From: an uncultured Victivallales bacterium
GTDB lineage: Bacteria; Verrucomicrobiota; Lentisphaeria; Oligosphaerales; JAFGRS01
Direction: 5' to 3'
Assembly: GCA_903837355.1 (NCBI GenBank)
Contig: CAILUI010000217.1
Coordinates: 19,867-83,866 of the forward strand
DNA: 64,000 bases
The position numbers and the translations under genes are program-made. Shown here one piece after another: positions 1 to 64,000 of this stretch (its first letter is position 1; every line of letters starts with the position of its first letter). The notes under the pieces were generated by a model. That model saw only the letters and a program-made list of their open reading frames with translations. It did no database searches and was not told the origin of the DNA.

Positions 1-205
1 AGACATCGCGGCCGCAGAGCATGCCGGCGTAGCCAGGCGGAGTCGGGATATGCGGGCTGAAGCTGTCCTCAAACAGCGTCCCTTCGGCGGCCAGACGGTC
101 GATGTGGGGGCTGGTGAGGCGAGGGTACCCGTAGCAGGACAGGTGGTCCCGCCGCAACGAGTCGATGCCCAGGAAGAGGATGTTCGGCTTCAGAATCTTC
201 GCCAT
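1..205 (-). CDS. Sulfatase, N-terminal part (runs off the left window edge)
   Basis: Minus-strand translation from ATG at 205: MAKILKPNILFLGIDSLRRDHLSCYGYPRLTSPHIDRLAAEGTLFEDSFSPHIPTPPGYAGMLCGRDV, typical sulfatase/alkaline phosphatase-superfamily N-terminus. Confidence 0.85.
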   Translation of the reverse strand, partial: MAKILKPNILFLGIDSLRRDHLSCYGYPRLTSPHIDRLAAEGTLFEDSFSPHIPTPPGYAGMLCGRDV

Positions 206-419
206 CTGCGGATCTCCTGTGTTTGCCCGACTGACCGCCCTGACCGCGGGGGCCCTGAGTAGCGATGGACCGACACTGGCTGGGTACCGTAGCTTCGGGT
301 CATGCACTTGGCGAGGGCTCGGCCAGGCGGACAGCGCACCGGCCGGTCACCGGCCCATCAGCTTGAGCTTGAGCTCGAGCTCGACGTAGTACTGGAAGTC
401 TTGACAGGGGCAGCAAGAA

Positions 420-434
420 GTGGGATATTCCCAC
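420..434. promoter_or_regulatory. Palindrome GTGGGA-TAT-TCCCAC directly before the antitoxin start; candidate autoregulatory operator
   Basis: Perfect 6-bp inverted arms ending 1 nt before ATG at 436. Confidence 0.45.
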
Positions 435-435
435 T

Positions 436-669
436 ATGAATACGGCCTTGGTGGATGCCAAGAAGCGGATCGTGGTGCGCCCGGGGAAACCCGGTGAGGT
501 CTATGATGTCCAGTGCCAGAGCCCCGGGCGACTGCTTCTGGTTCGCCTCGAGCGTCCGGTGAGAGTGGAGTCCATGGACCGACGAGATTGCCTCGCGGCG
601 ATGGAGAAGGCGCCGTTGCGGCCAAGGATGTCCTGGGAAGAATTGCGGCGCATGACCCGCGAACCATGA
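436..669 (+). CDS. AbrB/MazE-like antitoxin (putative)
   Basis: 77 aa, N-terminal beta-rich MNTALVDAKKRIVVRPGKPGEVYDV..GRLLLVRLERP; stop overlaps the start of the PIN gene (ATGA). Confidence 0.65.
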   Translation: MNTALVDAKKRIVVRPGKPGEVYDVQCQSPGRLLLVRLERPVRVESMDRRDCLAAMEKAPLRPRMSWEELRRMTREP

Positions 670-1082
670 CGCTGCTGGACACCAACGTGCTTGTCTATGC
701 GTGTGACCCGGCCTCGCCCCACGCGGCATGGGCAAAGGAAGTAATCGTCGCTGCGGTCACCGGGGACGGTGCCGCAATCAACGCCGTAGGGTTGGCCGAA
801 ATCTGTGTGGGTGACGCTGAGCCGGAAACCGTCGCCGACCGGATCCGGAGCTGGGGCGTGGAGATCCTGGACGTCCCTTCGGCTGCCGCCGAAGTCTGCT
901 CGGAAGCCTATCGGCGTTACGGTGCTCGAAGGCGCTCCCAGTCCGGCCTGGCAACTGCAGCCGTGCCGCTGCCGGACTTCTTCATCGGGGCCCACGCCAA
1001 GATCATGGGCTGGGACATCGCCACTGCCGACAGCGACCGGTTCCGCACCTACTTCCCATCCGTTCGGCTCAAGACGCCCTGA
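666..1082 (+). CDS. PIN-domain toxin (VapC-like)
   Basis: MTLLDTNVLVYACD..., DFFIGAHAKIMGWDIATADSDRFRTYFP: conserved PIN acidic residues; ATGA overlap with the upstream antitoxin. Confidence 0.9.
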   Translation: MTLLDTNVLVYACDPASPHAAWAKEVIVAAVTGDGAAINAVGLAEICVGDAEPETVADRIRSWGVEILDVPSAAAEVCSEAYRRYGARRRSQSGLATAAVPLPDFFIGAHAKIMGWDIATADSDRFRTYFPSVRLKTP

Positions 1083-1824
1083 TGCCACGAGGCCCAACTG
1101 CCGCTTCGGTAGGCAGGCGGAACTCTCTTCCCCACGCAGCAGACGACCCATTCGCACGGGCGTTCAGCTTGGCGGCAAAGCCCTGGCAGTCGTCCCAACT
1201 GACCTGTTCCACCGGCGCCCGCAGCCCGGCGTCCCTGAACTTCGGCGGATTGCCGCCCATGACCTGCTGCCACTGCTCCTGCGTCACCTCATACTTGCCC
1301 AGCCAGAAGCCCTTGGTCAGGGTGACGCGATGCTGCACCTCGTCGCTATCGCGCCCGCTCTCGCCGACCGGACTGCCCATGATGAACTCGCCCGGTGGAC
1401 ACCAGACGAACTCCATGGTCACCCCGTTGCCGAGGTCGAACGTCTGCTCCTTGACCGCCTGGCTCGCCTTGACCGCGACGCGCAGCGCCGCGGGGTCGTC
1501 ATCCTCTAGCGGTACGACGCCAAGCAGCTTCCACACCACGATCACGCGCACCTCGACGTCGGTCGCCTCCGCGTAGACCTTCTTGAGCAGTTTCACATCG
1601 ACCAACTGACCGACGGCCAGACGCCGGACCTCCACGTCCGTATCCGCAATGGCCAGTCGCGCCAGCTCCGCCTGGTCCGTCACCACCCACACCGCACGGG
1701 CCGTGGCCTCATAGCGCTGACGAGCGACCCCGGCCACGACCAGCTTCGCGCACCACGACGCCATACCGTAGCACAAAGCTGCTGAGTCCGCCTCGCGTCT
1801 GGACGATGCCGGGAACGGTGGCAT
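1069..1824 (-). pseudogene. Truncated formylglycine-generating-enzyme (FGE/SUMF1)-like protein with HEAT-like N-terminal region
   Basis: FDLGNGVTMEFVWCPPGEFIMGSP...YEVTQEQWQQVMG...PVEQVSWDDC...FRLPTEA then frame lost (normally RLPTEAEWEYA); N-terminal HEAT-like AIADTDVEVRRLAVGQLVDVKLLKKVYAEATDVEVR. Confidence 0.7.
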
Positions 1825-3210
1825 ATGGAGTGCGGTGGCAGAGCCCTGCTGGCCAGCAGGAAGCCCTGCTCAACGGTCAGACGGCGGTGGCGGCCCCGGA
1901 GCGGGATGGCACGCCCTCGCTGGCGGCCCTGGAGACGGCGATCACCGGCTGGGCGAGCGCCCGCATGAATGCCGCGCCGGCACCCCTGTACATCGTCCTC
2001 GTCAACCACGGCAGCATCGGCGCCTTCCATATCGGCCGTGACCTGCTGACACCGACCGCACTGGACCGCATGCTGGACACGTTGCAGGACGTGAAGCTCA
2101 CCGACCCGGTGGCCCGACAGCAGCAGGTGGTCGTCGTCCTCGGTTCGTGCCACTCCGGCAGCTTCATCCGTACCCTTTCCGCCAACAAGCGCATCGTGAT
2201 CGCGGCGGCCGACACCTGGGAGTCCTCATACCGTGGCGCCAGCCAGGCCGGCGAGCTGAACCCGGACGGCGAATACTTCGTTTCCACCCTCTTCCACGAA
2301 CTCACCCGCACCGATAACAGCCTGTTCGCAGCCTTCCAGGTGGCCGCCGACGCGGCGCGGGAACGGGCCATCTGCACGACGCCGGTGGCACCGCCTTCCG
2401 GCCCGCTCTGGATCCAGGACAGCTTGAGCTTCCAGCACTGTGTCAACTACGTCATCGCCAACGGCGACGACACCTACACCTACCGCTTTACCAGCGCTTC
2501 GCGGGGCGGCGTCCCGAGGCCGCTGACCCACATCGTTTTCGAACTGCCGGCAGGCGTCAGCCTCGTGGGCGCACCCAGCAGCCAATACAGCCACGCCTGG
2601 AGCGTCGGCCCCGACGCCGCCACCGGGGTCACCGGAGTCAGGTTCCTGGCCGATGCTACCTACCGCCTCGGGGCGCAACTCGGCGCGGCAGAGAGCGAGT
2701 GGTTCCAGTTCACGGTGGGGAAGTTCGTGGAGAAGGTGACGAACCGGTCACGCCGAAGCCGAGGTCCTGGTCAGCGACGACCGCGAACTGGCCAGCGTGC
2801 TCATCAATGGCAAGGCTGCCGAAGGCGGGACGGACCCGCGGCGGGTCGTCGTAAAGAGCGCACCGCGGTGACGACAGAAGAGTATTTCCTCGAGGTGGAA
2901 GTGCACGGCCGGGGCGGCATCAAACTGACGGGCGTACGCCTGAACGACGGCAGCGAAGAATTCGCAGATGCGCTTCATCTTCATCCCTGCGGCAAAGCAG
3001 AACGACCCGCTGTTGGCCGAGCCCATCACGGTCGAAGCGGAGGCGAGCGCCGCGGGGGATCGCAGCGCCACGGCTGACGGCGAACGGGGCTCGGCGGCAC
3101 TGGTGGAGGGGGTGGTCGTCCGCCTCGACGACCGCCAGTGCGTGGTCGATATCCGTCCCGCCAGCGCGGCGGCGAAGCTCGGCAAAGGCGACCTTGCGGT
3201 GCTGCGCTGA
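1806..3210 (+). pseudogene. Caspase/peptidase C13-like protein, N-terminally truncated and frameshifted
   Basis: YIVLVNHGSIG (His box) and VVVLGSCHSGSF (Cys box) in frame to about 2740; homologous-looking coding continues in other frames (AEVLVSDDRELASVLINGKA; TTEEYFLEVEVHGRGGIKLTGVRLNDGSEEF; MRFIFIPAAKQNDPLLAEPITVEAEA). Confidence 0.6.
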
Positions 3211-3229
3211 GCCAGGCCGCGCCGCGCCC

Positions 3230-4810
3230 TCAGAGCAGCACGTCGAATGCCCGTACGGGCTGCACGATCCCTTTGAGTACCTGCTGGCCCAGATCAACGG
3301 TCGGGAAACGACCGCCTAGAGCCCGCTGGGTCGCCTCCCCAATAACGATGCTGCCCGGTTTCGCGACCAGAGCCTGGAGACGCGCCGCGATGTTGACCGT
3401 GTTGCCGACCACGGTGTACTCCACCCGGCGCGCCGAACCGATATCCCCCGCCACCACCAGACCGGTATTGATCCCGATGCGGACGTGGACATCCTCATCC
3501 TCGAGCTGCGTCGCCGCATTGCGCTCAAGCAGGTGCCGCCGCATCGCCAGAGCGCACTGGACGGCCCGCGCGGCGTGGTCAGGAACGTCGGCGGGAGCGC
3601 CAAAAATGGCCATGACTGCGTCACCGATGAACTTGTCCAGGGTCCCTTCATGGTCGAAGATGATGTCCACCATATCCGAGAAGAAACGGTTCAGGAAGCG
3701 GGCCACGTCCCGCGGCGGCATGCCCTCGCTACGCGTGGAAAAGCCGACAATGTCGGCAAACAGAACGGTCACCTCGCGCTCCGTAGGCTCCAGGAGTCCC
3801 TTGCTCTGGCCGGCCACGATGCGCTCGACCAGGCTGGGCGAGTGGTAGCGCATGAGCTGTTCACGGAGGGCCGCCTCCTCCTGCACCCGCGTCCGCAGAC
3901 GAGCCTGCTCGATCGCCGCCGCCGCGACATGGGCGAGCAGAGTAAGGAAGTGCAGATGGTGCTCGTCGAGACGCACGCGGCGCGTCTTGGAGTCCGCAAA
4001 CACCACCCCGACCGTGGCGTCGCCGGCCCACAAGGGCACGCACATGACGGAGCAAATCCCCTGAACGAAGATGCTCTCTCCGCCGAAACGCGGGTCGTCC
4101 TGAGCGTCCAGCGTGAGGATCGATTCGCGCCGCCGCAAGGCCCGCAGAGCAATGTCCGTGCTGATCGTACCGATGGCCTCGGCGCCGGACTGGTGCCGGG
4201 CCAGCTTCGGCACCAAGGTGTCGGTCTTCGCATCGTGGAGCAGGAGGAACACGTTCTCCACAGGAACGTGGGCGAACACCAAATGCACCACACGCTCGAA
4301 CAGCTCCTCCATCGACGTCAGCCGGAGCAGGCTCTCGGCAACGTTCACCAGGCCCGCCAGAGCCGCCGCGGCTTCGGGTGCCCACAACTGCGCCCCGGAA
4401 GAGGCGGTGGACATCCCGTGCGAGATCAGCTCCGCATTCAGAACGATGCTGCCATCGTCATCGAGAGTTCCCTGCCCTGTTCCCGCCAGCATCCGCGCGG
4501 ACGTGGGTTCCACGTCGGCGGGCGGATCACGAAAGAGGATCCGAATGTCGCCGAGTTGCAGTTCGTCACCGTCGCGGAGGACGCTGTCGCTGGCCTGGGA
4601 TCCGTTCACCCGAGTGCCATTCTGACTGCCGCCGTCACGGACACACCACCCCTGCGGAACGCGGAAGACGATGGCATGGCGGCGAGAGACGCTGTGGTCG
4701 GCAAGGCGGGCATCGTTATCGGCGGAGCGGCCGCAACGGCAGGTATCGCCGCGCAACGGGAGCTCATGGTGCCCAGCGCCGTCATCCCAGCTCAGAATGG
4801 CCATCGTCAT
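3230..4810 (-). CDS. FHA - GAF - class III adenylate/guanylate cyclase
   Basis: FHA: CGRSADNDARLADHSVSRRHAIVF...GSQNGTRVNG; GAF: NVFLLLHDAKTDTLVPKLARH; cyclase: VTVLFADIVGFSTRSEGMPP...FIGDAVMAIFGAP...RIGINTGLVVAGDIGSARRVEYTVVGNTVNIAARLQ. Confidence 0.93.
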   Translation of the reverse strand: MTMAILSWDDGAGHHELPLRGDTCRCGRSADNDARLADHSVSRRHAIVFRVPQGWCVRDGGSQNGTRVNGSQASDSVLRDGDELQLGDIRILFRDPPADVEPTSARMLAGTGQGTLDDDGSIVLNAELISHGMSTASSGAQLWAPEAAAALAGLVNVAESLLRLTSMEELFERVVHLVFAHVPVENVFLLLHDAKTDTLVPKLARHQSGAEAIGTISTDIALRALRRRESILTLDAQDDPRFGGESIFVQGICSVMCVPLWAGDATVGVVFADSKTRRVRLDEHHLHFLTLLAHVAAAAIEQARLRTRVQEEAALREQLMRYHSPSLVERIVAGQSKGLLEPTEREVTVLFADIVGFSTRSEGMPPRDVARFLNRFFSDMVDIIFDHEGTLDKFIGDAVMAIFGAPADVPDHAARAVQCALAMRRHLLERNAATQLEDEDVHVRIGINTGLVVAGDIGSARRVEYTVVGNTVNIAARLQALVAKPGSIVIGEATQRALGGRFPTVDLGQQVLKGIVQPVRAFDVLL

Positions 4811-4963
4811 CCTCTTTCCCTGTCGCGAGGCCCGGGACCCCGCCTGCGACTCTGCGGGCTGTGCCTCGTGGCAGACACCCCGAACCGTAATCCCGGTCGC
4901 GGAGTAGTGCAACGCTGCCGCAGGCGCATACAGGGCTGTTCCAAGATCGCGGTTCCCGCTACG

Positions 4964-5058
4964 GGTGAGCGCGTGAGAACGTGAAAGCGTGGATTCGTGA
5001 CAGACGGCCGGCACACGCGCCGTAAGCCTCACGCAATCACGCTCTCACGCTTTCACCG
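4964..5058. repeat. Inverted pair of degenerate 8-bp tandem arrays (5 x CGTGANNN, then 4 x NNTCACGC)
   Basis: 4964-5003: ggtgagcg cgtgagaa cgtgaaag cgtggatt cgtgacag; 5027-5058: cctcacgc aatcacgc tctcacgc tttcaccg; exact inverted 11-mer gtgaaagcgtg 4981-4991 / cacgctttcac 5046-5056. Confidence 0.7.
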
Positions 5059-5346
5059 TGCCGGTGACCAACACCGATGGTCGTTGGGAAAACGGAACCG
5101 CCCTGAGGCGCATACCCCGACCCGCAAGCCAGCGACTTGTACCGCGGCGGAAGCAGCCTTGCGACCTCCCGGCGGCGCCGCCGACGCGCCCCCATTGCCG
5201 CTTGGCGCTATACTACTGGCGCGCCCACGACGAACTCGCGAGACCGCCGCCTCGCGGCCCGTTGGCGCGCCCGTTGCCGGCGGCCCCCTGGGGTCCCCGG
5301 CCGGACTCAGTCCTGAGCCTGCCCAGCCAGCCGCCAAGGAGACACG

Positions 5347-7782
5347 ATGACCGTTCGTGCCGTTGTTCTCGGACTGCTCGGGGCGGCCCTACTGTGCGCC
5401 TTCACCTTCTTCAACGACATGGTGATGGGCGGTACCTTTTTGGTCGGGAACTTCCTGCCGGTGACCGTCTTCGGCGGGCTGGTGTTGTTCATGATGCTGG
5501 TCAACCCCCTGCTGCAGCGGCTCGGGCAGGGGGCGGCTCTGCGGGGCAGCGAGCTCTCGGTGATCGTGGCGTTGGTGCTCTGCGCCTGCTATGTGCCGGG
5601 GCGGGGTCTCATGCATCAGTTCACGACCTTCCTGATGCTGCCCCACCACTACGCCAAGACGACCCCAGGGTGGCAAGGCCAACCGGCGGCCATCCAGCCC
5701 GAGCAGGTGACCGATGCCTCGCGCCTCCGCCAGCAACTGGCGCACCACCTGACCGGCGCGAGTGGGGAATGGCGCGCTCTGCGCACCCTCGCCACTCCTG
5801 ACCTGCTGGCCGCGCTGCGCGCCGAGCCGCTGGCGGAGCCGCCGAGCGCGGCAACCTGTCAGCAGGTGCTGGCCGGCCTCAATGCGTTGCTCGAGAACCC
5901 GGCCGCTGCCGCCGCGATCCGCCAGGGCGTTTCCCCCCTGCCCCCCTACGCGCAACGGCTACGCACCCAGGTTGGCGACCTGGACGCTGAGGCCGCGCGC
6001 GATCTCACCCGGGCGTTCCTCGACGTCGCCCTCGCCGAGGCCCTGGCCCCACGCCTGCCGGCCGTGCTGCGGCAGGCCCCGCCGACGATGCTGGCCGATC
6101 CGGCCTACGACCAGGCTCTGGGGACCGGCGGCGCGCAGGCGCTGGAGGGCTTCGTCAACAGCATCGCCGTCGGCGATGAGCCCATCCGCTTCGTGGATGT
6201 CCCCTGGGGCGCCTGGCGTCGAACCCTGTGCTTCTGGTTGCCCCTGATCATGACCATCTGCATCGGCGCGGCGGGGCTGTCGCTGGTGATCCACCGCCAG
6301 TGGGCCAGTCACGAGCGGCTTCCCTACCCCACCATCGAGTTCGCCGCCGCGCTGCTCCCGGACGCCGCGGGGCGCCCGAGCCCGGTCTTCCGCAACCGGC
6401 TGTTCTGGCTGGGGGCGGCAACGGTCTTCCTGGTGCATATGAACAACTACGCCTGCGCCTGGTGGCCAGAGACCCTGATCCCGTTTCGCACCCAACTCAG
6501 CTTCACGCCGTTCCTCGAACTGTTCCCGGTCTACAACCGCTCGGGAATCGCCGTCTGGCAGATGTTCAACCCGACCCTCTACTTCACCGTCATCGGCTTC
6601 GCCTACTTCCTCAGTTCCGACGTCGCCCTGTCGCTGGGTCTGGCACCCTACGTCTTCGGCGCGGTGACCGGGGCGCTGGCCGGGTACGGCGTCGCCATCA
6701 ACGGCCCGATGCTGCTGCCGCATGCCAGCAATTTCCTGTACGCGGGCGCCTACTGCGGCATGTTCCTGGTCCTGGCGTACAGCGGCAGGCGTTACTACAG
6801 CAACGTCTTCCGGCGCTCAGTGGGCCTGTCTGCGGGCGATGTGGTGGAGACCTCGGCCGTGTGGGGTGCCCGCGCCTTCCTGGCGGCGATCGCCCTGTTC
6901 GTCATGCAGATGTCACGCGTCGGGCTGCAATGGCCATTTGGGCTGCTCTACGCGCTGATCATGGTGGTTCTGCTGGTCGTCATCAGCCGCCTCCTGGCCG
7001 AGGCCGGCGTCTTCTACCTGCACTCCTACTTCTTCCCATGCGCCGTACTCTGGGGCTTCCTGGGGACGAAAGCGATCGGCCCTGACCAGATGCTGATCAT
7101 GGCCATGCTCTCCTCGGTGTTGCTGATCGATCCCCGCGAGGCCTTCATGCCCTACGTCGTCTCGGCCCTGCGCATCACCGACCAGGCCCGTTGCCGTCTG
7201 GGGCGGCTCGCGCTCTGCGGCGTCACCGCCCTGGCCATCGGCCTGGCGGTCGGGGTCCCCGCCACCATCTACCTGCAGTACCAGCACGGGGCCATCCGCA
7301 CGGGCGACGGTTGGACAATGTGGTCCGTGCCGCACTTCGCCTTCGACGCCAGCAGCCAGGTCCGGCAGGCCCTGTCGGCCCAGGCGGCCCTGCCGGCCGT
7401 GGATGATAGGTCACCCTGGCAGCGCTTCCGCCAGGCCTCCGCGGCGCCGGCAAGCCTGATCGCCTTCGCCACTACCTTCGCCCTGGTCATCCTCTTTACC
7501 CTCTGCCGGCACCGTTTCGCCTGGTGGCCCATCCACCCTCTGCTGTTCCTGGTACTCGGGACCTGGCAGAGTTGTGTACTGGGCTTCTCCTTCTTCATCG
7601 GCTGGCTGATCAAGAAGTCCGTCACCAAGTACGGAGGCGCCGCCCTGTACGCCCGCCTCAGACCCCTGATGATCGGCCTCATCGCCGGCGAGATGCTGGC
7701 CTGCCTCGTGCCCATGATCATCGGCGCTCTCTACTACGCCTGGACCGGTACCCCGCCCAAGACCTTCGCCCTCTTCCGCTGA
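5347..7782 (+). CDS. Large multipass membrane protein, DUF6785/DUF6784-type
   Basis: 811 aa, many hydrophobic helices, extracellular-like loop region at about aa 110-300; family assignment from memory. Confidence 0.6.
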   Translation: MTVRAVVLGLLGAALLCAFTFFNDMVMGGTFLVGNFLPVTVFGGLVLFMMLVNPLLQRLGQGAALRGSELSVIVALVLCACYVPGRGLMHQFTTFLMLPHHYAKTTPGWQGQPAAIQPEQVTDASRLRQQLAHHLTGASGEWRALRTLATPDLLAALRAEPLAEPPSAATCQQVLAGLNALLENPAAAAAIRQGVSPLPPYAQRLRTQVGDLDAEAARDLTRAFLDVALAEALAPRLPAVLRQAPPTMLADPAYDQALGTGGAQALEGFVNSIAVGDEPIRFVDVPWGAWRRTLCFWLPLIMTICIGAAGLSLVIHRQWASHERLPYPTIEFAAALLPDAAGRPSPVFRNRLFWLGAATVFLVHMNNYACAWWPETLIPFRTQLSFTPFLELFPVYNRSGIAVWQMFNPTLYFTVIGFAYFLSSDVALSLGLAPYVFGAVTGALAGYGVAINGPMLLPHASNFLYAGAYCGMFLVLAYSGRRYYSNVFRRSVGLSAGDVVETSAVWGARAFLAAIALFVMQMSRVGLQWPFGLLYALIMVVLLVVISRLLAEAGVFYLHSYFFPCAVLWGFLGTKAIGPDQMLIMAMLSSVLLIDPREAFMPYVVSALRITDQARCRLGRLALCGVTALAIGLAVGVPATIYLQYQHGAIRTGDGWTMWSVPHFAFDASSQVRQALSAQAALPAVDDRSPWQRFRQASAAPASLIAFATTFALVILFTLCRHRFAWWPIHPLLFLVLGTWQSCVLGFSFFIGWLIKKSVTKYGGAALYARLRPLMIGLIAGEMLACLVPMIIGALYYAWTGTPPKTFALFR

Positions 7783-7906
7783 GGGCAAAGAACGCGATGT
7801 GACGTGGGCCGCCACGGCGCGCTGGCACGGGGGCACGAAGCGCCGCTCAAGCCAGCGCCTGAGGATGGACGCTGACGCACGGTCGACGGCTATTGGCAGT
7901 CACAAC

Positions 7907-8551
7907 TCACGTGCCTGCGGCGAATCGCCGCAGACGCTGCGAGAGTGCCAAGCCGAGCCCTTTGGCCTGCTCGAGTTTGTCGCGCTGCTTCTCCAGATCC
8001 GGCGTCATCTCGGGAGTGATCTTCGTCCCAGGACCGAAGAACATGTGGATCGCACCAACCTTGCAGGTTTCGCCATAGCCGCACGTGAAGCAGCAGGCTG
8101 GGCCCTGTGCCGACAGACCGCCTACGCACTCGACTTGGTTGTACTGGAAGAAGGTCTTGATGCTATCCACCACGCGATCCCCATTGCTGCCCCCTACGCC
8201 GACAGCCACACCGAGCTTACCGGCGACCGCCTTTCCCTCTTGATGCCGGAACTGGTAGAAGCGCTCGAGGAAGACATGCGTCAGACCATTGAGCGTCGAG
8301 AAGTAGTTTGCGCCGCCAATCACATAGGCGTCCGCCTCGACAATCTGCGAGCGTAGCGCGACCATGTCGTCTTTGACCTTGCAGACATTGTCATCGACGC
8401 ATCCAAGGCAGGCGATACACGGCCCGATCCGCCGACCGGCAAGCGACACGAACTCGGTGTCGCAGCCCTCGACTCCTGACAGAACTGCCAGGACGAGTTG
8501 ATCCGTGGTCGAGCCCTTGCGGGGGCTTCCTGAGATCCCAAGCACTTTCAC
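7907..8551 (-). CDS. Flavodoxin-family NAD(P)H-dependent FMN reductase (iron-sulfur flavoprotein-like)
   Basis: MKVLGISGSPRKGSTTDQLV..., CIACLGCVDDNVCKVKDDM, good RBS ggaaaggagcgaaccGTG. Confidence 0.88.
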   Translation of the reverse strand: MKVLGISGSPRKGSTTDQLVLAVLSGVEGCDTEFVSLAGRRIGPCIACLGCVDDNVCKVKDDMVALRSQIVEADAYVIGGANYFSTLNGLTHVFLERFYQFRHQEGKAVAGKLGVAVGVGGSNGDRVVDSIKTFFQYNQVECVGGLSAQGPACCFTCGYGETCKVGAIHMFFGPGTKITPEMTPDLEKQRDKLEQAKGLGLALSQRLRRFAAGT

Positions 8552-8629
8552 GGTTCGCTCCTTTCCGTTATGGCGGTTACGCGACAGACGTCAGCATGCG
8601 GACGCCGACACACCTTGACAGACACGGGT

Positions 8630-8722
8630 TCAGAGGCAACCACAGCGGTCAAAGCCCTTGAGACGAGCGAGGTCGTGGCTCACCTTGAGGAGGCGTTCGC
8701 GCGTTCCGTGAGGGCGTGCCAT
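8630..8722 (-). pseudogene. TetR/AcrR-family regulator, N-terminal remnant (30 codons)
   Basis: ATG at 8722: MARPHGTRERLLKVSHDLARLKGFDRCGCL*, resembles the first helices of TetR repressors (MARPRGTRERLLEAAHDLFRERGF...), then stop; not in the ORF track because too short. Confidence 0.55.
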
Positions 8723-8751
8723 TGCGGCGGCTTCTTCTTCCAGGAGATCTC

Positions 8752-8771
8752 CGTACCGACTGGTCGGTACG
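8752..8771. promoter_or_regulatory. TetR-type operator palindrome CGTACCGAC-TG-GTCGGTACG
   Basis: Perfect 9-bp arms with 2-bp centre, 30 bp upstream of the TetR remnant start. Confidence 0.6.
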
Positions 8772-8872
8772 CACGATCGTGCCGGGTGACCCGGCGGGCA
8801 AACGAAGGAACGGCGATAACAGACGGCGGCGGCGAAGTCAGCGCTCCGGTCGAGCTACGTCACGCCCTGAGG

Positions 8873-10339
8873 TCAGGCGCCGCGGCAGTAGGCGTCCATG
8901 GCATCCAGAAGCCGCGGGAAGATGCCGTTGCGCAAACGCGGGTCGCCCCAACGGTGGAAGTCCTGCAGGACGTGATCCAGTCCCGGATCGTGCAGCTTCG
9001 CGAGGGCTTCGTTGAGCTCGGTGTAGAGAGGACCGCCGTAGGCGTCCACAAAGCCCGTGCGCGCGCCGTAAGCCCGGAGCCGCGCCAGCGCCTGGCCAAT
9101 GGCCGCGGGGACCGCGGTTCCTGCCGCGACCGCCCGGTTGAGATCCACCAACGTGGCCCGCAATTCGAGGTTGGCGCAGAGGTCATCGAGGAAGCGCGTC
9201 GCGCTGCCGAACAGCAACCCGGCGAGGTCTCCCACCCGCGGCGACGGCGGCGTGGCGAGGCGGATGGCCGCGGCGCAGCGCCGTTGCCGGTCCGGATCCT
9301 GCGAATCCAGTGCCCCCCAGGCGGCGACGATGGGCTCACTCAGCCCCGGCAGCAGGCGCTCGGCGAAGGCGCCGAAGTCCGCCGTCTGCAGGGTACCGCC
9401 GCGGGCGATGTGCGCGAACAGGTAGATGTGCGGAAGTTGCAGGCAGTGCGTCTGGGCATTGGCCATCACCCCGCGGGAATGCTGCTGTAACCGTTCTGCC
9501 GTCAAGTACCCCGCCACGCTCTCCGGCACTGAACGCATCAACGGAAACACCGGCTCGCCTTCGATGACGCCGTAGGGGAACCACATGTTCTTGGCGTCAA
9601 GACTCAGGCTGGTAAGGGCCTGGTCATGCTCAGCCCGCAGAGACAGCGCGGACCAGGGTTCCGGAATATCGCGCTGCATCAGGGCCAACGTCTCCGGGAA
9701 CTCGTCCGCGGTCCAGTCCGACCACATGTGGGCGGCGGCGTCAGGATTCGCCACCGCTTTGGCCCAGAAGCGGTTGTAGTTCTCCCAGCCAGCCAGCATC
9801 CAGTAGATAAACTCGGCCTTGGGGTTGAACGAGCGGAAAGCCTCGACTTGGCCCTTGACCAAACTGACAAACTCGTCTCGCGTCGAACCGATGTAGCCGC
9901 CCGGATCGCTGTCGATGATGGCCAGCGCGTCGGCGTGAGCCACCGCCGCGAACTGCCGGCGGCGACCGGCGAGAAAGGCCTCGACCTCGACGGCGGACTT
10001 CGGGTTCACCTTCTGTTCACAGACGAAATAGGGCCGTTCCTGGTAGGTGTAGCGCGCGGCCTCCGCGTTGCCGATGGTGTTTGGACAAGAGACCAGCGCA
10101 ACGCGCATCCCGTGGGCAACCTGGGCGCGGTCGATGGCCCGCGCAAGCGTCGCCAGGTAGTCGCGGTCAGAGGGGGTCGGTTCGGCAGGCATGCAGTCGA
10201 ACAACGGCCAGACCATCACCATGTCGTAGCCGAGCTTGGCCAAGCCGTCGAGGAACCCATCCCAGTCCGCCAGCGTCCACGTACGCGCCGCGTACGGCCG
10301 CCGGTAACCCCAATGGGTATGTACATACATGCCGAGCAT
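8873..10339 (-). CDS. Glycoside-hydrolase-like TIM-barrel protein, function unknown
   Basis: 488 aa; MLGMYVHTHWGYRRPYAARTWTLADWDGFLDGLAKLGYDMVMVWPLFDCMP. Confidence 0.6.
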   Translation of the reverse strand: MLGMYVHTHWGYRRPYAARTWTLADWDGFLDGLAKLGYDMVMVWPLFDCMPAEPTPSDRDYLATLARAIDRAQVAHGMRVALVSCPNTIGNAEAARYTYQERPYFVCEQKVNPKSAVEVEAFLAGRRRQFAAVAHADALAIIDSDPGGYIGSTRDEFVSLVKGQVEAFRSFNPKAEFIYWMLAGWENYNRFWAKAVANPDAAAHMWSDWTADEFPETLALMQRDIPEPWSALSLRAEHDQALTSLSLDAKNMWFPYGVIEGEPVFPLMRSVPESVAGYLTAERLQQHSRGVMANAQTHCLQLPHIYLFAHIARGGTLQTADFGAFAERLLPGLSEPIVAAWGALDSQDPDRQRRCAAAIRLATPPSPRVGDLAGLLFGSATRFLDDLCANLELRATLVDLNRAVAAGTAVPAAIGQALARLRAYGARTGFVDAYGGPLYTELNEALAKLHDPGLDHVLQDFHRWGDPRLRNGIFPRLLDAMDAYCRGA

Positions 10340-10363
10340 GTCAGGTCCTCCAGCTCGCCGCCC

Positions 10364-10792
10364 TCACTCCTCCGCCCCGATCACGATGCCGCGGCTCTGC
10401 AGGAAACCGCCAAACTCGCGGTCCATGAAACAGATGTGCTTCGTCAACCAGCGCATGAGCAGGGTGTTGATCGAATCCGCCAATGCCTTCGTCACCCCCT
10501 CCTCCTCAAGATCCTCATGAAAGGTGCAGAGCAGGCTCCGGAAGTGCTCGTGCTCGACCTTCTGCGCGGCCAGCCCCGGGTAAGCCGTGGCCGCCATGTG
10601 CTGCTCTTCGGTCGTAAAGTGCAGGTGCGTATAATCGACCAGGAAAGTCAGCGTCGCCTGAACCTCGGTCTCGCCCTGCCGTTTGGCGATGGCGACGGCC
10701 AGCTCGTTGAGATGCCGAATCAGGGCCTTGTGCTGTTCATCAACCAGCGGTATCCCCACCGCGAGGGCACTCGTCCACTCCAGGTTCGCCAT
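10364..10792 (-). CDS. Bacteriohemerythrin
   Basis: LEWTSALAVGIPLVDEQHKALIRHLNEL...YTHLHFTTEEQHM...VEHEHFRSLLCTFHEDL...HICFMDREFGGFL: hemerythrin H...HxxxE...HxxxH...HxxxxD ligands. Confidence 0.93.
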   Translation of the reverse strand: MANLEWTSALAVGIPLVDEQHKALIRHLNELAVAIAKRQGETEVQATLTFLVDYTHLHFTTEEQHMAATAYPGLAAQKVEHEHFRSLLCTFHEDLEEEGVTKALADSINTLLMRWLTKHICFMDREFGGFLQSRGIVIGAEE

Positions 10793-10963
10793 CGTCGTGA
10801 CTCCTGCATTGCCTCACTCATTGCGGCACCGCCGGCCAGAGCCAGCCGTGGGCGTGACGATACCACCGGCACGGGCCGAGTTCAACCACAGCCGTGAGCG
10901 TGGATGCCAACGCCCGCCAGCATTCCGGACCACGGCGCCCCCCGCTACACGCCGTCCACGGGG

Positions 10964-13186
10964 CTACGGACTCTGGTAGCGGTAGTTGAAACGGCCGTTG
11001 GGCGCGGCATCGCCGTTCACGGTGAACTCCGACAGGGCCTCGGACTGACGGTTGTCGGCCCACTTGAAGTCAAATTGGAAACTGGCCGCCTCGGCAATCC
11101 CGAGCAACCGCCGGGGCACGGCCACCATGAGGCGGTTCCCCTCGACGCGCAGGCCCACCTCAGCCACCGTCTCCCAGCCCGTGCCGGACCAGCGCATCAG
11201 GGTGCTCGTTTCCGCGGCCCTGACCGTGCGGTTCACCATGACGTCATAGCCTTCCCAGCCGCTGCCGCGCTGACCGTCGAGGTCCAGGAAGAGTTCCATC
11301 CAATGCGCGTCCGTCCAAGGACTCAGCGGTCCCTGCGTTTCGGCGTAGAAGGTGACGGTCTCGCGGTCGCAGGCGATGCGCAGCAGCGCCAGGTCATTCC
11401 GGCCACTGTCATTGCGGTAGCGAGCGTGGTTGTTATAGCCGGCATGGTCGCGACGCGCGGCGTCGTTGAGGTCGTCGACGAACTCCGGCTGGACCCCGTC
11501 CCACTGGCTCCAGGCGCCCTTCTGATCGATCGTCCGTAGCGGGCTCGCCAGCGCCGGTTTACGGACCCCTTTGTAGCGTCGTATATAACTCGTCAGTAGA
11601 TAGTAGTAGTTATCTCCATGACCGCCTAGCATGGGCTCGATGTCGCGACTGTGCTCCTGATCGAATTGATCGACGAACATGACCGGAAGCTTCACCCCGC
11701 CAAAGTCGTTGAAGCGGCCCGCAATCCACTCGTTCCAGCCGGTGACAAAGACGAACTCGGGATCCTCCGCCAGGGCCCGTTCGAACTGTTCCTGGAGGTT
11801 CCAGCCAACGTTGACCGCCCCTGGTTCCTGGGCCCGATCGCCCTGGGTCTGGGTGAAACTGCGACCGCGCGCACCGCGCTCGCTCATCGAGCCCAGGCGG
11901 TTCCCCACCGCGTTCTGCGCGACGCCTACCGACATCTGCTCCTTGACCCCGGCAGCGTTCCGGAAGACATGCTGGGGGTAGACCTCCAGCCAACTCCACA
12001 TGTCCGGCCGCAGCGGACCCTCGAAGTAGCTGGCCTGGGGAGCGCGGAAGGTGAAGAACGAGCGCGTCTCAGCCAGCACCGAGTCCTGCCGTTGGTGACC
12101 GATGCTGCGATCGCCGGGTACTGCCACGCCGTCCGCGTAGGCCTGGCCGTCCGCCAACACGTCCTGCGGCGCACCCCACCAACCGATCTGCCCGCGCGGA
12201 TCCGTTGCCTCCAGGTAATAGCTGCCGGCCTCCTGTACTGCCGAGCAGGGCAGTGTCAGCCAAGCGTTGTCGGCGACGTTCTCGAAACGCTGCGTGGCCA
12301 GGCGCGCCCCGCCCGGCCCCCCGCGGTAGAGGCTCAGAGTGACCGCGGCATCCTGGGTCAGGTAGGTCGGGAATGGAGCCTGCACGGCGACGAAGGGCTC
12401 ACGCAAGGTCACGGTCTGCCCCAGTGTGTGCCCCGGCTCAAGACGGGTCGGGACATCGTTCCGCACCACGTCCTGCGTCCCCGTAAGCAGCGCCGGATCA
12501 GCAAGAATGAGGGGTTTCCCCTGCCAGCGGAACCAGAGTTCGGGGTGTAGGCCGGGCTGGTACAGGTCGCGGTAAAGCTCTGCCACCACCTTCTGAGGCG
12601 TCCAGAACGGACACAGGAAGGCGACCTGAGGCGTGCGCGCGCCCTGCTGACGCACGCTGGCCCACTCATCCAGCAATGCCATGTAGTACTCCTTGTAGGT
12701 CAACTGGTTCGTGACATCGAAGAGGACCATGTCCACACCGGCGTCGCTGAGCATCTGAGCGTGCTTGCGCAACACGTAGCGGTCATCCGTGCGGTAGTAC
12801 CCGAACAGCGGTTCGCCCCAGTGGTGTGGGGCATGCAGAGGACCCCACAGCGGGCTCTCGGGCTTCTGCATGGCCTCGGGATCCTGGCGCAGGATCTGCG
12901 TGACGTCCTTGGGGCCGTGCTCCTCGTGAGCGCCGAGCCAGAGAAAGTAGAAGATGCCCACCGTTCGGCCAGACCGCGGGGGCCCGACCTCTGCCGCGCC
13001 CGGCAGCGACCGCCCCAGGCCGTCGGTGGCCACCCAGGTGTCGCTGCGGGCGTCGCGCGTTGGCGGCGGCACCGCGTCGGCGGCCCTGAGTGCAGGGCCA
13101 CCTGGAACGAGCGGCGGTGCCTGCGCCGCCAGGCCCAGCACGCCGACCGACAGCAAACCGACGAATCGCCATAGGCTGGATGTCAT
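10964..13186 (-). CDS. Secreted protein with GH71/GH99-like catalytic region
   Basis: Signal peptide MTSSLWRFVGLLSVGVLGLAAQA; RTVGIFYFLWLGAHEEHGPKDVTQIL...GVDMVLFDVTNQLTYKEYYMALLDEW...FVTGWNEWIAGRF. Confidence 0.65.
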   Translation of the reverse strand: MTSSLWRFVGLLSVGVLGLAAQAPPLVPGGPALRAADAVPPPTRDARSDTWVATDGLGRSLPGAAEVGPPRSGRTVGIFYFLWLGAHEEHGPKDVTQILRQDPEAMQKPESPLWGPLHAPHHWGEPLFGYYRTDDRYVLRKHAQMLSDAGVDMVLFDVTNQLTYKEYYMALLDEWASVRQQGARTPQVAFLCPFWTPQKVVAELYRDLYQPGLHPELWFRWQGKPLILADPALLTGTQDVVRNDVPTRLEPGHTLGQTVTLREPFVAVQAPFPTYLTQDAAVTLSLYRGGPGGARLATQRFENVADNAWLTLPCSAVQEAGSYYLEATDPRGQIGWWGAPQDVLADGQAYADGVAVPGDRSIGHQRQDSVLAETRSFFTFRAPQASYFEGPLRPDMWSWLEVYPQHVFRNAAGVKEQMSVGVAQNAVGNRLGSMSERGARGRSFTQTQGDRAQEPGAVNVGWNLQEQFERALAEDPEFVFVTGWNEWIAGRFNDFGGVKLPVMFVDQFDQEHSRDIEPMLGGHGDNYYYLLTSYIRRYKGVRKPALASPLRTIDQKGAWSQWDGVQPEFVDDLNDAARRDHAGYNNHARYRNDSGRNDLALLRIACDRETVTFYAETQGPLSPWTDAHWMELFLDLDGQRGSGWEGYDVMVNRTVRAAETSTLMRWSGTGWETVAEVGLRVEGNRLMVAVPRRLLGIAEAASFQFDFKWADNRQSEALSEFTVNGDAAPNGRFNYRYQSP

Positions 13187-13318
13187 GACGGGCACCCCTT
13201 CCCAACACACACACTTGCCAGGTGGGCAGCGATGATACGCACGATACGGCACCAATGTAGCGCCGCGAAGGCCCGACCGGGCTGGCAGGCCGTACCGGTT
13301 GGCACTAGACTGAGGACC

Positions 13319-14320
13319 ATGATGCAAAGGCGGACACTCATGGGTTGCGCGGCGCTCCTGACACTCGGCCTGGGCAGCGTGACGCTCGGGGCGATTGCCC
13401 TCTGGTGGTACTTCCACCCCAGCGTCGAGCGCACCTCTGCTATCCCCTACGGCGAGCGCCGCGGCCGGCCTCTGACCCTGGAGATGCTGCGACCGCGCCG
13501 CCCCAATGGCCTGGGGGTGGTACTGGTCGTCAGCGGCGGCTGGCGCTCGGATCCACGTTCGGTGCAGCCCGCCATCCTGGCTCCCCTCCTGCGCCGGGGC
13601 TACACGATCCTCGCCGTCTCGCACCTGTCGCAACCGGAAGCCAGCATTGCAGAGATCGCCGAGGATGTACAGCGTGGGATGCGCTTCGTCCGCTACCACG
13701 CCCGCGAGTATGGCGTCGACCCCAACCGCCTGGCGGCCATCGGCGGCAGCGCCGGCGGACACCTCAGCCTGCTCCTGGCCACGCGCGGTGGTAAGGGAGT
13801 CGAGACGGCACCCGACCCCGTGGACCGCGAAAGCAGTACCGTGCAGGCCGCCGCCGTCTTCTTCCCGGTCACAGACCTGCTGAACCTGGGCACGTCGACG
13901 GAGAACCCTGGCGACGGCGGCCCGCCGAAGAGCTTCGTGGCCGCCTTCTGTCCGGACGCCGCCGCTCGCCTCGCCTGGCCGGCCACGGGTCGCGACCTTT
14001 CGCCGATCTACCACATCACGGCCAACCTGCCCCCGATCCTGATCCTGCATGGCAGCGCGGACACGCTGGTTCCGCTCGACCAATCGGTCCGCTTCCGCGA
14101 CCGTGCCGTTGCGGCTGGCCGGACAGTGCAGTTGCTGGTGCGACCCGGCAAGAAGCACGGCTGGCCAAGTATGCTGTGGGACATGCGGCTCTTTGCAGAC
14201 TGGTTCGACGCGCACCTGCGGACACCGCCCCCCGCCGATTCGGCCGCCGGCGCACAGACCGCGCCGACCGGCGACGCTCTGCCCGCCCCCGGCCGGTCGT
14301 CAGTCGGGCCAGGTCCCTGA
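13319..14320 (+). CDS. Alpha/beta hydrolase (BD-FAE / prolyl-oligopeptidase-like)
   Basis: N-terminal TM; GVVLVVSGGW...RLAAIGGSAGGHLSLLLAT (GxSxG); PPILILHGSADTLVPLDQS; GKKHGW. Confidence 0.85.
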   Translation: MMQRRTLMGCAALLTLGLGSVTLGAIALWWYFHPSVERTSAIPYGERRGRPLTLEMLRPRRPNGLGVVLVVSGGWRSDPRSVQPAILAPLLRRGYTILAVSHLSQPEASIAEIAEDVQRGMRFVRYHAREYGVDPNRLAAIGGSAGGHLSLLLATRGGKGVETAPDPVDRESSTVQAAAVFFPVTDLLNLGTSTENPGDGGPPKSFVAAFCPDAAARLAWPATGRDLSPIYHITANLPPILILHGSADTLVPLDQSVRFRDRAVAAGRTVQLLVRPGKKHGWPSMLWDMRLFADWFDAHLRTPPPADSAAGAQTAPTGDALPAPGRSSVGPGP

Positions 14321-14423
14321 CACTTGATCACGCGCCCCGCCCGTACCATAGTACCGGCCGTCATGGGACCGGCGCGGTGATGACCGAACGCCGGTGACCG
14401 GGTACACACACGGAGACACGCAC

Positions 14424-14606
14424 ATGAAGAAACTGCTGATGATGCTGGTGGCTGGAACCCTGGTCTTCGCGGCGAGCGGCTGCCGCGAGAAGTCGACCAG
14501 CGAGAAGCTGAAGGACGCCGCTGCCTCCGCCAAGAAGGACGCCGGCAAGGCGGTCGACTCTGCCAAGAAGGACGCCACCAAGGCCCTGGACGACCTGAAG
14601 AAGTGA
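14424..14606 (+). CDS. Small lipoprotein with charged helical repeat
   Basis: MKKLLMMLVAGTLVFAASGC lipobox, then SEKLKDAAASAKKDAGKAVDSAKKDATKALDDLKK. Confidence 0.8.
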   Translation: MKKLLMMLVAGTLVFAASGCREKSTSEKLKDAAASAKKDAGKAVDSAKKDATKALDDLKK

Positions 14607-14622
14607 CGGTTCCCTGCCGCCT

Positions 14623-15621
14623 ATGCTGAGTGTCGCCTTCATCGGCCTGGAGCACTGGCACGCGCCGTTCTACATGGCTGCCATGAAGGCCATGGGCTAT
14701 CCGATCGCCGCGGTCGCCGACCGGGATGCCGACATGTGCGAGTTCCGCGCTCGCGCCGCGGACTGCACGGCGCCACGCTATACGGACTACGAGCGCCTGC
14801 TGCGCGAGATCAGGCCTGACTTTGTCTTCGCCCACGCTCCGCACGACCAGATGACCGACCTGGCGGAGTGGCTGGTCGAGCACAATCTGCCCTTCCACAT
14901 GGAGAAGCCCATGGGCCTCTCCTGGCAGCGCTTGGCCGCGGTCGCGCAGAAAGCGCGTCGCAAGGGGCTCTGGAATGGCGTGGCCTTGGTCAGTCGCCAG
15001 TACGGCATCGTCCGCCGTCTGCGCGAGCTGGGCCCGCAGATGGGGACACTGCAACGCTACTACTACGCCCTGCTCGCCGGCCCGCCCGTGCGCTACCCGG
15101 AGTGGCGCTGCGAATGGATGCTCCAACCCGAGCGAGCCGGTGCCGGACCGTTGTGGAACTTCGGCGCGCATGTCATCGATCTGTTTATCCTCCTGGGCAA
15201 AGCACCTGTCGTCGAGGTGACCGCCAACTGGAGGTCCGACATCCATCACCTGCCGGTGGAGGACCTCTGCACTCTGCGCCTGCGCAACAGTCGGGGCGTG
15301 GTCGGCATCGGCGAAGTCAGCTACAGTACGCCGACGGGATACGAGCGCTTTCTCTCGATCACCACCGACGCCCTGCAGGTGCATACCGACACGCCCGGCA
15401 AGGGCACCATCAAGAAGTTCGGCGCCGCGGCCGAAGTCATCGACGGCCCCGAGTTCAATGACGTCTACCCGTTCCAGACGCGGGACGTGCTGGAGTGTTT
15501 TGCCGCGGGGCGCCCGCCCGTGGCCGACATCGACGACATGGTGGCGACGCTCCGCGTCATGGAAGCGGCCAAAGCATCGGCACAGGCCGGCGGCAAACCC
15601 GTCGCTCTGCCGGTACTCTGA
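14623..15621 (+). CDS. Gfo/Idh/MocA-family oxidoreductase
   Basis: MLSVAFIGLEHWHAPFYMAAMKAMGYPIAAVADRD...VFAHAPHDQMTDLAEWLVEHNLPFHMEKPMG. Confidence 0.85.
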   Translation: MLSVAFIGLEHWHAPFYMAAMKAMGYPIAAVADRDADMCEFRARAADCTAPRYTDYERLLREIRPDFVFAHAPHDQMTDLAEWLVEHNLPFHMEKPMGLSWQRLAAVAQKARRKGLWNGVALVSRQYGIVRRLRELGPQMGTLQRYYYALLAGPPVRYPEWRCEWMLQPERAGAGPLWNFGAHVIDLFILLGKAPVVEVTANWRSDIHHLPVEDLCTLRLRNSRGVVGIGEVSYSTPTGYERFLSITTDALQVHTDTPGKGTIKKFGAAAEVIDGPEFNDVYPFQTRDVLECFAAGRPPVADIDDMVATLRVMEAAKASAQAGGKPVALPVL

Positions 15622-15701
15622 ACAACCAGCGGCAAACCGGCAACCGGCCGTACCCGCCCGTGCACAGCGCCCGGCGACTGGCGTAGCAGGAGTGGCAGAG
15701 C

Positions 15702-17807
15702 ATGAAGATCGTGTGTTTCGGCGACAGCCTGACCTCGTGCGGCGGCTTCAACGGCAGCTATACCGACATCCTCCAGGACCGCTTCCCCTGCCACGAATTC
15801 GTTAACGCGGGCGTTGGTGGCAACACCTTTGTGGACGCCAGGGCGCGGCTGCAGCAGGATGTCCTGGCCCTGCGTCCCGACATCGTGGTCGTCGAGTTTG
15901 GCGCTAACGACTGGTGGCAGAACGAGCGACCGCTGGCGGACTGGGCGACCGACCTGGAGACGATCGTCCAAGCCCTGCGGGACGCCGGCGCCAAGGTCAT
16001 CGTCGCGGGCGTCTTCGGCACCTACCCGGATGCCGATGGCCGTCCCCTCGAGAAGGTCTACGGCGCCGATGAGCGCTCACGGCAGTACCGCGACCTCGAG
16101 CGCGCCGTCGCCGCAAAGCAAGGCTGTGCGTACCTGCCCAACATCCAGCAAAGCATCCTGGGCGACCGCACCTGCTGGCATGATCGGAACCATCCGAACG
16201 AGCACGGGAATCGCTTCGTGGCAACGGAGTTCGAGCCTGTTCTCGAGAAGCTCCTGGGCATGAAGGCCCAGCCGGTCCGCCGGCAACGGCTGCAGACCAC
16301 TCGCGACTTCTGGAACGAAGCCGTCGACCTGGCGGGTGACCATCTGGCCGCCGTCTGCGGCGAGCGTCGGCTAACCTACGCCGAGGCCGATGGCCTGGTC
16401 TGCCGACTGGCCGCGGGGCTGGTGGCAGCCGGCGGCGTCGAGCGCCCGAGAGTGGCCGTCTTCCTGCCGAACTGCCTGGAGTACTTCCTGCTCTACTGGG
16501 CGACGGTCAAGCTGGGCGGCATCGTCGTGCCGCTGAACACCTGGCTGCGCCAGGATAGCCTCGACTCGATCTTCGAGACGGTGGCTCCCGACCTGCTCGT
16601 GGTGCAGGGCAAGGCCGACCGCGATGTCCTGGCCTGCGCCAACCGCCGGCCCCAACTCCCGATCTTCGCCCTGGAACCGGACGCGGGAATGACCGCGTTC
16701 GCGACGCTGACTACGCACGGTGACACGGTCCCGGTGGTGCACCTCAGCGGCAGCGATCCGTCGATCATCATGCATACCTCCGGCACGACCGCGGCCCCGA
16801 AGGGTGCGGTCATGCAGCACTCAGACCTGATCTTCAACGTGATGACGACCATCAACGCGCAGGGGTTCAGCGAGCGCGATGTGCACCTGCTGGTGAACCC
16901 GATGTTCCACTGCACGGCGCTCTACAGTTCGTTGCCCGCGGCCGCCTGTCAGAAGACGCCGGTCATCATCACGGCAGATACCTCGCCGGACGGCCTGCTG
17001 CGACTGATCGAGAAAGAGCGTATCACCACCTTCCTCACCGTGCCCAGTGTCCTGCAACGGATCACCGTGCTGCCCACCGTCGGGACCTTCCGGACGGACT
17101 GCCTGCGCGTCATCGGCTATGCCGGCTCATTCATGCCCGTGAAGACCGTGCGCGAACTGCAGCGCCTCTTTGCCGGCGTGGAACTCCACAACTTCTTCGG
17201 GCTCACCGAGACCATCTCCGCCACTCACAGCCTGGACGGCGACCAGTCGTTCGAACGGCCCGACTCCATCGGGCGGCTACTGCCGTTCGTGGAGGCCCTC
17301 ATCGTCGACGACAACCAGCGGCCCGTGCCCGCGGGTACCGTCGGCGAACTGCTCTTTGCCCGCGAGAACGTCATCCACGGCTACTGGAACAAACCCGGTA
17401 AGCTCGAGGAATCGATCATCGCGGTCGACGGCCGCCGCTGGTTCAACACCGGCGACCTGGCCGCCGCCGATGCGGAGGGCTTCTTCTTCATCAAGGGCCG
17501 CAAGAAGGACATGATCATCGTCGGCGGCGAGAACGTCTTCGCCGCCGAGGTCGAGGCCGTCCTGATGAACTGCGACAAGGTCAAAGAGGCCGCCATCAAG
17601 GGCATTCCGGCCACCGGCATCCGCGAATCGTTGGGCGAACTGATCAAGGCCTACGTCGTGCCCGACGATCCCAGTCTAACCGAGACCGAGGTTCGCCGGC
17701 ACTGCCACAAACTGCTGCCTTCGTATAAGATCCCGCATATCATCGTCTTCCTGCCGGCGCTGCCGCGTAACCCGGCCGGGAAGGTCGTGAAGGACCAACT
17801 GCTCTGA
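15702..17807 (+). CDS. Fusion: SGNH/GDSL hydrolase - AMP-binding acyl-CoA synthetase-like enzyme
   Basis: N-term MKIVCFGDSLTSCGGFNGSY...GVGGNT...VVVEFGANDWW...DRNHPNEHG (SGNH blocks I/II/III/V); C-term RLTYAEADGL...IIMHTSGTTAAPKGAVMQHSDL...FFGLTETISATHS...WFNTGDLAAADAEGFFFIKGRKKDMIIVGGENVF (ANL superfamily A3-A8). Confidence 0.9.
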   Translation: MKIVCFGDSLTSCGGFNGSYTDILQDRFPCHEFVNAGVGGNTFVDARARLQQDVLALRPDIVVVEFGANDWWQNERPLADWATDLETIVQALRDAGAKVIVAGVFGTYPDADGRPLEKVYGADERSRQYRDLERAVAAKQGCAYLPNIQQSILGDRTCWHDRNHPNEHGNRFVATEFEPVLEKLLGMKAQPVRRQRLQTTRDFWNEAVDLAGDHLAAVCGERRLTYAEADGLVCRLAAGLVAAGGVERPRVAVFLPNCLEYFLLYWATVKLGGIVVPLNTWLRQDSLDSIFETVAPDLLVVQGKADRDVLACANRRPQLPIFALEPDAGMTAFATLTTHGDTVPVVHLSGSDPSIIMHTSGTTAAPKGAVMQHSDLIFNVMTTINAQGFSERDVHLLVNPMFHCTALYSSLPAAACQKTPVIITADTSPDGLLRLIEKERITTFLTVPSVLQRITVLPTVGTFRTDCLRVIGYAGSFMPVKTVRELQRLFAGVELHNFFGLTETISATHSLDGDQSFERPDSIGRLLPFVEALIVDDNQRPVPAGTVGELLFARENVIHGYWNKPGKLEESIIAVDGRRWFNTGDLAAADAEGFFFIKGRKKDMIIVGGENVFAAEVEAVLMNCDKVKEAAIKGIPATGIRESLGELIKAYVVPDDPSLTETEVRRHCHKLLPSYKIPHIIVFLPALPRNPAGKVVKDQLL

Positions 17808-17814
17808 GCGGTCG

Positions 17815-18915
17815 CTACGGCGTCTCCACGGGGGTACTCAGGACGACCTCGCGCAGCCGCTCCATGAAGAAGCGGTACTGCTCCCAACTGGTGTGCGACT
17901 GTACGAAGTGATCCGGACCCGGGATGAAGCGCCCCTTGCGGATGAGGCGTGCCGCTTTGGTCATCTCCGCCTCGACGGCCGCCGGCCCCTCCGCCATGGC
18001 CTCTTTCTTCAGGCCACCGATGGCGGCCATGCCCGGCAGCCGTTCGCGCAGGCGGTCGACGTCATTTCCGGCCAGCACTTCCCACGGGTAGATGGCGTTG
18101 ACCCCGGACTCTTGCATGACCTCGGCCAGCGCCATGGTGTTCCCGTCCGAATCCACCAGGATGATGGGGATGCCGTGGGCCCGGGCGAAGTCCTGGATCT
18201 TCTCGTAGTTGGGCTTCATGAACTCCCGGAACGTCGTCGGCGAGATGATGGAGCCTTGCTTGCTGGCCATATCCTCCCAGCACTCCACCAGGTCGTAGTC
18301 GGTGTCCCGTACCATCTTCTCCCAGACACGGATGGCGAAGTCGGTGTAGCTGTCCATCATGTCGTGGACCAGCCCCGGATCGTCATAGAAAGCGAAGGCC
18401 AGCGCCTCGTCGCCCATTAGCACCCGCGGGAAACCGTACACCCCCCGGTGCGTGAGCTGTAGCGGGAAATCGCGGTTCTGGTAGCCGGCAACCACCTCCT
18501 GCCAGTTGGCGGGAAAACGCGACGGATCATCGGCGTCGAGGAACTCCGCCTTGATACGGTCCCAGTCCCGCCGGGTCTTCACCGGGAAACCAATCGTCTG
18601 CTGGTGGTAGTCGCCCGCTCCCTTGACCTGAAGCGCAACCATCCCGTCGGCGCGCCGCGCCGTTCGGGTCTCGGCGTCTTCGGCAACGACCTCCCACATA
18701 TTGATGCAGGATAGGTCCAGGTTCACCGGCGGGCAGTCCCAGCCCCGGTAGCGCCCCTCGAACTGCAACAGCCGGTCAATCTCCTGCCCCAGCCCCGGAC
18801 GCTCCACTTCCCAGCGCGGCAGCACGGCATTGGTCCCCCCAAAGACCTTGATAAAGGGGACGCGGTCGACGGGTTGACCGGTCAGGACCTTGACAAAGCG
18901 TTCACGGGTGGTCAT
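17815..18915 (-). CDS. Uroporphyrinogen decarboxylase-family protein (URO-D/MtaA-like)
   Basis: MTTRERFVKVLTGQPVDRVPFIKVFGG...GIPIILVDSDGNTMALAEVMQESGVNAIYPWEVLAGNDVDRLRERLPGMAAIGGLKKEAM. Confidence 0.82.
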   Translation of the reverse strand: MTTRERFVKVLTGQPVDRVPFIKVFGGTNAVLPRWEVERPGLGQEIDRLLQFEGRYRGWDCPPVNLDLSCINMWEVVAEDAETRTARRADGMVALQVKGAGDYHQQTIGFPVKTRRDWDRIKAEFLDADDPSRFPANWQEVVAGYQNRDFPLQLTHRGVYGFPRVLMGDEALAFAFYDDPGLVHDMMDSYTDFAIRVWEKMVRDTDYDLVECWEDMASKQGSIISPTTFREFMKPNYEKIQDFARAHGIPIILVDSDGNTMALAEVMQESGVNAIYPWEVLAGNDVDRLRERLPGMAAIGGLKKEAMAEGPAAVEAEMTKAARLIRKGRFIPGPDHFVQSHTSWEQYRFFMERLREVVLSTPVETP

Positions 18916-19150
18916 GGGGTTCAGGCTCCTGGCCCGCGGTTTATGATCATGATGACCAGCGAATGTACTCGGCAGCAGCGCCGGCGTCCAGCGCCAAGGA
19001 GGCCTCGCTGGCTGGCCTCTTCCCAGTTGCGGTCCAGCCCTCGGCGCATTAGGTTTCGAGGTGCTGTTTGGGGTCCGGAGGATGTTTCCGGAGTCGCAGA
19101 TCTCGGCGCGTCTGCACCGCGGGCGCGTACACACGACAGGACGGATTACC

Positions 19151-20881
19151 ATGCGCTTGTCACAGCTTGTCGGTCAACGGATCAAAGAGGCGCCCCGCGA
19201 CGCCCAGACCGCCAGTCACATCTTCCTCCTCCGCGGCGGCTACTGCCGGCCGGTCTCCACGGGCATCTACACCCTGCTGCCCCTCGGCTTCCGTGTGGCT
19301 GCGAAGATCGAGACGATCATCCGCGAGGAAATGAACCGCGTTGACGGCCAGGAAGTCCTGATGCCCGTAGTCCAGCCCGCCGACCTCTGGGAGGAGAGCG
19401 GACGCTATCTGAGCGTTGGCCAGGAACTGCTGCGCTTCCGCGACCGCAATGATAAGCCGATGGTCTTGGCCATGACCCATGAAGAGGCGGTCTGCCACCT
19501 GGCACGCACCGAACTCAGCTCATACAAACAGTTGCCCTGCATGGTTTACCAACTGCAGACAAAGTACCGCGACGAAGCCCGTCCGCGGGCCGGCCTGATC
19601 CGTGTCCGCGAGTTCACCATGAAAGACGGCTACAGCTTCCACACCTCTCAGGAGTGCCTGGAAACCTACTACCGCCGCGTTCACGAAGCCTACGAGCGCA
19701 TCTTCCGCCGCGTCGGTCTGCGCGACTGCATCAGCATCGAGTCGGACTCGGGTATGATCGGCGGCGCGGTCAGCCATGAGTTCATGGCCGTCGCCGATTG
19801 CGGCGAAGACACCATTTTCGCCGCGCCCGACGGCCGCTACAAGGCCAACCGCGAGTGCGCCGTCTCCAGTCCGGTATTCGCCCAGGAGCCTCCCTTGCCC
19901 CTCGCGAAGGTGCATACCCCCGGCACCAAGACCATCGAAGACGTGGCCGCGTTCCTGGGCATCCAGGCGACGCAGACCGGCAAGGCGGTATTCTACCGGG
20001 ATCTTGCGGGAAAGCTGGTTTTCGTCTGCATCCGCGGCGACATCGAGGTCAACGAGGCGAAGTTGCGCAAAGTCCTGCAGAGTCCGCAATTGGAGTTCGC
20101 CAACGACGCCGAGATCGTGGCCACCGGCGCCGTGCCGGGCTACGCCTCGCTGCTCGACCTTGACCCGAACACAATGCGCGTCGTCGTCGACCGCTCGTTC
20201 GCCGAGTCCAGCAACCTCGTGGTCGGGGCTAACCTCGCCGACTACCACGTCCGTAACTTCAACTACAGCCGTGATCTGAGCCCCGAACAGCGAGCCGCGA
20301 TCACCATCGCTGACATCGCGACCGTGCGTGAGGGCGACCCCTGCACCCTCACCGGACAACCGCTGAAAATGCTCCGTGGCATCGAGGTCGGCAACATTTT
20401 CCAACTCGGCACGAAGTACAGCGTCGCCATGAGCGTGAACTACCTGGACCAGGACGGCAAAGCCAAGCCGATGATCATGGGCTGCTACGGCATCGGCGTG
20501 GGCCGCACGCTCGCCGCCGTCATCGAGCAGAACCACGACGACTACGGTCCCATCTGGCCTCTGGCCATCGCCCCGTTCCACGTCCATCTCTGTGCCCTGA
20601 ACATCCGCGACGAAGCCGTACGCACCGCCGCGGAGGCGCTCTATGCCGACCTCCAGGCAACCGGACTCGAAGTGCTCTTCGATGACCGCAGCGAGAAGGC
20701 GGGATTCATGTTCAACGACGCCGACCTGATCGGTGTCCCGCTGCGTCTGATTGTGTCGCCCAAGACCTTGGCCGAAGGCAAGGCTGAGTTCAAACGGCGC
20801 AGCAGTCCCGAGAAGACGCTGATCGACCTGTCGCAGGTCGTCGCCTTCCTGGCCGCGGAGGCGGGCCTGGCCAGGTCCTGA
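19151..20881 (+). CDS. proS: Prolyl-tRNA synthetase
   Basis: LLRGGYCRPVSTGIYTLLPLGFRV...MTHEEAVCHLARTEL...YQLQTKYRDEARPRAGLIRVREFTMKDGYSF...PMIMGCYGIGVGRTLAAVIEQNHDDYG; INS editing region present. Confidence 0.96.
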   Translation: MRLSQLVGQRIKEAPRDAQTASHIFLLRGGYCRPVSTGIYTLLPLGFRVAAKIETIIREEMNRVDGQEVLMPVVQPADLWEESGRYLSVGQELLRFRDRNDKPMVLAMTHEEAVCHLARTELSSYKQLPCMVYQLQTKYRDEARPRAGLIRVREFTMKDGYSFHTSQECLETYYRRVHEAYERIFRRVGLRDCISIESDSGMIGGAVSHEFMAVADCGEDTIFAAPDGRYKANRECAVSSPVFAQEPPLPLAKVHTPGTKTIEDVAAFLGIQATQTGKAVFYRDLAGKLVFVCIRGDIEVNEAKLRKVLQSPQLEFANDAEIVATGAVPGYASLLDLDPNTMRVVVDRSFAESSNLVVGANLADYHVRNFNYSRDLSPEQRAAITIADIATVREGDPCTLTGQPLKMLRGIEVGNIFQLGTKYSVAMSVNYLDQDGKAKPMIMGCYGIGVGRTLAAVIEQNHDDYGPIWPLAIAPFHVHLCALNIRDEAVRTAAEALYADLQATGLEVLFDDRSEKAGFMFNDADLIGVPLRLIVSPKTLAEGKAEFKRRSSPEKTLIDLSQVVAFLAAEAGLARS

Positions 20882-20974
20882 GCCGTAGCGCCACCACAAC
20901 CGCACAGACCGAGGCGTCCCCCGCGCTGTCGGAACCGTCCCGGTCCGACTCGCGGTCCCGCCGCGTGCGCCGGC

Positions 20975-22939
<1,965 letters not shown>

Positions 22940-22964
22940 GTTCGGATCCGGGGCCTCGGCCGCC

Positions 22965-23552
22965 CTAGAAGCTCACCTTCGGGGCTTCCCTCTCCGCCAC
23001 ATTGCTGATCTCGAACAGCTCTGCCGGAGCGAAACCGAACATGCCGGCGAAGACCACCGCCGGAAAGACCTCGCGGCCGGTGTTGTAGCTGGTGACCGCA
23101 TCGTTAAAGGCCTGCCGGGCAAAGGCGATCTTGTTCTCCGTGGAGGTCATCTCCTCGGTGAGCTGCATCATGTTCTGGTTCGCCTTCAGGTCGGGATAGG
23201 CCTCCGCCAGTGCAAACAGGCGCCCGAGAGCGCCGCCGAGCTGGCTCTCCGCACCGATGAGGCCCTGCATGGCAGCCGGGTCGCCGGGATTCGCCGCGGC
23301 CCGCGTGTTGGCACTGGCGGCCTGGTTGCGGGCCGCGATCACGGCCTCCAACGTTCCCCGCTCATGCTTGATGTAGCCCTTCGCCACCTCCACCAGGTTC
23401 GGGATCAGGTCGTAGCGTCGTTTGAGCTGCACATCGATCTGCGCGAAGGCGTTCTTATAGCGGTTCCGCAGGGTGACGAGCCGATTGTAGAGCCCACCCA
23501 CCAGCAACACCAGAAGAACCACCACCGCGACCGCAATCAAGCCCGGTATCAT
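22965..23552 (-). CDS. LemA family protein
   Basis: LYNRLVTLRNRYKNAFAQIDVQLKRRYDLIPNLVEVAKGYIKHERGTLEAVIAARNQA. Confidence 0.95.
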   Translation of the reverse strand: MIPGLIAVAVVVLLVLLVGGLYNRLVTLRNRYKNAFAQIDVQLKRRYDLIPNLVEVAKGYIKHERGTLEAVIAARNQAASANTRAAANPGDPAAMQGLIGAESQLGGALGRLFALAEAYPDLKANQNMMQLTEEMTSTENKIAFARQAFNDAVTSYNTGREVFPAVVFAGMFGFAPAELFEISNVAEREAPKVSF

Positions 23553-23757
23553 CGCTCGTCTCCTTGGCTCCAGGGTGCGTGGCGCGCCAGGTCTGCAGAG
23601 TCGGCGGCGTACCACTGCTCTACGGAGATGCCAGCCGGCCCATACCACGGTACACTATATCCTGGCGGACCCCCGCCGCCAAGGCGGCCTTGGCGACCTG
23701 AGCACGGCTGCGATATAGTACACCCAGGTTCACGGGCCACTCTGAGAGGAGCCCTGC

Positions 23758-26361
23758 ATGTCCGAGCACCAGCGTTTCTCGTACCGCTCGCTTGACGAAC
23801 TGCGTGCGGACAGCGCACGCCTGAACCTCAGAATCCCGGTGCAGGAGGACGTGGGCATCCTGGCTCACCCCCTCAAGGTTGGCCGGCACCTCCTCTCAAA
23901 CCGTCTCGCGATCCATCCCATGGAGGGCTTTGACTCGGACAGCCAGGGCGCCCCCGGACCGCTCTCCTTCCGCCGCTACCGCCGCTACGCGGAGGGCGGT
24001 GCGAGCCTGCTCTGGTTTGAGGCGACGGCGGTGCTCTGGGAGGCGCGCTCCAACCCCGGGCAGTTGTGGCTCCATGACGGCAGCGTGGACGTCTTCGCCA
24101 GGCTGGTCGAGGAGACCCGTCACGCCGCTTGTGAGGTCTGGGGTCGCGAGCCGGTCATGGTCCTGCAACTGACGCACTCCGGTCGCTACAGCAAACCGGC
24201 CGGGGTACCGCGGCCGCTCATCGCACACCACAGCCCCATGCTCGATCCGACGCACCGTTTGCCGCCGGATTACCCGCTGGTTACCGACGACTACCTCGAC
24301 CAACTCCAGGAACACTTCGTGACCGCCGCCCGCCTGGCCGCCCAGGCCGGCTTCGATGGCGTCGATATCAAGGGCTGCCACCGTTATCTGGCGGCGGAAC
24401 TGCACGCCTCGCATACCCGCGGCGGCCGCTACGGCGGCAGCTTCGAGAACCGCACCCGACTTCTGCGCGAGACCATGACCCGCATCCGCAACGAGGTCCC
24501 TGGCGTCTTCATCACCACCCGCTTGAACGCCTACGACGCCATCGCCCACCCTTACGGCTTCGGGGTCGACGCCCATGACTACCGCGTCCCTGACCTGACC
24601 GAACCGCTGCGTCTCATCGGGCTGCTCCAAGACCTTGGAATCCCATTGCTGAACCTCTCCATCGGCAACCCCTACTACAACGCGCACTACGGACGTCCCT
24701 ACGATTTCCAGGTATACGGTGCGAACGTGCCTGAAGAGCATCCACTGCAGGGGATTGCACGCTTTCTAGGCATCACCAGCATGGTTCAGAAGGCCTTCCC
24801 GGATCTGCCCGTGATCGGCTCTGGGTACTCGTGGTTAAGGCAGTTTCTTCCCCACGTCGCCGCCGCGGTGGTGCAAGCGGGTGGCGCCAGGCTAATCGGT
24901 CAGGGCCGTGGCGCCTTCGCCTATCCCGACTCCGTCCGCGACATCCTCGAGAAGGGGGCCATGGACCCGAAGCGCTGCTGCGTGACCTGCTCGGGCTGCA
25001 CCCAGATCATGCGCGATGGTGCCAAGACCGGTTGTGTCATCCATGACGCCGAGATTTACGGGCCGCAGTACCGCCTCGGACGGCGCTACGCCATGGACCG
25101 ACTGCAGCATGAGGTCCGCCGCTGCCGTGCCTGCCTGGAAGCTACCTGCGTCAGCGCCTGCCCGGCCCACGTCGACATCCCCGGTTTCCTCAAAGCCTTC
25201 GCGCTGGGCGACATCGCAGGCGCCTACGCGATCCTGCGGCAGAGCAATGTCCTTCCCGAGATGTGTGGCTTCGTCTGTCCGGCCAATGAACAGTGCCAGG
25301 GGCGTTGCGTCGAGGACATCTTCGCCAGGAACCCACTGCCCATCCAGGATATCCAGTTGGTCGTTGCCCGCGCCGCACGGCTGCAGGGCCTTACCGGCGT
25401 GCGCCTGGGGACGCTGACCGGCCGCCGCGTCGCCGTGGTGGGCGGCGGACCGGCGGGGTTGGCCTGCAGCATCCGGCTTCTGGAATTCGGCCATAGCATC
25501 ATGCTGTTCGAGCGCAACGACCGCCTGGGTGGCACGCCGCAGACGACGATCCCCGCGGAGCGCTACGCCGATGCGGACGCCGAACTCGAGGCCATCCTGG
25601 CGCCAGCACTGGCCGCCAAGCGGCTGGAGGTGCGCCTGAACACGACACTGGGCCCCGACCTCGTCCTCGACGACCTCCTCCAGGCCGCAGATGCGGTCTT
25701 CCTCGGTGTTGGCCTGACCGCCTCAGCGCGACCAGGCGGTACCGACGGGGTGATCGATGCGCTGGCTTTTCTGCGCCGGGCCAAGCAAGGGCTCATCGCG
25801 ACACTCCCGCGTCGCGTCGCGGTTCTCGGGGCCGGCAATACGGCCATGGATGCCGCCTCGACGGCTCTGGCCCTGGGCGCCCGCGATGTCACCATCATCT
25901 ACCGGCGGTCTTTCCGCGAGATGCCGGCCTGGAAAGAGGAACGAGACGCCTTCCTGGACAAGGGCGGCAACATCCTGCTGCAGCACCAGCCTAACGGCTA
26001 TGAGACCGACGACGCGGCGCACCTGCAAGGGGTCCGCCTGCTACGTACGGAACTCGGCGAGCCCGATGCCTCTGGTCGGAGGCGGCCAGTCCCGCAACCC
26101 GGTACCGAATCCGTCCTCGCCTGCGACTTGGTCATCGAAGCCATGGGACAAGCGCTGGACCAAGACCTGCGCAGCGCCTTCGCCGGCACCGTCTCTGCGG
26201 ACGGCCGGGTCGCGGTAGGGGCGGGTTTCGCCACCAGTATACCGCGGGTTTTCGCGGCGGGAGATGCGGTCAACGGCGGTACCACGGCGGTCCAAGGTAT
26301 CGCTGAAGCCATGCGGGCGGCCACGGCCATCCACGAGGCTATCATGGCTCAGCCGAACTGA
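23758..26361 (+). CDS. Three-part fusion: OYE-like FMN oxidoreductase - Fe-S segment - GltD-like FAD/NAD(P) oxidoreductase
   Basis: KGCHRYLAAELHASHTRGGRYGGSFENRTRLL; CCVTCSGCTQIMRDGAKTGC; RRCRACLEATCVSACPAHVDIPGFL; VAVVGGGPAGLACSIRLLEFGHSIMLFER; VAVLGAGNTAMDAASTALALGARDVTIIYRRSFREMPA. Confidence 0.92.
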   Translation: MSEHQRFSYRSLDELRADSARLNLRIPVQEDVGILAHPLKVGRHLLSNRLAIHPMEGFDSDSQGAPGPLSFRRYRRYAEGGASLLWFEATAVLWEARSNPGQLWLHDGSVDVFARLVEETRHAACEVWGREPVMVLQLTHSGRYSKPAGVPRPLIAHHSPMLDPTHRLPPDYPLVTDDYLDQLQEHFVTAARLAAQAGFDGVDIKGCHRYLAAELHASHTRGGRYGGSFENRTRLLRETMTRIRNEVPGVFITTRLNAYDAIAHPYGFGVDAHDYRVPDLTEPLRLIGLLQDLGIPLLNLSIGNPYYNAHYGRPYDFQVYGANVPEEHPLQGIARFLGITSMVQKAFPDLPVIGSGYSWLRQFLPHVAAAVVQAGGARLIGQGRGAFAYPDSVRDILEKGAMDPKRCCVTCSGCTQIMRDGAKTGCVIHDAEIYGPQYRLGRRYAMDRLQHEVRRCRACLEATCVSACPAHVDIPGFLKAFALGDIAGAYAILRQSNVLPEMCGFVCPANEQCQGRCVEDIFARNPLPIQDIQLVVARAARLQGLTGVRLGTLTGRRVAVVGGGPAGLACSIRLLEFGHSIMLFERNDRLGGTPQTTIPAERYADADAELEAILAPALAAKRLEVRLNTTLGPDLVLDDLLQAADAVFLGVGLTASARPGGTDGVIDALAFLRRAKQGLIATLPRRVAVLGAGNTAMDAASTALALGARDVTIIYRRSFREMPAWKEERDAFLDKGGNILLQHQPNGYETDDAAHLQGVRLLRTELGEPDASGRRRPVPQPGTESVLACDLVIEAMGQALDQDLRSAFAGTVSADGRVAVGAGFATSIPRVFAAGDAVNGGTTAVQGIAEAMRAATAIHEAIMAQPN

Positions 26362-26433
26362 CTCGAATCAGCGCCACGCTGACAACGCGGAACCGAAGTC
26401 CCGCCGCCGACAGAGACCCTGCGTCGTAGGCGG

Positions 26434-27465
26434 TTACGGATAGATCACTGGCAGGGTGCGGCCCAGCGCCGCGCTCTGGCCGGCCAGGTCCATGACGTGG
26501 ATCGGACGCCGCGCGTACTCGGGTGTGATCACCAGCGGCTCACCCTTGGTCAGGTGGTCGCGGATGTTCTCGTAGAACTTCCAGCTCATGCCGCTCGGCA
26601 CCGGCCCGGAACGCTCGACGCGGCCGCCCTCTTCCTGGCAGGTTGCCAACCACCGATCGGGGTTGATGACGAAGGTGCCCCTCGTCCCCGTGACCTCCAG
26701 CATCCCGCGCCGACCCGTCGAGTCAATGCTGGACATGATCAGGGTCAGCCACTGGCCATTGTCGAAACGGACGATGGCAGTGACCTCATCCTCGTTGGTG
26801 TCACCGCCATAGGGCGTGTGCTTGGCCCAGAAGCCCTTGTGGGCAAAGCCGGTCACCTCGACCATCCTGCCGCGCAGGATCTGCAGCGAGTACTCCAGGA
26901 AGTGCGCTCCCCAGTCGTAGAGGATGCCGCCGGAGATGGTCTTACTACTGCGCCACCACTTGCCGGGGCAACCGTAGTGGCAGGAGTGTGCCTCGACGCG
27001 GATGACCTCACCGATCATGCCGGCCTGGATCTGCTCGAGTGCGTGCATGATCCAGCCATCCCAATGCCGATTGTGGTAGGTGGACAGCATGACCCTATTC
27101 GCCGTGGCCGCGTCAATCATGGCATCACACTCGGCGGTGGTGATGGCGAACGGTTTCTCGGTGACCACATGGCGGCCGGCTTGCAGGCACTCGATGGCCA
27201 GAGGCGCATGGACATTGTGCGGCGTACAGATGGCAACCAGGTCAACCGGGCTCTGCCGCAGCATCTCCGTGGCCGAGGCGAAGGTCTCCACCTCGGGAAA
27301 GTCCGCCTTGGCCACCGGCAGACGACTGACATCGATGTCGGCCACAGCCACGGGGGTCATCCCCGCACGCTTCATCTCGTGAAGATGATGCTTGGCAATG
27401 CTGAACGACGCCCCATAGCCGACCACGCCAACCTTGATCTGCCCTGCGCTCTTATACTTCTTCAT
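26434..27465 (-). CDS. Gfo/Idh/MocA-family oxidoreductase
   Basis: MKKYKSAGQIKVGVVGYGASFSIAKHHLHEMKRAG...CTPHNVHAPLAIECLQAGRHVVTEKPFAI. Confidence 0.92.
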   Translation of the reverse strand: MKKYKSAGQIKVGVVGYGASFSIAKHHLHEMKRAGMTPVAVADIDVSRLPVAKADFPEVETFASATEMLRQSPVDLVAICTPHNVHAPLAIECLQAGRHVVTEKPFAITTAECDAMIDAATANRVMLSTYHNRHWDGWIMHALEQIQAGMIGEVIRVEAHSCHYGCPGKWWRSSKTISGGILYDWGAHFLEYSLQILRGRMVEVTGFAHKGFWAKHTPYGGDTNEDEVTAIVRFDNGQWLTLIMSSIDSTGRRGMLEVTGTRGTFVINPDRWLATCQEEGGRVERSGPVPSGMSWKFYENIRDHLTKGEPLVITPEYARRPIHVMDLAGQSAALGRTLPVIYP

Positions 27466-27730
27466 CGCCCCTCGTCTCCTTCCTGCTGAACCCACCGGGC
27501 CGGCAGCACGCCGCCACGATTCATGAACACAGCCTGCAATGTACTCCACGGCGCGATGCGCTTCCATGCCGACGGCGCGAGGCGAGAATCACCGTGTGCT
27601 GGCAGCGCACCGGTTTCCGCGTGCCGTGCTGGCCGCGGTCCTCCTGCGAGGCTAGTGTGACCCACGCGTCGGTCGCTTGCCAGGTCCGGAGTGCCGCAGT
27701 GGGTCGAGGCGCGGCCAGCAGGAGTCAGCC

Positions 27731-29356
27731 TTGGCGCAGCAGAACACGCTAGACATCGGCCGTCCCGCGGTTCCACCGCGACGCCGGTCACCGTGGCGAC
27801 GCCGGGGCGGCATCTGCCTCCTGGTGCTCATGGCGCTGGCGGCCGGCACCGTGATCCTGCTACGCTGGCGTTCGGCGTTGCCCGTGGGCAACGCCCCGGA
27901 AGCGCCGGAGGCGGTCGCTGCCTGGTGGGAGAATCCGCCGCCCCTCAGCGACTCCGAGGCCGCCTTCCAGCGCTGGCTGGCCGCGATCACCTGCGACCTG
28001 CCCCGTGAACGCTGGCCAGAGCACTGGGCGATCGGCGGTGGACAGCATGGCGTCTTCAGCATCCGCTACCAGGCAGCCTTCGCCGGCTATGCGGCGGCAG
28101 CCCTCGGCATGCGTACGCCCGCCTATCCGGCGCTGACCCGGCGCATCCTTGAGAGCACGGTTGAGCACCTGACAGACCGCTCCGCCTGGTGCTACATCGG
28201 CTCCTACTGGAAAGACAAGCCGTGGTACCCGGACCCCTGCGCCCGTGAGAACATCATGTACAGCGGCCATCTGCTGCAGTTGCTGGCGCTGCACGAGGCA
28301 ATGAGCGGCGACACCCGTTACCGCACGGCCGGCGTGAACCTGGCCTGGGATGACAAGACCTCGTTCCACTACACCACCCTCTCCCTTGCCGAGGTGACCG
28401 CGCGCCAGATGCGGGAGAATCCATCCGGGGGCGTGGCCTGCGAACCGGGCCTCATCTTCTTCCCCTGCAACAACCACCCGCAGATCGCGCTGCGACTCCT
28501 GGAAGGAATGGGCTGCGGCGACTGGACACAGGAGCGCCGCACCTGGGAGTCCTGGGCCTTGCAGAGCTATGCGAGCAACCTGGGCGGCGGCGCCTTCAAA
28601 CTGCTCTACCACCAAGGCAGCCGCATGTTCGTGCCACGCGGGCATCCGGGACTGGACGGCTGGAGCCTGCTCTGGTATGCGCCCTGGGCGTCCAGCCCGG
28701 CAGGCGTGCGCCGGATCTGGCGCAGCGCACGTCAGCATATCGACCTGGACCAGTTCCCGGTGGCCGGCACAGCGGCCGACGCCAGCGCCGCGGATCAGCG
28801 CGGCGCGACCTGCTGTAACCCGGTGCAAGTGCCACTCTCGTCGGTGGCCTCCTTTCTCGCCCCGGCCGCGCGCGCCTGCGGGGACACTGAGACCGCCACC
28901 CGGCTTGAGGCCTGGCTGGATGCGGGCTTCCGGCGCACCGAAAACGGCAAAACCTGGCTCGCAACCGACCCTGAATGGCAGATCGGAGTGACTGCCAACC
29001 GGGCGCTTTCAGCCGCTCTGGAAAACGGCTCTGACCTGCGCGGCCTGGTCCAACGCCCGCTGCCCCGCGAGTGGTTCACCGGCCCACTGGTGGCCCGCGT
29101 CGATCCGCCCGAGGCCACCGTCTATGCGGCGCGACGCGACGGCGGAGACCTGGTCGTGAGCCTCGACGGTGGTGGTCAGACCGTGACCCTCGAGCTGGCC
29201 AACGTCGACCATATCCGCGCCGTCGAAGGCGTGCCCGCGGAATGCTGCCGTTTGGAGGGACCCCGGCTGACGCTGGAGCGCTGCCCGCGAGTCACTCTCC
29301 GGGTACTCCTGTCGGCGGCGGCGACGCCCGCCCGGACGCCGCCGGCGGAACGCTAG
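27731..29356 (+). CDS. Membrane-anchored linalool dehydratase/isomerase-like (LDI-like) domain protein
   Basis: N-terminal TM; YSGHLLQLLALHEAMSGDTRYRTAG...GVACEPGLIFFPCNNHPQIALRLLEGM resembles the Cys-containing LDI core; TTG start inferred from an upstream caggag. Confidence 0.55.
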   Translation: MAQQNTLDIGRPAVPPRRRSPWRRRGGICLLVLMALAAGTVILLRWRSALPVGNAPEAPEAVAAWWENPPPLSDSEAAFQRWLAAITCDLPRERWPEHWAIGGGQHGVFSIRYQAAFAGYAAAALGMRTPAYPALTRRILESTVEHLTDRSAWCYIGSYWKDKPWYPDPCARENIMYSGHLLQLLALHEAMSGDTRYRTAGVNLAWDDKTSFHYTTLSLAEVTARQMRENPSGGVACEPGLIFFPCNNHPQIALRLLEGMGCGDWTQERRTWESWALQSYASNLGGGAFKLLYHQGSRMFVPRGHPGLDGWSLLWYAPWASSPAGVRRIWRSARQHIDLDQFPVAGTAADASAADQRGATCCNPVQVPLSSVASFLAPAARACGDTETATRLEAWLDAGFRRTENGKTWLATDPEWQIGVTANRALSAALENGSDLRGLVQRPLPREWFTGPLVARVDPPEATVYAARRDGGDLVVSLDGGGQTVTLELANVDHIRAVEGVPAECCRLEGPRLTLERCPRVTLRVLLSAAATPARTPPAER

Positions 29357-30302
29357 CCTCGGCCGTCGGCCGAGGGCTGCCCGTGGCCGAGACCGGGGTC
29401 ACGGTCACGCTGCGCAGATTGGCTGCGAGCGGGAAGGTAAACGTCGGCGCACCCGTGAACAGTGCCGCCGCAAAGTCGAGCATCGCCAGATTCCCGGACA
29501 TCTCGATGCCGACCGGCGGGACAAAGAGGTTGGCGACCGCCCCCTTCAGCGCCCCCTTGAACCGGTCAGCGAACGAGTTCCCCGCCTGGGCGTCACGGAG
29601 CGACGCCAGGCTGACCTCCATGCGCGCGGGCGCGGCCGTCCGCACAAAGCCTAGAGACGCGACGTAGGCCACGGCATCGGCCCGGACGCCCCAGGCATCG
29701 GGAGTGCCAGAGATCGACCCCAGGCCGATGCGTACTGGACTGGGACTACGGCCGCCGGTGAAAGTCATCGTTACCCGCTGCACGACAGGTACCCCACCGA
29801 CGTAGTCCCCCTTTGCCTCCAGCATGCAGTCCCCCTCGCCCTCAATCCGAATGTAGCCAAGAATGTCGCTCAGCCGCTCTCCCCCGCGCAAGCGTTCGGC
29901 GTTCCGGCTGACCATCGCGCTGTGGTCGTAGTCATTCTGCAGTGCGCCTGTCCCGAGCAGCCCGAATTGACAGCGCAGCGTGAACATTCCCCCGTTCCGC
30001 ACGCGCTCGATGCCCTTGAGTATGGCCCGTTGCGTATTCCCGGCGCTGAGGGTGCAATCCACCGGCTCGGGAGAGATCAGCGGCACGAAATACATGAAGT
30101 CTCTGACCAGGCTGCCGGCGTCGCTGCCGCGCCCGCACGCCAGGTCCAGGCGCAGGGTCGGCCCGGTCGGCGGGAGCGCCCCCGCACCCCGGCCCACCTC
30201 CGCTGCCGGTGTCGTCGCGGCCCGGGCTGACAGCAACGTGCCGCATCCCAGGAGGGCCAGCAGCAGCGGAAGGGCCACCCTAAGACGTTGCCAGATAGGC
30301 AC
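29292..30302 (-). CDS. Secreted/lipid-anchored hypothetical protein
   Basis: Signal-like VPIWQRLRVALPLLLALLGC; coding in one frame between the convergent 27731 gene and the efflux operon; start (GTG) uncertain. Confidence 0.5.
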   Translation of the reverse strand: MPIWQRLRVALPLLLALLGCGTLLSARAATTPAAEVGRGAGALPPTGPTLRLDLACGRGSDAGSLVRDFMYFVPLISPEPVDCTLSAGNTQRAILKGIERVRNGGMFTLRCQFGLLGTGALQNDYDHSAMVSRNAERLRGGERLSDILGYIRIEGEGDCMLEAKGDYVGGVPVVQRVTMTFTGGRSPSPVRIGLGSISGTPDAWGVRADAVAYVASLGFVRTAAPARMEVSLASLRDAQAGNSFADRFKGALKGAVANLFVPPVGIEMSGNLAMLDFAAALFTGAPTFTFPLAANLRSVTVTPVSATGSPRPTAEASVPPAASGRASPPPTGVPGE

Positions 30303-30407
30303 GATTTGACTCCCGCTTCTGGGCCTGGCAGACACGCGCGGACCTGGCCAGTCAGCCCCTCCCACCCCGCCGCCCCCGAGCCTATGGCAGAACGCTCTGC
30401 GCGCGCC

Positions 30408-31676
30408 CTACTCGTGGCGCAGGGCCTCAATCGGATCCAATCTGGCTGCCCGCACGGCCGGATAGATGCCGAAGACCATGCCAATGCCCATACTGATACC
30501 CAGGGACAACACCAGGCTGAAAGGGGTCACCACGGTGGGCATCTCGGCGACCTTGGTGATCAGCCAGGGAATCAGCATCCCGATCCCCATGCCGACCAAC
30601 CCGCCCGTCATGGACAGCACCACAGTCTCAATCAGGAACTGGGCCACGATCTGCCGGCGCTTGGCGCCAATAGCCCGACGGATGCCGATTTCGCGGGTTC
30701 GCTCCGTCACCGACGCCAGCATGATATTCATGATGCCGATGCCGCCCACCAGGAGGCTGATCCCGGCGATCGATCCCAACACGATGTTAAACGTCCGCTT
30801 GGTCGCCTCCGCCTGCCGCAACAGCGCCAGCGGAACGCTGATCCGATAGTCCTTCCGCTTGTGGAAGGTCTGCAACATGCGCTCGATCGCGGCGGCGCAA
30901 CGCTCAACGTTCCCCAGATCGTCCACTTCAACGATAATCTGGTGCAGTTCCACATTCTCCCGCACTTGCGTGCCGCCCTTGTTCTGGACGAACAGGTCCC
31001 CGAAGCGCTCTTTCGCGGTGCGCATCGGAATGTAGGCGTCCGTCTCCTGATCAGGGGTCTGCATGGCACCCTCGGAGGCGGCTTCGCTGCGGATAATGCC
31101 CACAACCTCGAAGTAGTTGCCGCCGATGCGCACCTCGCTGCCGAGAGACGCTTGTCCAGCCAGCAGGCGCCGGGCGCCGTGCTCGGTCAGTACGGCCACA
31201 TTGCTGGTGTCGATGGAGTCCTGCACAGACAGGACGCGACCGGCCACCAGCGGTCGTTGCACCAGGTCGAACCACACCGGATCCGTGCCGACCACACGCA
31301 GGTCCAGAGTCCGCGTCCCGACTCGGCCCTCCTTCTGGACCAGCTTGACCGGCACCACGCGCCTGACGCTCGGAAAACACTCCGCGAGACGCTCGACATC
31401 CTCATACTGCAGGCCGTACATGCTCACCGCGAAGCGGCCCATTGAAGTCGTCGTCTCATCCGTCGGCTTGCTGGCCGTGATGATGATGTTATGACTACCC
31501 AACCGGCGGATCTGCTCCATCGCCACCTGGCTGGCGCCTTCGCCCACCGCCAACATCGCGATCACACTGCCCACACCGAACACGACGCCAAGCACGGTCA
31601 GGAGACTGCGCAGCTTGTGCAGCAACAGGTTGCGCACTCCAAGCTGAATATCGCGCAACAGACGGACGGATTTCAC
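30408..31676 (-). CDS. MacB-type ABC transporter permease
   Basis: LLLHKLRSLLTVLGVVFGVGSVIAMLAVGEGA...VGGIGIMNIMLASVTERTREIGIRRAIGAKRRQI. Confidence 0.94.
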   Translation of the reverse strand: MKSVRLLRDIQLGVRNLLLHKLRSLLTVLGVVFGVGSVIAMLAVGEGASQVAMEQIRRLGSHNIIITASKPTDETTTSMGRFAVSMYGLQYEDVERLAECFPSVRRVVPVKLVQKEGRVGTRTLDLRVVGTDPVWFDLVQRPLVAGRVLSVQDSIDTSNVAVLTEHGARRLLAGQASLGSEVRIGGNYFEVVGIIRSEAASEGAMQTPDQETDAYIPMRTAKERFGDLFVQNKGGTQVRENVELHQIIVEVDDLGNVERCAAAIERMLQTFHKRKDYRISVPLALLRQAEATKRTFNIVLGSIAGISLLVGGIGIMNIMLASVTERTREIGIRRAIGAKRRQIVAQFLIETVVLSMTGGLVGMGIGMLIPWLITKVAEMPTVVTPFSLVLSLGISMGIGMVFGIYPAVRAARLDPIEALRHE

Positions 31677-32374
31677 CGGCGGACCTCCTCGAGACGCTCG
31701 ATGAGCCCGTCCCGCATATGCAGTTGGTGTCCGGCATGCGCGGCAACGTCCGCCTCGTGGGTCACCATGATGATGGTCTTACCCTGCCCGTTGAGCTCAC
31801 CGAGAAGGCGCATGATGTCCGCACCGGTGGCTGAGTCCAGATTGCCGGTGGGTTCGTCAGCCAGCAGCAACACGGGGTCGTTCACCAATGACCGCGCAAT
31901 GGCCACCCGCTGCTGCTGGCCGCCGGAGAGCTCCCGTGGGCGGTGCTGGAGCCGGTCGGCCAGCCCCACCCGGCCGGCCAACTCGCGGGCCCGCTTGGCA
32001 CTGGAGCGCGCATCCCAGCCCAGGTAGTACAGCGGCAGGGCGATGTTCTCCTCAACCGTCAACTGCGGGATCAGATTGAAGCTCTGGAAAATGAAGCCGA
32101 GGTGTTTGAGGCGAATGTCGCTGAGCTCGGTATCCCCCAGGTCGCTGACGTCAATGCCGTTCAGCAGGTAGGTGCCCTCGGTGGGGCGATCCAGACAGCC
32201 CAGCAGGTTCAGCAACGTGCTCTTGCCGGAACCGCTGGGACCCATGATCGCCCAGAAAGCGCCGCGCCGAATCGCAAACGAGACCCCGTTCAGGGCGCGG
32301 ACCTCCTGGCCACCCATGGGGTAGACCTTACGGACGCCGCGGACCTCCACGGTTGTCTGGGCACTATCGGCCAT
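31673..32374 (-). CDS. MacB/LolD-type ABC transporter ATPase
   Basis: Walker [10 protein letters not shown]; signature [15 protein letters not shown]; Walker [15 protein letters not shown]. Confidence 0.97.
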
Positions 32375-32446
32375 TCAGGAGCCTCCGGACGGGTCCAGGA
32401 ATCAGCGCTGCGGACGCACGGCGCGCCAACGCCGGCGGCCAGAGCT

Positions 32447-34300
32447 TCAGGGCGGCGCAACCGCGGGTGCGGCCCCCGGGGCTGCACCCGGCTGTTCGCG
32501 CGACCGCCGCCGTTGGCCAAACTGCGCCCGCGCAGCTTCGCGCTCCTCGGGCGTCATCTTCTCAAAGCGCTCTTTCATCCGGGCCATGGCCTCGGGCGTC
32601 ATCGCCGGCCGGCCGCCCTCTGCAGGCGCCTCGGCAGGACCCTTCAGGTCGCCCTCTGCCTGAGCTCCCTCCGCGGGCCCCTTCGGCACCCCTTCCCCGC
32701 GCCCGCCTGCCGGGCCTTGGCCTGGGCCGGCAGGCCGCGCCCCCCCATTGGGCCGTACCTCAGCCGTGGGACGGGGTGGAATCGGGACGTCCCCGATCGG
32801 CGCCGGTCGGTCCAGCGCGGTAGTGCCATCCAACGGGGGCGTCATCAGCACGCTCTCCCCGGCCTTCAGGCCCGACAGGACATGCACCATGCGGTTATTG
32901 TCCATGCCAATCTCAACCTCGCGGGGGGTCGTCACGCCATTCGCCCGAACGTGCACCAGCGGTTTGCCGTTGGCGCGGACGACGCATTGCACCGGGACAA
33001 ACAGCGCCTTCTCGTACCGCGCCACCACGATCTCCGAGGCGCAGGTCATCCCCGTCCGCAACACATCGCCGCCGCCGTCGATATGGATCTCGGTCGCGTA
33101 CACCTTGAGATCCGGGTTCATGAACATGCTCTGCGCATCCGGCATCGGCGCGATCTTGGCGACCGTTCCGGTCAACTCGCGACCCGGCAAGGCATCGACC
33201 GTAACGCGCACCGGCAGACCGGCGTAGATCTTCTTCAGGCTGGACTCATGCACCTTCACCGTCGCCATGAACGTATCGGCAGTGGGCAGGTAGATCAGCT
33301 CCTGACGCTCATGCACCTCCTGGCCTTCCGCCAAGGGCTCGACATTGCCGCGGAAACTAAACTGCGTGCTCGTCGCATAGACCACAACGCCGCTGGCCGG
33401 GGCCGTGATCTTGGCCTTGCCGATCTGCTCGTCCAGCTTCTGCAGCTTGTCCTTCTGACGCGAGAACTCCGACTCCCGTGCGGCCAGGTCGGCCTCCGCC
33501 TGGGTGACGTTCGAGGCCGACTTCGTCCGGGTTCGTTCCAGCGCCATCTCGAACTGCGTGACGTCGCTGGTCAGCTTGTCGAGTTGGCGCGTGTAGGTGA
33601 ACTCCTCCAGCAGCTTCAGTTGGTTCCGCGCCAGGTCAAGGTCCAACTTGGCCTTCTGCGCCGCCAGGCGGTCGGCCTGCAGCTCGGTCTCAGACACGTA
33701 CTTCTCATTGAAAAGCTGTTGCGACCACTTCTCACTCTCCGCCTTGCGCTGGACTTCCTCCTCGGACAGCGCGATCCGCCCCTTCAACTCGGTCTGCTGG
33801 TTCGGGTACTCGCCGTCCTTGTAGTTCCGCACGTCCTCCTTGGCGAAACGCAAGGCCAGTTCGGCCTTCTCGACGTCGGAACGGGCCTGGTTCTTCACGA
33901 CTTCGAGATTCTCCCGCGAACTGACAAAGGCTGCGTCCCCGTTCCGCACCCGGATGTCTTGCTCGACGCGGGCATCCTGCAACGCGGTCACATCCAGCTC
34001 AACCAGCAGGTCGCCCTTCTCCGCCTGCCGCCCCTCAGGAACCAGGAAGAGAATCGTGCTGCGCCCCTCGAGCTGACTCTTGAGCACGATGGTCTCTCGC
34101 GGCTTGATGGTTCCCGGCTCAGTCACGCTGATGACCAAGGGCCCTTCCTGCACCGCGCAGGTCAGAATAGCCCGCTCGCTCTGCAACGCCGCGGCGGCCC
34201 GGCGCTGCCGGAACCACCAGCCGGCCACCACGACCACGATGAGCACAGCGCCGATCCACGCCAGCCCCCGGAGAAGACGCGTTCCCGAACCGTTACCCAT
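32447..34300 (-). CDS. MacA/HlyD-type periplasmic adaptor with long Gly/Pro/Ala-rich C-terminal tail
   Basis: N-terminal TM, biotinyl-lipoyl-like arms, long coiled coil; tail PRPTAEVRPNGGARPAGPGQGPAGGRGEGVPKG...MTPEAMARMKERFEKMTPEEREAARAQFGQRRR. Confidence 0.9.
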   Translation of the reverse strand: MGNGSGTRLLRGLAWIGAVLIVVVVAGWWFRQRRAAAALQSERAILTCAVQEGPLVISVTEPGTIKPRETIVLKSQLEGRSTILFLVPEGRQAEKGDLLVELDVTALQDARVEQDIRVRNGDAAFVSSRENLEVVKNQARSDVEKAELALRFAKEDVRNYKDGEYPNQQTELKGRIALSEEEVQRKAESEKWSQQLFNEKYVSETELQADRLAAQKAKLDLDLARNQLKLLEEFTYTRQLDKLTSDVTQFEMALERTRTKSASNVTQAEADLAARESEFSRQKDKLQKLDEQIGKAKITAPASGVVVYATSTQFSFRGNVEPLAEGQEVHERQELIYLPTADTFMATVKVHESSLKKIYAGLPVRVTVDALPGRELTGTVAKIAPMPDAQSMFMNPDLKVYATEIHIDGGGDVLRTGMTCASEIVVARYEKALFVPVQCVVRANGKPLVHVRANGVTTPREVEIGMDNNRMVHVLSGLKAGESVLMTPPLDGTTALDRPAPIGDVPIPPRPTAEVRPNGGARPAGPGQGPAGGRGEGVPKGPAEGAQAEGDLKGPAEAPAEGGRPAMTPEAMARMKERFEKMTPEEREAARAQFGQRRRSREQPGAAPGAAPAVAPP

Positions 34301-36240
34301 CAGGGAGCCCTTTCCGGACTGTACTCCTGCCAGATCCCGTCAACCGTGACCTCGAGTTTGCCCATGTCACGCTGGATGTCCCACTCGGCAGTCCGGTAGG
34401 ACACCAACGCAGAGATCAGCGAGTTCTGTGCCGACAACAGCGCGTCCTGCGCCTCGAGCAGATCGCGGATGGCAGCCCGTCCGGCCTGCAGAAACATGTC
34501 CGTGCTGCGTACGCGCTTCTCCGCCAAGCGCACGGCTTGCGACTGGTTGAAGACACCCTCCCGGGCCTGCATCAGAGACCGCAAGTCGTCCCGCACCTGG
34601 AGCTTGATATCGTCCTCTGCGGCCTGGTAGTCACGCACCGACTGCTCCAGACGGATCAGGCTGTCACGGTAGGCGTTGCGCTCTCTGGTGCGCTCGAACG
34701 GCAGGTCCATGGTCAGCAGCGCTGACGTGCTCGTCGTCTCCGCCCCCCAGGAGGCGTTGGGGCTGTTTGCCGAACCGGGACTGCGGCTCTCGCCAACGCT
34801 GACCTTCCCTAGCAGCGTCAACTCCGCCCGCAGGTTGTCGGCAGCCACCATGATCTCGCGCTGCGCATCCTCGACCCGCTCGGCGGCAACGCGTAGATCC
34901 GGTCGGCAATCCAACGCCTGGCGGACCGCCGCCGACTCGGCCAGCTCCAGCGGGCCCGCACTCTCGCCCCGCGGCTCGGTCAGCGTCACCGGGGCATCCG
35001 CGGGCGGGACCGTACCTTTGTAGTCGGCAACATCGATCCCCGCAGTCAGTTCCACGGCCCGGGCCTGCAAGCGCACGAGTTCGTCGTCCACCAACTCCAG
35101 ACGTGCATCGGGCGGCAAGCCCAGCGTCATCTTGAAGCGGTCGAGGCTGCGCTCCAGGCTGAAGCGCCCCTGCACCCAACTCTCACGGGCGCGCAGTTCA
35201 TTCTGCACGGCCTGGTCGAACTGGTACTCCGGCAGCCGGCCCGAGTCCGCCAGACGGCGACTCCGCCGGGTCGACGCTACCAGACTCTTGTAGTTCTCCT
35301 CCTGGTTAGCTACCCGCCCGCGAGCCAGGAGCACACTCAGGTACTCGGTGGCGACCTTCACCGCAAACTGACGCTTGAACTGCTCGAAATCGTAGATGGC
35401 ATACACCGTGTCGCGCTCCGCTTGCCGCAGCGGCTCGGTGGTGATCAGGCGGCCGGCGCCACGCAGCAAGGGCACCGTCAGCGAGGCGTCGCCCACCAGG
35501 CCCAGCGACGACGAGCGCTCCTGATTCAGCAAGCGAACCAAGTCCACAGCAATCGCGGCCGACAACTCGGAACCGTTGCGGAAAGTCCGCGACGCCTTCC
35601 CGTCGGCGCTGCCTTGGCTCCCATAGCGCCGACTCCCCCCGTTCGGACTGTCCTCAAACAGGCCCGACAGCAGACCCGTAAAGGTCGTGCGAAACTCCTT
35701 CCGCTCCAGGTCTAAGGCCAGCGCAGCACGGAACACACGATCCTTCGCCTGCTGGAATTCACGGCTGTTGCGAGCCGCGATCTGCAGCACCTCCGCCAAG
35801 GTGGGTTTCAGCACCGCATCCCCACTCCAGCGCGTCTCGCCGGACGCGCCCGGCGGTAGGTGCCGCGCCCGCTGCCAGTACTCGTTATCCTGGAGATCGC
35901 GCAGGGCCAGACTGGCAGGGCCGCCGTGCGCCAGGTCCTGACCCAGGAGCAGGCGCCGACGAAGCGTATCGGCAGGACTGTCGACGCTGACGGCTTCGCT
36001 GCGCCCCAACCTCTCCTGCTGCGTCGTGGCAATGATCCCTTCGGCCACGCGGTCTGCCTGGGTGCGCCAGCCTTCCGGGCTCCGGCATCCCGTCAGTAAT
36101 GCCAGCGCCGTAGCCAGCAGAACCGGCCGCTGCCAAACCGCTGAATGGGTACCGTGCTGCATCCTCGCGCCCATGCCCCCACCGGAACGCCCGATACTCG
36201 CCACTTTCAGACTGGCCACCAGGCTCAGCCGTAACCGCAC
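34300..36240 (-). CDS. TolC-family outer membrane efflux protein (lipoprotein-like N-terminus)
   Basis: LLATALALLTGCRSPEGW lipobox; AAEDDIKLQVRDDLRSLMQAREGVFNQSQAVRLAEKRVRSTDMFLQAGRAAIRDLLEAQDALLSAQNSLISALVSYRTAEWDIQRDMG. Confidence 0.9.
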   Translation of the reverse strand: MRLRLSLVASLKVASIGRSGGGMGARMQHGTHSAVWQRPVLLATALALLTGCRSPEGWRTQADRVAEGIIATTQQERLGRSEAVSVDSPADTLRRRLLLGQDLAHGGPASLALRDLQDNEYWQRARHLPPGASGETRWSGDAVLKPTLAEVLQIAARNSREFQQAKDRVFRAALALDLERKEFRTTFTGLLSGLFEDSPNGGSRRYGSQGSADGKASRTFRNGSELSAAIAVDLVRLLNQERSSSLGLVGDASLTVPLLRGAGRLITTEPLRQAERDTVYAIYDFEQFKRQFAVKVATEYLSVLLARGRVANQEENYKSLVASTRRSRRLADSGRLPEYQFDQAVQNELRARESWVQGRFSLERSLDRFKMTLGLPPDARLELVDDELVRLQARAVELTAGIDVADYKGTVPPADAPVTLTEPRGESAGPLELAESAAVRQALDCRPDLRVAAERVEDAQREIMVAADNLRAELTLLGKVSVGESRSPGSANSPNASWGAETTSTSALLTMDLPFERTRERNAYRDSLIRLEQSVRDYQAAEDDIKLQVRDDLRSLMQAREGVFNQSQAVRLAEKRVRSTDMFLQAGRAAIRDLLEAQDALLSAQNSLISALVSYRTAEWDIQRDMGKLEVTVDGIWQEYSPERAP

Positions 36241-36253
36241 CGTGACTGGATCA

Positions 36254-36271
36254 GAACTGACCAGTCAGTTC
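36254..36271. promoter_or_regulatory. TetR-type operator palindrome GAACTGAC-CA-GTCAGTTC upstream of the efflux operon
   Basis: Perfect 8-bp arms with 2-bp centre; on the minus strand the core ACTGACTGGTCAGT matches ACCGACTGGTCGGT at 8752-8771. Confidence 0.6.
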
Positions 36272-36357
36272 CGCCAATGCTGGATAGGATAGACTGCTGC
36301 AGGAGGGTTGTCAAGCCCGCCACGGAAGGTGCGCCTACCGTCGACCCAGCGCTCGTG

Positions 36358-36394
36358 CAACAACAAAACGGGCGACGGCAGATGCCGTCGCCCG
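36358..36394 (-). terminator. Rho-independent terminator for the 36435-37202 gene
   Basis: CGGGCGACGGCA-tc-TGCCGTCGCCCG perfect stem followed on the minus strand by TTTTGTTGTTG. Confidence 0.85.
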
Positions 36395-36434
36395 TCGGGA
36401 CCGTCCACGCCCGCGCTCTCGGCGCGCTACCGCG

Positions 36435-37202
36435 TCACTGGGCAGCAGGGGCTGCGGCGGCTTCCTTGGCCTTGCGCTCTTCCTGCAGCTTCTCGACCTG
36501 CTCCTTCAGCTTGGCCATCTCGTTCTCAGAAACCTTCAGGTACAGGGTCGAGTTCTTGGGGTTGTAGGAGAACTCGCGCGACGGCGTGACGCCGTAGACC
36601 AACTGCAGGGCGGCGGCCATGATCTGCCCACCCTTGGTCAGTTCCTCGACCGACTTCTCGAGCTGCTTCTTCTTCTCGGCATCGGCTTCCTTCTCGGCGG
36701 CCGCCTTCTGGTCAACGATTGCCTTGGCGTAAGCATCGCGAGTCTTGACGGCCCGCACAAAGGCCTCTTCTGCCGTGGCCACGCGCAGGTAGATGGTGCT
36801 CTTCACCTCGTCGTACTCGTAGCTGCGGGTGCGGCCGATGCCGAAGATGACGTCCATGGCCACGCCCAGCGTCTGCAGCCCCTTCCGGGCCTCGCCGATG
36901 GTCTTGCGGATTTCCTTCTTCTGCTCCTCGTCCGCGGTGTCCTTGAGCTTCTTCTCGAGATCGTCGACCTGGCGGGCCAGGGCCACCCGGCGCGCCCACG
37001 TCTTCTTGAAGGCCGTCTCCATGTCGGTGAGCGGCAGGAGTTTGTTGCGGACATCCTTCTCGTCAGCAGGCTTGTCGGCGGCCGGTGCGGCGACGGCGGC
37101 AGCCGGCGCCGCCTCTGCCTTCGGCGCGTCCTGGCAGTACGCGAGGCCGCCGGCGAGGCCCGTGGTCACCAGCAAACCGAGATACTTCCTGATCGACATC
37201 AT
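36435..37202 (-). CDS. Secreted hypothetical protein, Ala/Lys/Glu-rich, coiled
   Basis: Signal peptide MMSIRKYLGLLVTTGLAGGLAYCQ; two related segments FGIGRTRSYEYDEVKSTIYLRV and YGVTPSREFSYNPKNSTLYLKV. Confidence 0.75.
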   Translation of the reverse strand: MMSIRKYLGLLVTTGLAGGLAYCQDAPKAEAAPAAAVAAPAADKPADEKDVRNKLLPLTDMETAFKKTWARRVALARQVDDLEKKLKDTADEEQKKEIRKTIGEARKGLQTLGVAMDVIFGIGRTRSYEYDEVKSTIYLRVATAEEAFVRAVKTRDAYAKAIVDQKAAAEKEADAEKKKQLEKSVEELTKGGQIMAAALQLVYGVTPSREFSYNPKNSTLYLKVSENEMAKLKEQVEKLQEERKAKEAAAAPAAQ

Positions 37203-37336
37203 ACACATTCCCTTTCAGACTCGTGACCGACACAGCGAACCTTTAGATCACGCTACGCCGTGCGTATGCATTCCACAGCGAACCATAGCGTCGCCCGACC
37301 CACCGTCAAGCCTGAGGTCAGCCAAAAAGGGGAAGG

Positions 37337-37927
37337 CTACGGCGTGCCTGACCTCACCTGCCGGGCGAAGGTGACGGCGAGCGCACCATAGCGCTTGCAG
37401 GAGGTCGGCCGCCAGGCCCCCAGCGGATACCAGGGAAGATCGCTGGCGACAGCGTGTTCCAGGACCAGCAACCCGTCGCCGGCCCATTCACCAAAAGCGT
37501 CGTCCAGCAGCAACGCAGCCCCCCCGTAGGCTCCTGCTGCCGGATGGTAGGGGGGGTCGGCGAAGACGATGTCCGCCGTCCCCTGCCATTCCGCCAGGAC
37601 CCGCGGCGCCTGGGCCACGCCCAGCGGGGCGATGCGCAACGACCCGCACTCCGCTCCGATGGCCTTGCGGACCCGCTCCGCGTTCTCACGCAGGCACCCC
37701 AAGGCCCGGCGGTCCTGCTCCACCAGCAGTACCGCCGCCGCTCCACGACTAAGGGCCTCGAGCCCCAGCGCGCCGCTGCCGCTGAACAGGTCCACGACCC
37801 GCAGTCCCAGCAACGGTTCGAGCATGGCGAAAAGTGACTCTTTCACTCGGTCTGTGGTCGGCCGTACCGCGTCGCCCGCCGGTGCGTGCAGGCGGATACC
37901 CCCAGCCCGGCCGCTGATGATTCGCAT
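37337..37927 (-). CDS. rsmD: 16S rRNA (guanine(966)-N(2))-methyltransferase RsmD
   Basis: MRIISGRAGGIRLHAP...RPTTDRVKESLFAMLEPLLGLRVVDLFSGSGALGLEALSRGA...IVFADPPY. Confidence 0.93.
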   Translation of the reverse strand: MRIISGRAGGIRLHAPAGDAVRPTTDRVKESLFAMLEPLLGLRVVDLFSGSGALGLEALSRGAAAVLLVEQDRRALGCLRENAERVRKAIGAECGSLRIAPLGVAQAPRVLAEWQGTADIVFADPPYHPAAGAYGGAALLLDDAFGEWAGDGLLVLEHAVASDLPWYPLGAWRPTSCKRYGALAVTFARQVRSGTP

Positions 37928-37949
37928 AGGGCCCCTCTCCACCGCCGCA

Positions 37950-38213
37950 CTAGCGGACCTTGTTACGGCCGCCGCCACCAGAGCGTCCAGGGGTCTGTAC
38001 CAAAGTGCTACAGCGCGGACAACGTACCACGGTCTCGTGGCGGCTCACCAAGAACATCAGACGACAGCGCGCGCACTCACCCAGAAACTCCTCGGTCATG
38101 GTCCAGCCGTGGGAGCGGGCGCGCCAGGAGTCATAGAACGATAGGCAGAGCAGTGCGGCCAGGAAGGCCGCCGTGACAACCACGAACGCATGTTGGGGGA
38201 CAACGGTAAACAT
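37950..38213 (-). CDS. Small TM + zinc-ribbon protein
   Basis: N-terminal TM; CARCRLMFLVSRHETVVRCPRCSTLV (two CxxC). Confidence 0.65.
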   Translation of the reverse strand: MFTVVPQHAFVVVTAAFLAALLCLSFYDSWRARSHGWTMTEEFLGECARCRLMFLVSRHETVVRCPRCSTLVQTPGRSGGGGRNKVR

Positions 38214-38298
38214 CGGCACCGTCACCTTCGTCTGACACTCACCACTCTGTCGCCGAAGCCCGTAGCAATGGTAAACTGTGACCACGCGTCGGCAAGCA

Positions 38299-39222
38299 TC
38301 AACGTCCGGGGGTCACCAGCGTGCTCACGGCGTTCAGCCTCCATTCCACCTGCACCTCGGCCTCGCCGCCGGGGGCCGGTACGTAGTCGGCACGGGTCCC
38401 GCCCGCCGCCTGCAGACGCTCCTGGAGTTCCTGCAGTCCGAGCGCTCGACGCAGGGTATCGACGGCGAGCGCGTCAAGCGCCGCATTGCCGCAGTCACTG
38501 ATCACCTGCACTCGGGTCGTGCCCAGGCGGTCACCGCGACTGATCCGGAGTCGCGTTGGGGCCTTTGCCGGTCCGTCCTGCGTCACGGCGGCGCGCAGAG
38601 CGCGCTCGTCAGGCGTCGGCAGCCCGCTCAGCAGTCGCCCAGCGGGCAAGGTCCAGAAGATACCGCGCGGCAGCGGCACCACGACGCTCGGCCCCGGCGG
38701 CACTGAGCGGATAGGGTCTCCCGCCCCCGCGACCCGTTCGGCCAGGGACTGCGACGCGGCACGCAACGCCAGCGGCGGTGCCGCTGCCTGCCCCACAGGC
38801 GTCATGCTGAATGGGTACGGAGGAACCGGCGCGCACGGGATCTCGAGCTTGGCGGAACGTTCACGACTGAACCCGAAGCGCTCATTCGGCAGCACCAGGA
38901 GAGTGGGGTCACGCAGGGCAGCCCAATCGTAGAGGTTCTGCTCCCAGGCCTGCATGTTGGCCGTACCTTGAGGGGATACCAGCACGCACCGAGTCGAATC
39001 CTGGGGTGACTCTGGAACCCGCGCCGGCAAAGCGACGCGCAGGCTGAACCACAGGCCGGCGCAGATCGCCGCGGTCCACACCAACGGCGTCGCAGCCACC
39101 AGCAGTGATAGCAGGGGGCCGCGCGGCCGGTTGGGGTGGCGGCGCTCAGTCAAGGTCGTCTCCGAGCACCGCGCCGGTCTTGGGCCCGCTGGCCTCGGAG
39201 GAGTCCGAAACGAGCCAGACAT
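38299..39222 (-). CDS. TonB-like/energy-transducer-associated hypothetical protein
   Basis: N-terminal TM and Pro-rich region; located directly after exbD-like and exbB-like genes. Confidence 0.5.
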   Translation of the reverse strand: MSGSFRTPPRPAGPRPARCSETTLTERRHPNRPRGPLLSLLVAATPLVWTAAICAGLWFSLRVALPARVPESPQDSTRCVLVSPQGTANMQAWEQNLYDWAALRDPTLLVLPNERFGFSRERSAKLEIPCAPVPPYPFSMTPVGQAAAPPLALRAASQSLAERVAGAGDPIRSVPPGPSVVVPLPRGIFWTLPAGRLLSGLPTPDERALRAAVTQDGPAKAPTRLRISRGDRLGTTRVQVISDCGNAALDALAVDTLRRALGLQELQERLQAAGGTRADYVPAPGGEAEVQVEWRLNAVSTLVTPGR

Positions 39223-39661
39223 CGAGGCCTAGAGACCGCCCCAGGGTCATGAGGTCGAAGAATTGCGCATAGGTGATCTCCTTGTCCGCGCGCAGCACCA
39301 GCATCGGCTGACGGATACCGTCCGCCGCCGCGCCCGCCGAGAGGCCGGCTCGGCTGGCGGCGGCAGTTCGGCTATCGTGAACCATCCGCGCCAGCTCGCG
39401 CTCCAGCTCTGCCCAGGCCACGCTGCGGTCGTTGAAGAACAACTGGCCCGAACGGGTCACGGTGACCACCAACTTGTCGGCCTCGCTCATGCTACTCATC
39501 CTGGCCTTGGGAAGCCGTAAGGAGGTCTCCACCTTGGTTCCCGGCCAGAAAACCAGCGAGTTGCTGATCATGAAGAAGATCAGCAAAATAAAGAACACGT
39601 CCACGAGAGGCACCAACGGCGCACTCCCGGTCATGAGCTTAAGCGTTGTCTTCGTCCGCAT
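39146..39661 (-). CDS. ExbD/TolR-family biopolymer transporter
   Basis: LVPLVDVFFILLIFFMISNSLVFWPGTKVETSLRLPKA...QPMLVLRADKEITYAQFFDLMTLGRSLGL. Confidence 0.9.
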   Translation of the reverse strand: MRTKTTLKLMTGSAPLVPLVDVFFILLIFFMISNSLVFWPGTKVETSLRLPKARMSSMSEADKLVVTVTRSGQLFFNDRSVAWAELERELARMVHDSRTAAASRAGLSAGAAADGIRQPMLVLRADKEITYAQFFDLMTLGRSLGLDVWLVSDSSEASGPKTGAVLGDDLD

Positions 39662-40343
39662 GCTCGGCCTGCTCTCCCGGTGCCTGCGTCTCGAACCCCG
39701 CGACGTTCTCAAGGGTGATGGGATTCCGCGTCAGGAAGTAGACCATTTCGGCGGTCGCTTTTTCCATGTCGAGCACGATGGACTCCACCCTGCCCACCAG
39801 GTAGTTGTAGGCCGCTACGGCGATGATGGAGACGGTCAGGCCGGCGCCCGTGGTCAGGAGAGCCTCCTTGACATACTGGGCCAGTCGGATAGTCTCGACG
39901 AAATGCCCCTTCCCCTGCATCTCCTGAAAGACCCCGAGTAGGCCGCTCACAGTACCGAGCAAGCCGAGCAGGGGGGCGATATAGCCGATCGTGGCCAGGA
40001 GGCGCAGGTGCCGTTCCAGGCGGGGCACCTCCTGATAGCTGACCTCGTCGACCGCCCGGCGCATGGCCATTTCGCCCCGGTCTCCGTGCAGGATGGCAGC
40101 CCGGACCGCGTGGGCCACGGGTCCGGGCGCGTCGTCACAGATGGCCACGGCTTCCGCAATGCGGTTGCGCTTGAGGACGTTGAACAGGCCGCGAATGAAC
40201 TCATGCACGTCGATCTGAGCACGGTGGAAATGGAAGAGCCGTCCGCAGATGATGGCGGTCATGATGGCGAAGCAGACCGCCAGCACGATCATCATCGGAC
40301 CGCCCTCGCGGAACAGCCCCTGCACAAACGTCATCGACTGCAT
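39639..40343 (-). CDS. ExbB/TolQ/MotA-family proton channel
   Basis: HLRLLATIGYIAPLLGLLGTVSGLLGVFQEM...EALLTTGAGLTVSIIAVAAYNYLVGRVE. Confidence 0.92.
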   Translation of the reverse strand: MQSMTFVQGLFREGGPMMIVLAVCFAIMTAIICGRLFHFHRAQIDVHEFIRGLFNVLKRNRIAEAVAICDDAPGPVAHAVRAAILHGDRGEMAMRRAVDEVSYQEVPRLERHLRLLATIGYIAPLLGLLGTVSGLLGVFQEMQGKGHFVETIRLAQYVKEALLTTGAGLTVSIIAVAAYNYLVGRVESIVLDMEKATAEMVYFLTRNPITLENVAGFETQAPGEQAEHADEDNA

Positions 40344-40363
40344 GCTGTATACCTCATCACCGA

Positions 40364-41908
40364 CTACGCCAGAGGACTGATCTCCGTCCACGCCGCGGCC
40401 AGGCGCTCCACCACGTCGTCGGCCGTCACAGAGCGCTCGGCGCCCGGCCCGACCTCGGCCGCCAAGCCGTGCACAAACACCCCCAGCCTGGCCGCGTCCC
40501 ACCCCGCCAACCCCTGGCCAAGCAGCGCTCCCAGGACACCGGCCAGGACGTCGCCGGTACCCGCGGTTGCCAGCCCCGGAGAGCCGCTGGTGTTGACAGC
40601 CAAGCGACCGTCCGGACTGGCCACAACCGTTCCCGGCCCTTTCAGCACGACCACGGCGCCACTGGCGACGGCCAGGGCCTGGGCCTGCTCGCACCGACCG
40701 CCCGGAGGCGGCACGGAACAGCCAAAGCCGCGCAGCAGCACCTGCATCTCCCCAACATGGGGCGTAAGCACCATAGCGGCCCGCGCTGCAAGCGCCAACG
40801 ACGGCTGAGCGGCCAACAGGCGCAACCCATCCGCGTCAATGACCAAGGGCAAGCCGCAGCCCACAACCTGCGCCAGCACGTCGCTGCCCTCGGCGGCTTC
40901 TCCCAGGCCGGGCCCGAACACGATGGCGTGGCGCCCACCCGCCAAAGCCGCGATGTCCGCCGTGCTCGCCCGCCCGAAGCAGCCCCTGCCATCGTCGGCC
41001 AGGCGTCTCACCATCATCGCCGCCGGCACGGCGCAGAGAGGCTGACAGCAGGCGGGAATGGCGACCGTGACCAACCCTGCCCCCGCGCGCGCCGCACCCC
41101 CTGCCGCCAGGAAAGGCGCGCCGCTGTAGAGCCTGGACCCGCCGATAACCAGAACGTGACCCAGGCTGCCCTTGTAGGCGTCGCGCGCCCGCCGCTGCAC
41201 CAGGGCTCGCGCATCGGACAGCATGACGGCCTCCGGACCCGCGGCCGGAACCGTCGCCAAGAGACTCTCAGGAATGCCCAGGTCCACGCAGCGCAGACCC
41301 CCCGCGTGGCACAGGCCCGACGGCGTCAGCAGGCCCTGTTTGGGCAGGCCCATCGTGATCGTCCAGTCCGCCCGAATGGCGACACCGGCGCCCTGTCCGG
41401 TATCGCCGTCAAGCCCCGAGGGGATGTCGAGTGCCACCACGGGGCAGCCAGATGCATTGACCTGTGCCAGCAGACGCACATAGGGCGGCCGGAGTGCGCC
41501 CCTGAACCCCGTGCCCAGGAGCCCGTCCACGACCACATGCCCTGGAGTCAGGCTCGCGGCGGGAATCTCGTCGACAACGTGAACCTGCACTGCCGAAGGT
41601 AGACGAGTGGCGTGCGCCAAGGCGTCGCCGCTGAGTTCACGGGGGGCGCATACCGCGTAGACCACCACCGCCTGACCGGCCTCCGCCAGTCCGCGGGCCA
41701 CCACGTAGGCATCGCCCCCGTTGTTGCCCTTGCCGGCCAGGACCGTGAAGGCCTGGCGCGACCACGACGGCAGACGCTGCTCCAGGACGCGGAGCATCAG
41801 ACTCAACGCTCCGCGTCCGGCCCGCTCCATCAGGGTGTAGCCCGAGATCCCGGCAGCACTCGCGCGGGCATCCAGCGCCCGCATACCCTCCACCGTTACG
41901 ACCTTCAT
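40364..41908 (-). CDS. nnr: Bifunctional NAD(P)H-hydrate epimerase/dehydratase
   Basis: GNNGGDAYVVARGLAEAG (epimerase); VLTPHVGEMQVLLRG; VVVLKGPGTVVASPDGRLAVNTSGSPGLATAGTGDVLAGVLGALL (dehydratase). Confidence 0.95.
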   Translation of the reverse strand: MKVVTVEGMRALDARASAAGISGYTLMERAGRGALSLMLRVLEQRLPSWSRQAFTVLAGKGNNGGDAYVVARGLAEAGQAVVVYAVCAPRELSGDALAHATRLPSAVQVHVVDEIPAASLTPGHVVVDGLLGTGFRGALRPPYVRLLAQVNASGCPVVALDIPSGLDGDTGQGAGVAIRADWTITMGLPKQGLLTPSGLCHAGGLRCVDLGIPESLLATVPAAGPEAVMLSDARALVQRRARDAYKGSLGHVLVIGGSRLYSGAPFLAAGGAARAGAGLVTVAIPACCQPLCAVPAAMMVRRLADDGRGCFGRASTADIAALAGGRHAIVFGPGLGEAAEGSDVLAQVVGCGLPLVIDADGLRLLAAQPSLALAARAAMVLTPHVGEMQVLLRGFGCSVPPPGGRCEQAQALAVASGAVVVLKGPGTVVASPDGRLAVNTSGSPGLATAGTGDVLAGVLGALLGQGLAGWDAARLGVFVHGLAAEVGPGAERSVTADDVVERLAAAWTEISPLA

Positions 41909-41947
41909 GGTGCCCCACTGACGGATCGCAGCGCACGCGAACGCGAC

Positions 41948-42712
41948 TCATTCCTCGGCGGCCAACTGCTCCATCACAGCGTCTGGAATCTCCAGGTTCG
42001 AGTACACCACCTGGACATCGTCGTAGTCCTCGAGCGTCTCGATGAACCTCAGCACCTTCTTGGCATCCTCGCGGGTGGCCAGGGGGACGGTGTTCTCCGG
42101 GATCATGGCCACGCTGGACTCGGAGATGGCAATCCCGCTCTTCTCCAGCGCCGCGACGACGTCACCGAAGGCATCCGCCGCCGCCAGGATCTCGGCCGTG
42201 GTCTCACTGACCTGGATCTCTTCGACGTCCGCTCCTGCGTCCAACAGAATCTCGAGCAACTTCTCCTCGTTGGCGTTCTCGCCCTCGATCACGAAGCGGC
42301 TCTTACGGTGGAACATCCAGGACACGGAACCGCTGCCCGCCATGCTGGCATTGGCGCGGTTGAAGATCGTGCGGACGTCCGCCGCGGTGCGGTTGCGGTT
42401 GTCGGTGATGACGTGCACGATCACCGCCACGCCGCCGGGGGCGTAGCCCTCGTACTGGATCTCCTCGAGCGCCGCGCCGCCAAGTTCGCCCGTCGCCTTC
42501 TTGATGGCACGTTCGATGTTGTCGTTGGGCATATTGACCGCCCGCGCCGAGGTCACCGCCTGGCGCAGGCGGGCGTTGAGGTTGATGTCACCGCCCCCCT
42601 CGCGCGCCGACAGCATAATCTCTTTCGTGACGCGGGAGAACAGCTTACCGCGCTTGGCGTCGGCTGCCCCCTTCTTATGCTTGATCGACGACCACTTATT
42701 GTGCCCAGACAT
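41948..42712 (-). CDS. yebC: YebC/PmpR family protein
   Basis: MSGHNKWSSIKHKKGAADAKRGKLFSRVTKEIMLSAREGGGDINLNARLRQAVTSARAVNMPNDNIERAIKKATG. Confidence 0.97.
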   Translation of the reverse strand: MSGHNKWSSIKHKKGAADAKRGKLFSRVTKEIMLSAREGGGDINLNARLRQAVTSARAVNMPNDNIERAIKKATGELGGAALEEIQYEGYAPGGVAVIVHVITDNRNRTAADVRTIFNRANASMAGSGSVSWMFHRKSRFVIEGENANEEKLLEILLDAGADVEEIQVSETTAEILAAADAFGDVVAALEKSGIAISESSVAMIPENTVPLATREDAKKVLRFIETLEDYDDVQVVYSNLEIPDAVMEQLAAEE

Positions 42713-42878
42713 CGCTTGCTCCTTGCCCTGAATGCCATGTGCCGTGCCGTCGCCATCCGCTCTGGGTACGTCGGCAGTCTGCGGTCAACCGCTGTCTACG
42801 ACCGTCAACCGTAATATAGGGTGAGCGCACGCCGGTGTCCACGGGAGGGAAGGCGCGGGCCTCTCCACCACCGCGCCT

Positions 42879-44132
42879 TCACCCCAGAACCTGTCCCTTG
42901 CCCGTCACCACATACTTACAGGTCGTCAACTCGTCGATCCCCAACGGCCCCCTGGCATGGAGCCGGCCCGTACCAACCGTCACCTGTGCCCCCATGCCGA
43001 ACTGGCCGCCGTCCGTGAAGCGTGGCGAGGCATTCAGATAGACACAAGCGGAGTCAACCAAGGCCGCAAAGCGCGCCGCGACGGCACGATCGTTCGTCAG
43101 GATGGCATCGCTATATCCCGACCCCTGCTCCGCGATGACCGCCGCCGCCGCGTCAACCCCATCGACCAGCGCCAGATGAACCCCGCCCACCGCGCCGGCG
43201 GCGACCGCCAAGTGAACCCCCGCCAGCAGCTTCGCTGCCCCCGCGTCTGCCGTGAAGGGGAGCGTCTTCTCCAGGAGCATCTCGGCCACCGCCGGCACCA
43301 CGCGCGGCGCAACAGCTCGATGGACAAGAATGACATCGGGACCGTCGCCCACCGGGTCCGCCGTCACCACGTCCGCCACGACCGTCAGCGCCAGCGCCAG
43401 GTCGGCGTCCTCGTCGACATACACGTGCCGCCGCCGACAGCCTTGGCCGAGGACGGGCACCAAGGCGGCACTGCTGATCGCCTCGACCCAGGCCGCCGAG
43501 CCGACCGGTATGGCGACGTCAACCAGCTCGCGCTGCCGCACCAGAGCGCAGCGCGCCACCTCCCCGTGCCCTGGGACCAGGTACACCAGCCCGGCACTCA
43601 CCTGAGCAGGAAGCGCTGCTGCCGCCAGCGCCCGGACGATCGCCGTGCACGTACGGTTGGCGAGCGGACCCGCCAGGAGGGCCACCGCGTCGCCCGCTTT
43701 GGCACAGAGCAGGAGCGCATCGATCACCGCGCCGACGTCGTACTCGGCCAAGAGCGCAACCACCCCCAGGGGCACGCGCGTCTTCTCGATCTTCAGGCCA
43801 TTCGGGCGAATCCAGGTGGACTCGATACGCCCCACCGGCTCTGGCAGGCCTGCCAGCGTCGCCGCCAGCCGCGACATGCCCTCGAGATCGGCGCGATTCA
43901 AGGCCAAGGCCTGCACCACGTAGGTCGGCGCCCCATGTGCCCGCGCGTGCGCCGCGTCGTCCCGGGCGGCCCTCAGAATGCTGTCGGCAGCGTCCTGCAG
44001 TGCCGACCCGAAGGCCAGCAAACACGCATTCTTCTGTGCCCCCGGCAGCAGGCGCAGGGCGCGAGAGCAAGCACGGGCCTGGCGGGCGACGGCCACGACC
44101 TCAGCCTCCGCGCTGGCGTGTGGCATGGTCAT
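42879..44132 (-). CDS. proA: ProA (gamma-glutamyl phosphate reductase) homologue lacking the canonical catalytic Cys
   Basis: NGLKIEKTRVPLGVVALL...HVYVDEDADL...SGYSDAILTND...VDSACVYLNASPRFTDGGQFGMGAQVTVGTGRLHARGPLGIDELTTCKYVVTGKGQ; PxVCNAxETLLVH replaced by DPVGDGPDVILVH; ATGA overlap with proB. Confidence 0.85.
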   Translation of the reverse strand: MTMPHASAEAEVVAVARQARACSRALRLLPGAQKNACLLAFGSALQDAADSILRAARDDAAHARAHGAPTYVVQALALNRADLEGMSRLAATLAGLPEPVGRIESTWIRPNGLKIEKTRVPLGVVALLAEYDVGAVIDALLLCAKAGDAVALLAGPLANRTCTAIVRALAAAALPAQVSAGLVYLVPGHGEVARCALVRQRELVDVAIPVGSAAWVEAISSAALVPVLGQGCRRRHVYVDEDADLALALTVVADVVTADPVGDGPDVILVHRAVAPRVVPAVAEMLLEKTLPFTADAGAAKLLAGVHLAVAAGAVGGVHLALVDGVDAAAAVIAEQGSGYSDAILTNDRAVAARFAALVDSACVYLNASPRFTDGGQFGMGAQVTVGTGRLHARGPLGIDELTTCKYVVTGKGQVLG

Positions 44133-45310
44133 GGGGCCTCCTGATCGCTGGCCCGCGTCAGCACGAGGTAGTCGCGGTGGACAACCTCGTCGAAGCAGGC
44201 ATCTTGCCCCAGGATACGGCGGATCTCGCTGGATTTCAGGCCGCGGATGCGCAACACCTCGTCGTGCCGGTAGTTGCTGACGCCCCGGCCCAGTTCCGCG
44301 CCGGCCTCATTGAGGATCCGCACCGTATCGCCGCGACCGAAGCCGCCCTTCAGCCCACTGATCCCCCCTGGCAGCAGGCTGCGGCCCTTGCGGCACACGG
44401 CCTCTTCGGCGCCGCTGTCCACGATCACGTCGCCGACCGGCTCACTGAAGAAGGCCAGGAAGCGCTTATGCCCAGGCATGCGACGGCCGTGACCGCGCCC
44501 GCAGAACAGCGTGCCGACATCGTCACCAGCGGCGATCCGACCCAGCACCCCGAAATCCCGGCCGTCGGCGATGACCAGACTCTCCCCAGCCCGCATGACG
44601 ACCTCGGCGGCGCGCAGCTTGGTCGCCATGCCGCCCACGCTGAAGCGGTTGCCGTCAGTGCCGCCGGCCATGGCCCGCAACTCAGCATCGATCTCGGTGG
44701 CGACGGAGATGCGCGCCCCCAGGCCCCCGGCGTCGGTACGCAGACGCATCCCGTTGATGCTCGTCAGCAGGATGGTCAGGTCGGCGCGCAACATGGCCGC
44801 CACCATGGCGGCCAAGGTATCGTTGTCCCCCAGACGAATCTCGGCCACGCTGACGGAATCATTCTCGTTAATCACCGGCAGCACCTTCCTGGCCAGGAGG
44901 GTGTCCAGGCAGGAGGTCACGTTGAGATGCCGCTCGCGGTTCTGGACGTCATCGGCCGTGAGCAACAACTGGGCACAGTGGAAGCCGCGCGCCACACAGG
45001 CCGTCTCGTAGTGGTACATCAGGCGGCACTGGCCGATGGCGGCGTGCGCCTGCAGTTCGGGAACAGCCCGTGGGCGCTTGGCAGTGCCCATGACCGTCAT
45101 CCCCGCGCCGATCGCGCCGGAGGAGACCAGCAGCACCTCCCAGCCGCGCTCGCGCAGGCCAGCGATGGCCCCGACCAGCAGATCGATGCGCTCAGATGCC
45201 GGCACCCCGTCGACGTCGGTGAGCAGCCGTGTACCGACTTTGACAACCACGCGCCGCACACCCTTGAGGGCAACGGCACGCACCCCGCCATCAACTGCGC
45301 AGAAAGCCAT
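44129..45310 (-). CDS. proB: Glutamate 5-kinase with PUA domain
   Basis: RRVVVKVGTRLLTD...VLLVSSGAIGAGM...INENDSVSVAEIRLGDNDTLAAMVA...FSVGGMATKLRAAEVVMRAG; C-terminal PUA RGVSNYRHDEVLRIRGLKSSEIRRILG. Confidence 0.95.
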   Translation of the reverse strand: MAFCAVDGGVRAVALKGVRRVVVKVGTRLLTDVDGVPASERIDLLVGAIAGLRERGWEVLLVSSGAIGAGMTVMGTAKRPRAVPELQAHAAIGQCRLMYHYETACVARGFHCAQLLLTADDVQNRERHLNVTSCLDTLLARKVLPVINENDSVSVAEIRLGDNDTLAAMVAAMLRADLTILLTSINGMRLRTDAGGLGARISVATEIDAELRAMAGGTDGNRFSVGGMATKLRAAEVVMRAGESLVIADGRDFGVLGRIAAGDDVGTLFCGRGHGRRMPGHKRFLAFFSEPVGDVIVDSGAEEAVCRKGRSLLPGGISGLKGGFGRGDTVRILNEAGAELGRGVSNYRHDEVLRIRGLKSSEIRRILGQDACFDEVVHRDYLVLTRASDQEAP

Positions 45311-45528
45311 TCCGCAGCTCCAGGAACTCGCGTGATGCGTGGGCCGCAACGACGCGTACGCCCTGCCCAGGCCAGCCGGCCCCGGGCCTATCGATGCGAC
45401 CCGTACTATAGCGGGTCATGGCCCGGAGACACGGCGCGCTCGGCAGACCGCACGTCCGGCCGGGAGTCCGGCAGCACCGGTCGCCTGCCGCGACGCTGCG
45501 GCCGGCCGCTGCCGGCGGCGCCGTGGTC

Positions 45529-46269
45529 CTAGGCAAGGAGGGCCAGCATGGCCGCCGCCAGCAGGATCACGACGGTGATCCAGACCGCAGCCACGAGCCA
45601 GGTCTTCTTGGCGGGAGGCGCGAGGGCCTTCACTCCCGCCGCGTGCGGACCGGCAACGCCTACAGCCTTGATCCAGGCGTGGACGCCGCCGAGGCGCAGG
45701 CGGGCGTTGGGGCCGAGTTTCGTCAGCGCGCTGATCTGTTTGTCGCCGACGAAGGTCCCCACGAAGCTCTTCAGGTCTTCGATGACGATCTCGCTGCCGT
45801 CGACCGTGATGCGGGCGTGGAGACGCGACACCGACTCGTCGGGCAGCGCGATCATATTGGTGGGCAGATGGCCGATCGTGTTGCGTCCGGGCCAGAGCAC
45901 CGCGAAGTCCTCGCGGGCCGCCTTATCGTCTTGCCAGTGGAACTGGTAGCCGCTGGGTACGGCCTCGGGACCGACACAGAGTACGCATCCCCCGAAGTGG
46001 AAGACGTCACCCGCCTTCGGGGTCACCAGGTCGATGCTCTGGTCGCCCTTATGTGTGCCGTGCGAACTGCGGTTGATCAGGACCCACCCGAGATGCCGGT
46101 GCTCGAGCTGGAAATGCTCGCGGCTGACGGTGCGCGTGGCCTCATGTCCCAGGGGGATGGTGCAAGACTGCGAGCGGCCGACGGTAAGCACGGTGCCAAC
46201 CGGGAGAGAGTCCGTTGAGAAGCGCCGAATCTCGACGCCTTGGCGGCTGAGGATTCTGTAGACCGGCAT
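45529..46269 (-). CDS. Tandem FHA-domain protein with C-terminal TM tail
   Basis: LTVGRSQSCTIPLGHEATRTVSREHFQLEHRHLGWVLINRSSHGTHKG; second FHA NTIGHLPTNMIALPDESVSRLHARITVDGSEIVIEDLKSFVGTFVG; C-term TWLVAAVWITVVILLAAAMLALLA. Confidence 0.88.
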   Translation of the reverse strand: MPVYRILSRQGVEIRRFSTDSLPVGTVLTVGRSQSCTIPLGHEATRTVSREHFQLEHRHLGWVLINRSSHGTHKGDQSIDLVTPKAGDVFHFGGCVLCVGPEAVPSGYQFHWQDDKAAREDFAVLWPGRNTIGHLPTNMIALPDESVSRLHARITVDGSEIVIEDLKSFVGTFVGDKQISALTKLGPNARLRLGGVHAWIKAVGVAGPHAAGVKALAPPAKKTWLVAAVWITVVILLAAAMLALLA

Positions 46270-46510
46270 GACGTACCTCCGCTTCAGCTTCCCGGCGGCG
46301 TTTCGGCTCTCTCTTTGCCTACGTCACCGACATGACTGCCACCCCGCCTGCCAGCGCGACCGGCGGGGGCCGACAGGGACCGAGACCTGACGCGAACCTG
46401 CCCATAACGATACCACCTGTCAGCCCGGACTGGCAATGGCCGGCAGGCGATCACCGGCGCTTTTTTGGGTCGCCAGCCTGGAATCCGTTGACAGCCATCG
46501 AGCGTCGGCT

Positions 46511-48277
46511 TCAGGGCACGACCGTCACGCCCGCCGGAACGCGGGGTGTGCTCTGGATGCTGCCGTCGGCCAGCCGTACGTGTCGGACAGCAATGGGCCC
46601 GAAGGGCGTCGGATAGGCGCCCTCGGCCCACTTCAGGTGGCCCAGTTGCGGCCGAATACGCACCTGCGCAAAGCCCGGTTCGGCGGGCTGAATACCCAGG
46701 ATGTTCTGGCTCATCCAGGCGGTGGGGCCGCTGGCCCAGCCGTGGCACAGACTGTGGCGGTAGTTCTCGTAACAGTACGCGCCATAGTCGCCGTGCAGGT
46801 CCTTCGTGCCCGCCGGCACCACCTCGTCGATACGCCCCGAGCCGTCGAGCCAATCGAGACTGAAATCCTCCCAGAAGGTGGTCGCGCCACGGTCCAGCAT
46901 CGCCCCCCAGTAGGTGGAGATGATGTCGAGCGCCGTGTCGATGGCGCCCGCCCGAGCCAGTGCCTGGAGGACGTAGAAACCGTAGAAGGTCGACACGCCG
47001 CGGGCGCCGCCAACACTCAGCAGGGTGTCGGCCGTCTGGCGGGCATCCAGCATCCCGGCCAGCACCAGGAGCGCCGCCCCCGACTTGGAGCCATGTACCG
47101 GCGGGACGACGCGCCGGGCCCTGGCCGCCGCGTCGGCGCACAGGCGTGCGTTGATCTCATCGCCCAGGAGGCGGAGCAGACGTTCGCCGCTCTCCAGCGT
47201 CATGACCAGCAACGCCTGCAGACCGGCGGTGACCCCCTGCGGATTGGGCGAACTGGGCCAGTCCAGAAAGCGTACCCCGTCGAGCCGCTCGTGACCGTCG
47301 GGCCCCACCGCGGCGGCCAGCCGTGGCAGCAGCACCTGCAGATAGGCCTGCTGCTGAGCCAGATAGGCGCGGTCGCCAGTGTGCTGGTACCACTGCTCGT
47401 GGATCAGCACCCACCACATCGAGTAGCTCGAGATGGTACTCATCCACGCCGTCGCCGGGGTGACCTCCCGGCTCAGGTCCAGGCTGCGCGGCACGACGTC
47501 GGTGGCCCCGAACACCGCAGCGATCGTACTGGTTTCAGGGTGCATGTCGCCCAGCCAGACCAGCCGATCGCGCTTGATGCCGTCCCAGAGGTAGTCCTGC
47601 ATATTCAGGTGAACGGTCCAGGCCCCGGTGGCCCAGATCCGGTTGAGCCGCTCATCGTCGCACTGGAAGGCGCCGAGATAGGGCAGATCGCGGACGCTGA
47701 GGATGGCCCGGACCTCGCTCAGGGTGACCGGGCGGGCGACGTCGGCGGCCTCGATCAGACAGAAGCGGAAGCCGCTCTGGCCGATGGTGATGCTGCCCAG
47801 CCACGCCAACGTCACCACCTGGTCGCGCAGCGCGTGGTCATTGCCCGCACCCCGCGTCCCGACCGGAGTCAGACACTCCATCACCGATTCCCCAAAACGG
47901 ATGCGCACCGGCGGATCGTTCTTCACGGGGGTGTTGGGCGTGAAGATCTCCACGGAGCCCTGGATCTCGGCGCCGAAGTCGAGCACGATCCCGGCAGGAC
48001 ACCCGGCCGCGCTCGCCAGCACGCAGGGCGGCAGCGGATCGCTCAGCACGGACTGGCCACGCGGGGGCCGCAACAGGCGCTCAGCGTTCGTCACCCCGCC
48101 AGCACTCTGCCAGACGATGCGGGTTGGCGCCAGGTGGTACTGCCGCAGCGGCGACGGCGTGGCCTGCAGCGCCGCTGGCAACCGAGTCATGCTGGCTGAC
48201 GTCAGCGCGGCAGCGCCCGCCATGGAGCCCGCCGTGAGGGAACCGTCGCTGGACGCGGAGGAAGACGAGACACTCAT
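46511..48277 (-). CDS. Alpha-L-rhamnosidase-like (GH78-like) protein
   Basis: (alpha/alpha)6-barrel-type YLWDGIKRDRLVWLGDMHPET...SYSMWWVLIHEQWYQHTGDRAYL...SLCHGWASGPTAWMSQNILGIQPAEPGF. Confidence 0.85.
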   Translation of the reverse strand: MSVSSSSASSDGSLTAGSMAGAAALTSASMTRLPAALQATPSPLRQYHLAPTRIVWQSAGGVTNAERLLRPPRGQSVLSDPLPPCVLASAAGCPAGIVLDFGAEIQGSVEIFTPNTPVKNDPPVRIRFGESVMECLTPVGTRGAGNDHALRDQVVTLAWLGSITIGQSGFRFCLIEAADVARPVTLSEVRAILSVRDLPYLGAFQCDDERLNRIWATGAWTVHLNMQDYLWDGIKRDRLVWLGDMHPETSTIAAVFGATDVVPRSLDLSREVTPATAWMSTISSYSMWWVLIHEQWYQHTGDRAYLAQQQAYLQVLLPRLAAAVGPDGHERLDGVRFLDWPSSPNPQGVTAGLQALLVMTLESGERLLRLLGDEINARLCADAAARARRVVPPVHGSKSGAALLVLAGMLDARQTADTLLSVGGARGVSTFYGFYVLQALARAGAIDTALDIISTYWGAMLDRGATTFWEDFSLDWLDGSGRIDEVVPAGTKDLHGDYGAYCYENYRHSLCHGWASGPTAWMSQNILGIQPAEPGFAQVRIRPQLGHLKWAEGAYPTPFGPIAVRHVRLADGSIQSTPRVPAGVTVVP

Positions 48278-48326
48278 GGGACTTCACCTTTCCGGATCAC
48301 GTCGCCTCAACGGTGGCTGACCGCAG

Positions 48327-49319
48327 TCACCGAACCGGCCCTGGGTGCTCCCCGCTGAGCGTCTGCACCAGCAGGTCGTAGTAAGCCTCCAGGTCCTGCC
48401 ACGCCGCGGCCACGGACATCGGCATGCCCAGCGCATCGAGCGCAGTCGTGCCATCATCCCGAACCACGATGCGCAGGTCCTCCATGGTCAGCAGCGGCTT
48501 GGCGCCAGGCCAGGCCAGGTAGACCGCGACCGTATCGAAGAGGACGCTGCTTTCGGTCAACTCGTCGATGCTGTTCTTCCCCGCCCAGACGCGGTAGTTC
48601 TCCAACAACGCCTGAATGACCGGATCCGAGCAGCGCTTCAACGCCGCAAAGCGCGCGCCCTGGAGGCGGACAAGGCCGCAGGTATCGAGCGGCGTGATCA
48701 CCATCTGCTTCCACGGCGCCATCAGGGCCGCCTTGGCCGCTGGTATATTCGCCCTCAGATTCCACTCCGGGCAGACGGCGCCGCCCTCGTAACCGCGGCG
48801 CACGGACCCCTGCATGCCGACAAAAATGGCCCGACCAGCGATGTCCGGCTGCCGCCCCAGCGCCGCCGCGACCGTGTCGGACGGACCAATGGAGATGATG
48901 GTGAGCGGGACGGGCGAGGCATTGATGGCATCAATCAGGCTCTGCACCCCGTCCTCATGAACCGTACCGGCGTACGAGGCCAGAGCGTAGTCTTCTACCC
49001 AAGCCTGCTGTTTGCCCGTACCCTCGCGACCGCCGGCACCCAGACCGATGGGCACGTCGGTACGTCCAGCCACCGTCAGCAACTTGGCGATGACCCGAGC
49101 CCGGTACTCCGCCTTGCCATAGGTGGTGGTGACCAGCCGCAGATCAAGCTGCGGACTCCGCAACAGCATCGCCAGGGCCCAGGTATCGTCAATGTCGTCC
49201 CCGATGTCGGTGTCGAGCACCACGGGGAACCGCGCCGGCGCCGCACTCGCGGCGGAGATGGAGAGCGACAGAGCGATGGCGGACAGGGCCTGGGCGGCCG
49301 TATTCGAGGTTCTCAGCAT
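48327..49319 (-). CDS. Inosine/uridine-preferring nucleoside hydrolase-like protein with signal peptide
   Basis: FPVVLDTDIGDDIDDTWALAMLLRSPQLDLRLVTTTYG (Ca-binding Asp motif); SAASAAPA cleavage region. Confidence 0.93.
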   Translation of the reverse strand: MLRTSNTAAQALSAIALSLSISAASAAPARFPVVLDTDIGDDIDDTWALAMLLRSPQLDLRLVTTTYGKAEYRARVIAKLLTVAGRTDVPIGLGAGGREGTGKQQAWVEDYALASYAGTVHEDGVQSLIDAINASPVPLTIISIGPSDTVAAALGRQPDIAGRAIFVGMQGSVRRGYEGGAVCPEWNLRANIPAAKAALMAPWKQMVITPLDTCGLVRLQGARFAALKRCSDPVIQALLENYRVWAGKNSIDELTESSVLFDTVAVYLAWPGAKPLLTMEDLRIVVRDDGTTALDALGMPMSVAAAWQDLEAYYDLLVQTLSGEHPGPVR

Positions 49320-49362
49320 GGACTTTCCTTTCGCTTGGGTAACAGGTGGTTTGATCCGACAC

Positions 49363-49915
49363 GGTCTACGGTGAACGGTCTACGGTGAACGGTCTACGGT
49401 GAACGGTCTACGGTGAACGGTCTACGGTGAACGGTCTACGGTGAACAGTCTACGGTGAACAGTCTACGGTGAACAGTCTACGGTGAACAGTCTACGGTGA
49501 ACAGTCTACGGTGAACAGTCTACGGTGAACAGTCTACGGTGAACAGTCTACGGTGAACGGCCTACGGTGAACGGTCTACGGTGAACAGTCTACGGTGAAC
49601 GGTCCACGGTGAACGGTCTACGGTGAACGGTCCACGGTGAACGGTGTGCGGTGAACGGTCTACGGTGAACGGTCTACGGTGAACAGTCTACGGTGAACGA
49701 TCCACGGTGAACGGCCTACGGTGAACGGTCTACGGTGAACGATCCACGGTGAACAGCCTACGGTGAACAGCCTACGGTGAACAGCCTACGGTGAACAGCC
49801 TACGGTGAACGGTCTACGGTGAACGGTCTACGGTGAACGGTCTACGGTGAACGGCCTACGGTGAACGGCCTACGGTGAACGGTCTACGGTGAACGGTCTA
49901 CGGTGAACGGTCTAC
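49363..49915 (+). repeat. Tandem array: 39 in-phase copies of 14-bp (GGTCTAC)(GGTGAAC) plus half a unit
   Basis: Direct count from 49363 to 49908 at exact 14-bp period; GGTGAAC half invariant in all copies; other half varies (GGTCTAC, AGTCTAC, GGCCTAC, AGCCTAC, GGTCCAC, GATCCAC, GGTGTGC). Confidence 0.97.
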
Positions 49916-49923
49916 CATCTACC

Positions 49924-50000
49924 GTTTACTGTTTACTGTTCACTGTTCACTGTTCACTGTTCACTGTTCACTGTTCACTGTTCACTGTTCACTGTTTACG
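49924..50000 (-). repeat. 11 heptads in inverted polarity: (GTTTACT)2(GTTCACT)8 GTTTACG
   Basis: Direct count, exact 7-bp period; reverse complement is AGTGAAC, the same motif as the main array. Confidence 0.95.
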
Positions 50001-50009
50001 GTGAACCGG

Positions 50010-50435
50010 TCACGAGGTGAAGTACTCAGCCGCATCCTCCCTGACCACCAGAGGCGTGGCCCCACAGAACGATGAGGATTTCGCCATCATGCTGCCCAGC
50101 ATGCGGCCAATGCGCGCTAGTCCATCGTTCAGACGGCCCGCCTCCTCGCGTGACACGTACCCGCAGTCCAGGGCGGTATCCACCCAGTGCTGCGTCTCAT
50201 ACTGCTCGGCATCAGCATCGGTCAGTTTGCTGATGAAGTGCTTCTCGTAGCGGCGTTTGCCCCAGGCCTCGGCGATCTGTGCACCGACCGAACGCGAGGA
50301 TCTCCTGATCTGGTCGGTCAGCGCGCAGCTCTCTTCTCGCGGGAACCGTCGGGATATCACGAAGACGTCCGTCGCCACAGCCTTCGCCTGCTGATAGACC
50401 ATCAGGTCCCTGAAACTCGCAGCATGTGGCGACAT
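50010..50435 (-). CDS. Four-helix-bundle protein (S23 / 23S rRNA intervening-sequence-protein family, Avd-like fold)
   Basis: MSPHAASFRDLMVYQQAKAVATDVFVISRRFPREESCALTDQIRRSSRSVGAQIAEAWGKRRYEKHFISKLTDADAEQYETQHWVDTALDCGYVSREEAGRLNDGLARIGRMLGSMM; family hallmarks VYQ.A...., FP.EE...L.DQIRR.S.SV...IAE. Confidence 0.93.
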   Translation of the reverse strand: MSPHAASFRDLMVYQQAKAVATDVFVISRRFPREESCALTDQIRRSSRSVGAQIAEAWGKRRYEKHFISKLTDADAEQYETQHWVDTALDCGYVSREEAGRLNDGLARIGRMLGSMMAKSSSFCGATPLVVREDAAEYFTS

Positions 50436-50441
50436 ATCGCT

Positions 50442-50546
50442 CCCCACCGTTCACCGTCCCCACCGTTCACCGTCCCCACCGTTCACCGTCCCCACCGTTC
50501 GCCGTCCCCACCGTTCACCGTCCCCACCGTTCACCGTCCCCACCGT
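50442..50546 (-). repeat. Tandem array: 6 copies of 16-bp CCCCACCGTTCACCGT (minus strand ACGGTGAACGGTGGGG) plus partial
   Basis: Direct count at 16-bp period 50442-50537 then CCCCACCGT; contains GGTGAAC on the minus strand in 5 of 6 copies (fourth is GGCGAAC). Confidence 0.95.
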
Positions 50547-53271
50547 CCAGGCTCAGCCCTGGCTCGAGCACCAAGCCGCTGCGGGCGGCGACGATCACGG
50601 TCATGACGCCGGCCGTCGGACCGGTCGGCAGCGCTGACCACTCTCCGGCTCGACAGACACGTGCCACGGCGCCCTGCAGCGGGCGCCACGCTGGCGACAT
50701 GGGCAAGTTTACCGTCTGATCGGCGCCCGTCCAATTGCAGAGCGCGATAGCAACCCGTCCATCGGCGGCGCGCCAGGCGCTGGCCAGGACCGCGGGCAGC
50801 CCTCCACGGCGCGTCTCGGACCAGTCGTTCCACGCCACCGGCAGGATGGGAACCTCGAGCTGGGGGGGACGCAGCATCTCGCCGTAGCACAGGTACTCAA
50901 GCGCCGCCGTGCGCGTCTTGGCCAGGTCGCGGAGGTACTGACGCAATGGCGCCATCTCGGCGTCATCGAAGGTATTCAGGAGCCCGAACATGATCCAGCC
51001 GAGTTGCTCTCCCCAGGTGAAGGAGAGGGCCAACTTCGAGGTGTACCCTTGTGCCTCGCCCCAAGTGTCCGGGCGACCGATGAAACAGCCCAGGCGAATG
51101 ACGCGGTCGGCGTACACGGCGGGAAAAAGGGGAAGGCGCGTCGACACCTCCATCTCGGCCCAGGTCAGAAAGGCCGCGGTGCGGTCGTTGTAGATCTCGC
51201 AGCAGTTCTCGCCGAAGGTCATGCCGTCGGGGCGCTTCTCCTTGACCGCTGCGAGTGCCTGGGCAGCGAGCCGCCGCATGCCGTCGGCAAAGTGGGTGCC
51301 GCCGCCGAGCGCATGGCCATGTCCCGCGTCGAAGCAGAGAAACGGCGCGCCGGTGAGTTGATCCAAGTACAGCCCGTCAACCGGCAGGAGGCCCATGAGC
51401 TTGCGGCACTCGTTGGCCACAATCTGCTGCCAGCCGGCGCTGGCCGGACACATGGGCACCAGGTGCTTCAGGTCGGCATAGGCGGGGCCAAGCGCCGGCT
51501 TGAGGGTGAGATGGGCGAGGTCAAGCGCCGTCCAGGCTGGCCCGCGGGCGTCGGCGCAGTAGACGTTGATATACGGTACGACGTGCACGCCTGTGGCCTG
51601 CATATCGGCCACGGCTGCCGCAAAGCCGGGCTTGGGGTCCAGAACCGGGTAACCGGCATCGTGTTCGCCGATGGACTGCCAGATGTACGCATGGAAGGCC
51701 ACCGGCGCCTCGATGGCGGCGGCAAAGCGGCCAACGCGCTGCACCTGCGGCTCCATGTCCGTGCGGCTGCTGCCCGGCATATCGCCCTGGCCCCAGGCGC
51801 CAATGTGGCGCAGCCAGTCGGGCACGTCGGCGCGGGTCGCCACCGGTCCGGCAACGGACCAGGGCTGCTGCAGCGCCCAGGCCCGGTAGCGGACGCAGGC
51901 ATCGTACCAATCGCCGGCAAAGGTGCCGAGAACCACGTCGTAGGGCTGCCGATACTCGCTGCTGCTGCCCATGTTCTCGGGGTACTGGCGCACCGACTGC
52001 GCCACCCAGTCGCCGCTGCCGATGTAGCCGGTGCTCTTGCGGTGCATGGCCGGGTCCTCGGTGGCGACGTACAACCCACAGCCTTGGGTCGGGGCGCAGT
52101 AGGCCTCGAACTGCATGGTCTTGCCGCCGCCGGGGTAGTCTGCCCAGCCCTCCGCGTAGCGCGCCCGGCGCCGCGGTTCGACCTCGCGCCGTCCCTGGCC
52201 CGAGGGCAAGGCCAGGTACTCGCGGTCGCGGTCGCCCATGGGTCCGAGCCGGTCGATGCAGGGGAAGTCCACCAGCCACAGGGCCATGCCGGCGCTGGCA
52301 CTGGCGGCGAGGCGCCAGCGCGGCAGCTCGTCGCCCTTGGCACTGATGGTCACCGTCACCTTGGCCCCCTGGTTCGGCTCGAAGTCCAGTACCAGACGTA
52401 CGACTCCACCCTCCTGCTCCAAGCGATGGGCGCCGCTCCCGGGCGTGACCACCGTCGCGGCATAGGCGTAGGACACGGCCGGACGCAGTTCCAGGCGGAA
52501 GAGCCCGCCCGCGCCGCCGGGAATGATGAACTCCGTCTGGCTCGGGACATCCACCAGGCTGCGCAGCGGAAAACCGGCGGCTCCCGCGCCGAAAGTGAGC
52601 GCCGTACGGCCGCAGCTCAGGAAGAGCTCCGCGGTCGCCGCGTCCTCCAGAAACCGCACCCCGGGCGCCACCTGGGGCGCCTGCTCGAAGCGCGCCAGGG
52701 CCTGCTGCAAGGTGGCCTGCTGCCCGGCCTGGCGCGCCTGCTCAGCGGCCAACTCCGCAACCGTCGGGACCAGGCTGAACGAGAGGTCGTCGTACCAGAT
52801 CGTGCCGACGCTGTTGTACACCTGCAGGATAATGCCGCAGGTGTCGGCCTCGGCGGGCATGGTGATCTCCGCCGTCAACTCCTGCCAGGGCGTGGTGCCG
52901 CTCAGCCGCGGAAAGGGGGTGAAGGTACCGAGATGCCGGGTACCGGCGGAAACGTTGTAGTAAGCCTTGGCGTCCGCCCCAGCGGGCACATCCTGGCAAC
53001 GGGCCCAGACCGAGAACCGGTAGCGCCGCCCGGCCTCCACGGCGACGTTTTGCTGCACGAAGTTATTCTGGCCGACCTTCCCGTCGATGCGCACGCACCA
53101 ACGGCCCTCATGCGGCTGGCTCTGATCGGGAGTCGCGCTGGCGTGCGCCGTCAGGCCGCTCAGTCCTGCCTCGAAGCCGCCGTCTGCGGCCAGGTCGCGC
53201 GCCGCCACCGGCCGCAGGCACAACGCCAGCAGAACCAGGGCAATCAGTGGTCGGGAAACGAGCATCAACAT
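50515..53271 (-). CDS. Large secreted GH-like protein (DUF6259-like), C-terminal codons derived from the repeat array
   Basis: RBS ggagg before ATG 53271; signal peptide MLMLVSRPLIALVLLALCLRPVAA; CBM-like N-terminal region; GQGDMPGSSRTDMEPQVQRVGRFAAAIEAPVAFHAYIWQ; tail ..LSLDGGDGERWGR* lies in the 16-bp repeats. Confidence 0.75.
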   Translation of the reverse strand: MLMLVSRPLIALVLLALCLRPVAARDLAADGGFEAGLSGLTAHASATPDQSQPHEGRWCVRIDGKVGQNNFVQQNVAVEAGRRYRFSVWARCQDVPAGADAKAYYNVSAGTRHLGTFTPFPRLSGTTPWQELTAEITMPAEADTCGIILQVYNSVGTIWYDDLSFSLVPTVAELAAEQARQAGQQATLQQALARFEQAPQVAPGVRFLEDAATAELFLSCGRTALTFGAGAAGFPLRSLVDVPSQTEFIIPGGAGGLFRLELRPAVSYAYAATVVTPGSGAHRLEQEGGVVRLVLDFEPNQGAKVTVTISAKGDELPRWRLAASASAGMALWLVDFPCIDRLGPMGDRDREYLALPSGQGRREVEPRRRARYAEGWADYPGGGKTMQFEAYCAPTQGCGLYVATEDPAMHRKSTGYIGSGDWVAQSVRQYPENMGSSSEYRQPYDVVLGTFAGDWYDACVRYRAWALQQPWSVAGPVATRADVPDWLRHIGAWGQGDMPGSSRTDMEPQVQRVGRFAAAIEAPVAFHAYIWQSIGEHDAGYPVLDPKPGFAAAVADMQATGVHVVPYINVYCADARGPAWTALDLAHLTLKPALGPAYADLKHLVPMCPASAGWQQIVANECRKLMGLLPVDGLYLDQLTGAPFLCFDAGHGHALGGGTHFADGMRRLAAQALAAVKEKRPDGMTFGENCCEIYNDRTAAFLTWAEMEVSTRLPLFPAVYADRVIRLGCFIGRPDTWGEAQGYTSKLALSFTWGEQLGWIMFGLLNTFDDAEMAPLRQYLRDLAKTRTAALEYLCYGEMLRPPQLEVPILPVAWNDWSETRRGGLPAVLASAWRAADGRVAIALCNWTGADQTVNLPMSPAWRPLQGAVARVCRAGEWSALPTGPTAGVMTVIVAARSGLVLEPGLSLDGGDGERWGR

Positions 53272-53379
53272 GCCTCCTGCAGGTGCACAGACGGCGCTAC
53301 CGAGACGCACGGCTGCCTGACAACGTGACACGCCGTCACCGCCGCGTCCAGCCGCGGCGGCGCGGCAGCATCGGGTCGA

Positions 53380-54798
53380 CTACGGCTCGGCCGCGACCCG
53401 CAGCCACAGGCGCGCCCCGTTGTCCTGTGGGTTGGAGCGCTCGATCTTCCGCGGAGCATCGGCGACCGCCGTGGCCCAGTGGTCGCCCGGCGTGGCGTGC
53501 CACACGAAACGCGCATCCTGGGCGGTGCTGCGAATCACGGCGGACCCGTGTGGCGGCAGCCCTGCCAACCAGACCCAGGCCACTAACAGATCATCGACAA
53601 AGAAGTTCACCGTGGTGTCCGGCGACGCCGTTGCGCCGGTATTGGTCACCTTCGCCGCGAAGGTAACCGCGGTCCCGACGGTGATGAGTTCGCCGACCGG
53701 CGCGAAGTCCTGCACCGTCAACTTCGGGGCTCCCGGATCCGGCGGCCGTGGCGTCTGGCGTGCCTCATAGAGCTGAACCGTCGGCAGTTGCGGAGTCAGG
53801 CCCTGATACAACGCCCGGTAATAGTCCCACGCCAGACGTCTGGACTCGCCCGGCAACCAGGTGACCAGGCCGTCGTGGCTGCCGGTCTTGATGACGGCTT
53901 CGTGGTCGGCGATCTCGTAGAAGAAGGCATACTGGACGTGTGCCCCGTACGCGGCGCGCAGGATGGCGTCGTGGCGCCGCACCTGCGCGGCCTGGTTCCA
54001 GTTGCAGGACTCGAGGCTGGGCCCGTACTCACCCAGCATGAGTCGTTCACCGCCAAACGGACCGCGCGCCGGCAAACTGCGCTCCAGCACGCCAAGGCAG
54101 TCCGCCAGGTCGCGATGGAAGAGGTAGTACGAGAGGCAGACCAAGTCCGTCTCGAAGGTAGGTACCCATTGCCCAGCAAAACGATCGAACTCCTTGTCGC
54201 CTTGGAGTTCGGCCACGCTCCAGACCCGAGTGGGAGTGCTTTCGGGAAGCTCGGCCAGTGCCTGTTCCTTCCCCGCGTGGCAGGCGTTGACGTAATCTGC
54301 CACAGGGAACTCTGGATAGGCGCCGGCGGTGCCGAAGTAGACGTTGATCTCGCCGCCCACACTGAGGAGAAAGACCTGGTCCGGGAAGGCGCGCTGCCGG
54401 CAGAGGTAGGTCGTGATGTCGTGCCATTCCTGCCGCGCCGCGGCCAGCCGTGCGGGGTCGAGCCGCCCCGGGGTGTAGCCGGCCATGATGTAGGCAAGAC
54501 TGAGGTTGAGGTGGAGCACAGGGAACGTGCGGATGAGTCGCACGTAGGGCTCTGATTGCAGCCGTTGCAGCGCCTCTCCAGGCTGCTCTGCCCCCAGCCA
54601 GGTCTTGGCGGCACGCGCCCCCAGTTCGCGGCCTAACGCAGTGAATTCCTCCCACGTCCGCGAACTGCCTTCCGGATAGATCACCGGCCCCACCCGTTCC
54701 CGCGCCCACTGCTCGAACGTGCCCGGGAAGGTCTCTGCCAGTACCACCCCCACCCAGGCGGACGCCAGGAACACGATCAACCGGGCCGGCACCAGCAT
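53380..54798 (-). CDS. Secreted GH-like (TIM-barrel) protein with C-terminal CARDB-like domain
   Basis: Signal MLVPARLIVFLASAWVGVVLA; C-term LTVQDFAPVGELITVGTAVTFAAKVTNTGATASPDTTVNFFVDDLLV. Confidence 0.65.
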   Translation of the reverse strand: MLVPARLIVFLASAWVGVVLAETFPGTFEQWARERVGPVIYPEGSSRTWEEFTALGRELGARAAKTWLGAEQPGEALQRLQSEPYVRLIRTFPVLHLNLSLAYIMAGYTPGRLDPARLAAARQEWHDITTYLCRQRAFPDQVFLLSVGGEINVYFGTAGAYPEFPVADYVNACHAGKEQALAELPESTPTRVWSVAELQGDKEFDRFAGQWVPTFETDLVCLSYYLFHRDLADCLGVLERSLPARGPFGGERLMLGEYGPSLESCNWNQAAQVRRHDAILRAAYGAHVQYAFFYEIADHEAVIKTGSHDGLVTWLPGESRRLAWDYYRALYQGLTPQLPTVQLYEARQTPRPPDPGAPKLTVQDFAPVGELITVGTAVTFAAKVTNTGATASPDTTVNFFVDDLLVAWVWLAGLPPHGSAVIRSTAQDARFVWHATPGDHWATAVADAPRKIERSNPQDNGARLWLRVAAEP

Positions 54799-54844
54799 GA
54801 TCAACCCCCTCCGGCAACGGGCCTCGCCAGCGGCTGCGCCACGG

Positions 54845-55909
54845 TCAGACCTGGACCTCACGGCCCTGCTGCGCGGAGGCGTAGAGGCCAGTGAGCAACT
54901 TGATCATGTCCACGCCGTGCTCGGGACGCAGGGTGGGCTCGCAACGTCCGCGAAGCACATCAACGAAATGGTGCAGGAAGGCGGCATGCTGCTCAAGCTC
55001 GAGCTTGCTCAACTTGGGGGTGATGTCGACGAGGGTACCGCTGGCTTCCGTGAAGAGCGTCAGGCGCCAGTTGCGGAAGTTGAAGCCGGCCTTGCTGCCG
55101 CGCAACTCCAGGAAGACGGTTTCCTCGTCGATGTTGCTGGCCCAGGAGAACTCAAGCTGCAGGGCCGCGCCATTGGAGAAGCGTGCAAAGCCGATCGCCA
55201 GATCCTCGACGTCAAAGGTGCCCTCGGCCTTGGCCTCCCCGAAGCTGGCATTGGCGGAGTCCGCCGGGGCCGAGGAGTCGGTGAACTTGGCGAAGGTCGA
55301 GGCGGAAAGCGTCACCGGGCTCGGGTTTCCCATCAACCACAGCGCCAGGTCGAGGAAGTGGACCCCAAGATCAATGAGCGGACCGCCGCCGGAGAGCTCC
55401 TTGGTCGTAAACCAGCCACCCCGGCCCGGCGTGCCCCGGCGCCGGATCCAGCCCACCCGGCCCGCGTAGATGTCGCCCATCTGGCCGTCGGCGATGTACT
55501 GCTTGAGGAACTGGAAGTGCGGCGTGAAGCGGTTGTTGCGCATGGCCATCAGCGTCTTGCCGGCAGCCCGCGCTGCCACCGCCATCCGCGCCGCCTCGCT
55601 GGCGTTGATGGCATCGGGCTTCTCGGTGATGACGTGCTTGCCAGCCTGCAGCGCGGCGACGGCGATCTCGGAGTGGAAGAGGTTGGGGGTGCAGATGTCG
55701 ATGGCGTCAAGGTCGAGCTTGAGCAGGTCGCGGTAGTCGGTAACGACATGCTTGATGCCGTGGGCCTCGGCGAAGACGCGCGCCTTTGCCGGAATGATGT
55801 CGCAGACGGCAACCAGCTCGACCTCGGGGTGCTTGAGCCAGACCGGAGCGTGGCAGGCGTTGAAGATGCCGCCGATCCCGACGGCACCGAGTCTGAGTTT
55901 GGTAGCCAT
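54845..55909 (-). CDS. Gfo/Idh/MocA-family oxidoreductase
   Basis: MATKLRLGAVGIGGIFNACHAPVWLKHPEVELVAVCDI...CTPNLFHSEIAVAALQAGKHVITEKPDA. Confidence 0.93.
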   Translation of the reverse strand: MATKLRLGAVGIGGIFNACHAPVWLKHPEVELVAVCDIIPAKARVFAEAHGIKHVVTDYRDLLKLDLDAIDICTPNLFHSEIAVAALQAGKHVITEKPDAINASEAARMAVAARAAGKTLMAMRNNRFTPHFQFLKQYIADGQMGDIYAGRVGWIRRRGTPGRGGWFTTKELSGGGPLIDLGVHFLDLALWLMGNPSPVTLSASTFAKFTDSSAPADSANASFGEAKAEGTFDVEDLAIGFARFSNGAALQLEFSWASNIDEETVFLELRGSKAGFNFRNWRLTLFTEASGTLVDITPKLSKLELEQHAAFLHHFVDVLRGRCEPTLRPEHGVDMIKLLTGLYASAQQGREVQV

Positions 55910-56136
55910 GGCCATTCCTTATGCAGATCACGGTCGGGCCTGGCCCAAGAGGGGCGAAGACGAGGACTTCCCGACCGGCAGCGGACTCTACCGCGGCGGC
56001 CGTCGACTGCAAGGCGGCGGCACGATCCACGGCCGAGCTTTCGCCCAGGCCGCCGGGCGACTAGACTAATGGCGTTAGGCTCGCGCGGGGCGCGATGGAC
56101 ACGAACGCACGACACGGCCTGGGTAGGAGCACCAAC

Positions 56137-58956
56137 ATGCGCACGCGCAGCATCGCCATGGGGATCGCGGCGGCGGCTCTGCTGCCGGGGCTGGGCACGG
56201 CACAGACCACGCTCGCGCTGCGGGTCGCTGACCACGCCGGAGTGGCGCGGCAGAACGCGCCGGTGCGGGGCGGCATACCCTTCCCCCGCGGCGCGCTCAG
56301 AGACTGCGCCACGGCCCGCCTGCGCACGGAGGCCGGCGCCGACCTGCCCTGCCGGGTACGCCCCCTGGCGCACTGGTATGACGGCAGCATCAAGTGGCTC
56401 CTGGTGGATACGCAGGTGGACCTGCCGGCGCGCGGCGCCGTCCGTCTGCAACTCGAGCCCGGCGCCGCAGCGGCCGCGAGCGCCGTACGGGTGACCGTGC
56501 ACGAAGACGCCGAGAAGATCACCGTGGACAGCGGCCCGGCGCGCTTTGCTTTCGCGAAGACGGCCTTCGGACTGCCGAGCGCGGCCTGGGCCGACCTCGA
56601 CGGCGATGGCCAGCCAGAGGCGCAGGTCGTCACCGGGCCGGGGGAGTTCGTCGCCGAGATTGAGCACCAGCCGCCCGGGCCGCCGCAGGAGGAGAACTGG
56701 CTGCGCGACGCCGCAGGGAGCCCACGCGAACGCTTCACCGCCGGACCGCCTGGGGACTGCCGAGCCGTCGTCGAGGGCGCCAACGACCTGCGGGCTGTGA
56801 TCAAGCTCAGCGGCTGGCTCTGCAACCCCGCCGGTCGCCGGCTGCTGCAGTACGTCATCCGCGCCCACGTCAGCGCCGGCAGCCGCGACCTGCGCCTCGT
56901 GCCGACGGTCGTCTATGCCGGCACGCCGAAAGAGGACTTCGTGCGCGCCCTGTTCCTGCGCTTTCCGCGGACCGCGACCGGCCCGGCGAGTTGGGGGTTC
57001 GGGGGGGAGCAAGCCCACACGGGATCCCTGGCGGCCGGCACGAGCGTCAGCCTCTTTGAGACCGGTCCTGACAAGCTCTACCACCTGGCCCCCTACACGC
57101 AGGACAAGGCGGTGGCCTATGCCGTGGTCCAGGGCGACACTGAGCTCGCCAGGGGTACGGCGGCGACCGGCTGGGCCCGGATCAGCGATAGCGGCGGCAC
57201 CATGGAACTCGCGGTGCGCAACTTCTGGCAGATGCATCCCAAAGAGCTCCGTGTCGAGCCGGAGGCCCTGAGCGTCTACCTGTGGCCGGAACGCGGCGGC
57301 AAAGTCCTCGACCTGCGCCGGCGCAGCGACGAGATCGATAACGTCTACCACTACGATCTCAGCCTGTGGCCCTACGGCGGGGAAGGCGTCGGCGTCACCC
57401 ACGAGATCCTCCTGCGTTGGGGACCGGCCAGCGCGGCAACGGGGGCCGATATGGCCGCAGAAATCAACGCCCCGCTGCGGCTCGAATGCGGCGCGGAGAC
57501 GTACGCGGCGTCAGGCGCCCTCGGACCCTTCGCCGTCGCCAATCCCGGACGCTACCCGCGTCTCGAGGCGCGCCAGAACGTCGGCCTCGAGTGGATCCGG
57601 CAAAACCAGCGCGTCTTCCATTGGGACGGTATGATCGACTACGGCGATACCCTCTTCCACGGCTATGCCACCCCCAGTCACTACGGCTACGTCAGCGACA
57701 CGGGTTGGTGCAGCCGCGGCTATGTCGGCTGGCTGTGCAACGACAGCACGCTGACACAGGCCCTCTTTATGCAGTACCTGCGCACGGGGGACGACGAGAC
57801 CTTTCGCACCGCCGAAGCAATGTGCCGACATGTAACGGAGGTGGACACCTGCCACTACTGCGCCGCGGAACCGGGCCAGGTCGGCGGCGGCCACCGCCAT
57901 GATCAGCAGCATTGGGGCAACGGCGTGCGCGGCTACGGCACGGCCACGCACGGCGCCCTCACCTACTACCTCCTCACCGGCGACGAACGCACCTTGGACG
58001 TGGTGCTGGAGTACGCCCGCTACCACATGGACGGCGTCCCCAGCGAAAACGAGGACCGTATCGGCGGCCTGATTCGTACCTGGGAAATCACCGGAGACGC
58101 GCGGATGAAGGCCAAGGCGGACGAGTTCCTGGCCGCGGAACTGACGCCGCCAGCGGGCCAGACCTGGCCCTTCGCCACCCCGGCCCACTTCCGTTTCGTT
58201 GCGAATACCAGCGTCAGCTTGCTCCACTACCTCTACGCCGCGTCGCCGGCGGACTCCGCCAAGCTCAAGGCCGCCATCGTTCAGGCGGCGGACAGTCTCG
58301 AAATCAGGACCATGGCGACCTGGGGAGCCGTGGACTACTTCCCCACCCTAATCACCGCGCTGGCCTACCTGCAGACCGGCAACCAGCGCTACGCGGCGAT
58401 GACCGCCGCCCTGCTGCAGCGCCTGCTCATCCCGCGCGACGTGCCGGTCCCGGCTGACCCGCTCAGTGCCCTGCGCAAGCTCACCTTCCCCGAGATGGTA
58501 GAGACCGCCCGCGCCTGGAATGTCAATAACATCTACACAGCCTCGATCCACGACCTGGTGCCCCTCCCGTATGCGCTCGCTGCCCTGCAACAGGCGGGTC
58601 TGGACGAGGCGGCCGTCTGGGCCACGCCCCGCACCAATTCGCAAGTGCCGCCCTTCGCTGAGGTGCTCGCGCCGACGTTAATCAGCCATGAATTCGGCTT
58701 CCTCTATATCGGCACCTTCACCAATGCCTGCCCCAGCGACCAGTTCGGCGGCCGCTCGAACCTGATTCTCCTGGAGGACGGCAAACCCCTTGGCCCGCCC
58801 CACTGCGCACACGCCGAAATCCGCAAGGAGGGCCGGGGGCGCTACAGCCACTGGGGCGCCAACAAGGTCTGGTTCGCCACCTCCGACAACAGCGACCCGA
58901 CGACCAACGGGCGCCAGTACAAGGTCGTCAACCCGGAACCGACGCCGAAACCGTGA
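56137..58956 (+). CDS. Secreted YetA/PcRGLX (PL26)-like protein with N-terminal RIFT-barrel-like domain
   Basis: RBS ggtaggagc before ATG; signal peptide; LALRVADHAGVARQNAPVRGGIPFPRGALRD...RVRPLAHWYDGSIKWLLVDTQVDLPARG. Confidence 0.6.
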   Translation: MRTRSIAMGIAAAALLPGLGTAQTTLALRVADHAGVARQNAPVRGGIPFPRGALRDCATARLRTEAGADLPCRVRPLAHWYDGSIKWLLVDTQVDLPARGAVRLQLEPGAAAAASAVRVTVHEDAEKITVDSGPARFAFAKTAFGLPSAAWADLDGDGQPEAQVVTGPGEFVAEIEHQPPGPPQEENWLRDAAGSPRERFTAGPPGDCRAVVEGANDLRAVIKLSGWLCNPAGRRLLQYVIRAHVSAGSRDLRLVPTVVYAGTPKEDFVRALFLRFPRTATGPASWGFGGEQAHTGSLAAGTSVSLFETGPDKLYHLAPYTQDKAVAYAVVQGDTELARGTAATGWARISDSGGTMELAVRNFWQMHPKELRVEPEALSVYLWPERGGKVLDLRRRSDEIDNVYHYDLSLWPYGGEGVGVTHEILLRWGPASAATGADMAAEINAPLRLECGAETYAASGALGPFAVANPGRYPRLEARQNVGLEWIRQNQRVFHWDGMIDYGDTLFHGYATPSHYGYVSDTGWCSRGYVGWLCNDSTLTQALFMQYLRTGDDETFRTAEAMCRHVTEVDTCHYCAAEPGQVGGGHRHDQQHWGNGVRGYGTATHGALTYYLLTGDERTLDVVLEYARYHMDGVPSENEDRIGGLIRTWEITGDARMKAKADEFLAAELTPPAGQTWPFATPAHFRFVANTSVSLLHYLYAASPADSAKLKAAIVQAADSLEIRTMATWGAVDYFPTLITALAYLQTGNQRYAAMTAALLQRLLIPRDVPVPADPLSALRKLTFPEMVETARAWNVNNIYTASIHDLVPLPYALAALQQAGLDEAAVWATPRTNSQVPPFAEVLAPTLISHEFGFLYIGTFTNACPSDQFGGRSNLILLEDGKPLGPPHCAHAEIRKEGRGRYSHWGANKVWFATSDNSDPTTNGRQYKVVNPEPTPKP

Positions 58957-58970
58957 GAGGGAGACCCGCG

Positions 58971-60902
58971 ATGACAGGCGCAACCATGCGGATGATCTGG
59001 GCAACTGCCTCCTGCCTGGCGGCGGCGGGCGCCGCCGAACCGGAGAGAGCCGCAGCTCCCCTCCCCGCCTGGGACTTCCGCTTCCGGGACTTCCTGATCG
59101 CGGCCTGGAATCCGCCGGCCGCGACGGCGGCCGAGTACGAGGCCTACCGGGCGGCCGGCTTCAACGTGGTCATGAGCCCACGCTACGCGTTTCCCGAGGC
59201 GGCACTGGACCTGGCACAGAAGGTCGGCCTCAACGTCCTGGTGGACACCTACACGCCCAACGACCGGCCCTGGGGCGGCACGGCAGGGCCCTACGCCCCG
59301 CATCCCACGCACCATCCCGCCACCTTGCCGGAGTTGCGCTGGCTGCACGCACGCTACGGACAGCATGCCGCCCTGGCCGGGTACCTGCTCGGCGACGACT
59401 ACGGCGCCCTGCCCGCCGAACTCGTGGAAACCACACGCTTCCTGCGCGAGAACGCACCGCACCTCTTCCCCTGGATCTGCCAGAATGTGATGACGGCGGA
59501 GAGCCTGGCGGCGGCGGGGAACCCCATCCAGGACCCGCAGATCTACCCGACCCTGTACGAAGCCGACTGGCCCGTGGAGGAGCAGTGCTACCGGTACTGC
59601 CAACAGTTGCGCAAACTCCGCGACGGCTGCCGGCGCTATGGCCTGACGCCCTGGCCCATGTTCAACGTCTGCGGCGTCGAGAGCGACTCGCTGCTGCGCT
59701 TCCAGGTCTACGCCGCGCTGGCGTACGGTGCGCAGGGACTGTGGTACTTCACCTATGCTGACGGCCTCCGCAAAGGCAGCGGCGGCGACACCGCCGAACA
59801 GGTGCGCCAGGCGCTGCTGCCGACCTGGCACGATGCCGCCGCGGCGAATCGGCGGGTAGCCGCCTACGGCCCGCGGCTGCTGGGGCGCCAGTGCGCGGGA
59901 GTGGTGCAGAGCAGCCCGGGCGTGGCGCGGGGCGGCCTGCCGACGGCAACGGGTCTGGTTGCCGGCCTCAGCGACGGACTGCTCGCGGGCGTCCTCACCA
60001 AGGGCGGCGAACCGCCTCTCCTGCTGGTGGTGGACACCCGCACCAGCAAGCTGCGGGACGCGACCCCCGCACGGCAGGTTGAGGTGCGACTCCATGCCGC
60101 CGTGACCCGCATTGACGTGATCTCGGAGAACGGCACGACAGCAGTGACAGGGCCCGTGGCGCAGCTCTCCCTGCGCGGCGGCGAAGGCCTGCTGCTGGCG
60201 CTGCAGGGCGCCGGCCTTGAGGGGCTCTGCACAGCCCTTGAACAACCCGCGAACCAGGGGTCGCTCCAGGCCCCGCGGGCGGACGGGCTGATCCTGCAGG
60301 TCCCCTTTGACGAGGGTACCGGCGACGTCGCCCACGACCGCAGCGGCATGGGCTTCGATCTTGCCTTGAGAGGTGTCCAGTGGGTCGACGGGCGTTCCGG
60401 CAAGGCCGCCCGTCTCGCGGGCCGCGGCAGCTTCGGCCGGCGCCTCGAGACCGACCTCCACGCCAGTGACGCCATGACCCTCGCCGCCTGGGTCCGGCCG
60501 GGATACCCCGCCGCGGGCTATGGACCGGTCGTCTACATCGGCGGCGGCCAGGTCGATCGCCTCGAGTTTGGCTTCGGCCCGGACAACCTCTACCCCGTGC
60601 TCTCAGATCACACCGAACACTCGGGCGCTCAACTCTATGTTGCCGGTATGAAGGGGCTGATCCCCGAAGGCACCTGGGGCCACATCGCCGTCTGTGCCGG
60701 ACCCGAGGGCGCCGTAGCCTATGTCAACGGCAAGCCGGCGGCGCGGTCCACCTTCCGCGGCCGTTTCGACTTCGGCCCGACCGACGTCCTGGTCGGCGTG
60801 CGCGGCACCGAGGAGTACGACGGTGACATCAGCGATCTGCGCCTCTGGAACCGCTGCCTGAGCGCCGCCGAGATCGCGGTCCTGGCGGCGGGCCCGCCGT
60901 GA
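58971..60902 (+). CDS. Secreted GH-like barrel with C-terminal LamG/ConA-like domain
   Basis: Signal MIWATASCLAAAGAA; C-term LILQVPFDEGTGDVAHDRSGMGFDLAL...DAMTLAAWVRPGY...GTWGHIAVCAGPEGAVAYVNGKPA...DISDLRLWNRCLSAAEIAVL. Confidence 0.8.
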   Translation: MTGATMRMIWATASCLAAAGAAEPERAAAPLPAWDFRFRDFLIAAWNPPAATAAEYEAYRAAGFNVVMSPRYAFPEAALDLAQKVGLNVLVDTYTPNDRPWGGTAGPYAPHPTHHPATLPELRWLHARYGQHAALAGYLLGDDYGALPAELVETTRFLRENAPHLFPWICQNVMTAESLAAAGNPIQDPQIYPTLYEADWPVEEQCYRYCQQLRKLRDGCRRYGLTPWPMFNVCGVESDSLLRFQVYAALAYGAQGLWYFTYADGLRKGSGGDTAEQVRQALLPTWHDAAAANRRVAAYGPRLLGRQCAGVVQSSPGVARGGLPTATGLVAGLSDGLLAGVLTKGGEPPLLLVVDTRTSKLRDATPARQVEVRLHAAVTRIDVISENGTTAVTGPVAQLSLRGGEGLLLALQGAGLEGLCTALEQPANQGSLQAPRADGLILQVPFDEGTGDVAHDRSGMGFDLALRGVQWVDGRSGKAARLAGRGSFGRRLETDLHASDAMTLAAWVRPGYPAAGYGPVVYIGGGQVDRLEFGFGPDNLYPVLSDHTEHSGAQLYVAGMKGLIPEGTWGHIAVCAGPEGAVAYVNGKPAARSTFRGRFDFGPTDVLVGVRGTEEYDGDISDLRLWNRCLSAAEIAVLAAGPP

Positions 60903-60948
60903 GTGCAGCCCTCGCCGCACACAGCCCCGAGCCGCGTACCAGGTGCTG

Positions 60949-63900
60949 TCACCACGTCAGGGCTTGCCCGTAGCCCGTACCGGAGAGGGCCTGCAGCGTC
61001 CCCCAGGCGCCCGCCTGCGGCAGCACCGTGGCCCGCAGGCTGAGCGCGCCAGCGGCCGGATCGGCCGGATCACCCACCAGGCTGAGCACGGCAACCGCGC
61101 CGCTGCGCCGGCCACGAACGCTGTAGGCGTAGTGCACGCCGTTGGACAGCGTCAGCACTGCCGTGCCGGTGAGGTTGCGACTGCCCTGCCCCAGTTGCAG
61201 GGCCAGGGTCCAGGAGCCGTCCATGGGCGCCGAGATGGGCAGGGCGACGAGGTCGGCGACCGGCGTCGTGACCCCACTGACTCTCACGCTGCCGGTCATG
61301 GGGCCGCCGAGTTGCCGCGTCGCGGCCGCCAGGCTCAGCTTCAGGGCCAGGTTCACGCGGGTGTTCCCGGCGGCGTCGGCACCCTGCACGGCAAGCGTCG
61401 CCAGCGGGGCGCCGCCGACGGCCCTGACGCTGCCACGAATGGGCATCGTGACCGCGGTCGCCTTCGCCACGGTGTAGGTGGCGCTGCCGGTCAGCCTGCC
61501 CCGCGCGTCATGCACCAGGCTCATGGCCAACGGCTTGCCGGCCACGGTCAGGGCATAGCTTCCGGTCAGATCCCACAGCCCCCGTCCGGCCGCCGCCTGC
61601 ACGACGTCGGTCACTGCCAGGAACTCCCCCACGGGCGCGGCCAGCGTGCTGGGCACAGACAGCGCGCTGGCGGGATCGGTGCCGGCGCGGTACTCGTGCA
61701 GGGTGGAGGCGCCATCACCGTCGAAGTCACCCCAGGGCAGAACATCGGCGAAGCCGACGATGGCGTCGTGGGCTTCGGCGTTGATGACGCGGGCCTCGTA
61801 CCAGTCCGGCACCCCGTCGCCATCCGTGTCGGTCGTCAGCAACGGCACCGTGGTCTGCGCCTCGGCGACGATGGCCTTGCCGACCTCGGTGAGGAGAGAC
61901 CCGGCCTGGATCTCCGTGTTACCCACCGCGTCGCGAGCCACGGCGTAGAAGGCGTAGGTGTGGCCGCGCTCGCCCGCGAATACCGCCTCGGAGCCGGTGG
62001 TATCGGTCTGCCAGGGCTCAAAGTCACCGCCGTCGGTCGAGACATAGACGCTGTAGCTGGCGATGCCCGAACCGCCCACGTCGTCCGCACCGCCCCAGCG
62101 TACCGGGAAGAATGGCCAGGCGCTGACCGCCGGCAACGACTCGACGGCACCCTCCGGCGCCCCCGCGTCGATGGTGTTCAGCCAGGCCAGCGTGTCGATC
62201 GGAGCATTGTAGTCGAAGACGATGCTGGCGTGTTCCTCGAAGCGCGTCCCGGTCGGCAGGTCCGCTTTGGGCCGGACGCTGTAGGAGACGCTGCCGTCAC
62301 CCTCTGGCGCCGTGACATTCGGCGGCAGGAAGCCGACCAGCGGATCCGGCGTGGGCTGGCGCGTCAGGGGGTCCAGTGACGTGAACCGCCAGGTGATCTC
62401 ACCGGTTGCGGAATTCAGGCCCGCATCGATGTCCAGGATCAGGTTGTCCTCGGGGCGCATGTCGACCTGTTCCCTGAAGGTGGACAACCCCGACGGCGGC
62501 GTGACCGTCCGCTCGCGCCCAAGCACCATCCGGCCGAAGCTGAACGAGGCCAGGTCCACGATGGCCGGATTCAGGCGGTCGGTAATCACGACCGTTCCGG
62601 CCGGGGCGCTGGCTGCAGCCCGATTCTCGAAGGTCACCGTGTAGTCCAGCAGCTTACCGGCAGGGATGGAACGCGCCGCGCCCGGCCCGGCGATGCCGTA
62701 CTTGTCGTTGGGGTCGTCACTCGCCACCACCTCGACCCCGAACCAGGTGAACTTGCTCGTCGTGTCCTTGCTGCCCTTGCCGACGGGTATCCAGGCGCCG
62801 GCGTCGAAGCTCGCCGCCAGCTTGACATTAACGTGGCCCCGCCAGACGCCGTAGATGTAACCGTCCTCCTTCACCACGGTGGACAGCGAGTCGTAGCGGT
62901 AGTGCGTGTTCCAGACGTTGATGGCCCCATCGGTCAAGCCGAGCGAGCCGACAGTGCCGCGCGGGTCGGGAGCGATGGTGACGTCTACCGTCGAAAGGGC
63001 GACCCCGCCACCCATGATGTAGCCCCAGGTCCCCGTGCCGCCGCCGTTATCGACGGTCAGGGAGAAGGGTGCCTGGCCGCCCTCGCGGACCCGGCCTGGC
63101 GCGGCAAGGGAAATGTTGAGCTGTTTCGTGACCCAACTGCCGACCATCCCCTGCTGCTGCTGCACCAGGAAATCAAGGCTCGGTCGAGTTCCGCCGCGCG
63201 GTCCCGCTGGGACGGCGCGGGCTGGCTCGAGGTGCAGGCTCGCCGGCCCCGGGGGGAGCCCGGAGAGATCGAACTCGGCCCGCAGCACGGTCGAGTTGGT
63301 GACCTCAACCCGGTTGGCCTGGCGGATCGTCACGCCATCGGACGCGGTTAGCGTACAGCGTGGCGTCGGCGCCAACTGCCCCCCCACGAAGACGATCCAG
63401 AACAGCCCCCCGGCCGGCGCTTCGCGCGGGCTGTAGTCGACGATCTCGAAGCCCAGATGGCGCGCCGAGAGCGTGAAGGGCTGCGCCGCGCCGGCGTCGA
63501 GGGCTCGGCAGAACACGGTCACATAGCAGGGGGCACCGACGGCAGCCGTCGCGGGCAGAAGAGCGCGTACGGTGAGCGCACCCCGGTCTCCCGGTAAGTC
63601 ACGCGCGTCATAGTCTGATGGGGTGGGAAGGCGGCCGCGCGCGACATAGACTTCCACTTGGCTCGTGACCGCCAAACGCGTCAGTGTGGCCTGCGTGTCC
63701 TTGCCGGCACCGGGGACGACCTTAAACCAGTGCGACTGGCCGGCGGCGGTGAACTGGCGGTCGAGGCCGGCGGCGCCGAGCGCCAACTCCGGCAGGTCGA
63801 GGTCCACCGGCGTCTCCGAGAGCCCGGCGTTGTTGGCACGGTTGCGGCCCTCGAAGACGTCGCCGCGCGAGTTGGCTTCGACCTGGTAGCGGTAGCGACC

Positions 63901-64000
63901 GATGACGCCGCCGGGTATGCGTACCTCAGCGCTCAGCCCCAGTTCCTGCCCCGGCCCGAGTGCGGCACCGTGGCCCACCAGAACGGTCCCGACCTCCAGC
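60949..64000 (-). CDS. Large extracellular protein with CARDB/DUF11-like repeats and Ca-binding DTDGDGVPDWYE motif (runs off the right edge)
   Basis: Open frame to the window end; AAASAPAGTVVITDRLNPAIVDLASFSFG (DUF11-like); SSYSVYVSTDGGDFEPWQTDTTGSEAVFAGERGHTYAFYAVARD; TDTDGDGVPDWYEARV. Confidence 0.85.
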   Translation of the reverse strand, partial: LEVGTVLVGHGAALGPGQELGLSAEVRIPGGVIGRYRYQVEANSRGDVFEGRNRANNAGLSETPVDLDLPELALGAAGLDRQFTAAGQSHWFKVVPGAGKDTQATLTRLAVTSQVEVYVARGRLPTPSDYDARDLPGDRGALTVRALLPATAAVGAPCYVTVFCRALDAGAAQPFTLSARHLGFEIVDYSPREAPAGGLFWIVFVGGQLAPTPRCTLTASDGVTIRQANRVEVTNSTVLRAEFDLSGLPPGPASLHLEPARAVPAGPRGGTRPSLDFLVQQQQGMVGSWVTKQLNISLAAPGRVREGGQAPFSLTVDNGGGTGTWGYIMGGGVALSTVDVTIAPDPRGTVGSLGLTDGAINVWNTHYRYDSLSTVVKEDGYIYGVWRGHVNVKLAASFDAGAWIPVGKGSKDTTSKFTWFGVEVVASDDPNDKYGIAGPGAARSIPAGKLLDYTVTFENRAAASAPAGTVVITDRLNPAIVDLASFSFGRMVLGRERTVTPPSGLSTFREQVDMRPEDNLILDIDAGLNSATGEITWRFTSLDPLTRQPTPDPLVGFLPPNVTAPEGDGSVSYSVRPKADLPTGTRFEEHASIVFDYNAPIDTLAWLNTIDAGAPEGAVESLPAVSAWPFFPVRWGGADDVGGSGIASYSVYVSTDGGDFEPWQTDTTGSEAVFAGERGHTYAFYAVARDAVGNTEIQAGSLLTEVGKAIVAEAQTTVPLLTTDTDGDGVPDWYEARVINAEAHDAIVGFADVLPWGDFDGDGASTLHEYRAGTDPASALSVPSTLAAPVGEFLAVTDVVQAAAGRGLWDLTGSYALTVAGKPLAMSLVHDARGRLTGSATYTVAKATAVTMPIRGSVRAVGGAPLATLAVQGADAAGNTRVNLALKLSLAAATRQLGGPMTGSVRVSGVTTPVADLVALPISAPMDGSWTLALQLGQGSRNLTGTAVLTLSNGVHYAYSVRGRRSGAVAVLSLVGDPADPAAGALSLRATVLPQAGAWGTLQALSGTGYGQALTW

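Follow-up and report, generated by a model that had tools for sequence, protein, structure and literature searches.

The main array of the window, 553 bp of tandem heptads at positions 49363-49915, is probably (at roughly 72%) the 3' arm of a selfish element that is compact and of the intervening-sequence (IVS) type. This element is composed of an inverted repeat arm, a gene for a 23S rRNA intervening-sequence protein (IVP), and a repeat arm. The window is the whole 64,000-nucleotide stretch of DNA that was analyzed, and it belongs to a 9.6 Mb metagenome-assembled genome (MAG) of 466 contigs. The IVP family (S23, four-helix bundle protein) is common, and we know of no function for it. Heptamer repeats are common in bacterial genomes, and to our knowledge they have no known origin. 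The data presented here link the repeats to the IVP family: arms and gene belong together, and the length of the repeat unit tracks the protein. IVP function becomes directly testable as the binding of its own unit by each subfamily. The element could also account for many breaks in assemblies and many intergenic repeats that lack an explanation, and rRNA IVSs are suggested to be a special case of a broader element between protein genes.

Organization of the proposed element

Read along the coding (minus) strand, the element and its neighbors run as follows: DUF6259 gene, 16-bp array, IVP gene, (AGTGAAC)10, (GTAGACC-GTTCACC)39, nucleoside hydrolase gene. The three genes share one orientation. 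The upstream gene (50515-53331, minus strand) contains DUF6259 and CBM_4_9 domains. Its last residues are array-encoded, and its stop codon falls inside the upstream arm. This arm (50441-50546, minus strand) has 6.6 copies of a 16-bp unit, CGGTGAACGGTGGGGA on the coding strand and TCCCCACCGTTCACCG as read on the window. The IVP gene (50010-50447, minus strand) encodes a four-helix-bundle/23S rRNA intervening-sequence protein and probably starts at the ATG at 50435. It is above the curated cut-offs of both family models, with 97.8 bits for PF05635 (cut-off 33.8) and 91.6 bits for TIGR02436 (cut-off 24). Between the gene and the main array is an inverted heptad array (49924-49996, minus strand) of about 10 copies of AGTGAAC on the coding strand (GTTCACT on the plus strand). 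The main array, also on the minus strand, is the downstream arm and has 39.5 copies of a 14-bp unit of GTAGACC-type and GTTCACC heptads. The downstream gene (48327-49319, minus strand) is of the inosine-uridine nucleoside hydrolase family PF01156 and starts 43 bp past the array.

Related arrays are thus found on both sides of the IVP gene. A point against the selfish-element explanation is that this layout is not a simple inverted pair: the 3' array closer to the gene repeats the upstream arm in direct orientation, and the far array alone is inverted. RNA folding predicts that the upstream and downstream arms of the element pair in 12-bp blocks.

In the proposed mechanism, the element is placed between co-oriented genes. 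Its arms would pair in the transcript, by analogy with the 23S rRNA IVSs cut by RNase III, and insertion between two genes would therefore be nearly harmless. The IVP would recognize the arm unit as DNA or RNA and would act in trans on gene-less arrays. The arms would lengthen or shorten in whole units through slippage or unequal exchange.

Arrays flanking IVP genes across phyla

A survey of 80 loci from many phyla was extended with relatives to 132 loci. At the 80 loci, arrays with a period of 6-24 cover 28-29% of the nearest 100 bp on either flank of the gene, and coverage is mostly about 1-2% at distances over 200 bp. Counting against the explanation, the nearest 100 bp of a given flank contains no array that passes the TRF threshold at about 40% of loci. 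Hexamers shared between the two sides in inverted orientation, with at least three copies per side, occur at 38.4% of 125 loci and in 0.25% of 792 same-locus control placements. For hexamers shared in direct orientation, the values are 8.0% and 0.5%. The best match of the upstream arm is its own downstream arm in 53 of 128 cases, and in 76 the own arm is among the top three. Ranked against 127 others, the own-arm match has a median rank of 1, where 64 is expected.

The arrays are thus strongly and specifically associated with PF05635 genes, lying inverted on the two sides of them across phyla. This argues against passive slippage, by which a chance repeat would have grown beside a gene, the array being functionless and the gene incidental. 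Slippage would explain arrays that are indel-free, in multiples of one unit, and with runs of identical variants. It would also explain why orthologous sites differ in copy number (20.7 at L108 and 10.4 at L110). That both the period and the sequence of the unit track the protein subfamily makes this explanation highly improbable.

On the protein tree, unit period changes 23 times, compared with a shuffled mean of 42.8 (0 of 200 shuffles). The test used one representative per orthologous site, with sites recognized by flank comparison; the short alignment leaves many forks unresolved, which weakens the mapping, and residual site sharing could inflate the result. Units of 6, 7, 8, or 9 bp occur among the subfamilies. 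The four-helix suffix proteins have 9-bp units, another clade has 6-bp units, and the clade of the window has 7-bp units. Members of this last clade come from Chloroflexota, Bacteroidota, Gemmatimonadota, and proteobacterial MAGs. The correlation between the sequence of the unit and the identity of the proteins is weak (Mantel r 0.27, 0 of 5000). Because repeat length follows protein subfamily, there is a hint that the protein recognizes or makes the repeats.

The upstream gene is co-oriented at 55 of 57 loci, versus 78% of control triplets, as counted on codon-trained gene calls. In the raw flanks, arms often begin near the upstream stop codon and finish near the downstream start codon, and the upstream stop is often within the first heptad of the arm. 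The stop codon was considered as the seed of the unit and rejected: it is out of phase at the MoxR site described below, and an open reading frame entering an array would stop anyway. Phage matches are negligible (1 record). Plasmid matches are nearly all cyanobacterial, and 1 of 6 inspected has clear arrays on both sides.

Several loci carry observations of their own. Translation of the heptad arrays in the flanks of L053 and L055 (genomes G036 and G037) yields IMHYELCIMNYAL-like peptides; database entries of this kind may derive from IVP-element arrays and not from real protein. At L157, L161, L177, L183, and L184, the IVP gene lies between ffh-like and folD-like genes across Flavobacteriia and the arrays are worn; as the site is conserved, some elements appear to have been vertically inherited for a long time. 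The IVPs of L054 and L076 (G038 and G033) are 92% identical, while the aligned parts of their flanking genes are just 62-72% identical. Strong selection on the protein or a recent exchange may account for this. L122, from a Cyclobacteriaceae MAG, and L123, a 943-bp contig of a Doudnabacteria MAG, have an identical element and a nearly identical flank, which is probably binning contamination.

Other IVP genes and gene-less arrays in the same genome

The genome of the window carries seven PF05635 genes over the cut-off and four weak ones. Tandem repeats flank both sides of five of the seven, with a different unit at each: CTGTTAGG (second arm about 600 bp off), GAGCGTGA, TCAGGTG, CGAGGGT, and the window's own. 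Of the other two, one carries an 8-mer-type array chiefly on a single side, and the second (L006) carries a 12-bp array on one side. Three of the four weak genes have 9-bp arrays, and the two that were checked encode four-helix suffix proteins (TIGR04258). Paralogues within the surveyed genomes (G numbers) are at most 57% identical.

Gene-less copies are abundant. The motif of the window has 398 matches as solo arrays versus 25 for the control. These are scattered across many contigs, many of which terminate in an array, and the other units of this genome are dispersed as well. Some gene-less sites (L097, L099) consist of inverted arrays back to back, resembling deletion derivatives.

Insertion and evidence of movement

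The junction between MoxR and DUF58 genes shows the element in several states. In most genomes of family f8, the junction is -1 to 75 bp long and has no IVP. In G033 it holds a complete 575-bp element. In the congeners G038 (132 bp) and G044 (74 bp) it holds heptad arrays and no gene; these may be relics or separate insertions. In five Verrucomicrobia the same junction holds a distant IVP, which shares 26-29% identity over the aligned part and has a different unit.

A pair of elements in Ca. Scalindua rubra (L167 and L172) is 96.4% identical over 442 bp. The similarity stops at the outer arrays, and the flanks are unrelated. One copy sits behind a sensor-kinase-like gene and the other behind a thioredoxin-reductase-like gene, names taken from reading the translations. 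This one pair, in MAG contigs, is the best evidence of movement and the single case that speaks for recent mobility.

The Scalindua elements also seem to be located next to or inside short repeats of another, AATTGAGG-like unit (L172 about 2860-2980, L167 about 5735-5780), which suggests nesting of elements.

An immobile, regulatory role is the other reading of the dispersed arrays. IVP would be a translational or transcriptional regulator, the arrays flanking it operators in its own transcript, and the solo arrays its regulon. The solo arrays of the window's unit are indeed intergenic and some are near start codons, unit length tracks the protein, and a post-transcriptional network has been proposed by MacGregor for TAACTGA repeats (PMC4679880). 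Against this stand the MoxR-DUF58 junction, empty in most relatives and held in different lineages by two distant IVPs with different units, and the copies at unrelated sites in one genome, which have only the element in common. The arms, moreover, are inverted on both sides of the gene. Regulation is therefore unlikely as an alternative to the selfish element.

Relation to known systems

IVPs as a family, IVSs in rRNA, and TAACTGA heptamers have all been described before. In the literature searched, with subscription papers and preprints mostly outside it, no link of IVP genes to flanking arrays outside rRNA was found. There is a plausible case that the element is more than a variant of known systems.

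The 23S IVS of Coxiella burnetii has terminal inverted repeats, an S23p open reading frame, and strain-variable heptamers directly upstream (PMC4990558). These are 3-4 tandem copies of GACAGAT before the reading frame, and the IVS is excised by RNase III in vitro (PMC4990558). The element shares with 23S rRNA IVSs a homologous protein family, complementary ends that can form a stem around the reading frame (from the predicted fold here and the inverted arms generally), sense orientation in the host transcript, and a patchy distribution. It differs in that it lies between protein genes, at this locus the DUF6259 and nucleoside hydrolase genes rather than 23S rRNA. Its arms are long tandem arrays with element-specific units, and gene-less arrays are dispersed over the genome.

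Direct repeats of the heptamer TAACTGA are found in Beggiatoaceae, Cyanobacteria, and Bacteroidetes, and S1, Csp, or CsrA have been proposed as binders (MacGregor 2015, PMC4679880). A text search of that paper returns no mention of S23, IVP, or four-helix genes. The two kinds of repeat are alike in being intergenic heptad arrays, often close to start codons and patchy across phyla. The unit of the window (GTTCACC/GGTGAAC) is a different heptad in a similar layout. The arms of the IVP element L108 are built of TCAGTTA units, and this heptad is the reverse complement of TAACTGA.

REPIN/RAYT systems consist of a protein gene flanked by inverted repeats, with dispersed gene-less copies, and the element described here works alike. 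Such gene-less copies are present in the genome of the window. Unlike REPINs, the element has tandem units of 6-9 bp and a four-helix bundle protein in which no transposase domain was found. The enclosed gene matches PF05635 and, weakly, bAvd only. It does not encode a RAYT (Y1 tyrosine) transposase, and REPIN membership was rejected on this ground.

The accessory protein Avd of diversity-generating retroelements (DGRs) belongs to the same fold family (PF22296 bAvd, 37.3 bits). The Avd models stay below their curated cut-offs (35.8 versus 80 bits for NF033474; 37.3 bits for PF22296), and DGR membership was rejected for this reason. No reverse transcriptase is present among the five neighboring genes of the IVP locus. 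CRISPR membership was also rejected, since the heptads of the main array are uninterrupted, with no unique spacers between them.

A broader reading is tentative and stands below even odds. Here the elements would form a widespread and so far unrecognized class of bacterial mobile element that has no known recombinase. Each IVP subfamily would recognize, and perhaps generate, tandem repeats of a characteristic length (6, 7, 8, or 9 bp), and the proteins would carry both their own genes and the gene-less arrays into rRNA genes and operon junctions. The 23S IVSs and the TAACTGA repeats would then be two manifestations of this class.

One-sided variation in the main array

The main array is made up of 79 heptads without indels. 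TRF finds a period of 14, 39.6 copies, 94% match, and 0% indels. GGTGAAC, as read on the window, is present in 39 of 39 units. The whole variation is confined to the 40 alternate heptads: GGTCTAC (17), AGTCTAC (10), GGCCTAC (4), AGCCTAC (4), GGTCCAC (2), GATCCAC (2), and GGTGTGC (1). The recount and TRF confirm the exact phase, the constant heptad, and the variable partner described in a sequence-only reading of this DNA, and the run of eight AGTCTAC units begins at 49447, as stated there. The copy number is uncertain in a MAG because many contigs of the same genome end within such arrays.

Six distinct substitutions explain the variable heptads, or about 8-10 events when recurrences are counted. 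Modeling of their distribution between heptads, which the same reading had proposed, puts the probability that randomly placed substitutions would all fall in the same heptad at about 0.03 (6 events) to 0.002 (10 events). Since variants spread via unit duplication, the one-sidedness is weaker than it appears. The asymmetry is genuine but by itself only moderately surprising.

The 78 arrays that flank homologous genes in many phyla have a 7-bp consensus, RGTRRNC ([A/G]-G-T-[G/A]-[A/G]-N-C, upstream coding strand). Within-array variation is lowest at G2 (3.8%) and T3 (5.8%) and is 11-18% at the other positions. GGTGAAC fits this consensus, and GGTCTAC departs from it at positions 4-5. The likeliest cause of the asymmetry is constraint on the on-motif half together with 14-bp duplication, because, of the two heptads, only GGTGAAC conforms to the cross-phylum motif. 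A dimer of the on-motif GGTGAAC and the off-motif GGTCTAC would be amplified in 14-bp steps. The on-motif half would be held by a recognition constraint, and the off-motif half would drift, with its variants spreading in runs.

The earlier claim that GGTGAAC is constrained as a binding site survives in this weaker form. It fits the consensus, but the heptad varies elsewhere: other arrays of the genome mix GGTGAAC with GGTGGAC, GGTAAAC, GGTGATC, and AGTGAAC, and the asymmetry is only modestly significant. This variation within the motif leaves room for chance: a handful of mutations could have landed in the same heptad by accident and then been multiplied by recent 14-bp duplications, with GGTGAAC unconstrained. 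Six substitutions suffice for such a history. The match of GGTGAAC to the cross-phylum motif, whose positions 2-3 are generally the least variable within arrays, makes chance the less favored cause and a rather unlikely one. It is compatible with the selfish-element explanation.

The suggestion that the variable heptad is actively changed is unsupported. Its changes are mostly transitions amplified in runs, the pattern expected from mutation and unit duplication, and the pooled spectrum has no directional bias. A priming role for GGTGAAC finds no support either. G-U wobble or deamination was rejected as the cause of the substitutions. In the main array, each of the four transition sites is an A or a C on the RNA strand, but across pooled arrays the per-site rates of A>G, C>T, G>A, and T>C are about equal.

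The reversed control pattern of RGTRRNC has many matches in G020 (74 + 86), G036, and G037, and these genomes therefore contain heptad arrays of another kind.
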